56,835 nucleotides of DNA, taken from the IMG/VR virus record IMGVR_UViG_3300038825_001331, positions 1 to 56,835 of that record; one strand, 5' to 3'. Numbering within the stretch: position 1 is the stretch's first letter; each line of letters begins with the position of its first letter. Shown one piece after another: positions 1-56,835 of the stretch. This stretch comes from a virus. The notes below the pieces were generated by a model that saw only the letters and a program-made list of their open reading frames with translations, did no database searches and was not told the origin of the DNA. A program made the position numbers and the translations under genes.

Positions 1-17
1 CCATATCGGAGACTATC

Positions 18-314
18 ATGCGACGAACACCCGACGACCTGCTTTTCTACTTCCTAATCGGCCACCCAGGGTGTGGCTATGTTGACTGGGCTGAGACCCT
101 TTCCCGAAACGATACACGCGAGGATTCCCCTTGCTCCAATGCCGTTTCTCGCTGGTTTGAATGCCACTCTAAGCTACCCTTTGGTGAGGCATGCGAGTTT
201 CACACCTACCTCTGTCACTATGCCTACCAAAGTGAGACCCATCGAGGCATGGTGCTTGACGCCTTAGACTTCTATGATATACCCTTGACCATACACCCAA
301 ACCCTACCCCCTAA
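18..314 (+). CDS. Hypothetical early protein, 98 aa
   Basis: I do not recognise this protein. It starts at an ATG five bases after a GGAGAC ribosome-binding site and encodes 98 residues with several cysteines and aromatic residues and no membrane segment. The spacer before it is completed by the last 20 bases of the window, which makes it the gene following 56231-56815 if the molecule is circular. The short spacer to the next gene and shared direction suggest one early transcription unit. Existence as a gene is likely from length, start site and tight packing; function is unknown. Confidence 0.7.
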   Translation: MRRTPDDLLFYFLIGHPGCGYVDWAETLSRNDTREDSPCSNAVSRWFECHSKLPFGEACEFHTYLCHYAYQSETHRGMVLDALDFYDIPLTIHPNPTP

Positions 315-328
315 CCGAGGTTCCCCCT

Positions 329-730
329 ATGTCCAACATCTATAACTATTCCCGCGTCTACCGTGACACCTATGGACTACCCGCTTTCGCTGGTGACCAC
401 TATGGTGAAGTGACCCTGCAGGTAGCTGTCGTCTACGCTCCCGGCCACGGTGCCGAGTGGTCGGCGCGTGAAGAGGGTGACCTTGCCCAGCTACTCATGT
501 TTCACCCCGACATTGTGAAGTATGTACAAAATACACCCGTTCAGCAGCGCACCGAGAGTGACATTAAGGCAGTGCTGGACCGCATTGGTGTCACCGACTA
601 CGTGTATTGTGGTGCCGTTGACGACCTCCGCATCAAGTGGATAGACGAGGGCACCCGCTTCCGTATCCGCTATCACGATGGCAACGAATGGATAGAGGTC
701 CTCGACCCGTCCGACTTCATTACTGCATAA
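329..730 (+). CDS. Hypothetical early protein, paralogue of 1268-1663
   Basis: A 133-residue protein of unknown function. Its last ~80 residues match those of the gene at 1268-1663: both have an [LM]LFH..IV.Y...TP segment, then IG(I/V).D, then LRI.W..EGT..R.R, and both end WLE or WIE followed by L.P.DF.TA. The two therefore arose by duplication and diverged, with 763-1113 between them. No catalytic motif is visible. The start is an ATG after a pyrimidine-rich spacer with a weak GAGG site. It probably belongs to the early host-takeover set, judged by position only. Confidence 0.7.
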   Translation: MSNIYNYSRVYRDTYGLPAFAGDHYGEVTLQVAVVYAPGHGAEWSAREEGDLAQLLMFHPDIVKYVQNTPVQQRTESDIKAVLDRIGVTDYVYCGAVDDLRIKWIDEGTRFRIRYHDGNEWIEVLDPSDFITA

Positions 731-762
731 CCCCCTTACAACCTACTCTATTGGAGACTATC
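731..762 (+). repeat. Repeated early intergenic spacer
   Basis: The spacer between a GCATAA stop and an ATG start is nearly the same here, at 56197-56230, and across the window ends (56816-56835 joined to 1-17). The shared core is CCCCCTTACAACC, then TCTATTGGAGAC and TATCATG. It contains the ribosome-binding site. Identical spacers around unrelated genes suggest that genes moved or were duplicated as cassettes, or that the spacer has a regulatory role. Confidence 0.6.
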
Positions 763-1113
763 ATGCCCACCACTACCGACATCCCAAGCAAAAACCTCAC
801 CCTTGGCGTAGGGTTAGCCACTGCCGATGGTGACCACTTCCCTGTCCGCACTCAACGAATAGCCAAGGCCCGTCTGTTGGCCATGCTCGACAAGCTAAAC
901 GCACCCGACGTTATTCTGGAGGGTGAGGGTAAGTACACCAACGTCGCAGGCGATACCTTTACCGAGCCATGCCTGTCCTTGGTGTGGTATGGTCGAGGTA
1001 ATGACCGGTTCTTCGTCAAAGAGGTACAGCGCAAGGCTACCCAGTGGTGCCGACTCTTTGAACAAGAAGCCTTCGCACTGACCATCGGTGCAGCCACCAT
1101 TCACACGCTATAG
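763..1113 (+). CDS. Hypothetical early protein, 116 aa
   Basis: A 116-residue protein of unknown function. The start chosen is the ATG at 763, preceded by TTGGAGAC at a good distance; the open frame continues upstream to 637 but overlaps the previous gene without a ribosome-binding site. The protein is mixed alpha/beta by composition, with a conserved-looking segment CLSLVWYGRGNDRFFV near residue 75. No membrane segment or known motif is visible. It lies between the two paralogues at 329 and 1268, which suggests insertion after duplication. Confidence 0.65.
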   Translation: MPTTTDIPSKNLTLGVGLATADGDHFPVRTQRIAKARLLAMLDKLNAPDVILEGEGKYTNVAGDTFTEPCLSLVWYGRGNDRFFVKEVQRKATQWCRLFEQEAFALTIGAATIHTL

Positions 1114-1267
1114 GAGGATACCATGCGACCGTGAACCTTGGACCTAACCGGGACTGGTCCCCCGCCGCAACCCTTAACCGCCCCCAGGTAGGGGGCTCAC
1201 CTGAGTACATGGTAGCCCGTGTCCTCTGCTGTATTCCCTACCTTCTACCCCAACTACTGGAGACACT
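1112..1267 (+). other. Spacer with strong ribosome-binding site, 3-codon ORF and hairpin
   Basis: AGGAGGATACC at 1112-1122 is one of the strongest ribosome-binding sites in the early region, yet the ATG after it (1123) opens only a 3-codon frame (Met-Arg-Pro-stop). A GTG at 1131 opens a 51-codon frame running into the next gene, which is not convincing. GCCCCC (1180-1185) pairs with GGGGGC (1191-1196) around a 5-base loop. This could be a decayed gene, a leader peptide with an attenuator-like hairpin, or a small RNA. Confidence 0.35.
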
Positions 1268-1663
1268 ATGTGTAAACAGCCTTTGAAAGTATACAAACAA
1301 TACCGTAACCTGGTTTATGACGGCGCCATTCCCATCGAGGTAGCATGCGTGCTTGCCTCCCGCTCTTCCAACCATAATTTTTGGAACTATCAATCAGACT
1401 CCGACTTGGTGAACCAGGCACTACTATTCCACTGCAAAATAGTTAACTACATTGAGCACACCCCACCCGAGTTACGAGATGAGGAGGAGTTTCGCCAGTT
1501 ACTTTTCAGCATTGGAATCGAAGACGACATCTGCCTTGATGCGCTTCGCTACTTGCGTATTGAATGGGTGCGGGAGGGTACCAAGGTTAGGGTACGCATT
1601 GACTTTAAACGGGGCGGAGAGTGGTTAGAAACCCTTGGCCCCCTCGACTTTACAACCGCTTAG
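1268..1663 (+). CDS. Hypothetical early protein, paralogue of 329-730
   Basis: A 131-residue protein whose C-terminal two thirds align with the product of 329-730 (LLFH..IV.Y...TP; LRIEWVREGT; EWLETL.PLDFTTA). The N-terminal third has diverged. The start ATG follows ACTGGAGACACT. Function is unknown; no motif for an enzyme or DNA-binding domain is evident. The gene ends 12 bases before the next ATG, which has the same ACTGGAGACACC leader, so both are probably translated from the same message. Confidence 0.7.
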   Translation: MCKQPLKVYKQYRNLVYDGAIPIEVACVLASRSSNHNFWNYQSDSDLVNQALLFHCKIVNYIEHTPPELRDEEEFRQLLFSIGIEDDICLDALRYLRIEWVREGTKVRVRIDFKRGGEWLETLGPLDFTTA

Positions 1664-1675
1664 ACTGGAGACACC

Positions 1676-1927
1676 ATGGCTTCCAAGAACCTCGACCACT
1701 ACAACGATACCATCCGACCCGGTGATACAGTCACCATCATTGGACCCTGCCTTAACACCGGTCACCAGTACGGCACCCCCGAGGGTTTACTGGTGGATGC
1801 TGGTCGCGTCCGGTGGGCAGACTACTACCGTGACCGCGCCCGTGTCACCCTTAACCTCTCACCCAATAGTGAGCGGGGCTTCTACATTGAGCGGGACTAC
1901 CGCATATCTGACTTAGTAAGAAGGTAA
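1676..1927 (+). CDS. Hypothetical early protein, 83 aa
   Basis: An 83-residue basic protein of unknown function starting at an ATG six bases after GGAGAC. The sequence has the rhythm of a small beta-barrel: a PGDTVTIIGP turn near residue 18, then alternating hydrophobic strands, and it ends in two arginines. KOW/SH3-like folds often show such a PGD-V-I segment, but this is weak and I do not assign it. It is tightly packed with its upstream neighbour and read in the same direction. Confidence 0.6.
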   Translation: MASKNLDHYNDTIRPGDTVTIIGPCLNTGHQYGTPEGLLVDAGRVRWADYYRDRARVTLNLSPNSERGFYIERDYRISDLVRR

Positions 1928-1958
1928 CCTAACCCCAACCCTACAACATGGAGATACC

Positions 1959-2024
1959 ATGACCTACCACTACAGTAACACCGTTCCACACAACAAGTCC
2001 CGATACTGGGGGAGACGACGATGA
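1959..2024 (+). CDS. Possible 21-aa peptide, translationally coupled
   Basis: A 21-codon frame begins at an ATG after ATGGAGATACC and ends in a basic tail (GRRR). Its TGA stop overlaps the ATG of the next peptide (2021), and the one after that starts inside its predecessor, forming a chain of three coupled tiny frames. The ribosome-binding site is good. It may be a real peptide or simply a translational lead-in for the membrane peptide that follows. Confidence 0.35.
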   Translation: MTYHYSNTVPHNKSRYWGRRR

Positions 2025-2131
2025 CGACGATGATGATCCTTACCCTTAACGCAGTCGCTGCATTCTGTTTAGCTGCCGCCCTTTCCCTTACCATAACCGC
2101 CTTCATTGATGGGGATGACCATGATAAGTAA
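2021..2131 (+). CDS. Tiny single-span membrane peptide, 36 aa
   Basis: This frame encodes 36 residues. A continuous hydrophobic stretch at residues 4-27 is long enough for one transmembrane helix, and it is followed by an acidic tail ending DGDDHDK. The ATG follows GGAGACGACG and overlaps the preceding stop. It ends inside the start of a second membrane peptide (2121). Small membrane peptides in early phage regions may alter the host envelope or membrane enzymes, but nothing here shows the target. I judge it a real gene because of the coupled starts and clean hydrophobic profile. Confidence 0.5.
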   Translation: MTTMMILTLNAVAAFCLAAALSLTITAFIDGDDHDK

Positions 2132-2240
2132 CCTCAAGTGGGAGCTATTCCCCTTCATTATATTTGCTACCATTATCATAGTCAGTTATGTGGTAGTGGA
2201 AGTGATCGACCCCTACAACGACTCCCTACAAGTGAGGTAA
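2121..2240 (+). CDS. Tiny single-span membrane peptide, 39 aa
   Basis: This frame encodes 39 residues: a short N-terminus (MISNLKWE), a hydrophobic helix at about residues 9-29 rich in Ile and Val, and a polar tail. It starts 11 bases before the end of the previous membrane peptide, so the two are probably made together and may form a pair in the membrane. The arrangement recalls small paired membrane proteins, but the spans do not look like a known holin/antiholin or spanin pair. Function is unknown. Confidence 0.5.
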   Translation: MISNLKWELFPFIIFATIIIVSYVVVEVIDPYNDSLQVR

Positions 2241-2242
2241 CC

Positions 2243-2635
2243 ATGCTTGGATACAACGTGCCCGATGGCTGGGCGAGCTACAGCCACGACTGCGATGCTT
2301 GTGGTGGCCGGTACCACCTGAGTGAAGGCCACTGCGATTGCGACTCGCCGGACAATAGACCTGAGTGTGACCGCATGTACAAGGCAGGCTACGAGTACGA
2401 AGGCGAAGGCCGATGGGAGAAGCGGGTCAGCCGCACGGTACACACGGCACGCCGGGACCACAAGGATGGTACTGTCAAAGCGGGTGAGCGGTACGCCAGG
2501 TACACCTACCGCATTATCGACTTCGATGATGACGGTGGCCGAGGTTACTCCCATCACCGGCACTTCAAGCGGCGCCTTGCACTGGTTTCCGAAGGCCTAC
2601 CCGATGCACGATGGCTGGAGGTGTACAGTGATTGA
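2243..2635 (+). CDS. Small zinc-finger-like early protein, 130 aa
   Basis: The chosen ATG at 2243 sits just after the previous stop and follows GTGAGGTAACC. The 130-residue product has a CX2C pair (Cys17, Cys20) and a CXC pair (Cys31, Cys33) that could bind one zinc ion. A charged region rich in Arg and Asp follows (about residues 55-110), containing FDDDGGRGYSHHRHFKRR. This could be a nucleic-acid or protein-binding adaptor. The family is not recognised, and zinc binding is an inference from cysteine spacing only. Confidence 0.6.
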   Translation: MLGYNVPDGWASYSHDCDACGGRYHLSEGHCDCDSPDNRPECDRMYKAGYEYEGEGRWEKRVSRTVHTARRDHKDGTVKAGERYARYTYRIIDFDDDGGRGYSHHRHFKRRLALVSEGLPDARWLEVYSD

Positions 2636-2984
2636 GCTAACCGAACTACAGGGCTCCCTTCGTACAGCCTACTCACTGACTGAACCCTCCAGCCCATCGG
2701 GTATCGTGTCCACCGCACAGTACATAGTAGAGCAGGTGGTAAACAGGGTACCCAGTGGGTGGGAGGTACCCCCTTCCAGCACCGCACACCTGGGTGTTGG
2801 TTTCCGGGGTGCCGTGCGCCAGTCGGCTGGCCGGGTACTAATCACTTGCAACTGCGCCATCTACGGGATACATTCCCTTGCCACCCAAAAACGGAGGGAT
2901 GCGTTCCTCGACCGGCTACGCACTGACCTTGAATCCCTACACGACAACATCGACAAATATCAGGAGGCCCTCCATGGCTACTAA
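2628..2984 (+). CDS. Hypothetical early protein, 118 aa, GTG start
   Basis: The frame open to 2984 continues far upstream, but the upstream part shadows the previous gene. The best start is GTG at 2628, which overlaps the end of the upstream gene and follows GGAGGTGTACA. The product has 118 residues. Its C-terminal part (residues 80-118) is helical and charged (QKRRDAFLDRLRTDLESLHDNIDKYQEALHGY in two adjoining pieces), suggesting a coiled coil. No family is recognised. Confidence 0.55.
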   Translation: MIELTELQGSLRTAYSLTEPSSPSGIVSTAQYIVEQVVNRVPSGWEVPPSSTAHLGVGFRGAVRQSAGRVLITCNCAIYGIHSLATQKRRDAFLDRLRTDLESLHDNIDKYQEALHGY

Positions 2985-3036
2985 CATTCTTGGGGTAGAT
3001 ACCCGCCCCTTTGTCGATACGGAGGCAACCTATTAA
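2974..3036 (+). CDS. Possible 20-aa peptide
   Basis: A 20-codon frame starts at an ATG six bases after CAGGAGGCC, a strong ribosome-binding site, and overlaps the end of the upstream gene. It stops just before a hairpin-rich stretch (3041-3183). It may be a leader peptide for that structured segment or a chance frame. Confidence 0.3.
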   Translation: MATNILGVDTRPFVDTEATY

Positions 3037-3040
3037 ACGA

Positions 3041-3183
3041 GACGCGCCCGTTCGCTACGGGATAGTCGGGGTGGCGAGGCGCCCGACGACATGAAGTGGA
3101 GTAGCCCTCCATAAAACATAGCCCCGGACCTCGGAGAGGTCGGTGTGGTGGCACCGTAAGCGGTTATCCCTGGACGATTCGTC
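3041..3183 (+). ncRNA. Hairpin-rich spacer, possible small RNA or leader
   Basis: The 208-base gap between 3036 and 3245 holds five closely spaced perfect stems: CCCGT/ACGGG (3047-3061), GTCGGG/CCCGAC (3065-3087), GACCTC/GAGGTC (3127-3141), CGGTG/CACCG (3141-3156) and GACG/CGTC (3173-3183). Such density is unusual for a spacer in a compact phage genome. It could be a small noncoding RNA or a structured leader of the 69-residue gene downstream. No tRNA cloverleaf fits, and there is no clear promoter or U-tract. Confidence 0.35.
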
Positions 3184-3244
3184 GGAAGAAGGGGACCCGC
3201 ACCACCGTCCTTTACCCCTTTACTCACTTAGCCTGGAGGCTACC

Positions 3245-3454
3245 ATGACCCGTGTCCACCTACCCAACACCCGCAGTGGCGTAGTATGCTACGTCGGAAC
3301 CCACCGTAACCCCGCTGGCCTATGGCTGGACGGGTTCCATGTGTTTACCTTGGAACCTACTAAGGTTGCGGGTAAGTTCTCAAGCAATAGACTCAACTGG
3401 GTGGGGGTATACGCCAACGCCAAGACCGCAGCCGCCAACGCACGGGGGCTGTGA
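3245..3454 (+). CDS. Hypothetical protein, 69 aa
   Basis: A 69-residue protein starting at an ATG after GCCTGGAGGCTACC. It looks like a compact beta-rich domain (GVVCYVG, LWLDGFHVFTLEP, VGVYANAKTAAANARG). No function can be assigned. Its stop codon overlaps the start of the next gene (GTGATG), so the two are probably translated in sequence. The structured spacer just upstream may control it. Confidence 0.6.
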   Translation: MTRVHLPNTRSGVVCYVGTHRNPAGLWLDGFHVFTLEPTKVAGKFSSNRLNWVGVYANAKTAAANARGL

Positions 3455-3675
3455 TGAGTACCATATCCAACAAGGTGATATTCGATATGCCCAAACGATT
3501 CAAGAAAGTTGAGAAAGCAGCGCGAGCAAAGCTGGTTGAGGACGAGCCAAGTCCTGAGCAGCGGCGCAACTGGTTGGCAGTCCACGCCCACAACCGTAAA
3601 GGTGGGGCGTTCAAAGACCGTAAGAAAGAAGACAACAAACAAGCCTGCCGCAAGCGGGTAGAGGAGGGTGAGTGA
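3454..3675 (+). CDS. Small lysine/arginine-rich protein, 73 aa
   Basis: A 73-residue, strongly basic protein with many Lys, Arg and Glu residues and no membrane segment. It may bind nucleic acid, but composition alone supports this. A GTG at 3451 is an alternative start; I prefer the ATG at 3454, eight bases after a GGGGG run. Its TGA overlaps the ATG of the following gene. Confidence 0.55.
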   Translation: MSTISNKVIFDMPKRFKKVEKAARAKLVEDEPSPEQRRNWLAVHAHNRKGGAFKDRKKEDNKQACRKRVEEGE

Positions 3676-4061
3676 TGAGAGTCGAAGTCTATTGGAACCT
3701 ACACAAAAACTGCTGGAGTATCCGGCACGCACACGGCAAGCTCATTGCCGACCGGCCTCACCGCCACTACGTGGAGTTGGCGAAGGTGGACTGGGTAGTC
3801 CAGAAGGGCGGTCGTGAGCGGGTACTCCGAGAAGGGAAGAAGAATGTACACGCCTTTGCACGGGGTGTCTTGATGGGACTCAATGACATAGACTGCAACT
3901 ACTGGAGATACAACGAAACGAAACAAGTAACGTACAACCCGTATAAGTTAGACCACTTTGTAGACCGAAAGACTGAAGAACCTGTGCGAAAGTCTGCGCT
4001 GGTTGTCATGGCTTGCGAAACTGTAGAAGGAACAAAGCGCCCGCGAACCTGGGCTTTATGA
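3675..4061 (+). CDS. Conserved phage hypothetical protein (MRVEVYWNLHK type), 128 aa
   Basis: The product begins MRVEVYWNLHKNCWSIRH and continues with HYVELAKVDWVVQKGGRERVLREGKKNVHAFARG, a pattern I associate with a hypothetical protein found in many phages infecting diverse bacteria. The segment ends near residue 65; the remaining half is less familiar. The start ATG follows GAGGAGGGTGAG, a strong ribosome-binding site. Function is not known. The gene overlaps the upstream stop by one base and is followed at 12 bases by the next gene. Confidence 0.6.
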   Translation: MRVEVYWNLHKNCWSIRHAHGKLIADRPHRHYVELAKVDWVVQKGGRERVLREGKKNVHAFARGVLMGLNDIDCNYWRYNETKQVTYNPYKLDHFVDRKTEEPVRKSALVVMACETVEGTKRPRTWAL

Positions 4062-4072
4062 GGAGGTGAGTG

Positions 4073-4561
4073 ATGAATATTTTTGTACTTGACCGCAACC
4101 CGCAGACCGCAGCGCAAATGCAGTGCGACCGACACGTAGTCAAGATGGTTCTGGAGTCAGCCCAGATGCTATCCACCGCAGTCAACCTGTTAGGTGGCGA
4201 GTCCCCCTACAAGTCAAACCACATCAACCACCCGTGCTCCATCTGGGTACGCGAGACACTGGGTAACTTCATCTGGTTATATGACCACGGCATGGCGCTC
4301 GCCAAAGAGTACACCCATCGGTACGGGAAGGTTCACAAGTCGCAAGCCGTTATCCAGCAGTGCATGGACGAGGTTCGCCCGCTGCCTCTGTACAATCTTA
4401 AACGTACACCGCACCCCCTGTGTATGCCAGACCAGTACAAGTGCGATGACCCAGTTCAATCCTACCGAGCCTTCTACCTTGGTGACAAGTCAAGGTTTGC
4501 ACAGTGGAACAAAACACGTACCGCCCCCGACTGGTGGGCAAAAGGAGCCAGCCATGTCTGA
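4073..4561 (+). CDS. Conserved phage protein (MNIFVLD...CDRHVVKM type), 162 aa
   Basis: The N-terminus MNIFVLDRNPQTAAQM is followed by CDRHVVKMVLESAQML, then NHPCSIWVRE, EYTHRYGKVHKS, and a C-terminal YRAFYLGDKSRFAQW and PDWW. This arrangement is typical of a family common in tailed phages. Some database entries label it pyrimidine-dimer glycosylase-like; I do not see the DenV catalytic N-terminus, so I leave the function open. Conserved His and Cys residues could be catalytic or bind metal. The ATG at 4073 is chosen over GTG 4070 because it sits six bases after AGGAGG. Confidence 0.65.
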   Translation: MNIFVLDRNPQTAAQMQCDRHVVKMVLESAQMLSTAVNLLGGESPYKSNHINHPCSIWVRETLGNFIWLYDHGMALAKEYTHRYGKVHKSQAVIQQCMDEVRPLPLYNLKRTPHPLCMPDQYKCDDPVQSYRAFYLGDKSRFAQWNKTRTAPDWWAKGASHV

Positions 4562-4793
4562 GCACATCGACCTCAACACGGACCTGACCAAGCTGAGTAT
4601 AGACACCGTGGTGTACACACCCGTCCGATTATACAATGCCTTCGCTGTAGATGACACCATCCACGCTTTACTTGAGGTAGAGGAGGGTCGCCTGTCATTG
4701 AGCCCACAAGCAAAGGACTTGCTGCTACCCAAGCGGGACTGGAAGCAGTTGATAGAGGCAGTTAACAGGGATGGGTTGGGCATCGAGGCGTGA
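4554..4793 (+). CDS. Hypothetical protein, 79 aa
   Basis: A 79-residue acidic protein starting at an ATG after AAAGGAGCCAGCC and overlapping the upstream gene by eight bases. No motif is recognised. The same frame runs open upstream to 4194, but that part lies inside the previous gene and has no ribosome-binding site. Its stop codon lies in the loop of a hairpin (4782-4802), which may end this early message. Confidence 0.55.
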   Translation: MSEHIDLNTDLTKLSIDTVVYTPVRLYNAFAVDDTIHALLEVEEGRLSLSPQAKDLLLPKRDWKQLIEAVNRDGLGIEA

Positions 4794-4802
4794 CACCTCG
4801 AT
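4782..4802 (+). terminator. Hairpin around a stop codon, possible terminator
   Basis: ATCGAGG (4782-4788) pairs perfectly with CCTCGAT (4796-4802) around a 7-base loop that contains the TGA stop of the upstream gene. There is only a weak T-rich stretch downstream (ATCTTTT, 4831 onward). It may slow or end transcription, or protect the 3' end of the message. Confidence 0.4.
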
Positions 4803-4932
4803 AAATGTGCTCAGTTCGTCACCATCTTTTCAAACCTATACAGGAACAATACCTTTACCGCACTAACAGTACCCCATAAGGGCTTTTACTTTGAGTGGTG
4901 ACGTTCCTTTCACTTCCCTACATGGAGTCACA

Positions 4933-5436
4933 ATGCCAAATGATGAAGGAGTTTTCTGGGGCGACAGTTGGTGGCCCTCTCTGCGTGATGCACTCGACGG
5001 TCCAGAGCCAGTGAGGTGGTGGCTGTTTGGTACCTACGATGCTGGCCGCCAGTGGAGAAGGCGGCAGAAGCTGAAGACAGGGGTGGCACCCGACAACCTG
5101 GAGGTGCTGGAGTACCTGTACAATAAACACCGCCCCCGTTACGCACGGTGCATACCTGACCTTAGTTGGTACATCAACCCTGACAACCTACCAGACTACC
5201 ACAAATACAGGGACAATCACATAAACACCTCGACAGCTTTGGAACATTATGGTATAAGCAAGGCTGCCTTCAGACGTAGGCGAAAGGATGGGTGGTCGGA
5301 TGCCCTCATCCTGCTGGTACCTGACCAAGGTGATATAGCTGGTGACCGTCGCGCACTCGCCGAGTATGCACACACCCTACTCACCTCCAAGTACAAGCGA
5401 TTCGCTACGCACCCTTTGTCCTTGGATGACGTATGA
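4933..5436 (+). CDS. Hypothetical protein, 167 aa
   Basis: The start ATG at 4933 follows ATGGAGTCACA; an upstream in-frame GTG at 4891 is less likely. The 167-residue product is rich in Trp, Tyr and Arg. In the middle, STALEHYGISKAAFRRRRKDGW (residues ~110-131) resembles a helix-turn-helix followed by a basic patch, so DNA binding is possible. No family is recognised. A gap of about 140 bases before it could contain a promoter, but I find no good -35/-10 pair. Its stop overlaps the ATG of the next gene. Confidence 0.6.
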   Translation: MPNDEGVFWGDSWWPSLRDALDGPEPVRWWLFGTYDAGRQWRRRQKLKTGVAPDNLEVLEYLYNKHRPRYARCIPDLSWYINPDNLPDYHKYRDNHINTSTALEHYGISKAAFRRRRKDGWSDALILLVPDQGDIAGDRRALAEYAHTLLTSKYKRFATHPLSLDDV

Positions 5437-5726
5437 ACACACCGATTACCCCTAACCTTAACACCCTCGACATTACATTTGCGAGGATGGAGGACGATGA
5501 GATGGATGCCCTATTTGAACAGGCAGTGTACGACGCTGCCGTTGCCTTAGAAGAGGAGCCAGAATACTACGATGATGACCCGACTGATCAAACTACTTCA
5601 GACATGGTTGAGTTTGTTCCCTCGTTCGACCCGGACTACCAGGACGAAGAGGATAGAAACCTTGGACCAGAAGAATGCCGATACGGAACCGCCTTCCACT
5701 CAATCTGGAGGGGAACCAATGGGTGA
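5433..5726 (+). CDS. Small acidic protein, 97 aa
   Basis: A 97-residue, highly acidic protein with DE-rich runs (EEEPEYYDDDPTDQ and DPDYQDEEDRN). Its start ATG overlaps the previous TGA (ATGA), and its end overlaps the next gene by eight bases. Acidic phage proteins of this size often mimic DNA or bind host nucleic-acid enzymes, but this is a guess from charge only. No membrane segment. Confidence 0.6.
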   Translation: MNTPITPNLNTLDITFARMEDDEMDALFEQAVYDAAVALEEEPEYYDDDPTDQTTSDMVEFVPSFDPDYQDEEDRNLGPEECRYGTAFHSIWRGTNG

Positions 5727-6381
5727 TGGAATAGAGATGTACTATAGACAAGAGGTCAGATGCCGCCGCACAGTGGAGGAGCAGCGACTCATTGATGCCC
5801 TGCACTCCAAGGACTGGCTACCCTCTCGTGGTCAGGTGCTACTGGTGTCCATCCGGGGCTCCTCCCCGCTGGGTACCAATAGCTTCGACGACCGGGCAGG
5901 CACGGTTTACCGCGATCACCAGGGTGAGCTACACGTCAAGTTGTATGACGCAACCAACGACCCTGGAGACTACTGGCTAAACAATCCCCCGAAGCCGGAG
6001 GGCACCGCCGTCCCCTGCGCTGGCTACTATACCGGAGCAATGGTGCTTGGTAACCACAAAGGCAAGCCGGGACTACTCAACAGAGGTCTAACCCCTGTGA
6101 CCTTCAATCGCTATCTGTCCGATGGCAATGGTGGATGGAAGGTAAACAAAGAAAACGTATCTAAGTACGTTGGTCTCAACATCCACCGTGCAGGCACTGC
6201 CTCCACCCAGGTAGACCGATGGTCGGCTGGCTGCACTGTGTTCGCTCGATCAGCAGACATGGACGAGGTTCTTAAAACCTGTAAGAAAGGCCTCGACTTT
6301 TGCGATGGCGGTACCCTTTACTTTAGTTACGCAATACTTGAGGACATAGAGGTCCACGGTACATACGGATACGTTTCCTGA
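5719..6381 (+). CDS. Putative H...SAGC peptidoglycan enzyme (L,D-transpeptidase-like), 220 aa
   Basis: The product has a segment GLNIHRAG (His156) followed 13 residues later by RWSAGCTVF (Cys172). A His and an S-(A/R/x)-G-C motif at this spacing recall the active site of YkuD-type L,D-transpeptidases and related cell-wall proteins carried by phages. Upstream, the regions GQVLLVSIRG and GAMVLGNHKG are consistent with a beta-rich fold. I infer a role in cleaving or remodelling peptidoglycan, perhaps as the endolysin, since no other lysozyme is evident here. The start ATG follows GGAGGGGAACC. Confidence is moderate because only the active-site pattern is seen. Confidence 0.5.
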   Translation: MGDGIEMYYRQEVRCRRTVEEQRLIDALHSKDWLPSRGQVLLVSIRGSSPLGTNSFDDRAGTVYRDHQGELHVKLYDATNDPGDYWLNNPPKPEGTAVPCAGYYTGAMVLGNHKGKPGLLNRGLTPVTFNRYLSDGNGGWKVNKENVSKYVGLNIHRAGTASTQVDRWSAGCTVFARSADMDEVLKTCKKGLDFCDGGTLYFSYAILEDIEVHGTYGYVS

Positions 6382-6410
6382 CGCCGTTACATTTCATGAC
6401 AACCCTTACC

Positions 6411-6435
6411 GGGGCTGCCGTAGTATGGTAGCCTC
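6411..6435 (+). other. 9-bp hairpin before the replication genes
   Basis: GGGGCTGCC (6411-6419) pairs with GGTAGCCTC (6427-6435), including two G-U pairs, around a 7-base loop. It sits in the 80-base gap before the primase-helicase. There is no T-run after it, so it is more likely a structured leader or weak attenuator than an intrinsic terminator. The two wobble pairs are only possible in a plus-strand RNA. Confidence 0.4.
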
Positions 6436-6461
6436 GGTATCCCCTACCCCCAGAGGAAAAC

Positions 6462-9185
6462 ATGACCCCTACAATATATGTATTCGATCACCACAAGGTG
6501 GCTGGCTGGGATGGTAGCCCATCTGCATCCGTGGAGATGGCACGCAAGGCGACCATCACCGAGTACGCAACATCCCTGACCGACAAGGACTACTTCAGTG
6601 TGTCCTACAGAGTGACAGGAGAGGAAGCTCTCCCCCGGATTAAGGTCAACGCACTTCACATAATCGAGGCAGCCGGAGCCCAGGTCATGTTAGACTGGGC
6701 CATCCTTGAGTACGACCGCCCAGACCACAGCCCATGGGAAAGCCATGCAGATGCCCAGGACTTCATCGAGGAGTTCATCGACTTCGATACTCCCTTGTTT
6801 GAGAACGCGGGGGTGTTCTCTACTCGTGCAGGTTTCCGGCTGGTGTGGAAACTTGAAACCCCAATACCTGTGCGGCAAGCCAAGGCATTTTTAAGTGGGC
6901 TAATCGAAGCAGTGGACGAGGAGACAGGACTGCAGCTTGACCCCACTGGTTCCGAATGGAGCAGGCTCCAACGCACCCCACTCGCTGCGCGAGATGACGG
7001 TAAACCACAACCAGACGGCGAACCCTTCGTTGACCTGGGTGTTATCGAAGACGGAGAAACCCTGGACCCATACTCCATCGAGTGGTGCAACGACGTTCAG
7101 ACCGTGAACAGAAGCGGCGCCGCCTCTCCACCCGACGAACTACCCGACGTACCGTCAAGCGTCTGGTCACAGGTTGCGCCCTGGCTTCGTCGCAAGCTAC
7201 AACGCGGCGAGCCCCTTGACCCAGACGCTAACGGCTCAGTGTACAATCAGTACCGTAGAGCCATACATGCAGTCGCCCACGCTGGAACAGTCACGGACCC
7301 GGATGTACTGTACGCCATGTTCTATCGCAGCATGGTGGCAAATGGTCGCGACCCCTCCGAGTTTGGCAAACTAATACAAGGCAGTTGTGACTCTGCTGCC
7401 GATGCAGTAGGGGCGGCAGCAGCACCCTCCCAAAACACCAACGTGTCCGACGTTGAGTTCATGGCTAACCCTCCGACCGCAACGGATGAACAGTGGGAGC
7501 AACTGCTCCGCAAGGCACCGACGCAGAAGCTACGCACACTTATCAACAAGTTGCGGCAAGGGCTTCGACCCTGTGCAGGCAATGAGAAGATAGCCAAGGC
7601 AGCGCTGCTCGATGCACTAATCTCACTCAAGAGGAACAACGAATCCCTAACTGTGAGAGACCTATTCATGTTCGCAGAAGCCTCAGCCAAACAGTGCGGT
7701 CATCGCTCTGCCGATGAGGTGTGGGACGAGTGCCGCATAGCCATGGTCCGAGCAACTGCCACCCTCTCTGACGAGCAGCGGGTGAGAGAGTTCGTACATG
7801 ACTGGCCTCTCATCCTTGCGGTGCGAGATAAACCTGGCATCATGTTTCAGTTGGACACCAGGGAGGAACCCTTCACATATGTCCCATCCTCAGAAAAGAC
7901 CCTGCTTCTGCAATACAAGGAAGCCACCTCTGTCAACCTGCCGTTTGAGCCTGAGCTTGTTCAGATGAACCAACGATTCAACGTAGCCCTTGAGCAGTAC
8001 GGCGGCACCTTTGCAGAGGTTGTGTACTCCGCAGAGGCAGACTCGGCAAGGTACGACAGGGACCAGGGTAAGCTGTGGAGCCCCGTCCATGGTGTACTGG
8101 AGCCTGCCCAGCCACGGTACCACGAGGATGTGGACGGCTGGCTACGAGCCATGGGAGGCAAGGACCAAGAGCTACTGCTCGACTGGCTCTCCGCTGTACC
8201 CGACAGGAGCCGAGCTTCCGCTGCCCTGTTCATTGAGGGGCCAGCAGGCATCGGCAAGTCGGTGCTCAAGCAAGGCATCGCCACCCTGTTCGGCGGGTAC
8301 ATGGACTATGCCGCAGTCAACAAGGACTTCAACGAGGGGCTACGAAAGAGTCCCCTACTTGTAGCCGACGAGGGTATCAAGGTTGACAGGTTCGACAACG
8401 GCGCCACCGAGCGCTTCCGAAACCTGGTATCCGAGAAGACGCATACCCTCAACCAGAAGTACATGGACTCCTCGACCCTGGTGTCCAGCCTCCGCGTACT
8501 GGTGTTGGCAAACGGCAAGCGAGGCATCGACTTCCGTGGACAGATAACTTCCCAGGACATCGAAGCCATCACCCAGCGCATCGCCCACATGATTGGCGAC
8601 CGAGCAGGAGCGGAGTACATCAACAACATCAAGAAGGATGAGCCCGACTTCATCCAGCAACGGTGGATACACCAGGGGCATGCCCGCACCGAGGGGCCTG
8701 GAGCTATTGGTGAACACATCCTGTGGCTGTATGCAACGCGGTACCCCAATATCAAGCGGGGCTCTCGTTTTGTTGTTGACGGGAAGCGCACGGCGTGGCA
8801 TGATTGGTTCTCTTCTACACGGGGAAGCAACCACACCATGGTTCAGCTATTGCGTTCAATGCTTATCGAGTCTGCTGGTCGTCCGATGAACGACTGGTGT
8901 AGGATGGACAAGCAAAACAACAGAGTGCTCTTCCGCACCAGTAAGGTGAAGCAGTACATCGCTGCAGGCAATGCGTTCAACGCTTCACGAGCGAGGAGCA
9001 TGGATGTTGCAGCAGCCCTTCAATCCCTGTCAGGCAACGTAAAGTTGCGGGTAGAAGGAAGCCCCTTCTGGGCAATCAGCCTCATGGCACTGGTCGATGA
9101 TGACGAGCTAACCTGGGCAGACCTTAGTATGGAACCGCCTGAAGAGTACACCAGGTTGCACGAGAGTGGAGACGATGATGAGTAA
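6462..9185 (+). CDS. Primase-helicase fusion with SF3/D5-like ATPase
   Basis: The 907-residue protein combines an N-terminal region resembling primase-polymerases (MLDWAILEYDRPDHSPW near residue 75, then FSTRAGFRLVWKL and SEWSRLQRTPLA) with a C-terminal ATPase. The ATPase has a Walker A motif EGPAGIGKS (about residues 592-600) and a Walker B-like LLVADEG (about 632). Those features match phage D5/DUF5906-type helicases that unwind DNA at the replication fork while the N-terminal part lays primers. The primase assignment is weaker than the helicase one. The ATG follows AGAGGAAAAC. It is the first gene of the replication block and overlaps the next. Confidence 0.8.
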   Translation: MTPTIYVFDHHKVAGWDGSPSASVEMARKATITEYATSLTDKDYFSVSYRVTGEEALPRIKVNALHIIEAAGAQVMLDWAILEYDRPDHSPWESHADAQDFIEEFIDFDTPLFENAGVFSTRAGFRLVWKLETPIPVRQAKAFLSGLIEAVDEETGLQLDPTGSEWSRLQRTPLAARDDGKPQPDGEPFVDLGVIEDGETLDPYSIEWCNDVQTVNRSGAASPPDELPDVPSSVWSQVAPWLRRKLQRGEPLDPDANGSVYNQYRRAIHAVAHAGTVTDPDVLYAMFYRSMVANGRDPSEFGKLIQGSCDSAADAVGAAAAPSQNTNVSDVEFMANPPTATDEQWEQLLRKAPTQKLRTLINKLRQGLRPCAGNEKIAKAALLDALISLKRNNESLTVRDLFMFAEASAKQCGHRSADEVWDECRIAMVRATATLSDEQRVREFVHDWPLILAVRDKPGIMFQLDTREEPFTYVPSSEKTLLLQYKEATSVNLPFEPELVQMNQRFNVALEQYGGTFAEVVYSAEADSARYDRDQGKLWSPVHGVLEPAQPRYHEDVDGWLRAMGGKDQELLLDWLSAVPDRSRASAALFIEGPAGIGKSVLKQGIATLFGGYMDYAAVNKDFNEGLRKSPLLVADEGIKVDRFDNGATERFRNLVSEKTHTLNQKYMDSSTLVSSLRVLVLANGKRGIDFRGQITSQDIEAITQRIAHMIGDRAGAEYINNIKKDEPDFIQQRWIHQGHARTEGPGAIGEHILWLYATRYPNIKRGSRFVVDGKRTAWHDWFSSTRGSNHTMVQLLRSMLIESAGRPMNDWCRMDKQNNRVLFRTSKVKQYIAAGNAFNASRARSMDVAAALQSLSGNVKLRVEGSPFWAISLMALVDDDELTWADLSMEPPEEYTRLHESGDDDE

Positions 9186-11160
9186 AGTGAAGAACAAGAA
9201 GGGCGGGTCGCTGAACCTGTCTGCCTCTGCTGTTTCGGCATGGGAAGATTGCCCACGTAAGTGGGGATTCAGCTACATCGAGAAGATAGAGACACCCAAG
9301 TCAGAGTCACTCACCATCGGCATAGAGGTGCATGACATGGCCGAGGAGTATCTACTTAGTGGAATCAAACCAGCCGATGCCGAGACTAACAGGTGGTGGC
9401 GTATACTGGAACCCGGCCTGGAGTTCCTGCCCTCCCCTGTTGTGGAAGGAAAGGGCATGGTCGGCTGGCAGGTAGAGACGTGGCTCACTGACCAGATGTG
9501 CGGCCCCCTTAACGTCAAAGGCAAGGTTGACTTCTGGCGGATAGAGGATGACGGTCTATTTGTTTGCGACTGGAAGACCACTAAGGACTCCACCTGGAGA
9601 TGGTCGAAGACACCTGACCAGCTTGCAGATTTGACCCAGCCCCTGTTGTATGCCTACTGCCTTGCAGCAGAGCACGGCAGACCACCCCGCCTCGACTTCC
9701 AGCACATTAACTTGTGCGTAAAGGGTGAGCCCTCCGCCATGGAAGTGTGGGCCCGCGATGTGTCCTGGGATGCAGTGGATGAGCGGTGGGGCAAGTTGGT
9801 AGAGACTGCAGAAGACATGGCAAGCTATGCAAACATGGAAAATATTTCCGCTTTAGACTTGCCACCCAACATCAAATCGTGTAAGAAGTATGGAGGATGT
9901 CCCCACGCACAGTATTGCCCCGCATCTCATATAAATAGAAACAAACCCCTAACCCCAGCACAACAACAAAAGCTGGTTCAACAAAGTAACTACAACCCCG
10001 ACAACCGGAGTACCCCTATGGCAGATTTAGCCGCACTTAGAGCATCCCTTGGTCTTAACCGTAAGAACAATAACTACAACAAGCCCATCAATAAACCAGA
10101 AACCAACCCACCCTCTCCAGCAGAAGCAGCAGCAGAGGTGGCCCAAGCACTCCGCCCCGCAATCGAGCTTGGCATTCCCGAGGCACAGCTATTGAAAGCC
10201 TGCGAAGCCAAGGGTGTACCCGCCCCGGTCATCGTAGCAGGGCTAAAGCTGGTCAAGGTTACCACCGCTATTGGTCCTGTGTACATGACACAGAGCGCAG
10301 CAGCCGACCTTATTGACGGCGACTACGAGACACCCGACACCGGGTACGCCGACTACGAGAGCACAAACGATGCTATGGACGAGCTGTCCGAGGCACTTCA
10401 GGACGAATTGATCGGAGTTGACCCAGAGCTTGCCAGCCTGGGCAAAGATGCCCCAGGTGCGGAGGCAGTGGTGGACATGATGCTCTGCCACAACGAGACA
10501 AGGGAGGAGGTACTCAAGCACGCAGCCAAGGATGCCTTGGGTATCCGCAGGCTTGGAAGCAAGCGGTGGTCCCGCATCTTTGACAAGGCCAAGGAGTTCC
10601 TCGCGAACAACTATGCCTTGAGCGATACCCTCGATAAGGAAGTGGCCACTAAGCGAGCCGAGCTTCCACCTGCATCCGAGGTTATGGCAGAGGAGGCCAA
10701 GCGATCAGAGGTTCTGGAAGGGCCCCGCCTACCAGTGGCACCCGCTGTTGAGGATGATAACTACATCCCAGCCAACCAGCTTAAGCCCCAAGCCAAGCAG
10801 GTGGCAGAAACACCAACCCCTGAAGAAACCCTTGAAAGCATTGGAATGAAAGCGGTCAAGCGTATCGAGGTATTCATTGACTGCACACCGTCAGGAGAGG
10901 AAGCCCACTCTCTGACTCAAGTGCTGGCTCCACACATGGACCAGGTAGAGCGGGACCAAGGTGTGGCACACTACAGCAACGTAGCCTACAACGAGGGCAC
11001 CAAGCTGGTAGTCGGACTGTTCAAGCTACAGTTGCAGGAGCAGGGACCAGAGGGACTTCCCACTACAATCGTGGTGGATAGCCGGCACCCTCTTGCAAGC
11101 AGCGTCATAGAGGTTCTTGAGCGAGCATCGTTTACCCGAATCATTCGCGGCAACCGATAG
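9178..11160 (+). CDS. PD-(D/E)XK nuclease with Fe-S cysteines and long C-terminal extension
   Basis: The N-terminal ~250 residues look like a Cas4/AddB/RecB-type exonuclease. They include the entry motif SASAVSAWEDCPRKW, the catalytic GKVDFWR and VCDWKTTKD (about residues 113-138), and cysteines at about 26, 235, 241 and 247 (EDCP; CKKYGGCPHAQYC), which fit one 4Fe-4S cluster. Two thirds of the 660-residue protein is an extra region: a low-complexity linker, an acidic helical section and a C-terminal alpha/beta domain (IEVFIDCTPSGEE, PTTIVVDSRHPL). It probably acts in recombination or DNA end processing. I prefer ATG 9178, six bases after GGAG; 9166 (GTG) and 9175 are alternatives. Confidence 0.8.
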   Translation: MSKVKNKKGGSLNLSASAVSAWEDCPRKWGFSYIEKIETPKSESLTIGIEVHDMAEEYLLSGIKPADAETNRWWRILEPGLEFLPSPVVEGKGMVGWQVETWLTDQMCGPLNVKGKVDFWRIEDDGLFVCDWKTTKDSTWRWSKTPDQLADLTQPLLYAYCLAAEHGRPPRLDFQHINLCVKGEPSAMEVWARDVSWDAVDERWGKLVETAEDMASYANMENISALDLPPNIKSCKKYGGCPHAQYCPASHINRNKPLTPAQQQKLVQQSNYNPDNRSTPMADLAALRASLGLNRKNNNYNKPINKPETNPPSPAEAAAEVAQALRPAIELGIPEAQLLKACEAKGVPAPVIVAGLKLVKVTTAIGPVYMTQSAAADLIDGDYETPDTGYADYESTNDAMDELSEALQDELIGVDPELASLGKDAPGAEAVVDMMLCHNETREEVLKHAAKDALGIRRLGSKRWSRIFDKAKEFLANNYALSDTLDKEVATKRAELPPASEVMAEEAKRSEVLEGPRLPVAPAVEDDNYIPANQLKPQAKQVAETPTPEETLESIGMKAVKRIEVFIDCTPSGEEAHSLTQVLAPHMDQVERDQGVAHYSNVAYNEGTKLVVGLFKLQLQEQGPEGLPTTIVVDSRHPLASSVIEVLERASFTRIIRGNR

Positions 11161-11169
11161 GAGGTAGAC

Positions 11170-12942
11170 ATGGACATCCTTGCCCAAGCCTTGCGCCGAG
11201 CGGTAGCTGGACGGAAGGCTTCTGGCCTGGAGGTCGAGCATGAAAGAATAAACCAACTCGATAAGTGGCTACCCTCCGAGGAAGAGCAGCAGCTACTGGC
11301 AGACAAGTGGACGGAGCTTCTCCGCAGACACAAAGGCGCTCCACCCCTGCGACCAGTACAAGGCTACATCTTGGAGGCGTGCCACCGGGCCGCTCAACTT
11401 GACGACCCTATCGGGTTCCTTGGTAATGTTGGGGTTGGTAAAGGAAAGACCCTTGCCTTCCTCAACATGCCAAGGGTGTTCGGTGCTAAGAAGGCAGTCA
11501 TACTGATACCCCCAGAAATGAGGACACAATATGACCTGGACTACTACGAATGGGCAAAGCACTACGACCTCGACGGTGTGACCGTAGTTAAATATAGCCA
11601 ACTAAGTAGACCTAATGGCACCGACCTGCTCCGACGCCTGGCCCCCGACCTTATCCTTGCAGACGAATGCCAAGCACTCCGGCACGCATCTGCGGCGAGA
11701 ACCAAGCGCTTCATCAGGTACATGAAAGAGAACCCAAGCTGCAGGTTTGCTGCCATGTCTGGTACCCTAAGCACTAACCGCCTGGAGGACTACGCACACC
11801 TTAGCGAGATAGCGCTGAGACAGTACAGTCCTCTACCGCTTGAGGATAATACACTGAAGCAATGGTCAGCGGTTCTCTCCGCAGAAGGTGAGCCCGACAA
11901 CGCAGCATGGCAGGCAATGTCTCACGTAGTCAGAAACAACGGTCGCCCCCGATGGACTGCACCAACTGTAAAGGATGCCGGTCCTCGACAAAGAAAGGAG
12001 GCAAGGGAGGCGTTTGCGTATAGGTTTGCATCTGCCCCCGGAGTAGTTGCAACGGTTAGCAGTAGCACCGACATCCCGCTGCGCCTTACCGCAGTTCGCC
12101 CTCCTCTTAACGACCTGTGCAACAAGGCTCTTGCCGACCTTCACGCCAAGTATGAACTACCTGATGGCTCTCCTGTAGTAGATGGGCTGCACTTTCATAG
12201 AGCGTGTGCTCAACTCAGCCTTGGATTCTACTATGTATGGGACTGGCCAGGAGAACCAGACCACGACTGGATGGATGCCCGCAGCGACTGGCACTCAGCC
12301 GTCCGATGGTACCTCAAGAGCTACTCTCGCGAAGGTGTTGACTCGCCGTTCTTAGTAGAGAACTATGTTCGCTCTTGCTGGTCTCAGGGTAAACAAGTCT
12401 CCGAGCGACTTGATGAAGGTCTTAGGGGATGGGATGTTGAGCGACACAAAGACCCACCTCCAGTCAAAGCAATATGGCTGGACTTCAACCCGGTGGTATG
12501 GGCAGTCAAGTGGGCTAAGGAAAGGGAGAGAGCCTTCCTATGGTTCCAATCACGAGCGGTAGGGGAGGCACTGCAGAACTGGGGCATCCCTGTGTTCTGG
12601 GAAGGCACCCCGGACCCAGGTACTACTCCTGTCTGCGCACTGTCTATGGCGGTGTACCACAAGGGTAGGAACTTCCAAGCCTGGAACGACCAGTTAATAT
12701 TGGAACCAACATCAAACGCAGCCATGTGGGAGCAGCTACTTGGTCGATGTCATAGGGCTGGGCAGAAGCAGGACCATGTAAACGCAGAGGTTTACTACCA
12801 CACCTGGCCCCTGCACCTCGCTATGGGCAAGGCGTTTGGAAGAAGCAAGTACATACAACAAACCAGTAACCAGCCGCAGAAGTTGCTGTTGGCAGATAAG
12901 AGAGGATTCAGAACTATTTTAGAAAACCCGTACGAAGTGTGA
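11170..12942 (+). CDS. SF2 (SNF2/DEAD-like) helicase
   Basis: A 590-residue ATPase with Walker A GNVGVGKGKT (residues 85-94), a DExx box DECQ (165-168), motif III-like MSGT (196-199) and a C-terminal motif VI QLLGRCHRAGQ (about 522-532). These are the hallmarks of superfamily 2 helicases of the SNF2-like branch. In a phage replication block such an enzyme is expected to remodel forks or recombination intermediates. The insert between the two RecA lobes is long. The start has a strong AGGAGGTAGAC site. A promoter with an operator begins just past its stop. Confidence 0.85.
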   Translation: MDILAQALRRAVAGRKASGLEVEHERINQLDKWLPSEEEQQLLADKWTELLRRHKGAPPLRPVQGYILEACHRAAQLDDPIGFLGNVGVGKGKTLAFLNMPRVFGAKKAVILIPPEMRTQYDLDYYEWAKHYDLDGVTVVKYSQLSRPNGTDLLRRLAPDLILADECQALRHASAARTKRFIRYMKENPSCRFAAMSGTLSTNRLEDYAHLSEIALRQYSPLPLEDNTLKQWSAVLSAEGEPDNAAWQAMSHVVRNNGRPRWTAPTVKDAGPRQRKEAREAFAYRFASAPGVVATVSSSTDIPLRLTAVRPPLNDLCNKALADLHAKYELPDGSPVVDGLHFHRACAQLSLGFYYVWDWPGEPDHDWMDARSDWHSAVRWYLKSYSREGVDSPFLVENYVRSCWSQGKQVSERLDEGLRGWDVERHKDPPPVKAIWLDFNPVVWAVKWAKERERAFLWFQSRAVGEALQNWGIPVFWEGTPDPGTTPVCALSMAVYHKGRNFQAWNDQLILEPTSNAAMWEQLLGRCHRAGQKQDHVNAEVYYHTWPLHLAMGKAFGRSKYIQQTSNQPQKLLLADKRGFRTILENPYEV

Positions 12943-12950
12943 TAAATAAG

Positions 12951-12979
12951 TTGACAGGTACCACACGGTGTGGTATCTT
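12951..12979 (+). promoter_or_regulatory. Sigma-70 promoter with a palindromic operator in the spacer
   Basis: TTGACA (12951-12956) and TATCTT (12974-12979) are separated by 17 bases. Between and overlapping them lies a perfect palindrome, TACCACAC-G-GTGTGGTA (12959-12975). A protein bound there would block polymerase, so this promoter is probably controlled. It drives the SSB-like and polymerase genes. The transcript would start near 12986. Confidence 0.75.
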
Positions 12980-12986
12980 CTATCCA

Positions 12987-13003
12987 CCTGCTACCAAAGC
13001 AGG
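12987..13003 (+). promoter_or_regulatory. 5'-terminal mRNA hairpin
   Basis: CCTGCT (12987-12992) pairs with AGCAGG (12998-13003) around ACCAA. The stem begins at the predicted transcript start. A hairpin at the very 5' end can protect a message from decay. The same arrangement occurs at the promoter at 16256. Confidence 0.5.
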
Positions 13004-13035
13004 CCCTACAAACAAACAAATAGAGAGTGAGAGAT

Positions 13036-13533
13036 ATGAGTATCTTCAGTGGTCTTAACAATGCAACAAGTTCAGGAACCGGGTCACAACGTGGAGAGTT
13101 TTTCCACGATGGTAGCTACCGAGTGTCGCTTCTCGCGACGATTGCCAAGGAGGCTTTCCGAAAGGACGGTCAGCCTGGTCTAATCATTGAAACACAGATC
13201 GAGGAGGTTCTACGAGAAACTCCTGATAGCAACACCGCTGGTCAGAAGGCGGTAGCAATGTACAAGTTGGCCCGTACTCCAAGCGGGGAGCTTACACAGA
13301 CTGGTCAGATTAACCTCGACCGCGTAAAGGGCTTCTTTGCACAGGCCCTTGGAGGTGTAGAGGATTCGTTAGTAACGGAGGAGATAGTAGGAAAGCTGAC
13401 AGAGGGAACCGGCGATGCCCTCAAGGGAGTACAGCTACAGGTTGACGTGAAGACTAAGGTATCCGAGAAATCGGGTAACCCCTTCACGCACGTATACTGG
13501 AGGTTCGTACCTGAGTGGAACCCCGAAGGCTAA
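13036..13533 (+). CDS. Probable single-stranded-DNA-binding protein
   Basis: A 165-residue protein beginning MSIFSGLNNATSSGTGS, followed by beta-strand-like segments (GSYRVSLLATIAKEAF; LIIETQIEEVL; GVQLQVDVKTKVS) and ending in a beta strand FTHVYWRFVPEW. The strands suggest an OB-like fold, and its place directly before the polymerase under a shared, operator-containing promoter fits an SSB or related replication factor. No unmistakable SSB signature or acidic tail is visible, so this rests on context. I use ATG 13036 rather than GTG 13027. A hairpin follows the stop at 13547. Confidence 0.5.
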   Translation: MSIFSGLNNATSSGTGSQRGEFFHDGSYRVSLLATIAKEAFRKDGQPGLIIETQIEEVLRETPDSNTAGQKAVAMYKLARTPSGELTQTGQINLDRVKGFFAQALGGVEDSLVTEEIVGKLTEGTGDALKGVQLQVDVKTKVSEKSGNPFTHVYWRFVPEWNPEG

Positions 13534-13546
13534 GCCAAAGAGCCAA

Positions 13547-13569
13547 GCCCCCCGGCTTTATAGGGGGGC
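13547..13569 (+). terminator. Hairpin terminator after the SSB-like gene
   Basis: GCCCCCC (13547-13553) pairs with GGGGGGC (13563-13569) around a 9-base loop, followed by ACCTTT. The stem is strong but the T-run is short. It probably lets only part of the transcription reach the polymerase gene, giving more SSB-like protein than polymerase. Confidence 0.6.
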
Positions 13570-13602
13570 ACCTTTCCCCTACCCCTTACCATGGAGGCAA
13601 GC

Positions 13603-15732
13603 ATGGCAAAAGTTATTGGATGGGACGTTGAAACCCACCTTATTGAAGATGGAAACATTACCCCGCGACTGGTCTGCCTCTCCATGGCAGGCGGAGAAGA
13701 CACCCTTGCGGAAGCAAAAGAGTGGTGGCGCATACACGCGGAGGACACATTTTATTCTGGTCAACGCGATACCATTATAAACATATCTGCCGCTACTAAG
13801 CAGTGGGAGATTGTTACAGGTAGAGACAAGGCCAACGACCTTCTGTGCTTTGGCATTGAGCAATCTGACATCCTCGTGGCGCACAACGGTGCGTATGATT
13901 GGGGGGTCATGATGAACGAGGAGCCTGGGTGGATGGATATACTTTTCCACCTTGTAGAGAAAGGCAAAGTGACGGACACCCGCGTGCGTCAGATGCTCCT
14001 TGCCATCGCCACAGATGAGTTCCAGTATGACAAGGCCTTGAAGATGCCCCCCGGAGGATTCAGCCTTGCTTTCTCGGTGCTAAAGTATTTTAGGAAGGAC
14101 ATCAGCGGTGACAAGAAAGACCCGAACTCTTGGCGACTACGTTACGCCGAGCTTGATGGCCTGCCTGTACAGTGCTGGCCCGACAAGGCAATAAGCTATG
14201 CAGCCGAAGACGCGACCTGGGCACGGATGGTTTACATAGAACAGTCAAAGCCCCTGAGCCAGAAGGGATACCCGGTGGTAGGCGATGACGGCGTAGTAGT
14301 TAATGAAACAGAGCAGGTAGCTGCCGCCCTGGCGATGCAGTTGATGGCAATCCACGGAGTTTACACTGACAAGCAGGCGGTTGATGCGTTCTCATATGAC
14401 GTAGAAAAGACCGCAAATCAGAACTACGAGGTGGCAAAGGCACTTGGCTTCTTGCGTATAAACAGATGCAAGTTCTGCGGTGGAACTGGGTGGACGGGTG
14501 AGATTGGAGACCTACGGGTATGTACAGCCTGCTACGGAAACGACGACGAAACGTGCCAAGCAAACGGCACATACACTTTTAGGGGCACCAAGAAGTTTAA
14601 GGTAAGCAAAGACAGTGCAAGGCTTAAAGGCTTGGTAAGCAGGGCCTATGGCGGCTCCCCTCCTATGTCTGCGGCTTCTTCAAGGTTCCCCTCTGGACAA
14701 GTCAAGACAGACTCCGACACCCTTAAAGGCAGTGGAGACAAGGGACTGATTCAGTATGAGGAGACACTCAGTGCCCAGAAACTGCTGAACACCTACGTGC
14801 CTACTTTGAAGATGGGTATCGACAAGCCAATAACAAGTAGTCCTAACGTACTGGTTCGCTCTGGGCGCACCTCTTGGAGAAACCCCAACTTCCAAAATCC
14901 TCCCAGAGCAGATGGCTTCCGAGACTGCTTCATCCCCAGGGAGGGTAAGGTGTTCGCCTCCATCGACTACTCGTCGCTTGAGCTGGCTACACTCGCCCAG
15001 GTATGCCTCCACCTATTTGGATACAGCCAACTTGCCGACCTAATCAACGGGGGGACCGACCCCCACCTTTGGTTCGCAGCAAAGTTGGCAGGTATCAGCT
15101 ACGAAGAGGCGGTGTCGCTACGCAGTAAGGGTGACCCAATGATTAAGGAGCGACGGCAGAACGCAAAGATCGCTAACTTTGGACTACCCGGCGGCCTGGG
15201 TGTCAATACCCTGGTTGTGTATGCAAAGGGCTTTGGAGTTAACTTGTCGTTCAATGAAGCTGATGACCTTATCAAGTCGTGGAAGGCATCGTTCCCTGAG
15301 ATGTCGGAATACTTTAAGATGATGAGCAACGCAGACCGGTCAACCGGTGGTAGCTTTACACTGCAGCAGCTTGGATCAAACCGGGTTCGCGGAGGCTGCT
15401 TCTACACCAGTGGGTGTAATACGTTGTTCCAGGGCCTCGCCGCTGACGGAGCCAAGGCGGCCATGTGGGAACTGACCAAACAGATGTACATCGGTAAGAG
15501 CAGCCCGCTGTATGGCGTTAGGTGCTGGGCATTCATCCACGACGAGTTCCTGTTTGAGGGCCCTAAAGAAACTGCACATATTTGGGCGCCCCACGCAAGC
15601 AAGGTAATGGTCGAGGCGATGAAGCGTTTCACCCCTGATGTGAAGATAGAGGCAGAGCCAGCGTTGATGACGCGCTGGTTTAAGTCTGCCGAGCCCCGAT
15701 ACGAGAATGAAAAGCTGGTGCCCTGGAAATGA
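13603..15732 (+). CDS. Family-A DNA polymerase with 3'-5' exonuclease and zinc-finger insertion
   Basis: The 709-residue protein replicates the phage genome. The exonuclease has motif I WDVET (Asp8, Glu10), motif II around AHNGAYDW (~92) and motif III YAAEDATW (~200), so proofreading should be active. The polymerase has motif A DYSSLEL (~455), motif B RRQNAKIANFGLPGG (~518-532) and motif C IHDEF (~645). Between them lies a CX2C-X14-CX2C zinc finger (Cys289, 292, 307, 310). In motif B the position of E. coli Tyr766 is Gly (GLPGG instead of GLIYG). I choose ATG 13603, five bases after GGAGG, over 13591. Confidence 0.92.
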   Translation: MAKVIGWDVETHLIEDGNITPRLVCLSMAGGEDTLAEAKEWWRIHAEDTFYSGQRDTIINISAATKQWEIVTGRDKANDLLCFGIEQSDILVAHNGAYDWGVMMNEEPGWMDILFHLVEKGKVTDTRVRQMLLAIATDEFQYDKALKMPPGGFSLAFSVLKYFRKDISGDKKDPNSWRLRYAELDGLPVQCWPDKAISYAAEDATWARMVYIEQSKPLSQKGYPVVGDDGVVVNETEQVAAALAMQLMAIHGVYTDKQAVDAFSYDVEKTANQNYEVAKALGFLRINRCKFCGGTGWTGEIGDLRVCTACYGNDDETCQANGTYTFRGTKKFKVSKDSARLKGLVSRAYGGSPPMSAASSRFPSGQVKTDSDTLKGSGDKGLIQYEETLSAQKLLNTYVPTLKMGIDKPITSSPNVLVRSGRTSWRNPNFQNPPRADGFRDCFIPREGKVFASIDYSSLELATLAQVCLHLFGYSQLADLINGGTDPHLWFAAKLAGISYEEAVSLRSKGDPMIKERRQNAKIANFGLPGGLGVNTLVVYAKGFGVNLSFNEADDLIKSWKASFPEMSEYFKMMSNADRSTGGSFTLQQLGSNRVRGGCFYTSGCNTLFQGLAADGAKAAMWELTKQMYIGKSSPLYGVRCWAFIHDEFLFEGPKETAHIWAPHASKVMVEAMKRFTPDVKIEAEPALMTRWFKSAEPRYENEKLVPWK

Positions 15733-16259
15733 TTTACCGCAGAGCCGGCCCCAAGTATCGCTGCCCAGATAGCGACCACCACCTTATAGCAATAGACCTC
15801 GGTAAGCGTAAGGTGGGGGTAGCGTGGGGCAGCGTCATCGAAGGGGTGGCAGGGCTCCACGGCGCCGCAACTGTGATCTGCAATAGTGGACCCGAAGATA
15901 TGGCAAAGAAGGTTGTAGACTTATTGTTGGCCAAAACACAGTCTCCCCGATACTGGGTGTGTGAGTGGCCAAAGAAGTACGACCGATGGCTGGCTAGACA
16001 TAAAAATATTGAAGAACTGCACCAGGTAGGGTATGCTTTAGGAAGGTATCACCCTTGGGACGAGATGTATTTACCTGGAGAATGGAAAGGAAATGTACCA
16101 AAAACTCCCCACCATAACCGGATTGGGGCAGCTTTGTACCAGAAAGAACGGAGTAGAATGCCGCCCCTAAAAGAACATGACGCATGGGATGCGGCTGGCA
16201 TATGGTTATATGCCGCAGGACGAACGAGAAGAGGCGGAATAATAACACGTCGCTATTGA
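15729..16259 (+). CDS. RuvC-like Holliday-junction resolvase
   Basis: A 176-residue protein with an RNase H-like pattern: AIDLGKRKVGVAWG (Asp23), VCEWP (Glu79) and HDAWDAAGIW (Asp151, Asp154). These four acidic positions match the catalytic set of RuvC-type resolvases, which cut four-way junctions so that branched replicating DNA can be packaged. It overlaps the polymerase stop (ATGA), so the two are translated together. Its own TGA stop forms part of the -35 box of the next promoter. Assignment to the fold is fairly sure; the exact substrate is inferred. Confidence 0.75.
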   Translation: MIYRRAGPKYRCPDSDHHLIAIDLGKRKVGVAWGSVIEGVAGLHGAATVICNSGPEDMAKKVVDLLLAKTQSPRYWVCEWPKKYDRWLARHKNIEELHQVGYALGRYHPWDEMYLPGEWKGNVPKTPHHNRIGAALYQKERSRMPPLKEHDAWDAAGIWLYAAGRTRRGGIITRRY

Positions 16260-16284
16260 CAACAAAAAAGAAATAGGGTATAGT
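16256..16284 (+). promoter_or_regulatory. Sigma-70 promoter
   Basis: TTGACA (16256-16261) and TATAGT (16279-16284) with a 17-base spacer ending in GGG. The TGA stop of the upstream resolvase is inside the -35 box. The predicted start, near 16291, lies at the base of a large hairpin. Confidence 0.8.
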
Positions 16285-16294
16285 CTCACCTTGT

Positions 16295-16346
16295 GGCGCT
16301 CCCCCATCTCTGCGGAGTAGGGGCCAACGAGGTGGGGTTGAGCGCC
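16295..16346 (+). promoter_or_regulatory. Large 5'-leader hairpin
   Basis: GGCGCTC (16295-16301) pairs with GAGCGCC (16340-16346), and CCCCATCTC (16302-16310) with GAGGTGGGG (16329-16337), leaving a two-base TT bulge and an 18-base loop. The 16-bp stem starts about four bases from the predicted transcript start. It may stabilise the message or control translation of the downstream phosphoesterase. It does not resemble a riboswitch I know. Confidence 0.65.
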
Positions 16347-16373
16347 CGTTTCCCTACAGACCAAAGGATAGCT

Positions 16374-17336
16374 ATGATGAGAAAGCTAAGCAAGAAACAA
16401 GTAGCGCTGTACTACAAGTACGGACACGATATTGTTAAATACAACCTGGGTCACCGAACCCTCGCTAAGATTAGTGGCTACTCAAAGCACGCATGTGACA
16501 GGGTTATTAAGTACACCCGGCAGCACGGGGCACCCAACCCCGACGACGCACCCGGAGGGAACATCTTGGTGATTGGCGATGCACACAGCCAGCCGGGAGT
16601 TGAGCAATCAAGGTTCACCCTTCTCGGCAAGGTCATCGAGGACCGAGGCCGACAGGCTATGGAAGAGGGCGTCGAGTTCACCGTAGTTAATATTGGTGAC
16701 TGGGCAGACATGGAGAGCCTAAGCAGCTACGACGTAGCCAAGCGCTCCTTTGAGGGCAGGCGATACAAACACGATGTGGCTGCAGCAATCGAGGCACAGG
16801 AGCTTATGTTTGCAGAGGTTAGCAAGGCCGTTAGGAGCTACACCCGGTGGGTACTGGTTCTTGGTAACCACGAGAATAGAATAAACCGAACCATAAACGA
16901 CGACCCTAAACTAGCAGGGTTCATGTCCGTGTCTGACCTCAAGTATGAGGAGTTTGGGTGGGAGCTATACCCTTTCAAAGAGGCCGCGAACGTACACGGC
17001 GTACACTTCGCCCACTACTTTGCCTCCGGGGTCATGGGCCGAGCAGTCAGCGGTGCTAACATTGGACGTTCCCTTATCCTCAAGACTCTTGAGAGTTGCG
17101 TTCAAGGGCACAGCCACATACTGAACCACGCCACGCTGACCACTGCGTCAGGTCGTCGCATGCACGGGCTATCCTGCGGGTGCTTTTTTGAGCACGAGGA
17201 GGGGTATGCCAGCACCGGCAACGCAATGTTCTGGAGGGGTCTGTGTTTCCTTAACAACGCCAAGGACGGAGACTATGAGCTGGAGACTATAACCATCAAG
17301 CGTCTTCGTAGAATGTACGATATGGAGTTGAAATGA
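16374..17336 (+). CDS. Calcineurin-like metallophosphoesterase with N-terminal helix-turn-helix-like region
   Basis: The 320-residue protein has the metallophosphoesterase motif series: VIGDAH (GDxH), IGDWAD (GDxxD), LGNHENR (GNHE) and QGHSH (GHxH). It should hydrolyse phosphodiester or phosphomonoester bonds with two bound metal ions. The first ~60 residues (LSKKQVALYYKYG; TLAKISGYSKHACDRVIKYTR) look like a helix-turn-helix, so it may work on DNA, as SbcD/Mre11-type nucleases do. The ATG at 16374 (or 16377) follows AAAGGATAGC; the frame upstream is part of the leader hairpin. It overlaps the lipoprotein gene that follows. Confidence 0.8.
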   Translation: MMRKLSKKQVALYYKYGHDIVKYNLGHRTLAKISGYSKHACDRVIKYTRQHGAPNPDDAPGGNILVIGDAHSQPGVEQSRFTLLGKVIEDRGRQAMEEGVEFTVVNIGDWADMESLSSYDVAKRSFEGRRYKHDVAAAIEAQELMFAEVSKAVRSYTRWVLVLGNHENRINRTINDDPKLAGFMSVSDLKYEEFGWELYPFKEAANVHGVHFAHYFASGVMGRAVSGANIGRSLILKTLESCVQGHSHILNHATLTTASGRRMHGLSCGCFFEHEEGYASTGNAMFWRGLCFLNNAKDGDYELETITIKRLRRMYDMELK

Positions 17337-17476
17337 GTAGAGTAAAGCGCTTCATAAGCATAACCCTGGGTTTATTACTTTGGGCTTGTAAAAAAACACC
17401 GCCTCCTCCGAGGTTCCCTGAACTGCCTGATGATTCGGTAGACCTGCCAGAGGAGGACACCAGTGCCCATCTATGA
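17333..17476 (+). CDS. Small proline-rich lipoprotein, Rz1-like
   Basis: A 47-residue product: a basic start (MSRVKR), a hydrophobic segment and a lipobox LLWAC with Cys19 as the lipid-modified residue. The mature peptide is short and proline-rich (KKTPPPPRFPELP). This is the make-up of Rz1-type outer-membrane spanin subunits, which help disrupt the outer membrane at lysis of Gram-negative cells. The gene overlaps the upstream stop (ATGA) and the start of the FmdB-like gene. No nested Rz partner is present; the membrane/coiled-coil protein at 21911-22210 is a possible partner. Confidence 0.5.
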   Translation: MSRVKRFISITLGLLLWACKKTPPPPRFPELPDDSVDLPEEDTSAHL

Positions 17477-17666
17477 GTATCATTGCCCTCGATGTGGACA
17501 CACCACGGAGAAGATGCGTAAGGTTGCAAATAGGGACAAGCCCGTGGAATGCGAGGCCCCCTTCTGCGACAAGGACATGCCGCCGGTTCGTAAGATGAGT
17601 ATCACCAGCTTTTCCCTCAAAGGAGGGGGCTGGTATGCCGATGGTTATTCCTCAAAGAAACCTTGA
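17463..17666 (+). CDS. FmdB-type zinc-ribbon protein, GTG start
   Basis: The 67-residue product begins MPIYEYHCPRCG and ends FSLKGGGWYADGY, the two signatures of FmdB family zinc ribbons. Cys8, Cys11, Cys30 and Cys35 would bind one zinc ion. The family is thought to have regulatory or nucleic-acid-binding roles; its function in phages is not established. The start is GTG, overlapping the lipoprotein gene, with GAGGAGGACACC upstream. A second protein with the same N-terminus is encoded at 44216-44710. Its TGA stop lies in the -35 box of the next promoter. Confidence 0.8.
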   Translation: MPIYEYHCPRCGHTTEKMRKVANRDKPVECEAPFCDKDMPPVRKMSITSFSLKGGGWYADGYSSKKP

Positions 17667-17691
17667 CAACTTAATATCATTGCGGTATATT
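17663..17691 (+). promoter_or_regulatory. Sigma-70 promoter
   Basis: TTGACA (17663-17668) and TATATT (17686-17691) with a 17-base spacer ending in GG. The stop codon of the FmdB-like gene is inside the -35 box. It drives the last gene of the rightward arm. Confidence 0.8.
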
Positions 17692-17718
17692 TACCCGACA
17701 CTTTAATAGGAGACCCCT

Positions 17719-18093
17719 ATGTTACTTGCAAGCCTTATTCGTTCCGCTGTTCAACTTCTACTCCCCAACGCAAAGCCCTGGGTTGCTGAGTTTTTCTCCC
17801 TTGCTGTTCCCGCAACCATTGAGCTGGTACAGGAGCTACAGTCCAGCAGCCTTCGTGGCTCTGCTAAGTTCCAGCTTGCGGTAAACGAGGTAGGTGAGCT
17901 ACTCGATGCGGCACTCGATGAGATTCCAGAGTGGACAAACCTAGAAGAAGAAAAGCGAGACGCCATCATTGGTGGCATGGTCGAACTTGCGGTGTTCATC
18001 TCCGCAGTAGTAGACGATAAGGGTAAGAGAGCATCCCGTAAGGACATGATAAAGGCTGTCCGTGCCGTTCGTTCTCTTCGTAAAAATCGTTAA
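17719..18093 (+). CDS. Hypothetical protein with amphipathic helices, possible lysis protein
   Basis: A 124-residue protein with hydrophobic N-terminal segments (MLLASLIRSAVQLLLP; WVAEFFSLAVPATIELV), a second hydrophobic stretch near residue 84 (IIGGMVELAVFISAVV) and a very basic C-terminus. It has its own promoter and a good AGGAGACC site, and it is the last gene before the terminator. That place next to a lipoprotein suggests a lysis role such as a holin, but the hydrophobic segments are short and could be amphipathic helices of a soluble protein. No family recognised. Confidence 0.5.
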   Translation: MLLASLIRSAVQLLLPNAKPWVAEFFSLAVPATIELVQELQSSSLRGSAKFQLAVNEVGELLDAALDEIPEWTNLEEEKRDAIIGGMVELAVFISAVVDDKGKRASRKDMIKAVRAVRSLRKNR

Positions 18094-18111
18094 TCTGTCT
18101 AACAAATAGAA

Positions 18112-18141
18112 CAAGCCCCCTTGGTTTTCCAAGGGGGCTTG
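18112..18141. terminator. Bidirectional terminator between convergent arms
   Basis: A 13-bp perfect stem, CAAGCCCCCTTGG (18112-18124) with CCAAGGGGGCTTG (18129-18141), and a TTTT loop. T-rich sequence follows on both strands (ATTTATT to the right; TTCTATTTG on the other strand). It lies in the 66-base gap between the last rightward gene and the last leftward gene, so it should end transcription from both sides. Confidence 0.85.
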
Positions 18142-18159
18142 ATTTATTGGGTCTATATA

Positions 18160-18621
18160 TCAGGGTACGGGGTCACCGTCGCCATCAATTCCCACTACAA
18201 TCTTTGACGGAGCAAGCAGAACGGCTCCGGCACTAGCGTCCTTTGCAAGAACTTGTCCGACAACAATAGCATTTGGCTGTTCGGCAATAATCCAACCGCC
18301 CGTATTAGCGTTGTCATCATCAAGGTAGACAGGATACCCTACCGCCGCAGCGCTACTGGTGTCTACATCCTTAACAAGTTTGTGAGACAGAATAACTACT
18401 GTTTCGTCTGCACTCGCGGCATGCTTAGCAATGCCCATGATACCTTGCTGACGCCCAGCGACATCACTGGTAGCAAGACTAAATTTGATTTGATCACCGC
18501 TGTAACCGCTAGCGACTACGATGTCGTTTTCGGCAATAGCCTCACCAGCGATGCCAAGGAACGATCCATGGTACCCTTCTCCCCGTTCGGGATTCAGGTG
18601 CCGGCCTTTAATATAAGCCAT
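18160..18621 (-). CDS. Virion-associated protein, decoration-like, 153 aa
   Basis: A 153-residue beta-rich protein with segments such as GEAIAENDIVVASGY, QQGIMGIAKHAA, VGYPVYLDDDNANTGG and PNAIVVGQVLAKDASAGAVLL. This pattern resembles phage capsid-decoration or head-fibre proteins, and it is similar in style to the protein at 40596-41192 (SRGQPVMVG...; LGIALFD). As the last gene of the late arm, next to fibre-like genes, it is probably a virion surface component. The start has AGGAGAATACC. A hairpin lies just upstream. Confidence 0.55.
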   Translation of the reverse strand: MAYIKGRHLNPERGEGYHGSFLGIAGEAIAENDIVVASGYSGDQIKFSLATSDVAGRQQGIMGIAKHAASADETVVILSHKLVKDVDTSSAAAVGYPVYLDDDNANTGGWIIAEQPNAIVVGQVLAKDASAGAVLLAPSKIVVGIDGDGDPVP

Positions 18622-18653
18622 GGTATTCTCCTAAATAGAAATGGCTGTGAATG

Positions 18654-18672
18654 AGGGATAACCACTATCCCT
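18654..18672 (-). terminator. Small hairpin at the end of 18665-19048
   Basis: AGGGATA (18654-18660) and TATCCCT (18666-18672) form a 7-bp stem around five bases, overlapping the stop codon of the gene at 18665. There is little T-run in the leftward direction, so it may only reduce transcription into the last gene. Confidence 0.45.
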
Positions 18673-19048
18673 GCAAAAGTTTTATTGTAACTGAGTTGGT
18701 CATAGAAGTTGTGCCAGCAGTCCCGCCTGCAGTAACCGCAACTACAGTTAGTGCGGCACTAAAGCTAACCTCTTGAGGAACGATATATGTAACCGTTGCT
18801 CCACCTGGGCAGGGAAGCACCATCTGCGGAGTCGTAGTTCCTACAGTTACATTCCCAGATTGGGCATTGTACAGCTTGACGTACACGGTGTCAGAGGGAT
18901 TACCGGTGTTTACAATCTCTACCTGTGCGAGGTCTGTCGCAGATGCGCTAATCTGGTCGGCTGTTACGGCCCCACCACCCGAAGTAGGGGTGATTGTATG
19001 CAGAGTAGCTGCAGCAGCAGCTCTTAGATTTTCACTAACAATCGACAT
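18665..19048 (-). CDS. Small beta-sandwich virion protein, paralogue of 19057-19428
   Basis: A 127-residue protein resembling its upstream neighbour: both have YV(K/R).(Y/W).A.S, a YIVPQ/YVIPQ segment near residue 90, (S/T)AGTAGT(S/T) and a final VT(I/V)KL/VVVRL strand. The pair arose by tandem duplication. The composition (Ala, Thr, Val, Ser) suggests an all-beta surface domain, as in tail-fibre or decoration subunits. No receptor-binding motif can be identified. The start follows AGGAGCCCCC. Confidence 0.6.
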   Translation of the reverse strand: MSIVSENLRAAAAATLHTITPTSGGGAVTADQISASATDLAQVEIVNTGNPSDTVYVKLYNAQSGNVTVGTTTPQMVLPCPGGATVTYIVPQEVSFSAALTVVAVTAGGTAGTTSMTNSVTIKLLQG

Positions 19049-19056
19049 GGGGGCTC

Positions 19057-19428
19057 CTAGCTGTACACAAGACGTACAACAACGTCACCAGAGGGGGAAG
19101 AAGTACCAGCAGTACCACCGTGATCGGTAACGCAGGCAAAACTTATACCGGTAGAGAACCTTAACCCTTGCGGAATAACGTAAGAGATATTTTTGTCATC
19201 GTTGTCTGCCTTGAGAGACAGGTAAGGGACCGTAGTACCGTTGGTAGCAGACGTTGCGTCCCAAAAACGAACGTAAACAATGTTGCTTGCATTGTTGTCG
19301 TTGTCAATCTCAACAGAGTACAGAGTGGCTGCGCCCCCGGCGATGTTGGCCACCACCGTAGCAGTCGCGTCCGTCTCCACCGCCTGGTGGTAGGTAAGGG
19401 TAACTGATTTGGTAGATGTAAACGCCAT
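19057..19428 (-). CDS. Small beta-sandwich virion protein, paralogue of 18665-19048
   Basis: A 123-residue all-beta-type protein. Segments YSVEIDNDNNASNIVYVRFWDATSA (in two pieces), ISYVIPQGLRFS and GTAGTSSPSGDVVVRLVYS align with the downstream paralogue. It lies in a run of small late genes (18.1-21.9 kb) that follow the internal virion proteins, which is where tail spikes and fibres often lie. Function is inferred from place and fold only. The start follows GGAGGGTAGTC. Confidence 0.6.
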   Translation of the reverse strand: MAFTSTKSVTLTYHQAVETDATATVVANIAGGAATLYSVEIDNDNNASNIVYVRFWDATSATNGTTVPYLSLKADNDDKNISYVIPQGLRFSTGISFACVTDHGGTAGTSSPSGDVVVRLVYS

Positions 19429-19430
19429 GA

Positions 19431-19652
19431 CTACCCTCCAGAAGCTGTGATGATCGCGTCAATTTCTTTGGTCACGAGCCGACGCATTTCATCGTTACGG
19501 TCAACGTCACTGGCCCGTGAGTCTGGAACCCAGCATACGACGATTTTTCCAGAGCCAAGCCCTTCAACGTCTTCGCCGGTAGACTCGTCGTATGGCTCGA
19601 CGCTCTGCGGGTAGCAATCAATTGCGTAGATTACTTTTGGGTGTTCAGACAT
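19431..19652 (-). CDS. Hypothetical late protein, 73 aa
   Basis: A 73-residue protein starting MSEHPKVIYAIDCYP. The ATG at 19652 overlaps the end of the upstream gene, indicating coupled translation; the frame is open further upstream but only inside that gene. It ends in a helical acidic/basic segment (RNDEMRRLVTKEIDAIITASGG). The family is not recognised. It may be a chaperone or accessory part of the neighbouring fibre-like proteins. Confidence 0.5.
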   Translation of the reverse strand: MSEHPKVIYAIDCYPQSVEPYDESTGEDVEGLGSGKIVVCWVPDSRASDVDRNDEMRRLVTKEIDAIITASGG

Positions 19653-20493
19653 CAACGCCCCCAACATATTTCTGGACAAGAAAATGGGTAATAGTGCAAG
19701 CCTCTGTTGTGCCACCACTGTAACGAGCTAATAACGCCGGACCAAAGTACGGACCCGTATTGCTGCTGCCGTCCCAATAGCCCTCATTAGAAGAGCTAAG
19801 GTGTGTCCGGTAATCTCTACCGTAAGCGATAGTGGTGAACGCGCTGTCACTTGGTAGCCGCGGAATGAATTGGGGGTTTTCAATAATGCCCATTTCCCAT
19901 CGGCCAGTCTCGGGTCGCATGAACAGCTGAATGCAAAGAGATGACGGCTCGTTGCTCGCAACGTCGGGACTGTTGGAATTGCTGCCGGAAGCATAGGGCG
20001 CGCCTGTCCGTTGAGCTAAGTGATACTCGTTATTAGAGGAAGTCTCGCGTCGGTAGGTGGCTTTAAGCATTGGAATACGTTGAGTGTCTTCCCAAGGGTG
20101 CCCAGTGGCCACCAGCTTTACAGCATCCAGATTGCTGCGAAAGGTAATGGAGTTGACAATCATCACCACACGAAAGCAGGGCCAGCCACCTGTTTCCAGC
20201 TTCTCTATTCCTGTCCCCTTAAAGAGAAAGTTAGAATGCTTGTTAGAAGCTGAAGCATTGCTAAAGTTGCAAACCAAACCGGTGCCGTTGACGATCGCAC
20301 AACTTGCGTTGTTCGCTGTATCCCACACGTTGTTCATCCAAAACGTATGACCAGCAACCGTGTTTTCGCTGTTCTTGGTCATGGTCTGGTTTGGCAACTG
20401 CGTAAAGTCAATGTTGCAAACGTTAACCCAGCCACCCTCACGGCGGCGGGGTCGCATGCTGACAGCAGCGGTGTCTCGGTTTCTTCTGCTCAT
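19645..20493 (-). CDS. Probable tail-fibre or receptor-binding component, 282 aa
   Basis: A 282-residue protein, basic at the start (MSRRNRDTAAVSMRPRRREGGW) and then rich in Asn, Ser, Thr and aromatics, as in beta-rich tail-tip or lectin-like domains (HTFWMNNVWD, CFRVVMIVNSITF, RWEMGIIENPQFIPRL). It resembles in size and style the tail proteins at 33788-36200. I infer a host-recognition or tail-spike role from composition and context. Its ATG overlaps the stop of the upstream gene by one base. Confidence 0.5.
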   Translation of the reverse strand: MSRRNRDTAAVSMRPRRREGGWVNVCNIDFTQLPNQTMTKNSENTVAGHTFWMNNVWDTANNASCAIVNGTGLVCNFSNASASNKHSNFLFKGTGIEKLETGGWPCFRVVMIVNSITFRSNLDAVKLVATGHPWEDTQRIPMLKATYRRETSSNNEYHLAQRTGAPYASGSNSNSPDVASNEPSSLCIQLFMRPETGRWEMGIIENPQFIPRLPSDSAFTTIAYGRDYRTHLSSSNEGYWDGSSNTGPYFGPALLARYSGGTTEACTITHFLVQKYVGGVDV

Positions 20494-20849
20494 TAGCTAA
20501 TCCTGTTCACAAAACCGTGAATCATTAGCTTGTTAGCAACACTCGCATAGGCTTTGATGTAAAGTGAATTTTGAAGCAATAAACCAGGTACAACCTGAAT
20601 TAAACCAGACTGACCAGGAATGGTTACCTGAATGTAGCCGTCTTCTTCGTCGGTATTATCGCCCCAGGTCAGAGTCAATAAAATGTCTCCCGTTTGCACA
20701 TTCTGGCAATACAACCATACCTCGTCTAAACTTGAAGTTCCTGATACAGCTTGGTGAATAGTAACAGCAGAGCCATGAGCGTCAGCTGTAACGTCAATAG
20801 ATTTGCCGTTCGTGCTGCCAGACAGAAGCGTTTTTGTGAATGTTGCCAT
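20493..20849 (-). CDS. Small beta-rich virion protein, 118 aa
   Basis: A 118-residue protein (MATFTKTLLSGSTNGKSIDV) with alternating strands: VTIHQAVSG, EVWLYCQN, ILLTLTWGD, IQVTIPGQSGLIQVVPG, SLYIKAYAS. The layout is like that of the paralogous pair at 18665 and 19057, suggesting the same fold, though identity is low. It is probably a surface or fibre subunit. The start lies after AGGAATTCAAA. Confidence 0.55.
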   Translation of the reverse strand: MATFTKTLLSGSTNGKSIDVTADAHGSAVTIHQAVSGTSSLDEVWLYCQNVQTGDILLTLTWGDNTDEEDGYIQVTIPGQSGLIQVVPGLLLQNSLYIKAYASVANKLMIHGFVNRIS

Positions 20850-20858
20850 TTTGAATTC

Positions 20859-21434
20859 CTATGTAAAGACTTGAACTGCGAGAATGTTTTGGTCGTCGTC
20901 AACAGCAGAGCCGCCACCACCACCAGATGCAGCCAAAACACCGTTAGAAGCTGTCAAATTCGTGCCCGCGATAGCCGCAACAAAATCAGCGATAGACTCT
21001 TTCTTTGAGTTGTTGCTGTCGTTGGCGTCAATAAACCCAAAGCTGTCAGCAGACACGTCAATAGTGCCAGCGCTAAGGCCATTCAAATCAACAGACCCGC
21101 CAGCCGCAGCAGAGGCGACCCACTTCGACCCATCCCAGGTCAAAACCTCGTCGCTGCTTGGAGTGTCTTGGCCTATTTTCGTTACGTTTCCAGAGCCATC
21201 AAATGTGATTGCAGCAGTGCCGCCTGCCTCTTTGAGTGAGCCGCCATCGTCGATGATGATGTCACCGCTCAGCGTCACATCGCCGGCTACATCGAGTGCA
21301 GTAGAAGGGGTGATAGTGCCAACACCGACCCTATTATTAGTTTCATCGACGCTGAGAGTTCCTCCATCAACTTCTAGATCATCGGATGTAACCTTATGCG
21401 CGGTAACGTTCTTTTTTGGAAATGCGCGAGCCAT
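20859..21434 (-). CDS. Tail-fibre-like protein, 191 aa
   Basis: The middle of this 191-residue protein has the pattern NRVGVGTITPSTALDVAGD then VTLSGDIIIDDGGSLKEAGG, typical of trimeric phage fibre stalks, followed by a DEVLTWDGSKWV segment seen in many tail fibres. The C-terminus has a Gly-rich run (ASGGGGGSAV). It starts MARAFPKKN at an ATG two genes below the promoter at 21881. The role in adsorption is inferred from these fibre motifs. Confidence 0.65.
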   Translation of the reverse strand: MARAFPKKNVTAHKVTSDDLEVDGGTLSVDETNNRVGVGTITPSTALDVAGDVTLSGDIIIDDGGSLKEAGGTAAITFDGSGNVTKIGQDTPSSDEVLTWDGSKWVASAAAGGSVDLNGLSAGTIDVSADSFGFIDANDSNNSKKESIADFVAAIAGTNLTASNGVLAASGGGGGSAVDDDQNILAVQVFT

Positions 21435-21442
21435 ATCTATCC

Positions 21443-21841
21443 CTACTGTTGAATCCTAAAGTCCATGCGAACAGCAAAAGTTCCGGTTACACCAGAGCCA
21501 CTAGCGCTGGGGCGAGGCAAAAGGTACAGATAAAGGTCGTCATCGGAGTCACTACTAAGAGTGTCAAACAGGGCACCAATCGCTGTTTCTCTGACAGGTA
21601 AGGAAGCCGCACCGCTTGCTGCAAGAGTCTCCTCATAAATTAAATACTCTGCGTCACTATTCCCTGTCTTCAACCGCACCTGAATATCAACATGCGTGGC
21701 CGTCCCGGCGGTCTTTCTAATAACCAAGGTATCTAGAATTCCACGGGTTTTAGAACCAACAATGGTACCTGTCTCTGTTCCACTAGCAGAGGCAGTGATA
21801 GTAAAATGCCTAGAATAAATTAAATTGGCAGACTTAGCCAT
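21443..21841 (-). CDS. Small beta-rich virion protein, 132 aa
   Basis: A 132-residue protein (MAKSANLIYSRHFTITASASGTETGTIVG) with clear beta-strand alternation and a C-terminal segment TGTFAVRMDFRIQQ. It is the first gene after the promoter at 21881-21909, so it should be expressed strongly with the fibre gene behind it. It probably belongs to the tail or capsid surface. The ATG follows CAGGAGCATCCT. Confidence 0.55.
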   Translation of the reverse strand: MAKSANLIYSRHFTITASASGTETGTIVGSKTRGILDTLVIRKTAGTATHVDIQVRLKTGNSDAEYLIYEETLAASGAASLPVRETAIGALFDTLSSDSDDDLYLYLLPRPSASGSGVTGTFAVRMDFRIQQ

Positions 21842-21880
21842 AGGATGCTCCTGCAGGAGAGTAATGTGTACACGATGCTG

Positions 21881-21909
21881 ACCTTAACACACAGAAAGCG
21901 CTGTGTCAA
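21881..21909 (-). promoter_or_regulatory. Late promoter
   Basis: Reading leftward: TTGACA (21909-21904), 17 bases ending GTGT, then TAAGGT (21886-21881). The -10 box is identical to that at 43741. It drives the small fibre-like genes. Confidence 0.7.
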
Positions 21910-21910
21910 G

Positions 21911-22210
21911 TTATGCCTGTTTAATGTTATCTACCGCTTGTTCCAGGTCTCTTACTCTAAGCCCTACGTTGGTTACTTCTCCCTGCAAAGACTGAATAGC
22001 AGAGGCACACTGGTGCATGCTGTCGCTCAATTTTAGCATCGTCTCTTGATACATCTTTCGATCTTCTCGGTGCTCTTCTAAGGTAGCGTCTATGCGAGGA
22101 AGAATAGCCCGCATAAACACCCGGTAAAGCCCGTATAACAAGATGACACTAAGAACAAATCCCCCCGCAGGTCCGACAAGAAGAGGCAGAGAGTCTGAGA
22201 GGGAAACCAT
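21911..22210 (-). CDS. Membrane protein with N-terminal span and coiled coil, holin or spanin-like
   Basis: A 99-residue protein with one transmembrane helix at about residues 14-36 (GGFVLSVILLYGLYRVFM), then a charged coiled coil to the end (IDATLEEHREDRKMYQETM; IQSLQGEVTNVGLRVRDLEQAV). Such proteins are often labelled holins, and the layout also matches inner-membrane spanin (Rz-like) subunits with a periplasmic coiled coil. Together with the Rz1-like lipoprotein at 17333 it could form a split spanin pair. I cannot decide between the two roles. Confidence 0.5.
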   Translation of the reverse strand: MVSLSDSLPLLVGPAGGFVLSVILLYGLYRVFMRAILPRIDATLEEHREDRKMYQETMLKLSDSMHQCASAIQSLQGEVTNVGLRVRDLEQAVDNIKQA

Positions 22211-22218
22211 TTGTGCTC

Positions 22219-23007
22219 CTAAAATAAACGATAGAATACGGTAATACTTAGTGACCCCTCTCCGTCACCCTTTAGCTTACCGCCTTTTAAACCTAAACAC
22301 ACCCCAGTGTTTTCCGGGGCAACAATAGATGCAGACCGCATAATGCCTACAGAGCTAGAAGATACAATAGCTTTTGCGGGAAGGGGAGCAGCAGCTTCTC
22401 TACGTCCACCAGAGTAACGCAGGACAAAGCTAGTGTTTTGAGCAGCATCAAAAGGCGTATTGATTGCGGTACGAAGCTCTACAGACTCAACAACAATGGC
22501 GCCCTGTTCTTCTGGAACAACTAGAATCGGCGCTTCATTAAGGTCACTCAGTGATACAAAAGCCGTAGCGGTTAACTGACCACTATCAGAGGCTACTGAC
22601 TTTCCATCTGCACTATCTGCAATCCAGTTGGCGTTGGGGTCTACAAGAATATATCCCTCTCGTAGTACCTGACCAACGGCCCTGCCACGAGGAGACACAG
22701 TAAAATCACCGTTGTCATCCATGTAAATATACGACCCAATAGGAGCGTCTCCCGTATCTCGTTCAGCTTGAGCCCACTCTACTGCTTCCCCCTCCATTCC
22801 TGGCAGTAGTCTAATATGCGCTACAAGCAAACGGCCCTTACTTTGTGGGGTAGCTTTCTTTACCGTAGGCTTTCCTAGGTGTTGGCTACTTACAATTTCC
22901 ACAATGTTGCCGCGCTCAATAGGTTTATCGTCGTCGCTTTTTACACGTCTACGACCTAAAAAATTATAGATAGTGTCGGGGTCTAAACGTCTTGGCTTAA
23001 TTCCCAT
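22219..23007 (-). CDS. Virion protein with beta-rich C-terminal half, 262 aa
   Basis: The start at 23007 (MGIKPRRLDPDTIYNF) is chosen because GAAGGAGGCAACC lies just before it. The 262-residue protein has a basic start, then VEIVSSQHLGKPTVKK, a segment SKGRLLVAHIRLLPGMEGE, GDAPIGSYIYMDDNGDFTV and GRAVGQVLREGYILV, which recall decoration-type domains, and a beta-rich end. It is the first gene under the consensus promoter at 23081. A structural role is inferred from context and style. Confidence 0.5.
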   Translation of the reverse strand: MGIKPRRLDPDTIYNFLGRRRVKSDDDKPIERGNIVEIVSSQHLGKPTVKKATPQSKGRLLVAHIRLLPGMEGEAVEWAQAERDTGDAPIGSYIYMDDNGDFTVSPRGRAVGQVLREGYILVDPNANWIADSADGKSVASDSGQLTATAFVSLSDLNEAPILVVPEEQGAIVVESVELRTAINTPFDAAQNTSFVLRYSGGRREAAAPLPAKAIVSSSSVGIMRSASIVAPENTGVCLGLKGGKLKGDGEGSLSITVFYRLF

Positions 23008-23024
23008 GGTTGCCTCCTTCATCT

Positions 23025-23075
23025 CCTAGCAGGGCTTTGCTAGGGCTGGGTTTCAGGTACGTTACGAAATGTAAC
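23025..23075 (-). promoter_or_regulatory. Leader with two hairpins
   Basis: GTTAC/GTAAC (23061-23065 with 23071-23075) lies at the predicted transcript start, and CCTAGC/GCTAGG (23025-23030 with 23039-23044) lies just before the ribosome-binding site. Together they give the message a structured 5' leader. Confidence 0.45.
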
Positions 23076-23080
23076 ATCGG

Positions 23081-23109
23081 ATTATAACGCTTGGTGTTCT
23101 ATATGTCAA
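23081..23109 (-). promoter_or_regulatory. Late promoter with perfect consensus boxes
   Basis: TTGACA (23109-23104), 17 bases ending CGT, then TATAAT (23086-23081), reading leftward. Both boxes match the sigma-70 consensus exactly, so this should be the strongest promoter in the window. Confidence 0.85.
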
Positions 23110-23118
23110 CCCCGTTTT

Positions 23119-26100
23119 TTATTCTCCTGTAACCAGTTTATTTATAAACGCCGCTTTTCTTGCCTCTTCAGCCGTAGTAGTTTTACGCCTGTCTTCCCTA
23201 GGCATACCAATAGGTATGCGAGACTCTAAGTCCTGCTGACGTTGCTGCATTCGGAACTCGTAAGACTCCAAAGACGGCCCCCTAAGTGCCCCTTCTCCTG
23301 CAATCTGTCCTCCAGGCATAGTGCCAGTAACTCTTTCTAGATAGTCTTGCACTTCATTATCAAACTGTGCTTCTCTGTAACCCTTTTCTAATTCTGGATT
23401 TACAAAATGCCGTTTATAAACACCCGCGTTTTGTCTAAACCAGTAGTCTGCGGCTTCCTTAGTGTTCATATCCAGTGCTTCAGATTCTATAATTGGGTCC
23501 AGCTTTCTAGCTACAGGCAAAAGAAGCAAGGATAATACAGACTTTGTGGCGGGGGACACGCGCATTGCATAGGGTCTATCTTCCCTGTACATTTCAGCTT
23601 TAGGCCACCAATCAAAAGCAGCCTCAAGGTGTTGTTGTACCAACCGATGTGCTGGAGAATACAAAGGAACGCGCCTGTCGTCGTCCATTATATTTTCAGC
23701 AGACGTTTCTAAAAAGTAGCTCTCTATTAGCGACTTAGCTATAGGGTTAGACCTCGCTGCAACTTCTTTGGCAACTCCCTCAGAAAAGAAATCTCCTGCG
23801 GTAAAGTCGTCGTCCATACTTGCCCGAAGACCCAAAGCAGAAATGTTGTACAAAGACTCGATGACTGATTGCGGTGTAGGTGCTGGTAAACTTTCTACAA
23901 ACGCAGTAGCATCCCGCCCCGTTGTTGCCATTAGTGCCAATCGTTGTGCTTGAGTAAGCTGTCCACCGCCCGCAAATGTACGGGAGCTTAGTCTTGCCCA
24001 CCCAGGGCGCTCTACTCCTGCTTCCTCTAGTCCAGGGTCTTCGATAAATGTTCTATGCGCCCTATCGTACATATTTATTCTAGCCATAGCAAAGGCATCG
24101 GGGTGCAAAGGAGAGGTTCTAAGGATGCTATTAACAAAGCCACGACCGCCCACGGTGCTTCTTCCGCCGCGTCCCGCTCCTGCTAAGGCAGGCTGGAATA
24201 AATGGTTTAGCCCTCTCATAAACGAAAGTTTATGGAAGTTGTAAAACATAAACAGATACTTTACGGCTGCTGTTTCTGCATCTGTAGTAGCAAATGCCCA
24301 ATCATACAGGGAGTTCTGCATTATTTGGGCAGACCTGCCCTTGCTGTACCCCTTATTAAAACGAAGGTAATTATATAGCGTTACCCTTTGCAAAATCTCT
24401 AAGTGATTAAACATGTGCGCAGACATTTCTAACGGCTTTGTTAACACTCTGGTAGGCTTCAACCAATTTGGGGGCTTCACTCCTGGAATTTCTGAAAGCG
24501 CCTTTTGCAGAAAACCCATCTTGTTGCTGGCCCTTATGCTGGCGGGTGCGATGCTGCCGCTGAGACTTGTAAAAGCACCGGCCTCAACAAGCTCCATACG
24601 AAAAGCCCCTACGGTCATTTTTTCGCCGCTAGGCAGCGTCAATATTTTATCACCTTTAAGCATGTTAGGATTCATTAGGGCGGCAGTTCTGGCGTCAACC
24701 ATGGCTAAGCTAGGATGAGGCAGCACCAGCTCAGCAACAAACTTGTCGTACTTAGAAGCAAGTTTAGGGCCAATAACAGGTAACTTTGTTAAAGCAGGAA
24801 CAGCAGCACCAACCGTAGCACCCCCAACTACTTGCAATGCAGGAACTAAACCCGCCTCAGCAAACACCTGAGTAAAGTTTCCGTAAGTCATATTGAAATA
24901 GTAACCAATGTGGAAAGCGCCTGTCGTCATCATACGCAAGACATTGGTCCACATACCTGAAATATCCTCAAGCAACATTTTGGGTAGGGTCTTATCTACT
25001 ACTTTGTAATACTGCTCAGTGTTTTTTATGGTGTTTTTTAATGTTGCTATCGTTTGCTCAACCACCCGTTGATTAAGAAATGTGTAGCCTCCATCCTTTT
25101 TCACCAGACTAATGGCTAAACCGGTTTTATTTCCAGCATCGGTCCAAACCTTAGATAGTCTAGGTGGTATTCCAAGTTTAGTTGCCACCTCTGCAATCTC
25201 TTTAAATGTGCCCGGTAGTGCTGCCGCCTCGCCTTGTTGTAGCATAGCAAGCCCTTTAATGGCATCATCGGATAAATGAGATGTTATGCTAGCAACTCTA
25301 CTTAAACCAGACTCAAGAGCACCAGCGGTTAGAAGAGTCTGAGCAAGAATAGTCTTTGCATACAGAGCATTGTGCATAGCGGCGACGGTAGGTTTTTCTC
25401 CTTTAGCTATTGCTGCCGCATAGGCACCTATAGCGGTGCCCTTACCTATTTTATCGTTGTTTGTGACTTTTTGCACTACGTCTATAAGGTCTTCCCACTT
25501 CTTAACCTTATCGCCCATAATTGCTTTTCTTACTTCAGAGACTATAAACTCTGCTTGTGTGATCTGACTTGCGCTGTTAGGATACATTTGAGCGTTATAG
25601 CTCCCTGGGGGGCCTTTTGCAAGAAAGGCTCTGCCTAAAGCAGCAAACATCTCATCAGCTTGAGCCTTCATTACCTCGTCTGACGAGTCTCCTATTCTTT
25701 TAAGAAAAGTAATCCCCCTGTTAAATACACTATCTCCTGTCTCTACTTTGTCAGAAACAAAGGCTGCAAGCCTATCAAATCTTTTTTCAAGTTTACCGCT
25801 TGTAGCAATAAAGGTAAGCCTATCGGAATGGTATTTTCTTACATACTCAATTCCTTTCATTATGTCGGTTATTTCTTTATTACCAAACCCAACCTTGTAT
25901 AAATAGGGCTCAGTAAACGCAGCAACGGTAGCCTTTATACTGCCGATACGCATAAACCTTGCGCCTAGTCTGTGGAACAGCCCCTTAACCATGGCGGGAT
26001 TATGCCTGGCTAAGTCACCAACATCAAGCAAAGTAGCCGCAGCTACCGCGCCTCCTCGATCAGCAACCATTATAGAATGGGCTTCGCTTGTAAGAGTTTC

Positions 26101-29100
26101 AATGTTTCTCGCTAGCCCACCCTTAGTCATAGCAGGAAGAGGGCGCGTACTAGAGGATCGAATAACTCCTAACAACATGTCGGAGTCAGGTGTTCCCCTA
26201 GTAGCGACCCGCTCAAGCACCGCTAAATCAAACATGTCCATTAGTTTTGCAGCTAAAGCGTTTGTGTCTTTAATAACTTCGTCTGCGGCCTTACCAATAC
26301 CCGCAATAGTAGTAAACCTGCCTCCTTTTCCTATGCGCCTACCAAGAAAACCTGCTGTTTCTAGCTGATTCATGGCCTGTTTAAACGTAGGAAGTCTAGA
26401 CCAGTTTGGGTCTGCCCAGGCACTAGCAAGTGCTTGGTGTGACTTGCCCTGTTCCCGTATAATGTTACCTAAAATGCGATAGCCCGGAACCATATAGGTA
26501 TTATAAGCCTGACGCTGCGCAATCTTAACGTGTTTCTCGTGCTGCTTTGCGTTGTGTAACCCTGCCTTAGCTCCCTTTTTAGCACCTAAGTCTTTAGCAA
26601 TGCCCTTAGCCATTGTCTCAAGGTGGCTTCCTGTTTTATTAAATAACCTTTCTGCTCTTGTAATACGGTTATCTAGAAAGGTATGGGCGGCATTTCCACT
26701 CACCCTACCAAGATGCTCTAGCGCTGCATCTACCTGCCTTCTGTTTTTCTCGATTAGTTTTTGTGCCGCAATAAAGTCATTTGAATCTTTTACCGAAGAC
26801 TTAGCTGTTTTGCTTTGTAGGTTGTGAAGATTTTTTCTAGCTTTAGTTAAACGATCTAGGTGTCTTCTTGCGTTTAGTGCTGCCGTTCGCATCTCAGCAG
26901 CGCTTCCCTTTTGTTTTCCAGCAAAAGACCTGAGTATGTTTCTACGGGCTTTAAGTTCTGCTAAGTTAGATGCCAAAGCAATATGACCGGCCTCTACAGC
27001 ACGAAGCTCTACTTCTGCTATTGCCCTTATCTCGGATTTTTTCCAGGTCTTATTTGTTACAGGATTTATTGTTCCTTCTAAAGTTTTCCATACAGGCTTA
27101 CCCGTTTCAACTGCTTGTCGAACTAAATTAATTGCGTCCTCTTGCACATTAGTAGGCGCCCGTCTACTAGGTGTTCCTAGTCGAACTTGTTTACCCGCAG
27201 TGCCCGGCTTGCCTGGAGCAGCTTGAAGCCCCCCTCGCGTCATTCCTCCTGTGATAGGAGCCTTTGTTCCTGCAGCTTGTGCAGCAGCCTGGGCCGCCCT
27301 ATCTGCAGATTCCCATGTAATAGGTTTAATACCTTCTGCTAGCCGCGCTTCTGCTTGAATTGCTCTGGCTATGTTCTTGCCTGTGGCTACAGATACCTGC
27401 GCGTTGCTTGCAATTGCTTGAGAATATTGTGCCTGAATCATATCGGCTTCGGATTTTCCCAAAACCTTTTCGACCCGATTAAGCATTTCCTGGACTTCTT
27501 TTGCTTCGTTATCGTATTTTACAATGTTATTTGTTGCTGATTGAAGCTGAGCAAGCCGTTCGGCGCTTAACCGATACATAAAGTTATCGGCTTCTGCAAA
27601 TAAGTAACGCCCCTTAGCGGATTCTAAAGCAACTTCTTTTGTCCCTGCCATTCCGTTAAGGAAGCCTTTAGCACCGCTCTTAGCAATATTAACTACTTTA
27701 GCTAAACCAGTGACCTCCTCTGCGGCACTTGCTATTGCCTCCATTTTACCAGCACTTAAACCCGCCGCAATTCCTCCGGTTCTACCAATAGTACCCAGTC
27801 CCATGGTACCTACCGTAATCACATCAGGTGTAGCAATGGTACTAAATACTACATAGCTAGTGCCCATAAACTGTGTAGCAGCAGGGAATTCATCGGCCTC
27901 CATGTCGGTCATACCACTTTTTCTTAGACCGGCTAAAACTATGTCTACGGCGGCGTAACCTACTTCGTCTGCGTATTCATCAAAGCCTACGCCGTGGTAT
28001 ATATCCGCTATGGCTTTTTCTTCCGATATGGCACCCCCGGCGCCCATGCTAAGACCTGCCAATCCCCTCCAAGACCAGTCTAATAGCCCCTCGTATTCTA
28101 CTAAATGTGTATCACCTTCAAGGTATAGCTTAGAAGTTTTGTTGGTTCCCGACCCGTTCCACCAGGCGTCTACAGCAGAGCCCCAAAAATTATCACCCTG
28201 TTCTAACTCAAGAATTATGGAAGATAAAGGTTTGCCATCTGGTTTAAACAATGCAAAGTGTGTGCCGTCTGCCCGCCTTCGTATAGCCGTAAGCTCGTCA
28301 TATGCTTCTTTTTCATACGCTTTAAGACGCTCAGATCTCCATTCATTGTACCTTTCTCTGTTCTCCCTACCCATCCTTCTAGGGCGTTCTTTTACACCTA
28401 GCGCCATGTAGTCAGCCGTTACCCTCTCTTCCGCAATCATAGCGGCAACAACTCGCATGTTTACTACATTTTGGTCGAAGTCTCTATCGTTTAAACTCCA
28501 CTCTACCTCTTCTTCCATTTCTTTGTATTCTGTTGGTGCTCCTCTGGGTAAGGCCTCCGTAAGGTACATCCAATCTCGCATAGCTTGTGCGGCGGCTTGC
28601 TCGTCACCCGATTGAATGTGTTGTTGTAGATGAGGAAATAGCCCATCTACACTTATTCTGCCCGTGTAGTTAGGTGCAGATTGGGCTATCGTTTCTGCTA
28701 CTAGAGGCTCAAACCTGCGAGATTCTTGTACTCGGGTAGCCCACTCTTCCAAGGCTAGGGCCTTACCCCTTTCTACCTCAGACTCTGCTTCTTTTTTTAA
28801 CTGTTGTAAAACCGCTTGTTGATCTTCTAAAACCCTTTGCTGAATAAGAGCTTTACGATTTAGCCTGTCTAAATGCCAGTTTGCAGAATCTTTAAGCATA
28901 TCCCCGGCAGTAATTACACCAGGGTACCCCTGCTCATCATACTCAAGCGGTTTACTTTTAAAAGTTGTGGGCTTTCTATACGCCTGACGCATAGCTGTAA
29001 CATTTTCTACAAACTTTTCGTCAATCTGCTCCTCGCCTTTTGAGTTTAGAACAATAGCATTATCGCCGTATTGCAATCTAGCTTGTCTAATTTGAGATTG

Positions 29101-29544
29101 TTTATCTAGTCCTCTAAATGGTTGAGCAGCCTGTAAAGGGGTGCCTGCTACAATCTTGCCCTCCCCTTCTATTTCTAGGCCACTGTGTATTTTCCCTCGT
29201 CCAGGTGTAAAGGCTTGGTCTGTAGGAGAGATTGATGGATCAAAAATCTCATACCTACCTGACCTGTAGGCATTTCGTTTTTCAAAAGGATCCATAGTAT
29301 TCCAAGCAGCTAACTCATCAAAGCTGAGCGCCGGATTTCCTTTATCATCAACCAAGTTTCTTACTTGGCTATCCATTTCCGCTAGCTCTTTATCTTCCTG
29401 CATAGCCCTAAGAACAGCTTCAGGGTTCTGCTCTAAGAATCCACCTGGAGGTTCTTCGATTGGCGCAGGGGCCTGCATAGGGGTGCCTTCTGGAGGCTCC
29501 CGATCTATTGCTAGGTAAATATCGGAGCTATCGCCGTTAGACAT
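23119..29544 (-). CDS. Giant internal virion / DNA-ejection protein, 2141 aa
   Basis: At 2141 residues this is by far the largest product. It is mostly helical, with long Ala/Lys/Glu/Arg-rich stretches (LKARRNILRSFAG, RRHLDRLTKARKNLHNLQ) and a hydrophobic section near residues 1560-1600 (LVPALQVVGGATVGAAVPAL). Size, composition and place after two other helical virion proteins fit the third internal core protein of podoviruses (gp16-like), which is injected with the DNA and spans the envelope. I see no clear lytic transglycosylase motif. The region is visibly richer in A+T than the rightward arm. It has its own promoter at 29575. Confidence 0.7.
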   Translation of the reverse strand: MSNGDSSDIYLAIDREPPEGTPMQAPAPIEEPPGGFLEQNPEAVLRAMQEDKELAEMDSQVRNLVDDKGNPALSFDELAAWNTMDPFEKRNAYRSGRYEIFDPSISPTDQAFTPGRGKIHSGLEIEGEGKIVAGTPLQAAQPFRGLDKQSQIRQARLQYGDNAIVLNSKGEEQIDEKFVENVTAMRQAYRKPTTFKSKPLEYDEQGYPGVITAGDMLKDSANWHLDRLNRKALIQQRVLEDQQAVLQQLKKEAESEVERGKALALEEWATRVQESRRFEPLVAETIAQSAPNYTGRISVDGLFPHLQQHIQSGDEQAAAQAMRDWMYLTEALPRGAPTEYKEMEEEVEWSLNDRDFDQNVVNMRVVAAMIAEERVTADYMALGVKERPRRMGRENRERYNEWRSERLKAYEKEAYDELTAIRRRADGTHFALFKPDGKPLSSIILELEQGDNFWGSAVDAWWNGSGTNKTSKLYLEGDTHLVEYEGLLDWSWRGLAGLSMGAGGAISEEKAIADIYHGVGFDEYADEVGYAAVDIVLAGLRKSGMTDMEADEFPAATQFMGTSYVVFSTIATPDVITVGTMGLGTIGRTGGIAAGLSAGKMEAIASAAEEVTGLAKVVNIAKSGAKGFLNGMAGTKEVALESAKGRYLFAEADNFMYRLSAERLAQLQSATNNIVKYDNEAKEVQEMLNRVEKVLGKSEADMIQAQYSQAIASNAQVSVATGKNIARAIQAEARLAEGIKPITWESADRAAQAAAQAAGTKAPITGGMTRGGLQAAPGKPGTAGKQVRLGTPSRRAPTNVQEDAINLVRQAVETGKPVWKTLEGTINPVTNKTWKKSEIRAIAEVELRAVEAGHIALASNLAELKARRNILRSFAGKQKGSAAEMRTAALNARRHLDRLTKARKNLHNLQSKTAKSSVKDSNDFIAAQKLIEKNRRQVDAALEHLGRVSGNAAHTFLDNRITRAERLFNKTGSHLETMAKGIAKDLGAKKGAKAGLHNAKQHEKHVKIAQRQAYNTYMVPGYRILGNIIREQGKSHQALASAWADPNWSRLPTFKQAMNQLETAGFLGRRIGKGGRFTTIAGIGKAADEVIKDTNALAAKLMDMFDLAVLERVATRGTPDSDMLLGVIRSSSTRPLPAMTKGGLARNIETLTSEAHSIMVADRGGAVAAATLLDVGDLARHNPAMVKGLFHRLGARFMRIGSIKATVAAFTEPYLYKVGFGNKEITDIMKGIEYVRKYHSDRLTFIATSGKLEKRFDRLAAFVSDKVETGDSVFNRGITFLKRIGDSSDEVMKAQADEMFAALGRAFLAKGPPGSYNAQMYPNSASQITQAEFIVSEVRKAIMGDKVKKWEDLIDVVQKVTNNDKIGKGTAIGAYAAAIAKGEKPTVAAMHNALYAKTILAQTLLTAGALESGLSRVASITSHLSDDAIKGLAMLQQGEAAALPGTFKEIAEVATKLGIPPRLSKVWTDAGNKTGLAISLVKKDGGYTFLNQRVVEQTIATLKNTIKNTEQYYKVVDKTLPKMLLEDISGMWTNVLRMMTTGAFHIGYYFNMTYGNFTQVFAEAGLVPALQVVGGATVGAAVPALTKLPVIGPKLASKYDKFVAELVLPHPSLAMVDARTAALMNPNMLKGDKILTLPSGEKMTVGAFRMELVEAGAFTSLSGSIAPASIRASNKMGFLQKALSEIPGVKPPNWLKPTRVLTKPLEMSAHMFNHLEILQRVTLYNYLRFNKGYSKGRSAQIMQNSLYDWAFATTDAETAAVKYLFMFYNFHKLSFMRGLNHLFQPALAGAGRGGRSTVGGRGFVNSILRTSPLHPDAFAMARINMYDRAHRTFIEDPGLEEAGVERPGWARLSSRTFAGGGQLTQAQRLALMATTGRDATAFVESLPAPTPQSVIESLYNISALGLRASMDDDFTAGDFFSEGVAKEVAARSNPIAKSLIESYFLETSAENIMDDDRRVPLYSPAHRLVQQHLEAAFDWWPKAEMYREDRPYAMRVSPATKSVLSLLLLPVARKLDPIIESEALDMNTKEAADYWFRQNAGVYKRHFVNPELEKGYREAQFDNEVQDYLERVTGTMPGGQIAGEGALRGPSLESYEFRMQQRQQDLESRIPIGMPREDRRKTTTAEEARKAAFINKLVTGE

Positions 29545-29574
29545 ACGACACCTTGGGAATGGTACTGGCTGCTT

Positions 29575-29603
29575 AACCTAACACATAGATTAAGCTATGT
29601 CAA
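29575..29603 (-). promoter_or_regulatory. Late promoter
   Basis: TTGACA (29603-29598), 17 bases ending GTGT, TAGGTT (29580-29575), reading leftward. The TGA stop of the upstream gene (29602-29600) is part of the -35 box. It drives the giant ejection protein. Confidence 0.7.
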
Positions 29604-31276
29604 CCAATACCGCCCTCAACGGGTGCTTCAGGCTCTCTAACCTCGTTTTGGGTTTCTTTTCTTTTGGCCATTTCTTCAGGGGTCTCAGGAACAATACCTA
29701 ATTGTTTGTTTTCCCTAACTGCACGCCGAGTATCCCTAGCAGCTTGCCTATCTTGCTGCCTTGCCTCTTTTACCATTTGCCGAACGGTTTCTCTTTCGTC
29801 GGTATATCCGCGCTCTTTCTGATACCTAAGAAACTCTGGAGACTGAACAAGCTGCTTGCGAGCCTGCTGTAGTGGAGGAAGCTCAGGCATATCTGCAATC
29901 ATTTGCATAGCTTGTAGGCTTTCTTCTCGGGGGTCTGAAGGTTTTTTAAGACCAGGAATCCCTAGCCAAGACTCTTGCACCGGCTGCTCCTGTCGTACCT
30001 GTTGAGCTGCCTGTGCAGCAGCCTGGGTGTCTGTAACCCCCTCTCTGCCTGCTGAAACTTTAGCTGCTTCAATAGCCTCGGAAGCGCTTTTAGTAGGCTG
30101 AAACCCCATCATACGCGCAACTTCTTGGATTTGTGCAATCTCTGTAGGATCAAACACTTCTGGGCTAGCAGCCGCAATTCTAGCAACACCCGTTGTAGCA
30201 GCCGAACTAACGGCCTTTGTTCTGTTTCTTTGCTGCTCGTAGATGGCATAGTCGCTTGGGGAACCTGCGCCGCCAGGGCTGGCAACACGCATATTCAATC
30301 CCCTTTCTGCTAACGCCATTTCTAGTTCAACCCTACTTGCAGAGTCTAGATTTGCTAGCGGGTTTGTGGCGTTGGCTGGTACCCCTGCAAGGCGCTTAGT
30401 GGCCTCCATTACTGCTGCCTCTTGATACTTAGGGATTTCAGCTTTGGCAGTTCGTGCGGCATCGTTTGCAAGTCTTGCCCTATCTATCTCTGCAGACTGA
30501 TCTATGTTCTTAAAAAATTGGCTTCGACTCATCTGGCTATTTAGATACGCCTCACCAATAGCTGTTTCAAGTTCTTGCTGAGTTAAGTCTTCGATGTTTG
30601 TTTTACCAAAAGGAGCGGTGTCTATAAGGTTTTCTACATCTTCTCGCCTTACAATTGGCGCGTCTAATATGCGGCCTGACCTAGTTTCGTCGCCCGGAAC
30701 GATAATATATCCTTCCTCTGCTAAATTATCTTTGTAGTTTTTTACTCGCTGCCTAGCTTCTTCGGTTTCTAAAATCTGTGCTGCATCGGCTGCAACTGCA
30801 CCCATTAACTTGGTGTTTTGATCATTTTGCTGGATTCGGGTTCTTGCTCCTTGAACCCTCATTTGTGCTGCGGCTAGCCGCTCTTTTTGTTCTCTGTTTA
30901 ACCTGCCCTCTTCTCGGGATAACTTGCGACTCATAGCACTGTCTATAAAGCTCATCAGGGCCTGTCGCTGCTGGAGGTCCATCTTATCGCGCTGTAGCTG
31001 CTCTTGTCGCTGCTGTAGCTCTAGGTCTCTAAGCTCCTTACGTTTTTCTTCTGCAGTCATCCAGGCGTCTTGCCCTTCAGTTCCACCCAAGATAAAATCG
31101 GTGTCAACATCTGCAGCCTGCCCGCGCATTGTGCGCCCAAGGCCGCTAAGGCCCTGACCTAGTGCCCTGACATTGCGTGCTCGCCGTTGCTTACGAAACT
31201 CCTGCACCAAGTCAGTAAGGTTTTCGTCACCAACACCGCGCCTGCGCTGCTCTGCTTTATCGTTTCCGTTAGCCAT
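29600..31276 (-). CDS. Internal virion protein, helical, 558 aa
   Basis: A 558-residue, Ala/Gln/Arg/Glu-rich, helix-forming protein (MANGNDKAEQRRRGVG; LRDLELQQRQEQLQRDKMDLQ, in two pieces). It shows several coiled-coil regions and no enzyme motif. It lies between a 149-residue and a 2141-residue protein of similar composition, which suggests the ordered set of three internal core proteins in podoviruses (gp14-, gp15-, gp16-like). The start follows AGGAGGACCTTCC. Its TGA stop is fused to the following promoter. Confidence 0.6.
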   Translation of the reverse strand: MANGNDKAEQRRRGVGDENLTDLVQEFRKQRRARNVRALGQGLSGLGRTMRGQAADVDTDFILGGTEGQDAWMTAEEKRKELRDLELQQRQEQLQRDKMDLQQRQALMSFIDSAMSRKLSREEGRLNREQKERLAAAQMRVQGARTRIQQNDQNTKLMGAVAADAAQILETEEARQRVKNYKDNLAEEGYIIVPGDETRSGRILDAPIVRREDVENLIDTAPFGKTNIEDLTQQELETAIGEAYLNSQMSRSQFFKNIDQSAEIDRARLANDAARTAKAEIPKYQEAAVMEATKRLAGVPANATNPLANLDSASRVELEMALAERGLNMRVASPGGAGSPSDYAIYEQQRNRTKAVSSAATTGVARIAAASPEVFDPTEIAQIQEVARMMGFQPTKSASEAIEAAKVSAGREGVTDTQAAAQAAQQVRQEQPVQESWLGIPGLKKPSDPREESLQAMQMIADMPELPPLQQARKQLVQSPEFLRYQKERGYTDERETVRQMVKEARQQDRQAARDTRRAVRENKQLGIVPETPEEMAKRKETQNEVREPEAPVEGGIG

Positions 31277-31292
31277 AGGAAGGTCCTCCTGG

Positions 31293-31742
31293 TTAGGCCA
31301 CGCCGGTCATGCCGGGTATTAGTTGCCCAACAGTTTCAATCATGCCTCCGGCAAGCGCCATGTCCTGCTCGCGCTTTTTAATTTCTGCTTGAACTGCTGG
31401 GGCCATAGCCGCCAAAGCCTGGGCTTGTTGAGCCTCAAACGCCTTTTGCTGAAAATCTTTTGCCTGTCCAGTTACTTTTACCGCTTGTTCGGCTGCCGTT
31501 TCTGTTGCTTCTTGAGAAGCCTTTAAAGCAGCATCTTTTGCTACAGGACTTCCGCTAGCCTGTCCCATGGCCTGCACGTTTTGCATGGCCTGAACTGCCT
31601 GAATGTTTTGTTGGGCAGCATCCGTAGCGGCTTGCTGAAATTGTGCTCCCGCTTCTCGACCAGCCTGACCTGTGGCCACTTGCTCCAACAGATTTTTAGC
31701 GTACTCTGCCTGTTTCTTTTGCGCGTCACGAAAAACTGCCAT
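31293..31742 (-). CDS. Internal virion protein, gp14-like, 149 aa
   Basis: A 149-residue Ala/Gln-rich helical protein (AQFQQAATDAAQQNIQAVQAM; FQQKAFEAQQAQALAAMAP, with breaks). The C-terminus is more hydrophobic (LAGGMIETVGQLIPGMTGVA), which could insert into a membrane. T7 gp14, the first ejected protein, has similar size and composition and forms an outer-membrane pore; I infer an analogous role from context. The gene sits four bases after the previous one. Confidence 0.55.
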   Translation of the reverse strand: MAVFRDAQKKQAEYAKNLLEQVATGQAGREAGAQFQQAATDAAQQNIQAVQAMQNVQAMGQASGSPVAKDAALKASQEATETAAEQAVKVTGQAKDFQQKAFEAQQAQALAAMAPAVQAEIKKREQDMALAGGMIETVGQLIPGMTGVA

Positions 31743-31746
31743 AGCG

Positions 31747-33729
31747 TTATACCCTCTCTAATTGAGATAGAATAAGTTGTTTTCCTTCCGCGCCTCCGAC
31801 AGCGCCAGCGGGCTCTCTAGCAAGAATACTAAGTTGAGCGCGGCTAAGGGTTTGCAAGGTTTTACCTCGTCCAAAAAGTTGGTCGATTTTATTTTGTACT
31901 AGGCCGGCAGTAACCCCTGCTGTAGTAGGTGGAGCACCGATTTCTCCAGACCCTTGAACTAGTGGAGTTTGGCCTGGACGTGGAGCGACTTCTACTAGCT
32001 CTTGTTCTTCAGGAGAAAAATAAGAAATTTCCCCGTCAGCCAACGCCTGATCAAACCGGGCATTTTCCCTTCTATCTATCTCTTCCTCCGTTTCTGGTGG
32101 AGCGTCTTCTACGGAAATTTCTCCGCTAGCCAACGCCCTATTAAACCGGGAATTTTCCCTCCTATCTATCTCTTGGGATAGCATTTCTCTAAAATTCTGC
32201 CTTTCAGGAGAGGCACCTGTTTCAGCTAGCTCCTCTAAAATGTTAAGGGTGTTATCATCTTGAATTGAAGATAGCACTTGTTGTATGCTGATGTCACTTT
32301 CGGGATTTCTATCGGCTTGAACAACAAGGTCAATAAATCTCTCCCCAGTTTCCTTAATTCTGCCCAAATCACCCCTTTCAATTTCGTTTTCTAAGCTCTT
32401 CACACCAGTCGCCGCAAACTCTAGGTCAGGCACTTCATCTGCAAACATTTTGTCGCGGGCCCTATTTATCTCATCTGCCTCCCGCGTTTCCTCGCGTTCT
32501 AACCGTCGCTCTTCTTGACGTTCTTCAAGTCGCTTGCGGCGTTCCTGCGCACGGACCTCGGCGTCTTGTGCTGCCTGCCGTCGCTCTCGCATCTCTTCAA
32601 GCTCTTGGCGCTCTGCTCGATCGTTGGCCATCATTCTAGCGTCGCTTTCGGGCGTGGGCAACAGGGCTTGTGGGGCGGCATCTGCTTGTGGGGCGGCTTC
32701 CATAGCTTCCATAGCCTCTACTTCGTCGGCAGAGGTAAAAAACTGTACATCGGAAATGTCAGCCGCTTCTGAACCCTTTGCTGCGGCGGCTTCTCTCGCT
32801 TCTCTAGTTTTTGATGGCCCTCGTGCTTTTAAAGGAACGTACTCTTGACCTCTATCCTCCATAGTTTGACGCATGGCAGCTTCGTATTGCTTTACACTCA
32901 TTCCTGGTTTAATCTTACCAGCGTCCATTGCTGCCCGCTCTGCCCAAATGCGCTGCCACATATTTTGACCAGCAAACCTACCCCCCGCTGGTGCCATTTC
33001 GTTTACGCCAATTTGGAACACTGCGCCCTTTCTGCTTGGATCTGTAGCCGTAATAGTTGGATTACCATCACCACCCTCGGAAACAGAGTTAGCATTAAAT
33101 TCGTATTGCCAGCCGCCCCTACCGGTCCAGTTAATTTTCTCCGCAGAGTCTTCTCCACCCCTACCAGAATCTTCAAACATAGCCATGTCAAGAGGCTTGT
33201 CCCTAGTAAAAACGTCCCTGCCCTTTTGTGCTTCTTCCGCCTGAAACTGCCGCATTCTTTCACCCTTAGCAGCATACGCTTCTGGGTCTTCCTGTGGATC
33301 AATTTCCGACTGCATTACTGGTCGGTCCACTGGTTTAATGAGCTGAAGACCTGCGGGTGTATCAGGAAGGTCTTCCCCCACGTATGCAGGAAGCTCTGAA
33401 GGGGGCGCTCCTACATCTACAACCCTTGCTTCCTCGCCCTCTCCCTCTCCCTCTACCGCGAGTCCCTGGCGAGCCAAATCTTGGCCCATGGGGGCCGTAA
33501 CTCTAACACCAGGGGCGGCATCTAGTTTTTGGAAAGCACCCCTAGGGTCTTCAAGAACAGGAGCCCTTGCTGCAGGGGCGGTATCTTGCCTGCTTTGATG
33601 AACAAAACCAGGACCTTTTTCAATACCAGCGGCCTCAAGGTCCGTTTCTTCAGTAGCGCCGAGTAGTGCTTTTCCGCGCCGCTTAGCAACTTGTCCAGAA
33701 CCAAAACCGGGAGGGGGAGACATAGCCAT
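31747..33729 (-). CDS. Virion protein with coiled coil and internal repeat, 660 aa
   Basis: A 660-residue protein. The first ~200 residues are low-complexity and acidic (AVEGEGEGEEARVV). A compact domain follows around residues 200-300 (NWTGRGGWQYEFNANS, GAVFQIGVNEMAP). Next is a long charged coiled coil (ERRKRLEERQEERRLEREE). Near residue 550 a ~25-residue unit occurs twice: EIDRRENSRFNRALASGEIS and EIDRRENARFDQALADGEIS. The function is unknown; place and composition suggest another internal or tail-associated virion protein. It is the first gene under the promoter at 33756. Confidence 0.6.
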   Translation of the reverse strand: MAMSPPPGFGSGQVAKRRGKALLGATEETDLEAAGIEKGPGFVHQSRQDTAPAARAPVLEDPRGAFQKLDAAPGVRVTAPMGQDLARQGLAVEGEGEGEEARVVDVGAPPSELPAYVGEDLPDTPAGLQLIKPVDRPVMQSEIDPQEDPEAYAAKGERMRQFQAEEAQKGRDVFTRDKPLDMAMFEDSGRGGEDSAEKINWTGRGGWQYEFNANSVSEGGDGNPTITATDPSRKGAVFQIGVNEMAPAGGRFAGQNMWQRIWAERAAMDAGKIKPGMSVKQYEAAMRQTMEDRGQEYVPLKARGPSKTREAREAAAAKGSEAADISDVQFFTSADEVEAMEAMEAAPQADAAPQALLPTPESDARMMANDRAERQELEEMRERRQAAQDAEVRAQERRKRLEERQEERRLEREETREADEINRARDKMFADEVPDLEFAATGVKSLENEIERGDLGRIKETGERFIDLVVQADRNPESDISIQQVLSSIQDDNTLNILEELAETGASPERQNFREMLSQEIDRRENSRFNRALASGEISVEDAPPETEEEIDRRENARFDQALADGEISYFSPEEQELVEVAPRPGQTPLVQGSGEIGAPPTTAGVTAGLVQNKIDQLFGRGKTLQTLSRAQLSILAREPAGAVGGAEGKQLILSQLERV

Positions 33730-33755
33730 AATTTACTCCAAATCAGATAGGGCAT

Positions 33756-33784
33756 GCTATAACACGCAGCTTACTCTATGTCAA
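33756..33784 (-). promoter_or_regulatory. Late promoter
   Basis: TTGACA (33784-33779), 17 bases ending CGTGT, TATAGC (33761-33756), reading leftward. It drives the internal virion protein cluster. Confidence 0.75.
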
Positions 33785-33787
33785 TAT

Positions 33788-34666
33788 TTACCAATAAAAG
33801 GGGACACAGCCAAAGCGGCGAGACATGATACGGACTCTATCATAAGTATCGCTGTGCAAAACCACCTGTATGCCGGCGTTGTGCCATCCCGTAGTTAAAG
33901 GACTTGCACCAGCAGTAAGAGGCTCAAGCCATCCGGCCACTGCAGCGCCTCCAGACGCGCTATGAAATACGTCGGTATCTTTAGTTCCCATATCGGACAG
34001 GAACGTACTGTCTACTACTATCCACCCAGTAAAGTGGTGTAGGTCGGGAGCAAGCGCCTCTGCATTAGAGTAGTGTCCGATCGTATCCGGGGAAGAGGCA
34101 TGTCCTAGACTTACAGAGTAGTCCAGAGGCACCATACTACTGTTACTTTCCGGTCCCCTAAAATCAAGCTCATCGACAAGGTGCCCGTTAATGTTTAAGG
34201 CAAAGCGAAATCCCCTGTTAGGTGCCGAGTTAACGTTGCCCCCGGCTAACGCCCCTGCAGTGGCATCATTCCCACATGTGGCTGTAAAGTTCCAAAAGAA
34301 AAGAACCTTAGACGCGGCACGTTTATTTTCCCATGTAGTTGTTAGTCCCGGAACACTTACAAACAATTTGTCCCAGTGCAAGTCGCTTGCGGGGTCATGC
34401 GTCACATCATTAAACCAGGCCGTAGCATGGTAATCTAGGTTAGTATTACCCGAAGTCATCTTAACATCGCCGGTATATGTACCCCGGCGAACCATTTCTC
34501 GACTAACTTGAAATGCACTATCTAGGTTATTTTTGTCAATACCTCCGTTGTATACAGCAAGGCTGTCCCCGGTCACGTTGTCGTGGTTGTATATAGATTT
34601 AGATATTTCATCAGCATCGGCAGACGAACCATCTACAATAGTGTGGGTGTAGTTTATAGTAGGCAT
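33788..34666 (-). CDS. Probable tail-associated protein, 292 aa
   Basis: A 292-residue protein (MPTINYTHTIVDG) rich in Asp, Ser, His and aromatics, with beta-rich segments (KVLFFWNFTATCG, GFRFALNINGHLVDEL, IQVVLHSDTYDRVRI). The ATG at 34666 shares its A with the TAA of the upstream gene, so the three tail genes 33788-36200 are translationally coupled. It is probably part of the tail tip or a receptor-binding complex with the other two. No specific family is recognised. Confidence 0.5.
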   Translation of the reverse strand: MPTINYTHTIVDGSSADADEISKSIYNHDNVTGDSLAVYNGGIDKNNLDSAFQVSREMVRRGTYTGDVKMTSGNTNLDYHATAWFNDVTHDPASDLHWDKLFVSVPGLTTTWENKRAASKVLFFWNFTATCGNDATAGALAGGNVNSAPNRGFRFALNINGHLVDELDFRGPESNSSMVPLDYSVSLGHASSPDTIGHYSNAEALAPDLHHFTGWIVVDSTFLSDMGTKDTDVFHSASGGAAVAGWLEPLTAGASPLTTGWHNAGIQVVLHSDTYDRVRIMSRRFGCVPFYW

Positions 34667-35556
34667 TATTCTAGTGTCCCCGCCAACAGAGGCAAACAAG
34701 ATAGTGTGTAACCTCCAAGCTCATACTCATCACTGCCAGCGTCATAAGCTGTAGTAGCGTTAAACAGCCCACTACACGAAACCAGAGCAATGTCCTTTAG
34801 CTTGGAACAGGCTTCCCCTCCTGTATGAGTAATACCCGCTATGTCGGTATCTGTAATAAGACACCCGGTGCTAATGGTTATGTGCTTGTGCGCGGATACT
34901 GAAAACTGGCCAATGCTTTTTTGAATTATGTGCCACTCATCTGCACCAGTGGCAGACCCTACTTTTACGGCAATGCCCAACATAACCCCTGCCGCATGTG
35001 TATCAAAATCTATGCCGCCCGTTTCGCAAGTCCCCCTAACCAAAATGCCTGTAATGTTTTTATCTGCAAGAGAAGAGCTGGTGCTTGCAAAATTTACAAG
35101 AGCAGGAACACTACCATTATCTGCTGCGGCTGTATGGCTGCTGGGCGTTCCGGGATCGGTTGTACGAACAATAACCCACCCGTGTGAAGCAACGTCGTAG
35201 TTAAGCGGTGAGTCGGTTTGTCCTGTCTGAAACCTATCAATATCAAAAACGGCACCGCCAGAGGTGTCTCCGTCCCATATACGGTTGTGGTAAACGGCGT
35301 AACTGTCTCCAGGATTGGAAAACGAACCGCCATCAAAAGGAGACCAGTTAACAGATAAGCGGGAACCAAAACTCCAAGAAACGCTGTGCCCGCTAGGAAA
35401 TATAGTTGAGTTAGTCATAACGGGGGCGTTGTCTACGTTTAGACAGCCCTTAGAAAAATCTTCGGGGTTTAGTCCGTTTAGTTTAATTCTTGGAGAATCC
35501 ATTGCGGCATGAAGGCCGGCGGCATCAAACACATCTTCTTTTTTTACAATGCTCAT
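34666..35556 (-). CDS. Probable tail-associated protein, 296 aa
   Basis: A 296-residue protein starting MSIVKKEDVFDAAGLHAAM, the ATG overlapping the previous TGA. The N-terminal ~50 residues may be an attachment segment; the rest is beta-rich with Gly/Ser/Thr turns (SWSFGSRLSVNWSPFDGG; HKHITISTGCLITD). It lies in the same coupled set as its neighbours just after the nozzle gene, so I infer a tail-tip or adsorption role. Function is not known. Confidence 0.5.
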   Translation of the reverse strand: MSIVKKEDVFDAAGLHAAMDSPRIKLNGLNPEDFSKGCLNVDNAPVMTNSTIFPSGHSVSWSFGSRLSVNWSPFDGGSFSNPGDSYAVYHNRIWDGDTSGGAVFDIDRFQTGQTDSPLNYDVASHGWVIVRTTDPGTPSSHTAAADNGSVPALVNFASTSSSLADKNITGILVRGTCETGGIDFDTHAAGVMLGIAVKVGSATGADEWHIIQKSIGQFSVSAHKHITISTGCLITDTDIAGITHTGGEACSKLKDIALVSCSGLFNATTAYDAGSDEYELGGYTLSCLPLLAGTLE

Positions 35557-36200
35557 CGTGCCAACTCCACACAAACCATTTGAGAGTTACGAATATTTAA
35601 TAGCGGCCCGCCAGAATCCTCTACAGCAGGTGCTGCTTTAACTCCTACCCCAATAGAAACTCTATGTCTTCCAGCGGGAAGAAGTAGGATTGAGTCAATA
35701 CATGCTCTAGAAGACGCTCCTGCAAGACCAACCTCATGCACGCCGGATATAGCGCTAGTATCAAAACACCCAATACCTGTTTCAATATAGGGGCTTCCGT
35801 TTAGTAGTATGACGAACTGAGCCTGGCATAGCCTAGAGGCGGTAGTAGAATCCATGTTATAATCTACGGCAGCAAACAGCAGAAATGGGCCACCCTCAGT
35901 AGAGAACTCCATGTAGGCATCGTTTACTTCTGTCCATCCTGCTGAAACAGGGTATGAATCCCTTTCTGTATTATCAAACAACGCAGCATAGGTGTAGTTG
36001 TTTACTTCTTTTATATTATAGGCCAGGTCACTTGACGTGTCTACACCTACGGTAAGGTCCGTTGTAAATGATGCTGAATCAATATTGTGTTCGTTTATGT
36101 CCCCTGACGCCTCGTAAAAAGGACGAAGGCCCTCTGCCAAGTCTTCTGGACTAAGGGGATGGTTTTGTCTGGGGACGCGCTTAGGAAACTTCCAACTCAT
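35553..36200 (-). CDS. Probable tail-associated protein, 215 aa
   Basis: A 215-residue protein with the N-terminal segment VPRQNHPLSPEDLAEGLRPFYEASGDINEHNID, a linker-like start seen in phage tail proteins that attach to a nozzle. It is followed by a beta-rich body ending HRVSIGVGVKAAPAVE and MVCVELAR. The start overlaps the nozzle gene stop by four bases. I infer that it joins the nozzle to the outer tail proteins. Confidence 0.5.
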   Translation of the reverse strand: MSWKFPKRVPRQNHPLSPEDLAEGLRPFYEASGDINEHNIDSASFTTDLTVGVDTSSDLAYNIKEVNNYTYAALFDNTERDSYPVSAGWTEVNDAYMEFSTEGGPFLLFAAVDYNMDSTTASRLCQAQFVILLNGSPYIETGIGCFDTSAISGVHEVGLAGASSRACIDSILLLPAGRHRVSIGVGVKAAPAVEDSGGPLLNIRNSQMVCVELAR

Positions 36201-38539
36201 CTGTCGCTCCTTCCGTGAGGAACCTTAGATTTACCAAAGTTCCTATCTGTTTCGGAGTATTCCATAGCTATATATTCCCAATCGCCCGTACCTGTCAATC
36301 GTATTTTGAATACTTCACAGCTAGGCACGACTACGTTAATCTTTGTCCAGTATGCCCTGCGTTCTCTCCACGTATGGTTTTCTTCTTTACGGGTGTACTT
36401 GTTATACTCTGCGCCGGCTAGCTTTGCGTTATTCCATCGAAGAGGGGGGTCTTCAGACGTAAAGCGCATTTTCCTTGTTTCGGTATGTATAAGAGGGGTG
36501 TTTCTCCAGTCACGCATAATATCAATAGTAATACTATCGTCACCGTCCCCCGCCTCTCTCAACCAAATAGTAACCTCGTAGGGACTGGCTTTCCTATTAC
36601 TTCTTCTAGCACGAAGCCAATGTGTTTCTAATACAGCAGAGTTTTCTTCTACAATGCGCTTGCCCGTACTAGCCTCTCTATCTAAAACCCACAAAGAAGC
36701 GTGTTCGGTAGCTTCCCCGGAGGATGTAGATGCAGACGCCTTGCCCAAAGCTAGCATTAGCTGACGGTTATCACGGGTAGTGCAAACAGAGTAAGCCTTT
36801 ACATCATTGCGTTCCCGCCAACCAACAGCGTCGTAAACTAAGCACAGATTATTTTCGCGAGACCCGTCTTCGGGTACCCATATACGAAACTCTCCTGTCT
36901 CTTTGTCTACCGCTGCACTAGAGCGAGAAATCCATGTTGTGTTGAGGCGTTTAATTCTTCTGCGAATAGGGGCGCTAATCTCTTCCAGCTTATCTCCGTT
37001 CCAAGTAAATACGCCGTTTCTAGAAAGCCAAGCAGTAACACCCCCTGCCATAGTCGCTATTGCGTTTGGTCCCACGCAGCCTACAGAGCTAGACAAGGTG
37101 GCAGCTCTAAAGCCTTTGCCATCATCGTTTACTGTAATCAAAAAAGAAGACTCTGCTGTGAAAACTAAAAGTCCTCCAGCAATAGCGTGTAGTGCTGTAA
37201 CCTCCGACCCCTGCGCATCGGGATATATTTCTACATCATTTTCCTTAAAGGTTCCCCACCTTCCTGGCATGCTTGCACGAATAGCGCCCCGGCCAACACC
37301 GTCCCCATAATTAGCCACCCACAATCTTCCAAGGGCTAAAGCAGAAAGCCTGAACTGCGGCACAGGGTCTACTTCTGTTGCAGGCAGAACTAGCCAACTG
37401 TCTGGAATGTTATCTGGATATAAACTACAGTGGTTATCCTCTATGGTGGCAAAGGTGGTACTTGCTTCTGTAGCGTATCCAGGGAGCTGAAAGTAGGTAG
37501 GGACCCCTGAGTTTAGCTGGTCACGGGTTCGATACAAAATTCTGCCAACAGTACCGTCAGGTCCCGTTGCAATGTCGGTCCAGGCAATGGCGAACTTCAT
37601 TCTTGCCGCGTCTTCGTTGCCCCTCTTATCTCTGCCGGCGGTTACGTTTTCCTGTCTAGAGCAACTAACAGGATTACTACGGGTGCTTAAAGGTGACAGG
37701 TTTCCCCAGCGATCAACCCACTGTACTTTAGCTCTCCATTCGCCCGCCTCTAGGACACCCCCCATAGTGTTTATGTCTTGTGCAAACACACTATGGGCGT
37801 CGGCTTGGTTACTAATAGCGGTTCTGTTGATAAACCCTAAACGATTATTACCCCAGGTAAGGCCATTTGTGTTAATAGACTTGTCTGGGTTTATAGAGGA
37901 GTACGCATATCCTCTACTGTTGGGAACGTCTACATAGCCCTTGTTACCTGCACCCGCAGCATCATCGGCGTGATCTAAATCAGATTTAGGCCCTAGCCCC
38001 GTAAGCGCACCAGGAGCTTGGGCATATCCTAAGTTTGCTACAGTATAGCCATCATAAAACAATGACCGCCTTTCTTGGATTGTTATTACCACACCGTTGG
38101 GTGTTACAGTAAACTGGGTTTGGAATTGTGGCTTATCTGCAGCCTCTAGGGACATTCTATATTCAGCAGACGCATCGTCTCCGATAAGCAGTCGCCAATC
38201 CTTACTCCACCCACGATGCTCCCATACTCCGTAAATGTAAGACGAGGCCGAGCTAGGCTTTAGGCTGCCGACAACAAGAAGCACGTCTCGCTCGCCACCG
38301 CCAAGCAAGCAATGGCATACTCCGTCGAAAGGTGTCTTGTAGTTTATAATTGCCCCAGAGGTGCCGTCCCTTAAAGTAGGGTCATACTCTAAGGGGCCGA
38401 CAATTGTACGCAAAGATCCCTCTGCTGTAAGCACCATGTTTTGGATTTTGGCTGCTGCCTCGTCTGGCGCAAAAAACCCATCATTCTGGTGCCGTTGGGC
38501 AACAGGTCCATGTATATCTCTGAAGCGGTCAAAGCTCAC
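36197..38539 (-). CDS. Tail nozzle (tubular) protein, beta-propeller-like
   Basis: A 780-residue protein with many repeated beta-strand units (GRLWVANYGDGVGRG; GRWGTFKENDVEIYPD; GGLLVFTAESSFLITVN; GGVTAWLSRNGVFTWNGDKLEEIS). The last pattern, in which a screen of values ends in WNGD.. I. .. I., is common in tail nozzle and stabilisation proteins of short-tailed phages. It is expected to form the distal part of the tail tube after DNA packaging. The N-terminus FFAPDEAAAKIQNMVLTAEGSLRTIVGP also fits such proteins. This is one of the main signs of podovirus morphology. Confidence 0.7.
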   Translation of the reverse strand: MSFDRFRDIHGPVAQRHQNDGFFAPDEAAAKIQNMVLTAEGSLRTIVGPLEYDPTLRDGTSGAIINYKTPFDGVCHCLLGGGERDVLLVVGSLKPSSASSYIYGVWEHRGWSKDWRLLIGDDASAEYRMSLEAADKPQFQTQFTVTPNGVVITIQERRSLFYDGYTVANLGYAQAPGALTGLGPKSDLDHADDAAGAGNKGYVDVPNSRGYAYSSINPDKSINTNGLTWGNNRLGFINRTAISNQADAHSVFAQDINTMGGVLEAGEWRAKVQWVDRWGNLSPLSTRSNPVSCSRQENVTAGRDKRGNEDAARMKFAIAWTDIATGPDGTVGRILYRTRDQLNSGVPTYFQLPGYATEASTTFATIEDNHCSLYPDNIPDSWLVLPATEVDPVPQFRLSALALGRLWVANYGDGVGRGAIRASMPGRWGTFKENDVEIYPDAQGSEVTALHAIAGGLLVFTAESSFLITVNDDGKGFRAATLSSSVGCVGPNAIATMAGGVTAWLSRNGVFTWNGDKLEEISAPIRRRIKRLNTTWISRSSAAVDKETGEFRIWVPEDGSRENNLCLVYDAVGWRERNDVKAYSVCTTRDNRQLMLALGKASASTSSGEATEHASLWVLDREASTGKRIVEENSAVLETHWLRARRSNRKASPYEVTIWLREAGDGDDSITIDIMRDWRNTPLIHTETRKMRFTSEDPPLRWNNAKLAGAEYNKYTRKEENHTWRERRAYWTKINVVVPSCEVFKIRLTGTGDWEYIAMEYSETDRNFGKSKVPHGRSDR

Positions 38540-38540
38540 T

Positions 38541-38891
38541 TTATAGCTCCACGGTTCCCCTGACCTGAGCTAGCTCATATCGGGTAAGGGCAAGCTCTTT
38601 TTCAAGCCTTTCTTTTTCACCAAGCCGTTCCTCGCTTCGGATAGGTTCCGCAAGCTCATTAGGAACGGCAACTAAATCCCACCCAGACATACTCTCTTTA
38701 CCCTCTTGAACGCGCTCCGGCGCATGTCCGTATACATGCAGAAGGCCCTCTTTAGGCAGGTTACCCCGCTTATCTGTCGGCCCCATAACGGCATGAAGTG
38801 TAGCCTGTACTACGCCGTTAGACACCAACAGCTTTCGGTAAATACCTCCAGCAACGACAGGGGCAGTTTTCCACTCACGATCAAAACCCAT
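38541..38891 (-). CDS. Hypothetical late protein, 116 aa
   Basis: A 116-residue protein with a beta-rich N-terminal half (GGIYRKLLVSNGVVQATLHAVMG) and a charged helical C-terminal half (EERLGEKERLEKELALTRYELAQVRG) that probably forms a coiled coil. It lies between the adaptor and nozzle genes under the promoter at 38921. A small tail-assembly factor is plausible but not shown. The ATG follows TGGAGGAGTT. Confidence 0.55.
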   Translation of the reverse strand: MGFDREWKTAPVVAGGIYRKLLVSNGVVQATLHAVMGPTDKRGNLPKEGLLHVYGHAPERVQEGKESMSGWDLVAVPNELAEPIRSEERLGEKERLEKELALTRYELAQVRGTVEL

Positions 38892-38920
38892 AACTCCTCC
38901 AGATTATTTGATCAAAGCCG

Positions 38921-38949
38921 AACATAACACAAACCCCGCCCAACGTCAA
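38921..38949 (-). promoter_or_regulatory. Late promoter
   Basis: TTGACG (38949-38944), 17 bases ending TGTGT, TATGTT (38926-38921), reading leftward. The TGA stop of the upstream adaptor gene is inside the -35 box. It drives the nozzle and tail genes. Confidence 0.7.
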
Positions 38950-40520
38950 GCGTTTGTTACTTTACTAGGCATGTTGAGGCGCGGGTGCCAACCGTAGCCT
39001 TTCTTAGTTCCAAACACGCGCATTTTTCTAGGTCGCTGCGCTTTTCGTACACTGCCGTGTCTCTTCAACAAAGTGTTTAGAGCCCGCTCAAAGTCCATCC
39101 TGGCACTAGCTTTCATTGCTGCGTTACCGTCACTCTCATACAAGTACATAACGGTGGCCGCAATAATCGCGTCTACTGCGTCTGTAGGAATGGCAGGCGT
39201 GTCATGGTCATGCACCAGGGGCTCTGGCCTAACCACCGCTCTCAGCGTAACGTCGTAATGTTTGTCTGCCGTTGGGTAAAACGCCACGCACTCGTTTCTA
39301 GAGTTGTTTCTAAGAACAACATCTTTTGCAGGCGTGTCCGTACCGTTATCGTTGTACAACAATACGTGGGCATCTACCTCTGCAATAAGGTGAAACTTTT
39401 TATCTATCTCTAGTTTTCCAGAATCGTCGGTGAGTCGGCGGCGGTATATCCGTTTACGAATACCCGTATGTCGGTACCTAACTTGGGTTGAGTCGTGGAA
39501 TCCCATCATAAGGTCAACGTCGGGGAGTGTAACAGTAATACCCGTATAACTACTAGCCCCCTGCTCTACTGGTGCTGCGGATACTGCCGCTGATACAGGG
39601 CTAGGAGGGGACTCCAGCCAAGGCTCACGCCAGTCTGTTGTCTGTGACCCAGAGTCAAAAGTATCTGCCGTCTGAGGCAGCGTTCTGTTAATCTTGTCCC
39701 CAATAACATAGGTAAAACAGTATTCAAATTGCCCTGTAGGTTGTGCCTCTGCAGAAGCAGACCAAATTGTAGCACCCGAAGCAGGGGCTTTAACAGTATC
39801 AACTGAGGGCGTGAACGTAGGGGCGGCTAGGCTTTTTGGTGCCCGGCGATAATACCATCGAGGCTGGCCGGAAGTAGTGGTTGTGCTTGGGTGCTGAATA
39901 GAATTAATTTCTACAACATCTTGTCCCATGACATCAAGACTGTACACCCTGCCCTGCTCCCGCAGATTAATAGCACGAAGCTCAATGATGTCAGCAGGCA
40001 GAGGATATTCCTTTGTAACAATGCGCCAATCATAGGTAACCGAAGAACCTGTCTGACCTTTAGCAAAAGGACGATCTAATACAATACCTACCTTACCGCT
40101 GTGGGTACCACTAGAAATAGTGTATATATCGCGAATTTCGTACTCGTGCGTAACCTCTGTGTCTACCGCATCAGTAACTATTAGGGTTCTTCCTGTATAG
40201 CTACGCTTTTGTGCAGAAATTTGTAGGTTTGTAGTAGCACCGTCATCTAAAGAACTACGAAGAACCCAGTCATCCCCAGTATCAGAAACAATTGTATCGG
40301 TAGTGCCCGATGCTTCGACAACAGGCTCTACAGTTAATTGGTGCTCTGTATCTTCAAACAAAAACGGAGCTTCTGTAGCAAGCAGGTATACCGCACGGTT
40401 AATAAACTGGTTTAACCTAAATACGGCCTCATCGCTTTGGGATGGAGCCCAATCCGTTTGAGCAAAAACTGCTTCACGAAGACCACGAAGGTTGTAGATA
40501 TTGGCCAAAAGTGTAGACAT
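38946..40520 (-). CDS. Head-tail adaptor / tail tubular-like protein, 524 aa
   Basis: The N-terminal section (FRLNQFINRAVYLLATEAPFLF) resembles the start of adaptor proteins that bind under the portal in podoviruses, and the C-terminal section AIIAATVMYLYESDGNAAMKASARMDFERALNTLLKRHG also fits, since such proteins end with a helical block. Between them is a large beta-rich insertion of about 300 residues. At 524 residues it is longer than the usual adaptor. The role in joining portal to nozzle is inferred from these parts and the gene order. The ATG follows AGGAGCATAA. Confidence 0.6.
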   Translation of the reverse strand: MSTLLANIYNLRGLREAVFAQTDWAPSQSDEAVFRLNQFINRAVYLLATEAPFLFEDTEHQLTVEPVVEASGTTDTIVSDTGDDWVLRSSLDDGATTNLQISAQKRSYTGRTLIVTDAVDTEVTHEYEIRDIYTISSGTHSGKVGIVLDRPFAKGQTGSSVTYDWRIVTKEYPLPADIIELRAINLREQGRVYSLDVMGQDVVEINSIQHPSTTTTSGQPRWYYRRAPKSLAAPTFTPSVDTVKAPASGATIWSASAEAQPTGQFEYCFTYVIGDKINRTLPQTADTFDSGSQTTDWREPWLESPPSPVSAAVSAAPVEQGASSYTGITVTLPDVDLMMGFHDSTQVRYRHTGIRKRIYRRRLTDDSGKLEIDKKFHLIAEVDAHVLLYNDNGTDTPAKDVVLRNNSRNECVAFYPTADKHYDVTLRAVVRPEPLVHDHDTPAIPTDAVDAIIAATVMYLYESDGNAAMKASARMDFERALNTLLKRHGSVRKAQRPRKMRVFGTKKGYGWHPRLNMPSKVTNA

Positions 40521-40530
40521 TTATGCTCCT

Positions 40531-40573
40531 AAAAAACGACCCCCGCCCATCCCGGAGGATTGTTGGACGGGGG
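40531..40573 (-). terminator. Intrinsic terminator after the capsid genes
   Basis: Reading leftward, CCCCCGTCC (40573-40565) pairs with GGGCGGGGG (40548-40540) over nine base pairs including one G-T, then TCGTTTTTT (40539-40531). It follows the decoration gene and precedes the adaptor, which has no own promoter. So partial read-through should give much capsid protein and less tail protein. Confidence 0.85.
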
Positions 40574-40595
40574 CCGACTGGAGGGACGTTTATAA

Positions 40596-41192
40596 CTAAG
40601 CGTTAATGAAGACCTTCTTCAAGGTAGCATCTGCCAAGGTTTCCAAGGCAATAACTCGACCGGAGTCACCTGTTACTGGAGTCACGGTAGCTGCGATAAA
40701 CTCGCCGTCACTGTTTACCATCAAAGCGGTGCCTGCAGCAGAGGTGTCACCACCAAGCCCCTTAACAACGCCGCGCTTAACAACCCAGGCTGCCTTAGCG
40801 GTAGGAATGTCAAACAAGGCGATACCCAAAATGGCGGTAGTGGGTTCATCCACTGCGGTAGCAACACCTTGAGTAACAGAGTACGGTGCCGCAGCGGCCC
40901 CAACCATAACTGGCTGTCCACGACTAATCGTAGATCCGGTAGCGTTTTTAATGTAGATAAGCTCAAGCTCACCTTCGCCACCGGCAAGAGAAACCAGTTC
41001 TCCGCCTGAAGGAACGTCAGCGCGGGCATCACCAAACACGGTGTTGTCGCTGTTAAGAACCACAAGTCCCCGGTCGCTGTCGCTAGCAGGAATGATGTAG
41101 GTGCTACCCAAAGGGGCAGCAGGACCAGAAACAGACGAAGTAGCGGTGGCATCCGATACTAGGCTGATGCTGGAAGAAATACTTGGAAGCAT
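40596..41192 (-). CDS. Capsid decoration / head-fibre-like protein, 198 aa
   Basis: A 198-residue protein just after the major capsid gene. It has a Ser/Ala-rich start, then LGSTYIIPASDSDRGLVVLN, ELELIYIKNATGSTISRGQPVMVG, TTAILGIALFDIPTAKAAWVVKRG and a final strand. Proteins with the STISRGQPVMV/..AW.V..G pattern after a capsid gene are usually decoration or head-fibre subunits that coat the capsid. It resembles the product of 18160-18621. It is followed by a strong terminator. Confidence 0.6.
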   Translation of the reverse strand: MLPSISSSISLVSDATATSSVSGPAAPLGSTYIIPASDSDRGLVVLNSDNTVFGDARADVPSGGELVSLAGGEGELELIYIKNATGSTISRGQPVMVGAAAAPYSVTQGVATAVDEPTTAILGIALFDIPTAKAAWVVKRGVVKGLGGDTSAAGTALMVNSDGEFIAATVTPVTGDSGRVIALETLADATLKKVFINA

Positions 41193-41222
41193 TTTATTAT
41201 CCTAATTAGTAAAGGTTGCTGA

Positions 41223-42296
41223 TTATGCTGTTGCGCCGCCCGTCACTGCAAAGTTGCAGCGAAGGTTGTCGCAGTACATGCCGAGACTGAGAACGTACTG
41301 GTACCGCCACATATCTTGAGTCACAAGATAGTCGGGGCCACGGAAGGCAAAGTCTCCCGCAGTTTCCATGTTGGCGTCAGATCCCTGTGAGAACAGGTGC
41401 CAGGTGCCGCTATGGATACCATATACAACGCCGTTTTGCGGTGCAGAAGAGGTAAAGTCAGCGACTTTAATCTCGTGCTCCAAGTGCATGGTAGCTCCCA
41501 TGAACTTGACGCCTGCGCGAACGGCGCTTGGACGACGATCGCCCTTCTTCAGATCGTTATCAACGATACGAAGTTGGTCATCGAGGTCACTCAGGTAGTT
41601 GTGGTAGGTTCCTCGGTCTGCGAACATAAGGTCCACGTCACCAAGGCTACGACCGCCTTGAACGGATGCGTCGTAGTAGGCTTCTGCCAACTTCTGGCGT
41701 CCGTCGGTAGCAAAGGAACTAATGTTTGCATACTGGTGGTGCCAGTTCTTAACAGAGTTCTTTGCAAGACCAAAGGTAGTATCAGATTGAGAACTAGCAG
41801 CAACCCACTCAAAAATTCCTGGTTGACTACCAAGACCCTTTGGATCGTAGTTAGCATCGGAGTTGAAGGTAAGCATAGCGCCTACGCCAGTTTCGCCACC
41901 CATAACAAGTTGACGAGCAAGCTGGTCTTGGAAATCATCCAGACAGCGCTCAGGGTACTTCTTAATAAGGTCAAGAAGGTCTGCCTTGCCGTTAGCTTCA
42001 CGAAGATCTTGGCCTGGAACGTCCCAAGCGTAGATCATGGTTGCTGCGTATGCTTGGGCACGGTCAGCTTCTTGACGACGACCGCCGGCAATAACTTCGG
42101 TACCGCTTCGCAGGGTAGTAACCTGTCCTGGGGCGCCCGGTACAATACCGAACTCAATGAACGGTCCATTAGCTTTACGCTTTTGGCCCTTTGCAATAAT
42201 CGCCTCAAAGGCGGGATGGAATGTAGTAAAAGTCTCGGTATACCCCGGAAGAACTTCCTGAAGGGTAGCTACGAGAACGTCGGGGGAGAAGCCCAC
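41223..42296 (-). CDS. Major capsid protein, GTG start
   Basis: A 357-residue protein between scaffold and decoration genes. The segments GPFIEFGIVPGAPGQVTTLRSGTEVI, AYAATMIYAWDVPGQDLREANG and a C-terminal FRGPDYLVTQDMWRYQYVLSLGMYCDNLRC fit a major capsid protein, presumably with the HK97 fold. The start is GTG; a TAA lies nine codons upstream in frame and no ATG lies between, so an ATG start would lose much of the N-terminus. The GTG follows CCGGAGTTCACA. The message has a promoter at 42391 and a structured leader. Confidence 0.85.
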   Translation of the reverse strand: MGFSPDVLVATLQEVLPGYTETFTTFHPAFEAIIAKGQKRKANGPFIEFGIVPGAPGQVTTLRSGTEVIAGGRRQEADRAQAYAATMIYAWDVPGQDLREANGKADLLDLIKKYPERCLDDFQDQLARQLVMGGETGVGAMLTFNSDANYDPKGLGSQPGIFEWVAASSQSDTTFGLAKNSVKNWHHQYANISSFATDGRQKLAEAYYDASVQGGRSLGDVDLMFADRGTYHNYLSDLDDQLRIVDNDLKKGDRRPSAVRAGVKFMGATMHLEHEIKVADFTSSAPQNGVVYGIHSGTWHLFSQGSDANMETAGDFAFRGPDYLVTQDMWRYQYVLSLGMYCDNLRCNFAVTGGATA

Positions 42297-42314
42297 TGTG
42301 AACTCCGGGATTGT

Positions 42315-42367
42315 ATCGGCGTCTTATTTAGCCGGTTGTTGGTTAGCCGACGCCCTATTGCGCCGAT
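42315..42367 (-). promoter_or_regulatory. Structured leader of the capsid mRNA
   Basis: In the leftward RNA ATCGGCG (42367-42361) pairs perfectly with CGCCGAT (42321-42315), enclosing 39 bases that contain the repeated unit CGGCTAA and an alternative pairing GGCGTC/GACGCC. The fold sits between the promoter and the ribosome-binding site and could stabilise this highly expressed message. Confidence 0.5.
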
Positions 42368-42390
42368 GGTAAAAACAAATTACGAATCCG

Positions 42391-42419
42391 TGTATAACAC
42401 CTAGTTTATACGTTGTCAA
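42391..42419 (-). promoter_or_regulatory. Late promoter for the capsid genes
   Basis: TTGACA (42419-42414), 17 bases ending GTGT, TATACA (42396-42391), reading leftward. It gives the major capsid gene its own start separate from the scaffold. Confidence 0.8.
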
Positions 42420-42423
42420 GTGT

Positions 42424-43374
42424 TTATAGCTTGAACCGGTCAAAGATGGCGTCTACAGCAGCCGCCCTAGCTTCGTGCCTAGGCATTTTTGAAATAGGCT
42501 TTTTGGGCTTTGGACGAGGAGGAGCGGCAGTTTCTTCGGCACCCGCAACAATGCTAGCACTCTCTTGTGGTTTAGGTGCCGGCTTTGGTGGCGCAGTAGC
42601 GACCGGTTTGGTTTCTCCTCGATTTCTAAGCTGCAAAACTTCCTTTACGAGCCCGACACTATTACCCTTTTCTAGCAAACTTACCGCAACCTCGACAGCA
42701 TCTTCACCAATAAGAGAAATTTCAAATGCCTCATGCGGGGATATTTGCACATTTTCCATTTCTAGCAAAGGCACCGCTCGTTTTGCTGCCTCCGGGTTCG
42801 CATCAATCCGTTCCTTATATACAGATTCAAACCACTCCATATACCTATTAGCTTCCGCCTCAGCCAACTGCTCCATATTTTTACGTTGTTCAGCTAGCTT
42901 TTGTTCCATTTGCTGTACATAAGCGTTTTTCTGAGAAAGCTCATGGCCTAGCTGGGCTACTCGGGGATCTTCTTCCCCCATAGCCAAGGCGTTATACATG
43001 TCCTTCCACTGTACGGCATCTTCAGTGGCTTGTAGTCGTGCCCTTTCTACGGCTGCTTCATTAAGTCTATCGTAGTGCGCCTGTAGCTTTTCTCCCCATG
43101 GGCGAAGGCGCTCATCAAAATCATCGTAAGCGCCGTTCCAATTTTCCCAATCGAAGTCGTCTGCACTGGGAAAAGGGTTTGTTTCTCCAATAGCTGCCTG
43201 TACTTCGTTTACAGAAGCATCAGCAGATGGTGCCTGTCCAGCTTCTTGAGTTTCTTGCGAAGCAGGTTCACCAGCAGCAACAGGTTCACCAGCAGCAACA
43301 GGCTCACCAGCACTGCTGGCACCAACAGATACTTCCGCATTAGTAGCCTCGGGTACGTTAGTTGTTTCAGACAT
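42424..43374 (-). CDS. Scaffolding protein, 316 aa
   Basis: A 316-residue acidic, helical protein: a low-complexity start with GEPVAA units repeated, then a coiled-coil centre (ELSQKNAYVQQMEQKLAEQRKN) and a basic C-terminal end (KPKKPISKMPRHEARAAAVDAIFDRFKL, in pieces). Acidic helices with a basic helix at the end that contacts the capsid are the hallmark of phage scaffolds. It lies directly before the capsid gene. I use ATG 43374 (MSETTN) after GAGGGAATA; an earlier start at 43386 is possible. Confidence 0.75.
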   Translation of the reverse strand: MSETTNVPEATNAEVSVGASSAGEPVAAGEPVAAGEPASQETQEAGQAPSADASVNEVQAAIGETNPFPSADDFDWENWNGAYDDFDERLRPWGEKLQAHYDRLNEAAVERARLQATEDAVQWKDMYNALAMGEEDPRVAQLGHELSQKNAYVQQMEQKLAEQRKNMEQLAEAEANRYMEWFESVYKERIDANPEAAKRAVPLLEMENVQISPHEAFEISLIGEDAVEVAVSLLEKGNSVGLVKEVLQLRNRGETKPVATAPPKPAPKPQESASIVAGAEETAAPPRPKPKKPISKMPRHEARAAAVDAIFDRFKL

Positions 43375-43395
43375 TATTCCCTCCAAAAATAATTA

Positions 43396-43713
43396 TCATT
43401 CCTCAAATTGAGAAATATCCATATTTTCTAAACGCTCTGCCTGCTCTTGTCGGCTGAGGCGTCCCATTCCCATAGGCTCTTCCTCATCGCCCTCTTGCAT
43501 TTCCATGCCTTCAAACATATCTCCAGCGGCCCCCTCACCTTCTTCTGCCATTGGGTCTTCAGACATATCTTCCTCGGAAGAAGCAACGGGCTCACCTTCT
43601 TCAGTCATGATAGGGGGGTCGATGCTGTACCCAGAATCTTCCAGGGCACCAACAATCATAACAACGGAAACACCTTCGGGCAGAGCGTCCTCAAGTTTTT
43701 TCATATCAGGCAT
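43396..43713 (-). CDS. Acidic late protein, 105 aa
   Basis: A 105-residue acidic protein (MPDMKKLEDALPEGVSVVMIVGALEDSG) with a Glu/Met-rich C-terminal half (EEDMSEDPMAEEGEGAAGDM). The ATG at 43713 follows GGAGAAATT; a GTG at 43740 is possible but lacks a site. It lies before the scaffold under a promoter at 43741. Small acidic proteins in this position may help in head assembly; the function is not known. Confidence 0.6.
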   Translation of the reverse strand: MPDMKKLEDALPEGVSVVMIVGALEDSGYSIDPPIMTEEGEPVASSEEDMSEDPMAEEGEGAAGDMFEGMEMQEGDEEEPMGMGRLSRQEQAERLENMDISQFEE

Positions 43714-43740
43714 AATTTCTCCAAACGTAAAGAGGCTCAC

Positions 43741-43769
43741 ACCTTAACACGTATGCTATTATGTGTCAA
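43741..43769 (-). promoter_or_regulatory. Late promoter
   Basis: TTGACA (43769-43764), 17 bases ending CGTGT, TAAGGT (43746-43741), reading leftward. It drives the scaffold cluster. Confidence 0.7.
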
Positions 43770-43812
43770 CATTTTGCATTTTATTGCGCCAACTGCGCTA
43801 AGATTTTTTGGG

Positions 43813-43956
43813 TCACTTTTTCTTTTTCTTGCTCTTTGAAAACCCTGCTTTCATATTAGCATACGCTTTTTTGCTAATGGTGCTCTTTGATTTTGGTCGG
43901 CTAGTGCCTGCTTTTTTACGTTTGTTAATGTTAGCGTATAGACCTTTCTTGGCCAT
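43813..43956 (-). CDS. Small basic protein, MAKKGLYANI type, 47 aa
   Basis: A 47-residue, very basic peptide beginning MAKKGLYANINKRKKAG and ending in a lysine run (SKSKKKKK). Short proteins with the MAKKGLYANI start are familiar from aquatic phages, where they lie near the portal and capsid genes; their function is not known. The charge suggests DNA binding, perhaps in the head. The ATG follows AGGAAGTAGTC. It is too short for many gene finders. Confidence 0.75.
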   Translation of the reverse strand: MAKKGLYANINKRKKAGTSRPKSKSTISKKAYANMKAGFSKSKKKKK

Positions 43957-43958
43957 GA

Positions 43959-44207
43959 CTACTTCCTACTTTTTGTGCCGGAACATCTCCAGCGTTTTCT
44001 GGATAAACGCAAAGGACTATTAGGATCTTTTGCGGCTTTTGGAAACCTTTTCATTTGTTTAGAAGATCTAGCACAATAGGCGTCACCTTTCTTAGTTCCT
44101 GGTTTAACCTTAGCACCTTTGGCACCATAGGACACCTTTTTGCCCGACTTAGTAATTTTTACTCGGGCCTTCCCTTTAGCGGGTGTTCGTGTAGGCTTTT
44201 TCGGCAT
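43959..44207 (-). CDS. Small basic protein, DUF6321-like, 82 aa
   Basis: An 82-residue basic protein with the segment GDAYCARSSKQMKRFP then PNSPLRLSRKRWRCSG. The GD.YCAR.....PN...LSR..W.CSG pattern occurs in short phage proteins (I recall it as a DUF6321-type domain). The two cysteines may bind metal. Together with the next gene it forms a pair of highly basic proteins between the reductase and head genes. The function is unknown; DNA condensation in the head is a possibility. Confidence 0.65.
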   Translation of the reverse strand: MPKKPTRTPAKGKARVKITKSGKKVSYGAKGAKVKPGTKKGDAYCARSSKQMKRFPKAAKDPNSPLRLSRKRWRCSGTKSRK

Positions 44208-44215
44208 TTTAATTC

Positions 44216-44710
44216 CTAGCTAGGAAGTGGGTCTTTCCAAACAGAAGCATCGTCCACGTCGGCTTTACCTTCGCTTCCGTGCTTGTCTGTGTAATCTTTA
44301 ATTTTTTTAGCTCGGGCCTCGGCAACGTGCATACGGGCGTCTTCTTTTCGCCTTGCCTGCCGGTGTTCCCAATCAACATAACCAAGCTCCTGCGCCTCTT
44401 CCTCGCACAGATCGCGAACCTCATCTTCTATGGCTGTCCACGTTTTGGATGTTCTATCCTCTACATGGCAGTTATTTTCCGCGCACCAGGCGTCTAGCTC
44501 TTTAGCGTTCTTAAAGGTTCTACCTAGCTGCTGTACGTGAATTCCGCCCTGGCCGTCACCTTCCAGGTCACCCCCAAAAGAAAACAAACTTAGCGCTTTC
44601 TTTGCAGGTCTTCCGCAGTCGCAAACCAAATCCACTTCTGCAATAACTTCTGTAGTCCAAAGCTCTTTTTCGCCACACTCGCAGCGGTCACGAAACTCAT
44701 AAATAGGCAC
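44216..44710 (-). CDS. FmdB-like zinc-ribbon protein with long C-terminus, GTG start
   Basis: A 164-residue protein that begins MPIYEFRDRCECGEKE and has paired cysteines (Cys10, Cys12, Cys30, Cys32), like the N-terminal zinc ribbon of FmdB proteins. The rest is acidic and helical, without known motif. A shorter FmdB protein with almost the same first residues and also a GTG start is encoded at 17463-17666. It directly follows the ribonucleotide reductase and has its own promoter at 44729. Function is not known. Confidence 0.65.
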   Translation of the reverse strand: MPIYEFRDRCECGEKELWTTEVIAEVDLVCDCGRPAKKALSLFSFGGDLEGDGQGGIHVQQLGRTFKNAKELDAWCAENNCHVEDRTSKTWTAIEDEVRDLCEEEAQELGYVDWEHRQARRKEDARMHVAEARAKKIKDYTDKHGSEGKADVDDASVWKDPLPS

Positions 44711-44728
44711 AGTCCCTCCAGAATACCA

Positions 44729-44757
44729 TACATAACACAGCTAATACACAATGTCAA
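44729..44757 (-). promoter_or_regulatory. Late promoter
   Basis: TTGACA (44757-44752), 17 bases ending TGTGT, TATGTA (44734-44729), reading leftward. The TGA stop of the ribonucleotide reductase is inside the -35 box. Confidence 0.75.
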
Positions 44758-46649
44758 ATCTCGCAGGAGCCACCAACGCAAGCAAGCTCTTTGGCGCCCT
44801 CTCCTCTATCTTCTTGTTCGTAATACGTTAGCATAGAATAATCTATTCTTGGAAAAGCAAGCATTCGTCGTTTGTACTCAAGCTCATCAATTTCTTCATA
44901 CGGAGCAAGCTCATACTTTCCTCCGTCGTAAGGTAGAAAGCTAACGCCCGTAATCCTATCAAAGTTTTCGTATACCCAAGCGCCCACCGAGTCCCACTCT
45001 TCCTCTTTGACATAAATAGTGGCGCTTTGGTTGTGGCCCTTTTGATTACACCAAGTGTCCATTACTGTTTTATATCGACGAAGCTGGTCTAGTGCCGTTT
45101 CATCTTCTCGGAGCATGGCTCGTTCTGGACTTGCTACAGGGAACTCTACAACCCAAGTATTGTTTCTATCTTCTATACAAGGTGCCCCTGCGTCTCTGAC
45201 TAAGGAAAGTAGGGGGTCGTCCCCAGAGATTCTTACGCGACGAATATAAAACGGGGAGTAGCGAGCGTGAAACCCGCTAGAACAGTCTAGTATCTGACTA
45301 CTATTGCCGCTAGGCTTTCCGCAAGTTACTGCCGCAGGAGAGTTAATTCCCAACCAAGCCGCAGCAATGTCTGCCGTTTTTCTAGCAACTCTGTTAAACA
45401 AGGCCATTGCCTCTACGTCGTTGGCCAATGCGGGGTTGTCGCACTGCCCTGTGATGTCTACCCCTAGCAGTCGATCCTCTTCACACATCTCCCTCCATGC
45501 TGGACGTAGATAGGGAAAGTGGGTAAAAGACGCCTGCACAGCACCGATCCATGCAGCTAAGCGAACCTTTTCTGAGAAAGACGCAATGGTGTCTTCTTCT
45601 CGCATTACAGCACAGCTAAGATTGCATAGTTGCCCTCCTCCGCCTGCACCGGTCCATGGATTAGTTGCCTTCTTGTATCTAAGAAGAATCTCCCCGCAAG
45701 GATTGCTTCGCATCTCTTGCGTTCCGCGCTCTTTGGCTTTCTGTGGGGGAACACGGAACATTCCTCGCTCACCGGAGCCGCTTTGTTTAAGAGATTCCCA
45801 CTCGGCATAGAAAGTATCTCTGTCTGGCTTTTCATTCCAAAACACGCTGTTGTTTGCCATGTACCTGCAGGCAGGAAACTCTCCTAGCGCCCAGTTCTTT
45901 GCGTTTCGCATCTGCTCATCATCAGCATCACTAAAAGAAATAAGGGCGGCACGACGAACGCCTCCGGCCATCACAACCTCTCCCACGGTACACATAATGT
46001 CATGCACCTCTATAGGAAAAAGTTTTCTGCCTCCTGCACCTTGCACAACGCTTTTTGCAAAGTCCAAAAGCCTAATTAGCGGCTCGGGGCCGCTAGCGCG
46101 GCCCCCCTTTGTGTTGAGGCGGGAGCCGGCGGGTCGGATGTTGGAGAAGTCGAATACGGTGTCGGCACCACACCACCACGACGTTAATCCGGCTTTGAAT
46201 GCGTTTGCCCAGCCTTCAGCAGAGTCTTCTACAACGTAGTGCCGAGTTCGGTCGGCTGTAAGGGGTTCCACCGTGGGGAGGTTGCTCACAAACTGTCGCT
46301 CAACGCTAAAGCCTACACCGGTTCCCTGCATAAGAATATAGAGCGCCTCGGAGAACGCTGGGATGCAGTCTACCGGCAAGAACGCGCAGTTATACGCACT
46401 CAGGTTATCGCGTGCCATGCTCGGCCCTGCGCTCCACAATGCTCGCATAGATGGAAGAACGTCAAGATTTTTAACGGCTTCAGACATATCTTGGAACACG
46501 TCTGCGGGCAGCTTTCGCTGACTTACGATAAAATTAAGGTACCTATCTAGCGCCTCGTCTGGAGTTTCGCGCCGTTCGCTATCCTCTACCCAACGGCAAT
46601 ACGATCGGGTAAAAACAAATTCTGCGAGGGCATTGCGAAACTTTGACAT
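44754..46649 (-). CDS. nrdJ: Class II (adenosylcobalamin-dependent) ribonucleotide reductase
   Basis: The 631-residue enzyme reduces ribonucleotides to deoxyribonucleotides for phage DNA synthesis. The catalytic set NPCGE (Asn316, Cys318, Glu320) is present, as are the active-site disulfide cysteines (YNCAF, Cys88; LCNLS, Cys342) and a C-terminal redox pair ACVGGSCEI. The order and the motif RTRHYVVEDSAEGWANAF match the single-chain B12-dependent class (as in Lactobacillus leichmannii). No small subunit or activase gene is seen, which fits. It is unusual to find it between portal and head genes, far from the replication block. The ATG follows CAGGAGCCCGCC. Confidence 0.9.
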   Translation of the reverse strand: MSKFRNALAEFVFTRSYCRWVEDSERRETPDEALDRYLNFIVSQRKLPADVFQDMSEAVKNLDVLPSMRALWSAGPSMARDNLSAYNCAFLPVDCIPAFSEALYILMQGTGVGFSVERQFVSNLPTVEPLTADRTRHYVVEDSAEGWANAFKAGLTSWWCGADTVFDFSNIRPAGSRLNTKGGRASGPEPLIRLLDFAKSVVQGAGGRKLFPIEVHDIMCTVGEVVMAGGVRRAALISFSDADDEQMRNAKNWALGEFPACRYMANNSVFWNEKPDRDTFYAEWESLKQSGSGERGMFRVPPQKAKERGTQEMRSNPCGEILLRYKKATNPWTGAGGGGQLCNLSCAVMREEDTIASFSEKVRLAAWIGAVQASFTHFPYLRPAWREMCEEDRLLGVDITGQCDNPALANDVEAMALFNRVARKTADIAAAWLGINSPAAVTCGKPSGNSSQILDCSSGFHARYSPFYIRRVRISGDDPLLSLVRDAGAPCIEDRNNTWVVEFPVASPERAMLREDETALDQLRRYKTVMDTWCNQKGHNQSATIYVKEEEWDSVGAWVYENFDRITGVSFLPYDGGKYELAPYEEIDELEYKRRMLAFPRIDYSMLTYYEQEDRGEGAKELACVGGSCEI

Positions 46650-46681
46650 TGGCGGGCTCCTGTTGATTTATGGGGACTCCC

Positions 46682-46710
46682 CCAGTAACATGAGCACACA
46701 CTAAGGTCAA
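46682..46710 (-). promoter_or_regulatory. Late promoter, weaker boxes
   Basis: TTGACC (46710-46705), 17 bases ending CATGT, TACTGG (46687-46682), reading leftward. The fixed spacing and GT before the -10 box match the other late promoters. A small stem (GGGGA/TCCCC) follows in the leader. It drives the ribonucleotide reductase. Confidence 0.5.
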
Positions 46711-46728
46711 GCACCTTATGCGGTATAT

Positions 46729-48552
46729 TTACACTAAGGGACCACCTACTTGTTGAGCCGGTAAACCTCCGCTGCCCGTGCCAACATCCACTTGTCCACC
46801 TTGCATGGGGGCAATGCCTTCTTCGGGCATTCCTTGGCCCGACATATCTAGCGCTGGTGCCTGTTCCATTCCCGGAGGCATTCCCATACCGGGAGGCATT
46901 CCCATGCCTGGAGGAGGCCCCGGCGGCTGCTCAGGTGCCATAATATCGCCCAGTTTCAACAAGTCAACCAGTGCCTGCATAAGTTTTTTCTGGTCAACCA
47001 TCTGGCTTCCTTGCAGAAGAGGCAAGAATGCTTCCATTTTCTTTAGCTGTACAACCGTGTTCGCTTCGTCAGCATTGTATGGAAGTGCGCGAAAGTCGAA
47101 ATCCCAGGGACTATCTCCGTCTACTTTTCCGTCTTCGTTAAAGTCTTTAAACGCCAGCATAAGTCGATTTATTTCCTCATGCGTTCCGTTAGATAACTTT
47201 AGAGGGATACTACTGTCGGCTGGAAGAAACTCTGCATACAGAGAAAGAACTGCCTTTGCTGCCCACTCAATAACATTGTAGATGGCTAACTGACGCCTTG
47301 TGTTTCGGCTTCTAATCGCGGTGTCTGCTAACGCAAGCTCCGTCGCCACATCCGAGGCACCTAGCTCTCCTCGTTGGTAAGCGGGTAGCCCAAGAACAAA
47401 TTCAATGTTCTTGTTTAGCTCGGACATAACTTGCGTCCATTGAATAGGAAGTTGGGCGGTAGGGGTTGCGCCCATAACTTCTTGAATCCGTACATTTGGT
47501 TTGGCGTTCATTGTGATAACCTGCCCAGGTCCGTCAACCTGTTCAAGTGCATCCATGAACTCATCGGGGTCATCTAGCAAACCCTCGTGTACAACGGGAA
47601 TAGGAATGCTAGTCCTTGCGTGCCAGTTCCTTAGCGTAGACAATTCATTTAGTTGCTTAATATTATCGTATACCAAAGAGGCGTCGGACATACCAGACAA
47701 ATCTTCTAGGTTGTCGTTAAAAGCCAGCCGGAAAAAGGGATTGGGCAAAAGCTGGTATGGTAGCTCGCCCTCATACAGAGGCTTCTCTACATTATCAGCG
47801 CAGTGATAAAAGCGCTCCCCAACCAAGTCGTAGACCTCATATACCACAATCCACTCATATGCTGCACGGGCGACCTCTGTGTCAGAGTCTTCTTTTTCAG
47901 GGTCGGCCTTCAACCAGTCTGGGTATGTCTTATTGAAGGTTACTGAGTCGTTTTCTTGATCGTCCATACAATCGTGTCGATAGAACCCGCCCTTTCTTCC
48001 CCTTCTACGCATACGCTTTTTGAACTGTCCCTTGGTAAGGGTAGTCGCCTCGATGATATATCGAATATCTTCCCAGTCGTCTGCGGTTTGATCAAAAAAG
48101 ATTCTATTTGCAGGAACTACTCGTAGCAAAGGGCGGCCTTTCTTGGATGACCATACAACCTTTACAAAAGACCGGGGGTAAATGACTGCTCTTGACGCAA
48201 GGCGCCAAAGAGATTCACCGATATTGTTTCGGTGAAAAAAGTCGTTTACAAGTGCCTCACGCATTGCGGCGGCCTTTCGCAGCTTTTCTTTGCGTGGACT
48301 AATCGTTACTTCAGGGTTGGGAGGGCACACACTGGCCAACAAAGAGTCAGTAAAAGCAAAAAGGTGATTGCCGGTAACATCTGCAGAGCCTCCGTCTGTT
48401 TGTTCCCGACCATATCTATAGGAGTCTCCTCGATAACAGGCAATGTGCTTAGCCCATTGCTTGCGCTCTTCTTCCATCTTTCTAACGTGGTCTTGGATTA
48501 GGTTGGCAATCCACTTATACGACGTTTCTTTTTTGTCGTCTGTATCGTGCAT
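46729..48552 (-). CDS. Portal protein
   Basis: A 607-residue protein just after the large terminase. Segments such as WKHIACYRGDSYRYG-like near residue 36, GGSADVTGNHLFAFTDSLLASVCPPNPEVTI and LWRLASRAVIYPRSFVKVVWS match portal proteins of podoviruses, in which the AVIYP(R/W)..V...W pattern is common. A low-complexity Pro/Gly/Met tail (PPGMGMPPGMGMPPGM) near the C-terminus is also typical. Twelve copies should form the ring through which DNA enters. The ATG follows GGAATACCT. Confidence 0.85.
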   Translation of the reverse strand: MHDTDDKKETSYKWIANLIQDHVRKMEEERKQWAKHIACYRGDSYRYGREQTDGGSADVTGNHLFAFTDSLLASVCPPNPEVTISPRKEKLRKAAAMREALVNDFFHRNNIGESLWRLASRAVIYPRSFVKVVWSSKKGRPLLRVVPANRIFFDQTADDWEDIRYIIEATTLTKGQFKKRMRRRGRKGGFYRHDCMDDQENDSVTFNKTYPDWLKADPEKEDSDTEVARAAYEWIVVYEVYDLVGERFYHCADNVEKPLYEGELPYQLLPNPFFRLAFNDNLEDLSGMSDASLVYDNIKQLNELSTLRNWHARTSIPIPVVHEGLLDDPDEFMDALEQVDGPGQVITMNAKPNVRIQEVMGATPTAQLPIQWTQVMSELNKNIEFVLGLPAYQRGELGASDVATELALADTAIRSRNTRRQLAIYNVIEWAAKAVLSLYAEFLPADSSIPLKLSNGTHEEINRLMLAFKDFNEDGKVDGDSPWDFDFRALPYNADEANTVVQLKKMEAFLPLLQGSQMVDQKKLMQALVDLLKLGDIMAPEQPPGPPPGMGMPPGMGMPPGMEQAPALDMSGQGMPEEGIAPMQGGQVDVGTGSGGLPAQQVGGPLV

Positions 48553-48582
48553 AGGTATTCCGGGGTAAGAAGAGTTAGCCCC

Positions 48583-48611
48583 AGGCTAACACATAAGTAA
48601 AGGCATGTCAA
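48583..48611 (-). promoter_or_regulatory. Late promoter with inverted repeat at the -10 box
   Basis: TTGACA (48611-48606), 17 bases ending TGTGT, TAGCCT (48588-48583), reading leftward. The terminase TGA stop is inside the -35 box. An inverted repeat, GTTAGCC/GGCTAAC (48574-48580 with 48584-48590), covers the -10 box and could bind a regulator or form a 5' hairpin. Confidence 0.6.
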
Positions 48612-50398
48612 GTCTGTCTAGTCCAGTGCGCTCGCCGTGGTCGTTTAATTTTATCCTCGCCTCTTTTAAGTGATCTACGCGCTTTGCGCTCTGCCTCTTG
48701 CGCGGCGTATTGCTGCTCGACCGACCACAGGCTTCTATCTGTGTCGAACAGTTCTCCTTGCTGCTCTCTAACAGACTTAGGTCTAAACCTAGAGGGCATT
48801 TGTCTTGCGCCAAGACACGCCCACATAAGCGCAGAACACCTATCCCAGTGGTGTCGCGCTCTGCGCCCCCTTCCCACCTTATTCGGGTTTAGTATTTTTG
48901 CTGCTTCGCTAATTTCTGTTAGCTTGTCGTGTCTGTAGGTGGCAAGTTGGTCAACGGTTTCTTGGTCGTTGAGTACGAGTGTGTCCATAAGGGCGTCGAT
49001 GAGGTATCCAAGTCCTTCGTTAATTGACTTACTCGTTGCTGCGATTCCTGGTTTTGAGTTGACGCCCCTTTGACTATAGAACAGATTGCGTATTTCACCC
49101 GCTTCCATTGCCGTAACAAGTGGAGATAATACACCCAAACCAACACCATTATTCTCAATAATAACATGGGCGTCGTTATACTCCCTTGCCAGCTCTACAA
49201 TAAACTGCGCTAGCCTCGGAGGATCTATCATGTTGTTGTTCATTACCGCGACTTGTTCCCACCTATCTTCCCACACCTCTAATACTTGTATACTCGCAGG
49301 GTCACCGCCCATCCAACCACAAGGGTCTACACCCATAACATACTGTGCCCCTGGTTTTGGCGCAACATATTCTTGGTATCCTTTTTTGTCAGGCTCCCAC
49401 GGGACCAGCACTCCCTTCTGGTGTTTCTCAAGCACGTGAGCAGGTATGACTCCCCCGCCTGCCTCAGCCCAACAACTAATAGGGTCTACGGGATAGTAAA
49501 CCCAGAACAAGTTAGGGTTCCTGCGTATCTCTGGGTCCAGTCCCATAAGCGCCCGTCTAAACGCTATATTCTCTACGGTCATGTAGGGCAGTCCCCTGCC
49601 ACTATGTCGGTCTCCCCCAAACTTATCTAGTAGAGATACTTCTTCGTTAGTCAGGCGCCAACTAGGATCCCATACGCGCTCATTAAGTTTAGAGGCAAAG
49701 AAGGGATGAAAAGAAAACTCCCACCTACCCATGCCCTTACGAGCTTCTGCACACATATCTCTAAAGTACGCTGCGCTGGGCGCCGCCATGGGCGCGGGAG
49801 TAGACTCACAAATAATTGTTGCTTCTTTACGGTTGACGAATGCGGGTATGATTCCACTAAATACTCCTGCGGCGTCTGCCCAAAATGGCACCTCTGATGC
49901 GTGCAACATGTCAATAGCCCGACCAATACCAACCATGTTGCTTTCAGCAGAAAGTGTTCGGATTGTTCCGCCGTGCATAAACGTAAGCTGCCGGCTTTCC
50001 CTATTGGGAATTGTAGGCATGCGTATATCTTCCGGCATGTGTTCGTGCATTTGATTGATGTTTCGGAACAGGTCAATAGACCTTTCTCTATTATCTGCAA
50101 TAACTGCACCGTAAATACCCGGAGTGTACGCAACGCGGCAATAGCCGCTCAGGGCGGTACACACAGACTTTCCTGTCTGTCGAGAAGACAAAACAACCTT
50201 CCACTTTTTGTGCCCCGTTTCCATTCTGGGTGACTCGCCGACAAAACCTAGTATGTCGTTCTGCAGCCCCGGCGCAATCTTGTCGGGGTCAAAGTCTATG
50301 CGCTCCCCTGTTTCCTGGTCTACTACGGTACCAAAATTCTTTAGCGTAATCCTTGGGTCTCTTAGTTTGGTAAGCAGGCCCTCGTCTAATTTAGACAC
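48608..50398 (-). CDS. terL: Large terminase subunit
   Basis: The 596-residue DNA-packaging motor. The ATPase has the Walker A-like SSRQTGKS (residues 71-78), as usual for phage terminases, and a Walker B-like IDMLHASE (162-169). The nuclease has VMGVDPCGW (354-362), with a catalytic Asp, and HVIIENNGVG (411-420), plus HHWDRCSALMWA near the end. The start is GTG at 50398, overlapping the end of the previous gene. No neighbouring gene is a certain small subunit; 51229-51654 and 50630-51232 are the candidates. Confidence 0.92.
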   Translation of the reverse strand: MSKLDEGLLTKLRDPRITLKNFGTVVDQETGERIDFDPDKIAPGLQNDILGFVGESPRMETGHKKWKVVLSSRQTGKSVCTALSGYCRVAYTPGIYGAVIADNRERSIDLFRNINQMHEHMPEDIRMPTIPNRESRQLTFMHGGTIRTLSAESNMVGIGRAIDMLHASEVPFWADAAGVFSGIIPAFVNRKEATIICESTPAPMAAPSAAYFRDMCAEARKGMGRWEFSFHPFFASKLNERVWDPSWRLTNEEVSLLDKFGGDRHSGRGLPYMTVENIAFRRALMGLDPEIRRNPNLFWVYYPVDPISCWAEAGGGVIPAHVLEKHQKGVLVPWEPDKKGYQEYVAPKPGAQYVMGVDPCGWMGGDPASIQVLEVWEDRWEQVAVMNNNMIDPPRLAQFIVELAREYNDAHVIIENNGVGLGVLSPLVTAMEAGEIRNLFYSQRGVNSKPGIAATSKSINEGLGYLIDALMDTLVLNDQETVDQLATYRHDKLTEISEAAKILNPNKVGRGRRARHHWDRCSALMWACLGARQMPSRFRPKSVREQQGELFDTDRSLWSVEQQYAAQEAERKARRSLKRGEDKIKRPRRAHWTRQT

Positions 50399-50633
50399 GA
50401 GACACCTCTACCATTCTCTCAGAGAAAACAAGCACGCCGTTTTCCCCCTCAAAAAATTTAGGCTTACCCTCTTTTAGGTAACCTACAAAATTCTTCATAA
50501 GGGTGTGGTATTCTGATAATGTAGCGCAAACAAACTGCCCCCTTGACTGAGGGTTGTCGTTACTCCAGCCGTTGTCGTAAGTATACGACACCCGAACGGT
50601 GCCATCTTCTCTTACTGGGGTTTTTGTTCTCAT
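50391..50633 (-). CDS. Hypothetical late protein, 80 aa
   Basis: An 80-residue protein (MRTKTPVREDGTVRVSYTYDNGW) ending in FFEGENGVLVFSERMVEVSRV. The ATG overlaps the upstream TGA, and the terminase GTG lies inside its last codons, so it is tightly bound into the packaging operon. The family is unknown. Its strict coupling to the terminase suggests a role in packaging. Confidence 0.6.
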   Translation of the reverse strand: MRTKTPVREDGTVRVSYTYDNGWSNDNPQSRGQFVCATLSEYHTLMKNFVGYLKEGKPKFFEGENGVLVFSERMVEVSRV

Positions 50634-51232
50634 AGGGTTACCTGGGTTATAGGGGGTGCCTTTAGTTGTCCTAAAACAGCAGTGTCATCTTGAGTTCCTT
50701 CGCTGCTTAGGTAGCTAAGGTATTCGCAGGCGACGGCAAAAGTCTTTGCTTGGTCTGCTACGTCCTCTGCTGCTTCTTTGTTTAGAATCTCGTGAACGAT
50801 TCCTTCGGCGCAATATCTCAGAAGCAGAGCAGAAAAACTTGCTAGGTCGGGAAGTTCTTCACTTGGTGCAAAGCTAGAGTACAGGTCTAGCATAGAACAG
50901 CAGCAATCATACCAGCCTACGATAATTTTAGCCGCCTTATTAAACCTAGACAGCGCCTTTTCTGCGTTGTCTTCTTCTTTACAGGCATCCATGTATGTGG
51001 TTATCAGATGTTCTGCCCAACTATCTCCCAGCATAGACACGTTCGGGCCCAGGAAAACATTCAGTTCATCTAGCTCTATATTAAATCGCTCGTGTAGCTC
51101 TTTTTCTGATGTCCCGCAAGCCGCCATGCAGGCCACAGCAAACACCTCGATGTGGTCTAGCGGCGTCTCTCCCCCAATAAACAGTGAGCGTTTTATTCTT
51201 TTCGGGGGCTCTATTTGTTTAGTTGGGCTCAT
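50630..51232 (-). CDS. Hypothetical packaging-region protein, 200 aa
   Basis: A 200-residue helical protein with many cysteines (VFAVACMAACGTSEKEL; IIVGWYDCCCSMLDLYSSFA). The segment GTSEKELHERFNIELDELNVFLG resembles a helix-turn-helix as found in small terminase subunits or related proteins, so it may help to recognise DNA for packaging. The ATG overlaps the upstream TGA. It lies two genes before the terminase. Confidence in the gene is good; function is only suggested. Confidence 0.6.
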   Translation of the reverse strand: MSPTKQIEPPKRIKRSLFIGGETPLDHIEVFAVACMAACGTSEKELHERFNIELDELNVFLGPNVSMLGDSWAEHLITTYMDACKEEDNAEKALSRFNKAAKIIVGWYDCCCSMLDLYSSFAPSEELPDLASFSALLLRYCAEGIVHEILNKEAAEDVADQAKTFAVACEYLSYLSSEGTQDDTAVLGQLKAPPITQVTL

Positions 51233-51654
51233 TTGTACAGCGTCTTTCCATCGGGGCCAAGAACCTCAACAGAGTTTTCCCCTGTTACCTGGCTAAGCTC
51301 TATATCCGGCGTTGGTGCTCGTAGGGTTTTCCGTGCCTCTACGTTTGCGGTTGCCAATAGCTTTGCTACGCTGCTATCTTGTTGTGCCTCTCGCTGCGTC
51401 TTCTGTATTTCCGCTGCGGTTACGGAGGTTAACAACAGTTCTGCGTAGGTTTTTGCGGCGTCTGCAATCTCCGGGTCTATTCTCCCAGACAAAAGCTCCG
51501 CCATAATAATACGAACAAACCGATTGTAGGCCTCATGCCCATCAATCTCCATGTCTAGTAGAACGTCGCGGAACTGGTCGCTGATGGTACGCGGAACCAG
51601 CAGCCGGTGCCTTTCTAGCGCAGACATATCATTGTCAGAGCCCTTTCTGCCCAT
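51229..51654 (-). CDS. Hypothetical packaging-region protein, 141 aa
   Basis: The ATG at 51654 follows GGGGGAGGGGATA and lies just below the promoter at 51680. The 141-residue product starts MGRKGSDNDMSALERHR and has a helical part (SDQFRDVLLDMEIDGHEAYNRFVRIIMAELL) and a less ordered C-terminal third. As the first gene of the packaging operon it is another candidate for the small terminase subunit. No certain DNA-binding motif is seen. Confidence 0.6.
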   Translation of the reverse strand: MGRKGSDNDMSALERHRLLVPRTISDQFRDVLLDMEIDGHEAYNRFVRIIMAELLSGRIDPEIADAAKTYAELLLTSVTAAEIQKTQREAQQDSSVAKLLATANVEARKTLRAPTPDIELSQVTGENSVEVLGPDGKTLYK

Positions 51655-51679
51655 TATCCCCTCCCCCAAATAGTCCAGA

Positions 51680-51708
51680 TGTATAACATACCAATTTACC
51701 TGTGTCAA
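51680..51708 (-). promoter_or_regulatory. Late promoter for the packaging operon
   Basis: TTGACA (51708-51703), 17 bases ending TATGT, TATACA (51685-51680), reading leftward. A strong match with the same fixed spacing. Confidence 0.8.
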
Positions 51709-51710
51709 GA

Positions 51711-52520
51711 TTAGGCGAACTTGAAGGCCCACCAGGCTGTGTTTTTGTTCGGACGATCTTTCCTTTTGCGTGGGGAGTATGGCTTGCCACTAATATAGTT
51801 AAGCCGACTGCTTCGATTCGTCCACTCTTTGTTTCTAGCCAACCCCTTCAGAACGCCGATGGGCATATTCGCCGTTGCGCGCTTTAGAGCACGGCCACAC
51901 AAACTCATTGGGTCCTCCTCCAGCTCTGCACGCAAAGACATTCTGTCGAACATAGAGCCACCCTCTTCTGCCATAGGCAGTGAGCGCAGGTCTATGTTTG
52001 CTGCCCATATAAAAAAGTTCGGCACTCGGGATAGCTTAGTCAGCGCACTGGCCGCACGCTGAAGCTCCCAATAAAACACCGGCCAGCCATGCGACCATGC
52101 AACCAAATACTTTATATCTTCTATTTCGTATATGGGGGAGTACGTTTTTTTGCGGCGAACCTTGCCGCTATGGGGCACAAACCCCCTAGCAAACTGCCTA
52201 GGTGTCGGGGGCTCGATGCCCGCAGACCTCCATGCCGACGCTAGCAGTGGGTGCCACTCGTCCGGCGGGGACATAAACGCTTCGGTTTTCTTCCACTCTC
52301 GCAACAAGGGAAACCGACGAGCAAATTCTTCCCAATATAAAAAGCGAGACCCAACCACCGTGCCTGGTGGACGGGCCTTGCCCCCGATTACGGGTAAGCC
52401 GATGGGTAACATGGGCGGTGGCACTACCTCGTTTGTAGTAGGGTGCCTTAGCAGTCCCGGCCCCATAGGGTGAGAAAGCAGATACTCTACAAAAGGTTCT
52501 CGTCGCCAATCTTTAGCCAT
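51711..52520 (-). CDS. Hypothetical late protein, 269 aa
   Basis: A 269-residue basic protein, rich in Trp, Arg and Pro (MAKDWRREPFVEYLLSHPMGPGLL; EWTNRSSRLNYISGKPYSPRKRKD, in pieces). It ends NTAWWAFKFA. No motif is recognised. The ATG overlaps the end of the upstream coiled-coil gene. Proteins from this position may be involved in packaging or early head assembly; nothing in the sequence decides it. Confidence 0.6.
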   Translation of the reverse strand: MAKDWRREPFVEYLLSHPMGPGLLRHPTTNEVVPPPMLPIGLPVIGGKARPPGTVVGSRFLYWEEFARRFPLLREWKKTEAFMSPPDEWHPLLASAWRSAGIEPPTPRQFARGFVPHSGKVRRKKTYSPIYEIEDIKYLVAWSHGWPVFYWELQRAASALTKLSRVPNFFIWAANIDLRSLPMAEEGGSMFDRMSLRAELEEDPMSLCGRALKRATANMPIGVLKGLARNKEWTNRSSRLNYISGKPYSPRKRKDRPNKNTAWWAFKFA

Positions 52521-52701
52521 TGTCTTCCTGTTGCCCTACGGGCACAATCACCTTTGCCTTTTGTAGTGCCATAATTAATTGTAGCAGTAGCTGCTCGTAG
52601 TATTCGCACCTAAGCTGCAGGTCTTTAATCTCTTTGCTCATTGCCTGAGCGTTTTTAGTAAGCCCCTTAATCTGCATTTCAAGTGTCCAGTCTGGGTTCA
52701 T
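52513..52701 (-). CDS. Small coiled-coil protein, 62 aa
   Basis: A 62-residue protein with heptad-like hydrophobic spacing (TLEMQIKGLTKNAQAMSKEIKDLQ), which should form a coiled coil. Its ATG overlaps the TGA of the first late gene, and it overlaps the next gene at its end. It is probably translated with both. The function is unknown. Confidence 0.55.
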   Translation of the reverse strand: MNPDWTLEMQIKGLTKNAQAMSKEIKDLQLRCEYYEQLLLQLIMALQKAKVIVPVGQQEDNG

Positions 52702-53585
52702 TCGTCGTCCTGTATGGTGGGGTCCATGTTTGTTTCCCCATAAACGTACTGCCAGTGTTTTTTATCCGACGCGCACATTGCGTTAATCGCCTGGGTCACT
52801 GCGCGTTTGGGTTGGTAGTCCGTTGTGCTGTATGCGTGTTCCCCTGGTGCGCCAGGGTCGTGCTCTCGTGGGGCAAAGTTTTCGCTGTTCTTAGTAAACG
52901 CCCACGCTAGGTCTGTCATTTCGTATTGTTCTAGTAGTTCTGCGCGTTTTTTCTCCTGCAGTTGGTGCCGCTTTTTATCCTCGCGGCGTTGTTCGGCGTA
53001 CACAGGGTCTTCCATGCTTTGCTCATACCAGTCCTTGTGCCGCTGTTGACACCAATCCCGGTTGTCGTGGTAGTAGCCCCTGCTTTTTTTGTTGGCACAG
53101 TTCCTGCATATGTGCCGGTAGCCATCTGGCGAATACTTGTCACGATGGTAACCATCGTATGTGGCCATGTGCCGAGCTTTGTTGTCTAGTGATAGCTTTC
53201 TGCCTTGTGCCCTGCGGGTGTTTTTTAGTTCTTCGGCGTCCTGAAGAAAGTTACTCGGGTGGTTGCGGGCCTTCATTACCTCGTCGGGTAATATGGTTCG
53301 GGGCTGTTTGCACTTACTACACTCCTTGGTGTCACCGGGCTGTAGCCACCCCGCCGGATTTGTAGGGTGCCTACGTGTGCGTGGCCGCAGTTTTGGTAGA
53401 TTACTATAATCAAACGCCTCGCCTTCTAAGGCTTGCTTGGGTGTCATGCCCTTTTTTAATCTGCGGTAATAAGTAACGCGGCTAATATTATACCAGCGGC
53501 AGGCCTCGTCGATACTAGAGAACGATAACTCTTGTCCGTTGGCGGCGGTAAAATTAACTGAGTGTCCTTGTTTATTATTAGCCAT
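52698..53585 (-). CDS. DNA-binding protein with helix-turn-helix and zinc-binding cysteines
   Basis: A 295-residue protein, first in the leftward arm. Residues ~20-55 (FSSIDEACRWYNISRVTYYRRLKKGMTPKQALEG, in pieces) look like a resolvase- or NUMOD1-type helix-turn-helix. Two cysteine pairs, CSKCKQP (~90) and CRNCANKKSRGYY (~160), are spaced as in HNH-type or other zinc-finger proteins that recognise DNA. It could be a transcription regulator of the late arm or a degenerate homing endonuclease. The ATG follows AGGGGGAAAAC. Confidence 0.6.
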   Translation of the reverse strand: MANNKQGHSVNFTAANGQELSFSSIDEACRWYNISRVTYYRRLKKGMTPKQALEGEAFDYSNLPKLRPRTRRHPTNPAGWLQPGDTKECSKCKQPRTILPDEVMKARNHPSNFLQDAEELKNTRRAQGRKLSLDNKARHMATYDGYHRDKYSPDGYRHICRNCANKKSRGYYHDNRDWCQQRHKDWYEQSMEDPVYAEQRREDKKRHQLQEKKRAELLEQYEMTDLAWAFTKNSENFAPREHDPGAPGEHAYSTTDYQPKRAVTQAINAMCASDKKHWQYVYGETNMDPTIQDDE

Positions 53586-53606
53586 GTTTTCCCCCTAGCA
53601 CCAGTA

Positions 53607-53635
53607 AGAGTAACACAGATAGAATTTAGTGTCAA
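53607..53635 (-). promoter_or_regulatory. Late promoter at the start of the leftward arm
   Basis: TTGACA (53635-53630), 17 bases ending TGTGT, TACTCT (53612-53607), reading leftward. The -10 box is weak, so it may need an activator. It is the first promoter of the late arm. Confidence 0.55.
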
Positions 53636-53670
53636 CTATAACTTAGGTTAGGGCGGGCGGGATAACACCT

Positions 53671-53837
53671 GGCCCCCATGTTACAACGATACGTGACCAG
53701 GAAAAACCTATATGTATTAAATAACATCTATCGTTGTTAACTATAATTAATTAATTAAAAAGGCACCCGTTAATGCGAGATAGTAAATATATACATAAGG
53801 GTTTTCTCTGGTCACGTATCGTTGTAACATGGCCCGT
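53671..53837. repeat. Long inverted repeat with AT-rich centre
   Basis: A 23-bp perfect inverted repeat lies at 53678-53700 and 53808-53830, with flanks that stay partly symmetric (GGCC outside, AAACC and ATGTAT inside), giving arms of about 45 bp around a very A+T-rich centre. The motif TATCGTTGT-AAC appears a third time near 53728-53740. The arrangement suggests a binding region for a phage initiator or regulator, or a cruciform-forming origin. The region 53841-53950 beyond it is A+T-rich with GTTATAG repeats and a TATAAT (53884-53889). Confidence 0.75.
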
Positions 53838-53997
53838 TATTAATTTTATCGTGCGCTAGGTGTTACAGTTATAGCCGTTATAGTATAATTAATAGCGCTA
53901 AAAATAATAGTAATAAAAAAACCCCGTCGTTTAAAGCACCTCCTGGATTATATAATAATGGGGGCCGGGGAGGGAAAGAGGTACCCCCTATGGGTCC

Positions 53998-54219
53998 TTA
54001 TTGCAAGTCGATTGCTATAACAAGTCGATTGCTATAACAAGTCGATTGCATTTATAGTTGGCATGGTTATTGCAAGGGAAACATAGTTGGCATGGTTATT
54101 GCAAGGGGCCACGGGATGCATTTGGGATGCATTACATTTGGGATGCATTTGGGATGCAAACGTAATGCAAACGGGATGCAAACGGGATGCCTTTATAGTT
54201 GGCATGGTTATTGCAAGGG
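53998..54219. repeat. Iteron-like direct repeats
   Basis: Three families are interleaved here. CAAGTCGATTGCTATAA occurs in tandem with a 17-bp period (54004-54049, third copy partial). A 25-bp unit containing TTGGCATGGTTATTGCAAGG lies at 54054-54078, 54083-54107 and 54195-54219, with a variant at 54489-54510. GGGATGCA-like units are clustered between 54113 and 54190. The core TTATTGCAA is shared by the first two families. This resembles an initiator-binding origin. The reading frame on the minus strand here is only translated repeats. Confidence 0.75.
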
Positions 54220-54289
54220 AACATAGGACTTGGCATGTCAAGACACTGAATAAGGTATAACTTTAGGGAATAGGTGTTCTATATGCTAT

Positions 54290-54659
54290 GGACATTTTAT
54301 GTCCGGCTATAGGTGGGCAAATCCCGTCATATTTAGCTTTTAAGACGTTTCAAGGGGTCAAGGCATGGAATCATACCGGGTATAACGTCCAAAGCCAGTC
54401 AGACGAAAATGGGTCGCAGTACAGCGAATAGCAGTGTTCAGTAGGTGAACATATGTTCAGGACATTTTCTGTCCGGGTATTATTATCAATAGTTGGCATG
54501 ATTATTGCAACACGGGCGCGGGTTCTACTTCTATTCGCATAGGCATAAAGTAAACAAGGTTTACAGAGTGAACAAGGTTTACAGAGTTAGTTGGTAATGG
54601 GTTATTATTGCAAGTCTATTGCAATAAAGGCAGTATTGGAGCGCAGTACAGCGAATAGC
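54290..54659. repeat. Mixed direct repeats and palindromes
   Basis: The stretch holds GGACAT-TTT-ATGTCC (54290-54304) and a second copy GGACATTTTCTGTCC (54460-54474). It also has CGCAGTACAGCGAATAGC twice (54415-54432, 54642-54659), the palindrome TGAACATATGTTCA (54446-54459), and a tandem pair of AACAAGGTTTACAGAGT (54553-54569, 54571-54587). TTATTGCAA/TTGCAATAA is an inverted pair (54605-54627). I see no gene. Confidence 0.7.
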
Positions 54660-54668
54660 CGAAAAGCA

Positions 54669-54763
54669 AGGTTTAACCTGGGTTTTCAAATGCGCGCCAC
54701 GGCTATAATATCTGACAAGAAAAAAAATAAAAAAATTTTTATCCAGGTTTAACCTGGGTTTTC
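54669..54763 (+). promoter_or_regulatory. Possible promoter flanked by two identical palindromic sites
   Basis: AGGTTTAACCTGGGTTTTC occurs at 54669-54687 and 54745-54763; its core GGTTTAACC is palindromic. Between them is TATAAT (54704-54709), with a weak TTTTCA 15 bases upstream. The pair could be operators of a promoter for the structured RNA to the right. An A-rich run (54719-54736) also lies between. Confidence 0.45.
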
Positions 54764-54779
54764 GGCCAATTTTAGGGGT

Positions 54780-55510
54780 CAATCGGAGCGAGTGCATTTG
54801 CAATATGCCCATGACCCGATAGATACTGATTGAGCGAGGCGGGAACCCGGTAACGGGGACCGGCCAAGCGATGCTCTTTTAGGTTCTGAAGTTTCGCGAG
54901 TCGAGCACTGGCCCATTGAATCCCTGGATTCTATATAGTGCGCATCGTTTGAGGTATCGTGGATTGAATCCACGGAGGATAGGCCTTGGGTCTATTCGGA
55001 GTGAGCTGGTCACCATGGTGACGGGCGTAGCTTGAAGGCGTCTTTAAACGCGTCACGATACCGTCAGGTCTTTGACATCCTGTATTGTTTGGTAGTTAGT
55101 TAATAAATCGAGCGGCGTTAAGTAAAGCGCACCGATTGGCAAGTGGAGATAAAGACCAGCTATTCCGAGCCATGGCGAAGGGTAGCATATAGGGGCGGCG
55201 CGGTGATTCCGGCCAAGCCTATATTGGGTCAAGTCAATGAAGCGATACCCAGGGGTATCAGTCAACGGTGTGGCATTGAAAAGCGCTCAACGGTGGACGG
55301 ACTAACTACCAGGCAAGCGACATAACAGGCCAGAGTAACGCACCACAGAAACGTCGCAGTGACTGTGTGAGTCTGGCCGAATGAGGTAGCGGGATAGCGA
55401 TAGCAAGCTATCCGATGGAATGGTAACGCGGTTACGCGGTGCCGGACTCGTTTCCTGGTAGGGGTGCTGAGGCCCTACCGAAATAAACCGTACCCGGTTA
55501 GGGTACCCCT
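54780..55510 (+). ncRNA. Large structured noncoding RNA candidate (~700 nt)
   Basis: No convincing frame exists here, but complementary segments are dense. TTGTTTGGTAGTTAGT (55085-55100) pairs with ACTAACTACCAGGCAA (55301-55316) over 16 bp. GGTATCGTG (54953-54961) pairs with CACGATACC (55054-55062). GGCCAGA (55328-55334) pairs with TCTGGCC (55372-55378). Local stems lie at 54846-54857 (GTAA tetraloop), 54862-54913, 55009-55022, 55106-55137, 55187-55224, 55244-55259, 55392-55413, 55423-55435, 55457-55479 and 55490-55506. Two G-U pairs in the 16-bp helix and the GNRA loop favour the plus strand. It resembles in size the ornate phage RNAs such as GOLLD; membership in any family is untested. Confidence 0.65.
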
Positions 55511-55569
55511 TAAGCGCATGAACTATGTGGTCCGTGTGCTTATCAGTCCCCTAACGCTTGAGGTTTATC

Positions 55570-56196
55570 ATGCCTAAACTACGTCTAATCGACGCCACCC
55601 CTACACCTGACAAAAGGCGAAAGCCCGCTGCCCGCTTGGAGTCTATGGCTCGTGCCGGTGTGGACGGTCGCCACTGGTACGCCACCGCCACCGCTAATGT
55701 GGTATCCGCTTCCCGTGTTCTCAACTGTTCGCCTGAATGGTTCGCTGCTGTCTTAGGTGTAACCTCTCCAAGGGTCCACGTATCCCGTAACGTCAAGCTA
55801 TCCATAGCCTATGCCCTTAACGGGTCCACCGCTGGCACTATGCCCATGGTACGTGTCGGACTGGCCAAGTTATCCGCCATTGGTGGCCGCCACTGTCAGG
55901 ACCTTGACGCCATGACTGCCACCATGGGACCCAAGACAGGACCGTTCGCCCGTGCTTTAGCTGGTGACCTCGACGCTGTAGTGCTCGACGTGTGGATGGC
56001 CCGTGCCCTTGGCCTTGACCAGGCACAGTTCAGTCACAAGCCCACCCATCGGAAGGCATGCGACCGTATCCGCCAGGTAGCTGACCGCCTTGGGTGGAGA
56101 CCGGCAGAAGTGCAGGCTGCCATCTGGACCGCCGCCTATCGTGCCCACTATACTGACGCTACAGTACCTCAGTTCACTATCTCACTTGACGCATAA
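55570..56196 (+). CDS. Hypothetical early protein, 208 aa
   Basis: The ATG at 55570 follows TTGAGGTTTATC and comes just after the structured RNA region. The 208-residue product has two helical parts. The segment GPFARALAGDLDAVVLDVWMARALGLDQ and a C-terminal CDRIRQVADRLGWRPAEVQAAIWTAAYRAHY resemble hypothetical phage proteins that have a D-x-W-M-R pattern in a helix-rich, glycosylase-like fold. I do not assign an activity. It is the first gene of the rightward arm and therefore probably the earliest expressed. Confidence 0.65.
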   Translation: MPKLRLIDATPTPDKRRKPAARLESMARAGVDGRHWYATATANVVSASRVLNCSPEWFAAVLGVTSPRVHVSRNVKLSIAYALNGSTAGTMPMVRVGLAKLSAIGGRHCQDLDAMTATMGPKTGPFARALAGDLDAVVLDVWMARALGLDQAQFSHKPTHRKACDRIRQVADRLGWRPAEVQAAIWTAAYRAHYTDATVPQFTISLDA

Positions 56197-56230
56197 CCCC
56201 CTTATAACCCACTCTATTGGAGACTCTATC
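56197..56230 (+). repeat. Repeated early intergenic spacer
   Basis: A near copy of the spacer at 731-762: CCCCCTTATAACCC then ACTCTATTGGAGACTCTATC before the ATG. A third copy spans the window ends. It includes the ribosome-binding site TTGGAGAC. Confidence 0.6.
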
Positions 56231-56815
56231 ATGACCTGGACTATCGACCGCATCCACCGCGCCGCTACCACTATCGACATCCTCAACCGTATCATCTGTG
56301 ATATGCAGGATATAACCTACAATGCCACCGCCACCGCTCCCGATACGTGGCCCGCACTACAGGCCAGTGCCAAGTGGGGGAACCAGGGTGCTGCGTTTGG
56401 TTACAACTGGCATGCACTCCGCCACCGCGAAGTGTGGAACGGCGGTAGCGAACACACTATCTTCGCAGGTCCCGGTATCGCTGCCCCCACTGCCCGTGAC
56501 CGTAACTTCCGAGCCCGTGCCGTTCATGATTTCATTCACCTGGTCACCAATAACGACTTCACCCCCAAGGGTGAGCGCGCTACGTGTGAGCACCAAGTGC
56601 GATGGATGGAGTCCGCATGGGCTGCCCGTGTCAACGTTAGCCGCAAGCTATTCGACCGTACCATCCACGACCTTTCCGACGCCATCGCCTTGGTCCGTGC
56701 CGAGGTAGCTGGACAGGTGGAGTACAACGAAACGCACGACGGCGCCTTTCCCGTTGACCAGCTACAGTTCGCGCTCGACTACCTCAACGGTACCGCACCT
56801 GCGGACATGGCATAA
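56231..56815 (+). CDS. Hypothetical early protein, 194 aa
   Basis: The ATG at 56231 is preceded by the repeated spacer with TTGGAGAC; the open frame upstream is part of the previous gene. The 194-residue product has a helical start (IDRIHRAATTIDILNRIICDM) and a central RARAVHDFIHLVTNNDFTPKGERATCEHQ. The ordered His, Asp and Cys residues there might bind metal. The family is not recognised. Its stop is followed by the first half of the spacer that the start of the window completes. Confidence 0.65.
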   Translation: MTWTIDRIHRAATTIDILNRIICDMQDITYNATATAPDTWPALQASAKWGNQGAAFGYNWHALRHREVWNGGSEHTIFAGPGIAAPTARDRNFRARAVHDFIHLVTNNDFTPKGERATCEHQVRWMESAWAARVNVSRKLFDRTIHDLSDAIALVRAEVAGQVEYNETHDGAFPVDQLQFALDYLNGTAPADMA

Positions 56816-56835
56816 CCCCCTTACAACCTACCATA
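56816..56835 (+). repeat. First half of the spacer that closes the circle
   Basis: CCCCCTTACAACCTACCATA at the window end, joined to CCATATCGGAGACTATC at positions 1-17, gives a spacer of the same type as 731-762 and 56197-56230, followed by the ATG at 18. This indicates that the two window ends adjoin in the real molecule. Confidence 0.7.

Follow-up and report, generated by a model that had tools for sequence, protein, structure and literature searches.

A candidate structured leader RNA ahead of the early genes of a bacteriophage

Results

The window analyzed here is 56,835 nt long and corresponds to a single record of a virus of bacteria. Its genes form two arms, a leftward one carrying the terminase, portal, ribonucleotide reductase, and major head protein and a rightward one carrying a primase-like protein, an exonuclease, a helicase, and a DNA polymerase. 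The leftward structural genes are separated from the rightward early genes by an unstranded divergent control region of about 2 kb (53586 to 55569), which is the only large noncoding stretch in the ORF map (free of ORFs from 53586 to 55550), and the right half of this region is the candidate structured RNA (54780 to 55568, plus strand), which was delimited by folding energy and pair probabilities and whose ends are approximate. The first early gene (55570 to 56196, plus strand) was assigned by family match to DUF7178/phrog_3842, and a GAGG on the same strand at 55560 to 55563 is, by its sequence, the likely Shine-Dalgarno element. The family carries a DNA glycosylase annotation in actinophage records. 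In Rhodococcus and Mycobacterium phages, the gene also lies near a noncoding region at the genome end and is among the first to be read from there.

When the end of the record (TAACCCCCTTACAACCTACCATA) is placed before its beginning (CCATATCGGAGACTATCATG), the two form the same gene-to-gene spacer that occurs at 730 to 765 and, slightly changed, at 56196 to 56235. This continuity of the spacer across the record ends makes a complete genome, either circular or circularly permuted, probable; IMG/VR itself does not class the record as complete or circular, and circularity is read here from the sequence. The near-identical spacer TAACCCCCTTACAACCTACTCTATTGGAGACTATCATG precedes several early genes, at 730 to 765, 56196 to 56235, and 56815 to 20 (across the record ends).

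The upstream half of the control region contains DNA repeats. A 42-nt inverted repeat (53676 to 53717 with 53791 to 53832) is 90% complementary around 73 AT-rich bases; it is located just upstream of the leftward operon and is origin- or terminator-like. Direct repeats resembling iterons fall into several families (ATAGTTGGCATGGTTATTGCAAGGG, GGGATGCATTT, AAGTCGATTGC, and AACAAGGTTTACAG) and lie at 53990 to 54230, 54482 to 54515, and 54549 to 54584, and the cumulative GC skew has its minimum at 52791, adjoining the repeat-containing half (53676 to 54627). The iteron families near this minimum are a candidate replication origin. Further rightward, two identical, unstranded copies of the palindromic repeat AGGTTTAACCTGGGTTTTC (54669 to 54687 and 54745 to 54763) lie upstream and downstream of a plus-strand TATAAT (54704 to 54709) and look like operators. 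The TATAAT is a possible −10 element of a rightward promoter with no good −35; it is missing from the output of the promoter scan because no −35 fits, and the scan found no excess of promoter-like sites in this region over shuffled sequences. Beyond about 54630 there are no more iterons, the palindrome pair ends at 54763, and the candidate RNA itself is nearly repeat-free, containing only the repeat D10, of 14 nt.

An initial sequence-only reading had held that there is no convincing gene in 54780 to 55510, and our analysis agrees. A codon model built from the large genes of this phage gave scores of −0.11 to −0.34 bits per codon for the ORFs inside the region, compared with +0.14 to +0.31 for the large genes themselves, and none of the ORFs had a meaningful match in PHROGs or Pfam. 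The low codon scores are supportive of a noncoding region rather than decisive, as some small or early genes also score low; the first early gene reaches just +0.05 bits per codon.

The plus strand of 54780 to 55510 folds to −282 kcal/mol versus −249 kcal/mol in shuffled sequences, an excess of −33 kcal/mol. Its z-score was −4.3 to −4.9 (−4.67 in a single run), as against −1.7 to −2.5 for the minus strand, and was still about −3.8 when the longest helix, of 17 bp, was deleted. Coding windows of the same length from this genome had mean z-scores of −0.7 to −0.9. The lowest value in a sample of 24 was −2.7, and in a second sample 1 of 26 windows had a z-score of −5.7, obtained with 14 shuffles only; rescored with 40 shuffles, the strongest coding window had a z-score of −3.8. 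The energy excess of the region tops all 26 ranked comparison windows, and a gap between the strands as large as that seen here was found in 1 of 26 coding windows. In its folding, the region thus lies at the margin of the range of coding DNA, not far beyond it. Unusually strong folding (z-score of −3.8) was noted in the coding window at 42762 to 43492 on the minus strand (gene at 42424 to 43386).

The region had been described as full of complementary segments. The helices named in that description are present, but their number is no more than chance would give: there are 70 helices of at least 8 bp against 69.1 expected from shuffles, and a helix of at least 16 bp appears in 3.7% of shuffles (P = 0.037). 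A listing of stems therefore proves little, and much of the ornateness of the region is ordinary. The folding signal is concentrated in three domains (54953 to 55062, 55085 to 55316, and 55483 to 55568), for each of which none of 200 shuffles was as good, and the 5' part (54780 to 54950) is weak, with a z-score of −1.7.

All of the structures that follow were assigned to the plus strand. The 5' hairpin with a GUAA loop (54832 to 54876; z-score of −3.3, pair probabilities of 0.92 to 1.0) confirms the GNRA-loop stem seen earlier, which is the CCCG-GTAA-CGGG hairpin at 54846 to 54857 (probability of 1.0). The domain at 54953 to 55062 (z-score of −3.8) has four hairpins and is closed by GGTATC/GATACC. 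A 9-bp helix had been proposed here between 54953 to 54961 and 55054 to 55062; the complementarity exists and extends over 10 bases, but just 6 pairs form in the fold because the inner bases prefer a GTGGAT/ATCCAC hairpin. The central domain (55085 to 55316) has a z-score of −5.5, with −3.3 on the minus strand. Its closing helix, first counted as 16 bp, is real and actually comprises 17 bp when G-U pairs are allowed (55085 to 55101 with 55300 to 55316; probability of 0.98). The hairpin GGCCAGA/TCTGGCC (55328 to 55378; z-score of −2.6) contains the claimed 7-bp helix of 55328 to 55334 with 55372 to 55378, which has a probability of 0.99 within 54780 to 55510 but gives way in a longer transcript, where 54761 to 54768 pairs preferentially with 55374 to 55381.

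The structured stretch runs past 55510 to 55568, through a 3' stem that was absent from the earlier list of helices. This stem (55483 to 55568) is composed of segments of 7, 7, and 10 bp with internal loops and has a z-score of −5.3 (−4.0 on the minus strand) and pair probabilities of 0.91 to 0.99. Its innermost 10-bp segment includes two G-U pairs, which are possible in plus-strand RNA only. The stem stops one base ahead of the ATG at 55570 and base pairs half of the GAGG, the unpaired probabilities from 55560 to 55563 being 0.33, 0.96, 0.01, and 0.01. Pairing at the start of the first early gene is no greater than at other starts in the genome. An alternative small hairpin, GTACCC/GGGTAC (55490 to 55506), is weaker than the arrangement with the long 3' stem by about 4 kcal/mol; a clear-cut switch between the two was considered and dropped, the pairing of 55483 to 55489 with 55562 to 55568 being present in both.

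Covariance searches with the Rfam models of GOLLD, ROOL, OLE, and HEARO, the large RNA classes suggested for comparison by the sequence-only reading, gave no match anywhere in the genome. The model of the conserved 3' region of GOLLD (RF02032) matched nothing in the whole genome at E values up to 10 and nothing in 54000 to 55700 with permissive filters. ROOL (RF03087) and OLE (RF01071) had no match, including in the permissive search with all families; their single-model runs, in which the control genomes also went unmatched, are weak alone. HEARO (omega RNA; RF02033) had no match, and the adjacent HNH nuclease gene that is a trait of this class is absent, the flanking proteins matching DUF7178 or no family. 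Nothing in Rfam passed the gathering thresholds; the best match of the permissive search (E up to 10), a Bacillus-plasmid RNA with an E value of 0.52, is below gathering and was dismissed as chance. There are no tRNA genes in the 56,835-nt genome, and the terminator scan found no plus-strand terminator between the candidate RNA and the first early gene. The proposal of a GOLLD-like RNA is not borne out by these results: no model match, no tRNA, and no such terminator.

The RNA region had no homologue in the collections searched, either by blastn of phages and plasmids or with exact RNA patterns in IMG/VR and the GTDB genomes. Scans of IMG/VR anchored on proteins (the DUF7178 protein, a 295-aa protein, terminase, DNA polymerase, and ribonucleotide reductase) retrieved one near-identical contig (99%), which ends before the RNA region. 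The remaining matches were to distant phages only, at about 25 to 45% in one protein, and neither blastn nor single-sequence covariance models of two domains detected a copy of the RNA in them. The noncoding or divergent regions of these distant relatives often fold strongly, reaching z-scores of −5 to −10, and several of them do so on both strands. As this strong folding is mostly on both strands, it points to DNA palindromes and calls for caution over z-scores there, and the folded regions are analogues at most. The leader in a relative with the same divergent layout and a distant DUF7178 gene was rejected, with a z-score of only −2.0 and small ORFs inside it. In MW202816, whose DNA polymerase is 33% identical, a compact structured element (48125 to 48345; z-score of −5.8) occupies the same divergent position, lies behind TATATAATAGGGG, and ends in a terminator-like hairpin; it is possibly an analogous RNA.

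Discussion

We consider it fairly probable that the region is a folded plus-strand RNA, the one interpretation that best accounts for the energy statistics. The prediction is sound but comes from one genome. For the role of such an RNA, we tentatively prefer, at somewhat less than even odds, a structured 5' leader of the rightward early operon. The absence of a gene, the position, the folding excess of the plus strand, and the 3' stem are observed. The element is co-oriented with the first early gene and directly upstream of it with no terminator between, which points to a leader of the early operon and not to a free-standing RNA. The z-score of about −4.5 on the plus strand against about −2 on the minus strand, together with the three domains unequaled in shuffles, counts for a leader, as do the noncoding codon use of the ORFs and the AGGTTTAACCTGGGTTTTC palindromes around the TATAAT. 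Counting against it are the lack of a homologue in the collections searched, a folding excess that is not unique (a z-score of −3.8 in a coding window and −5 to −10 in relatives), a TATAAT without a good −35 among promoter-like sites at shuffle frequency, and a first start that is paired no more than other starts.

If the region is a leader, a promoter, transcription, an effect on translation, and processing would be expected as follows. Transcription would start inside the divergent control region, at a site probably close to 54715, and the transcript would cross about 800 nt of folded RNA and read without a terminator into the DUF7178 gene. By pairing half of the Shine-Dalgarno sequence, the 3' stem could damp or time the translation of the first early gene. 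RNase III cuts long irregular stems in phage early transcripts; by analogy, it may cut the 3' stem, and the upstream part would then be set free as a stable RNA.

It seems doubtful that the element is instead a large ornate noncoding RNA that stands by itself in a new family, is transcribed apart from the early operon, and acts in trans or as an RNA particle like GOLLD and ROOL. Its size of about 730 to 790 nt and multidomain fold would suit this explanation, and abundant phage noncoding RNAs of about 800 nt outside GOLLD and ROOL exist, for example in ICP1 (PMC7567579). However, no plus-strand terminator separates the element from the gene, there is no tRNA nearby or elsewhere in the genome, and no GOLLD, ROOL, OLE, or HEARO match was obtained. 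Antisense matches to genes of the phage also do not exceed chance: an antisense role was rejected on 3 and 6 matches of at least 11 bases versus 2.2 and 3.8 in shuffles. The position, the lack of a terminator, and the adjacency of the 3' stem to the start codon favor a leader over a free-standing RNA, although the two converge if RNase III cuts that stem. That the element founds a new family of large ornate phage RNAs, unrelated to GOLLD and ROOL, which forms the head of the early transcript, is freed by cleavage of the 3' stem, and acts at the onset of infection and not at lysis, would be a rather improbable outcome.

We also regard it as unlikely that the region is a control element at the DNA level, comprising a replication origin and operators, with a transcript fold that is a by-product of iterons, inverted repeats, and base composition. 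The 42-nt inverted repeat and the iterons in the upstream half, the adjoining GC skew minimum, and the two-stranded folding of the divergent noncoding regions in distant relatives are consistent with such an element, but the iterons and palindromes stop before the RNA, which is itself almost without repeats, and the folding of the candidate RNA is asymmetric between the strands. A fold without function, made of decayed or very small genes and chance structure, agrees with the helix count and with the probability of the long helix, but is improbable given an energy excess above all ranked comparison windows, tested frames that show neither a coding signal nor a protein match, and the z-score that remains after deletion of the long helix.

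The element is of modest novelty, an orphan among structured phage RNAs for which nothing so far argues for a new class. Should it be a real RNA, it would join, as an orphan, the few large structured RNAs of phages whose role is unknown, and its position at the head of the early operon would make its function directly testable by deletion.

GOLLD and ROOL are phage RNAs that are often found near tRNA islands and form RNA-only cages (PMC12286853). Like these RNAs (RF02032 and RF03087), the element described here is phage encoded, several hundred nucleotides long, and free of ORFs, with a multidomain predicted fold; unlike them, it matches neither model, has no tRNA neighborhood, and heads an early operon without a terminator of its own. 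In ICP1, the interval between gp139 and gp140 yields an abundant noncoding transcript of about 800 nt (PMC7567579). The two are alike in size and in lying in an ORF-less region of a phage genome without tRNAs, but the ICP1 transcript is supported by RNA-seq and adjoins the lysis cluster, whereas our element has an early-operon position and is predicted from sequence. No sequence similarity to the ICP1 transcript was found at an E value of 0.01 in the phage collection searched. Phage early transcripts, such as those of T7, have structured 5' leaders and RNase III stems. Our element is much longer than T7-type early leaders, and its processing and regulation are putative, but it shares with them a folded RNA ahead of the early genes and an irregular stem beside the first start codon.
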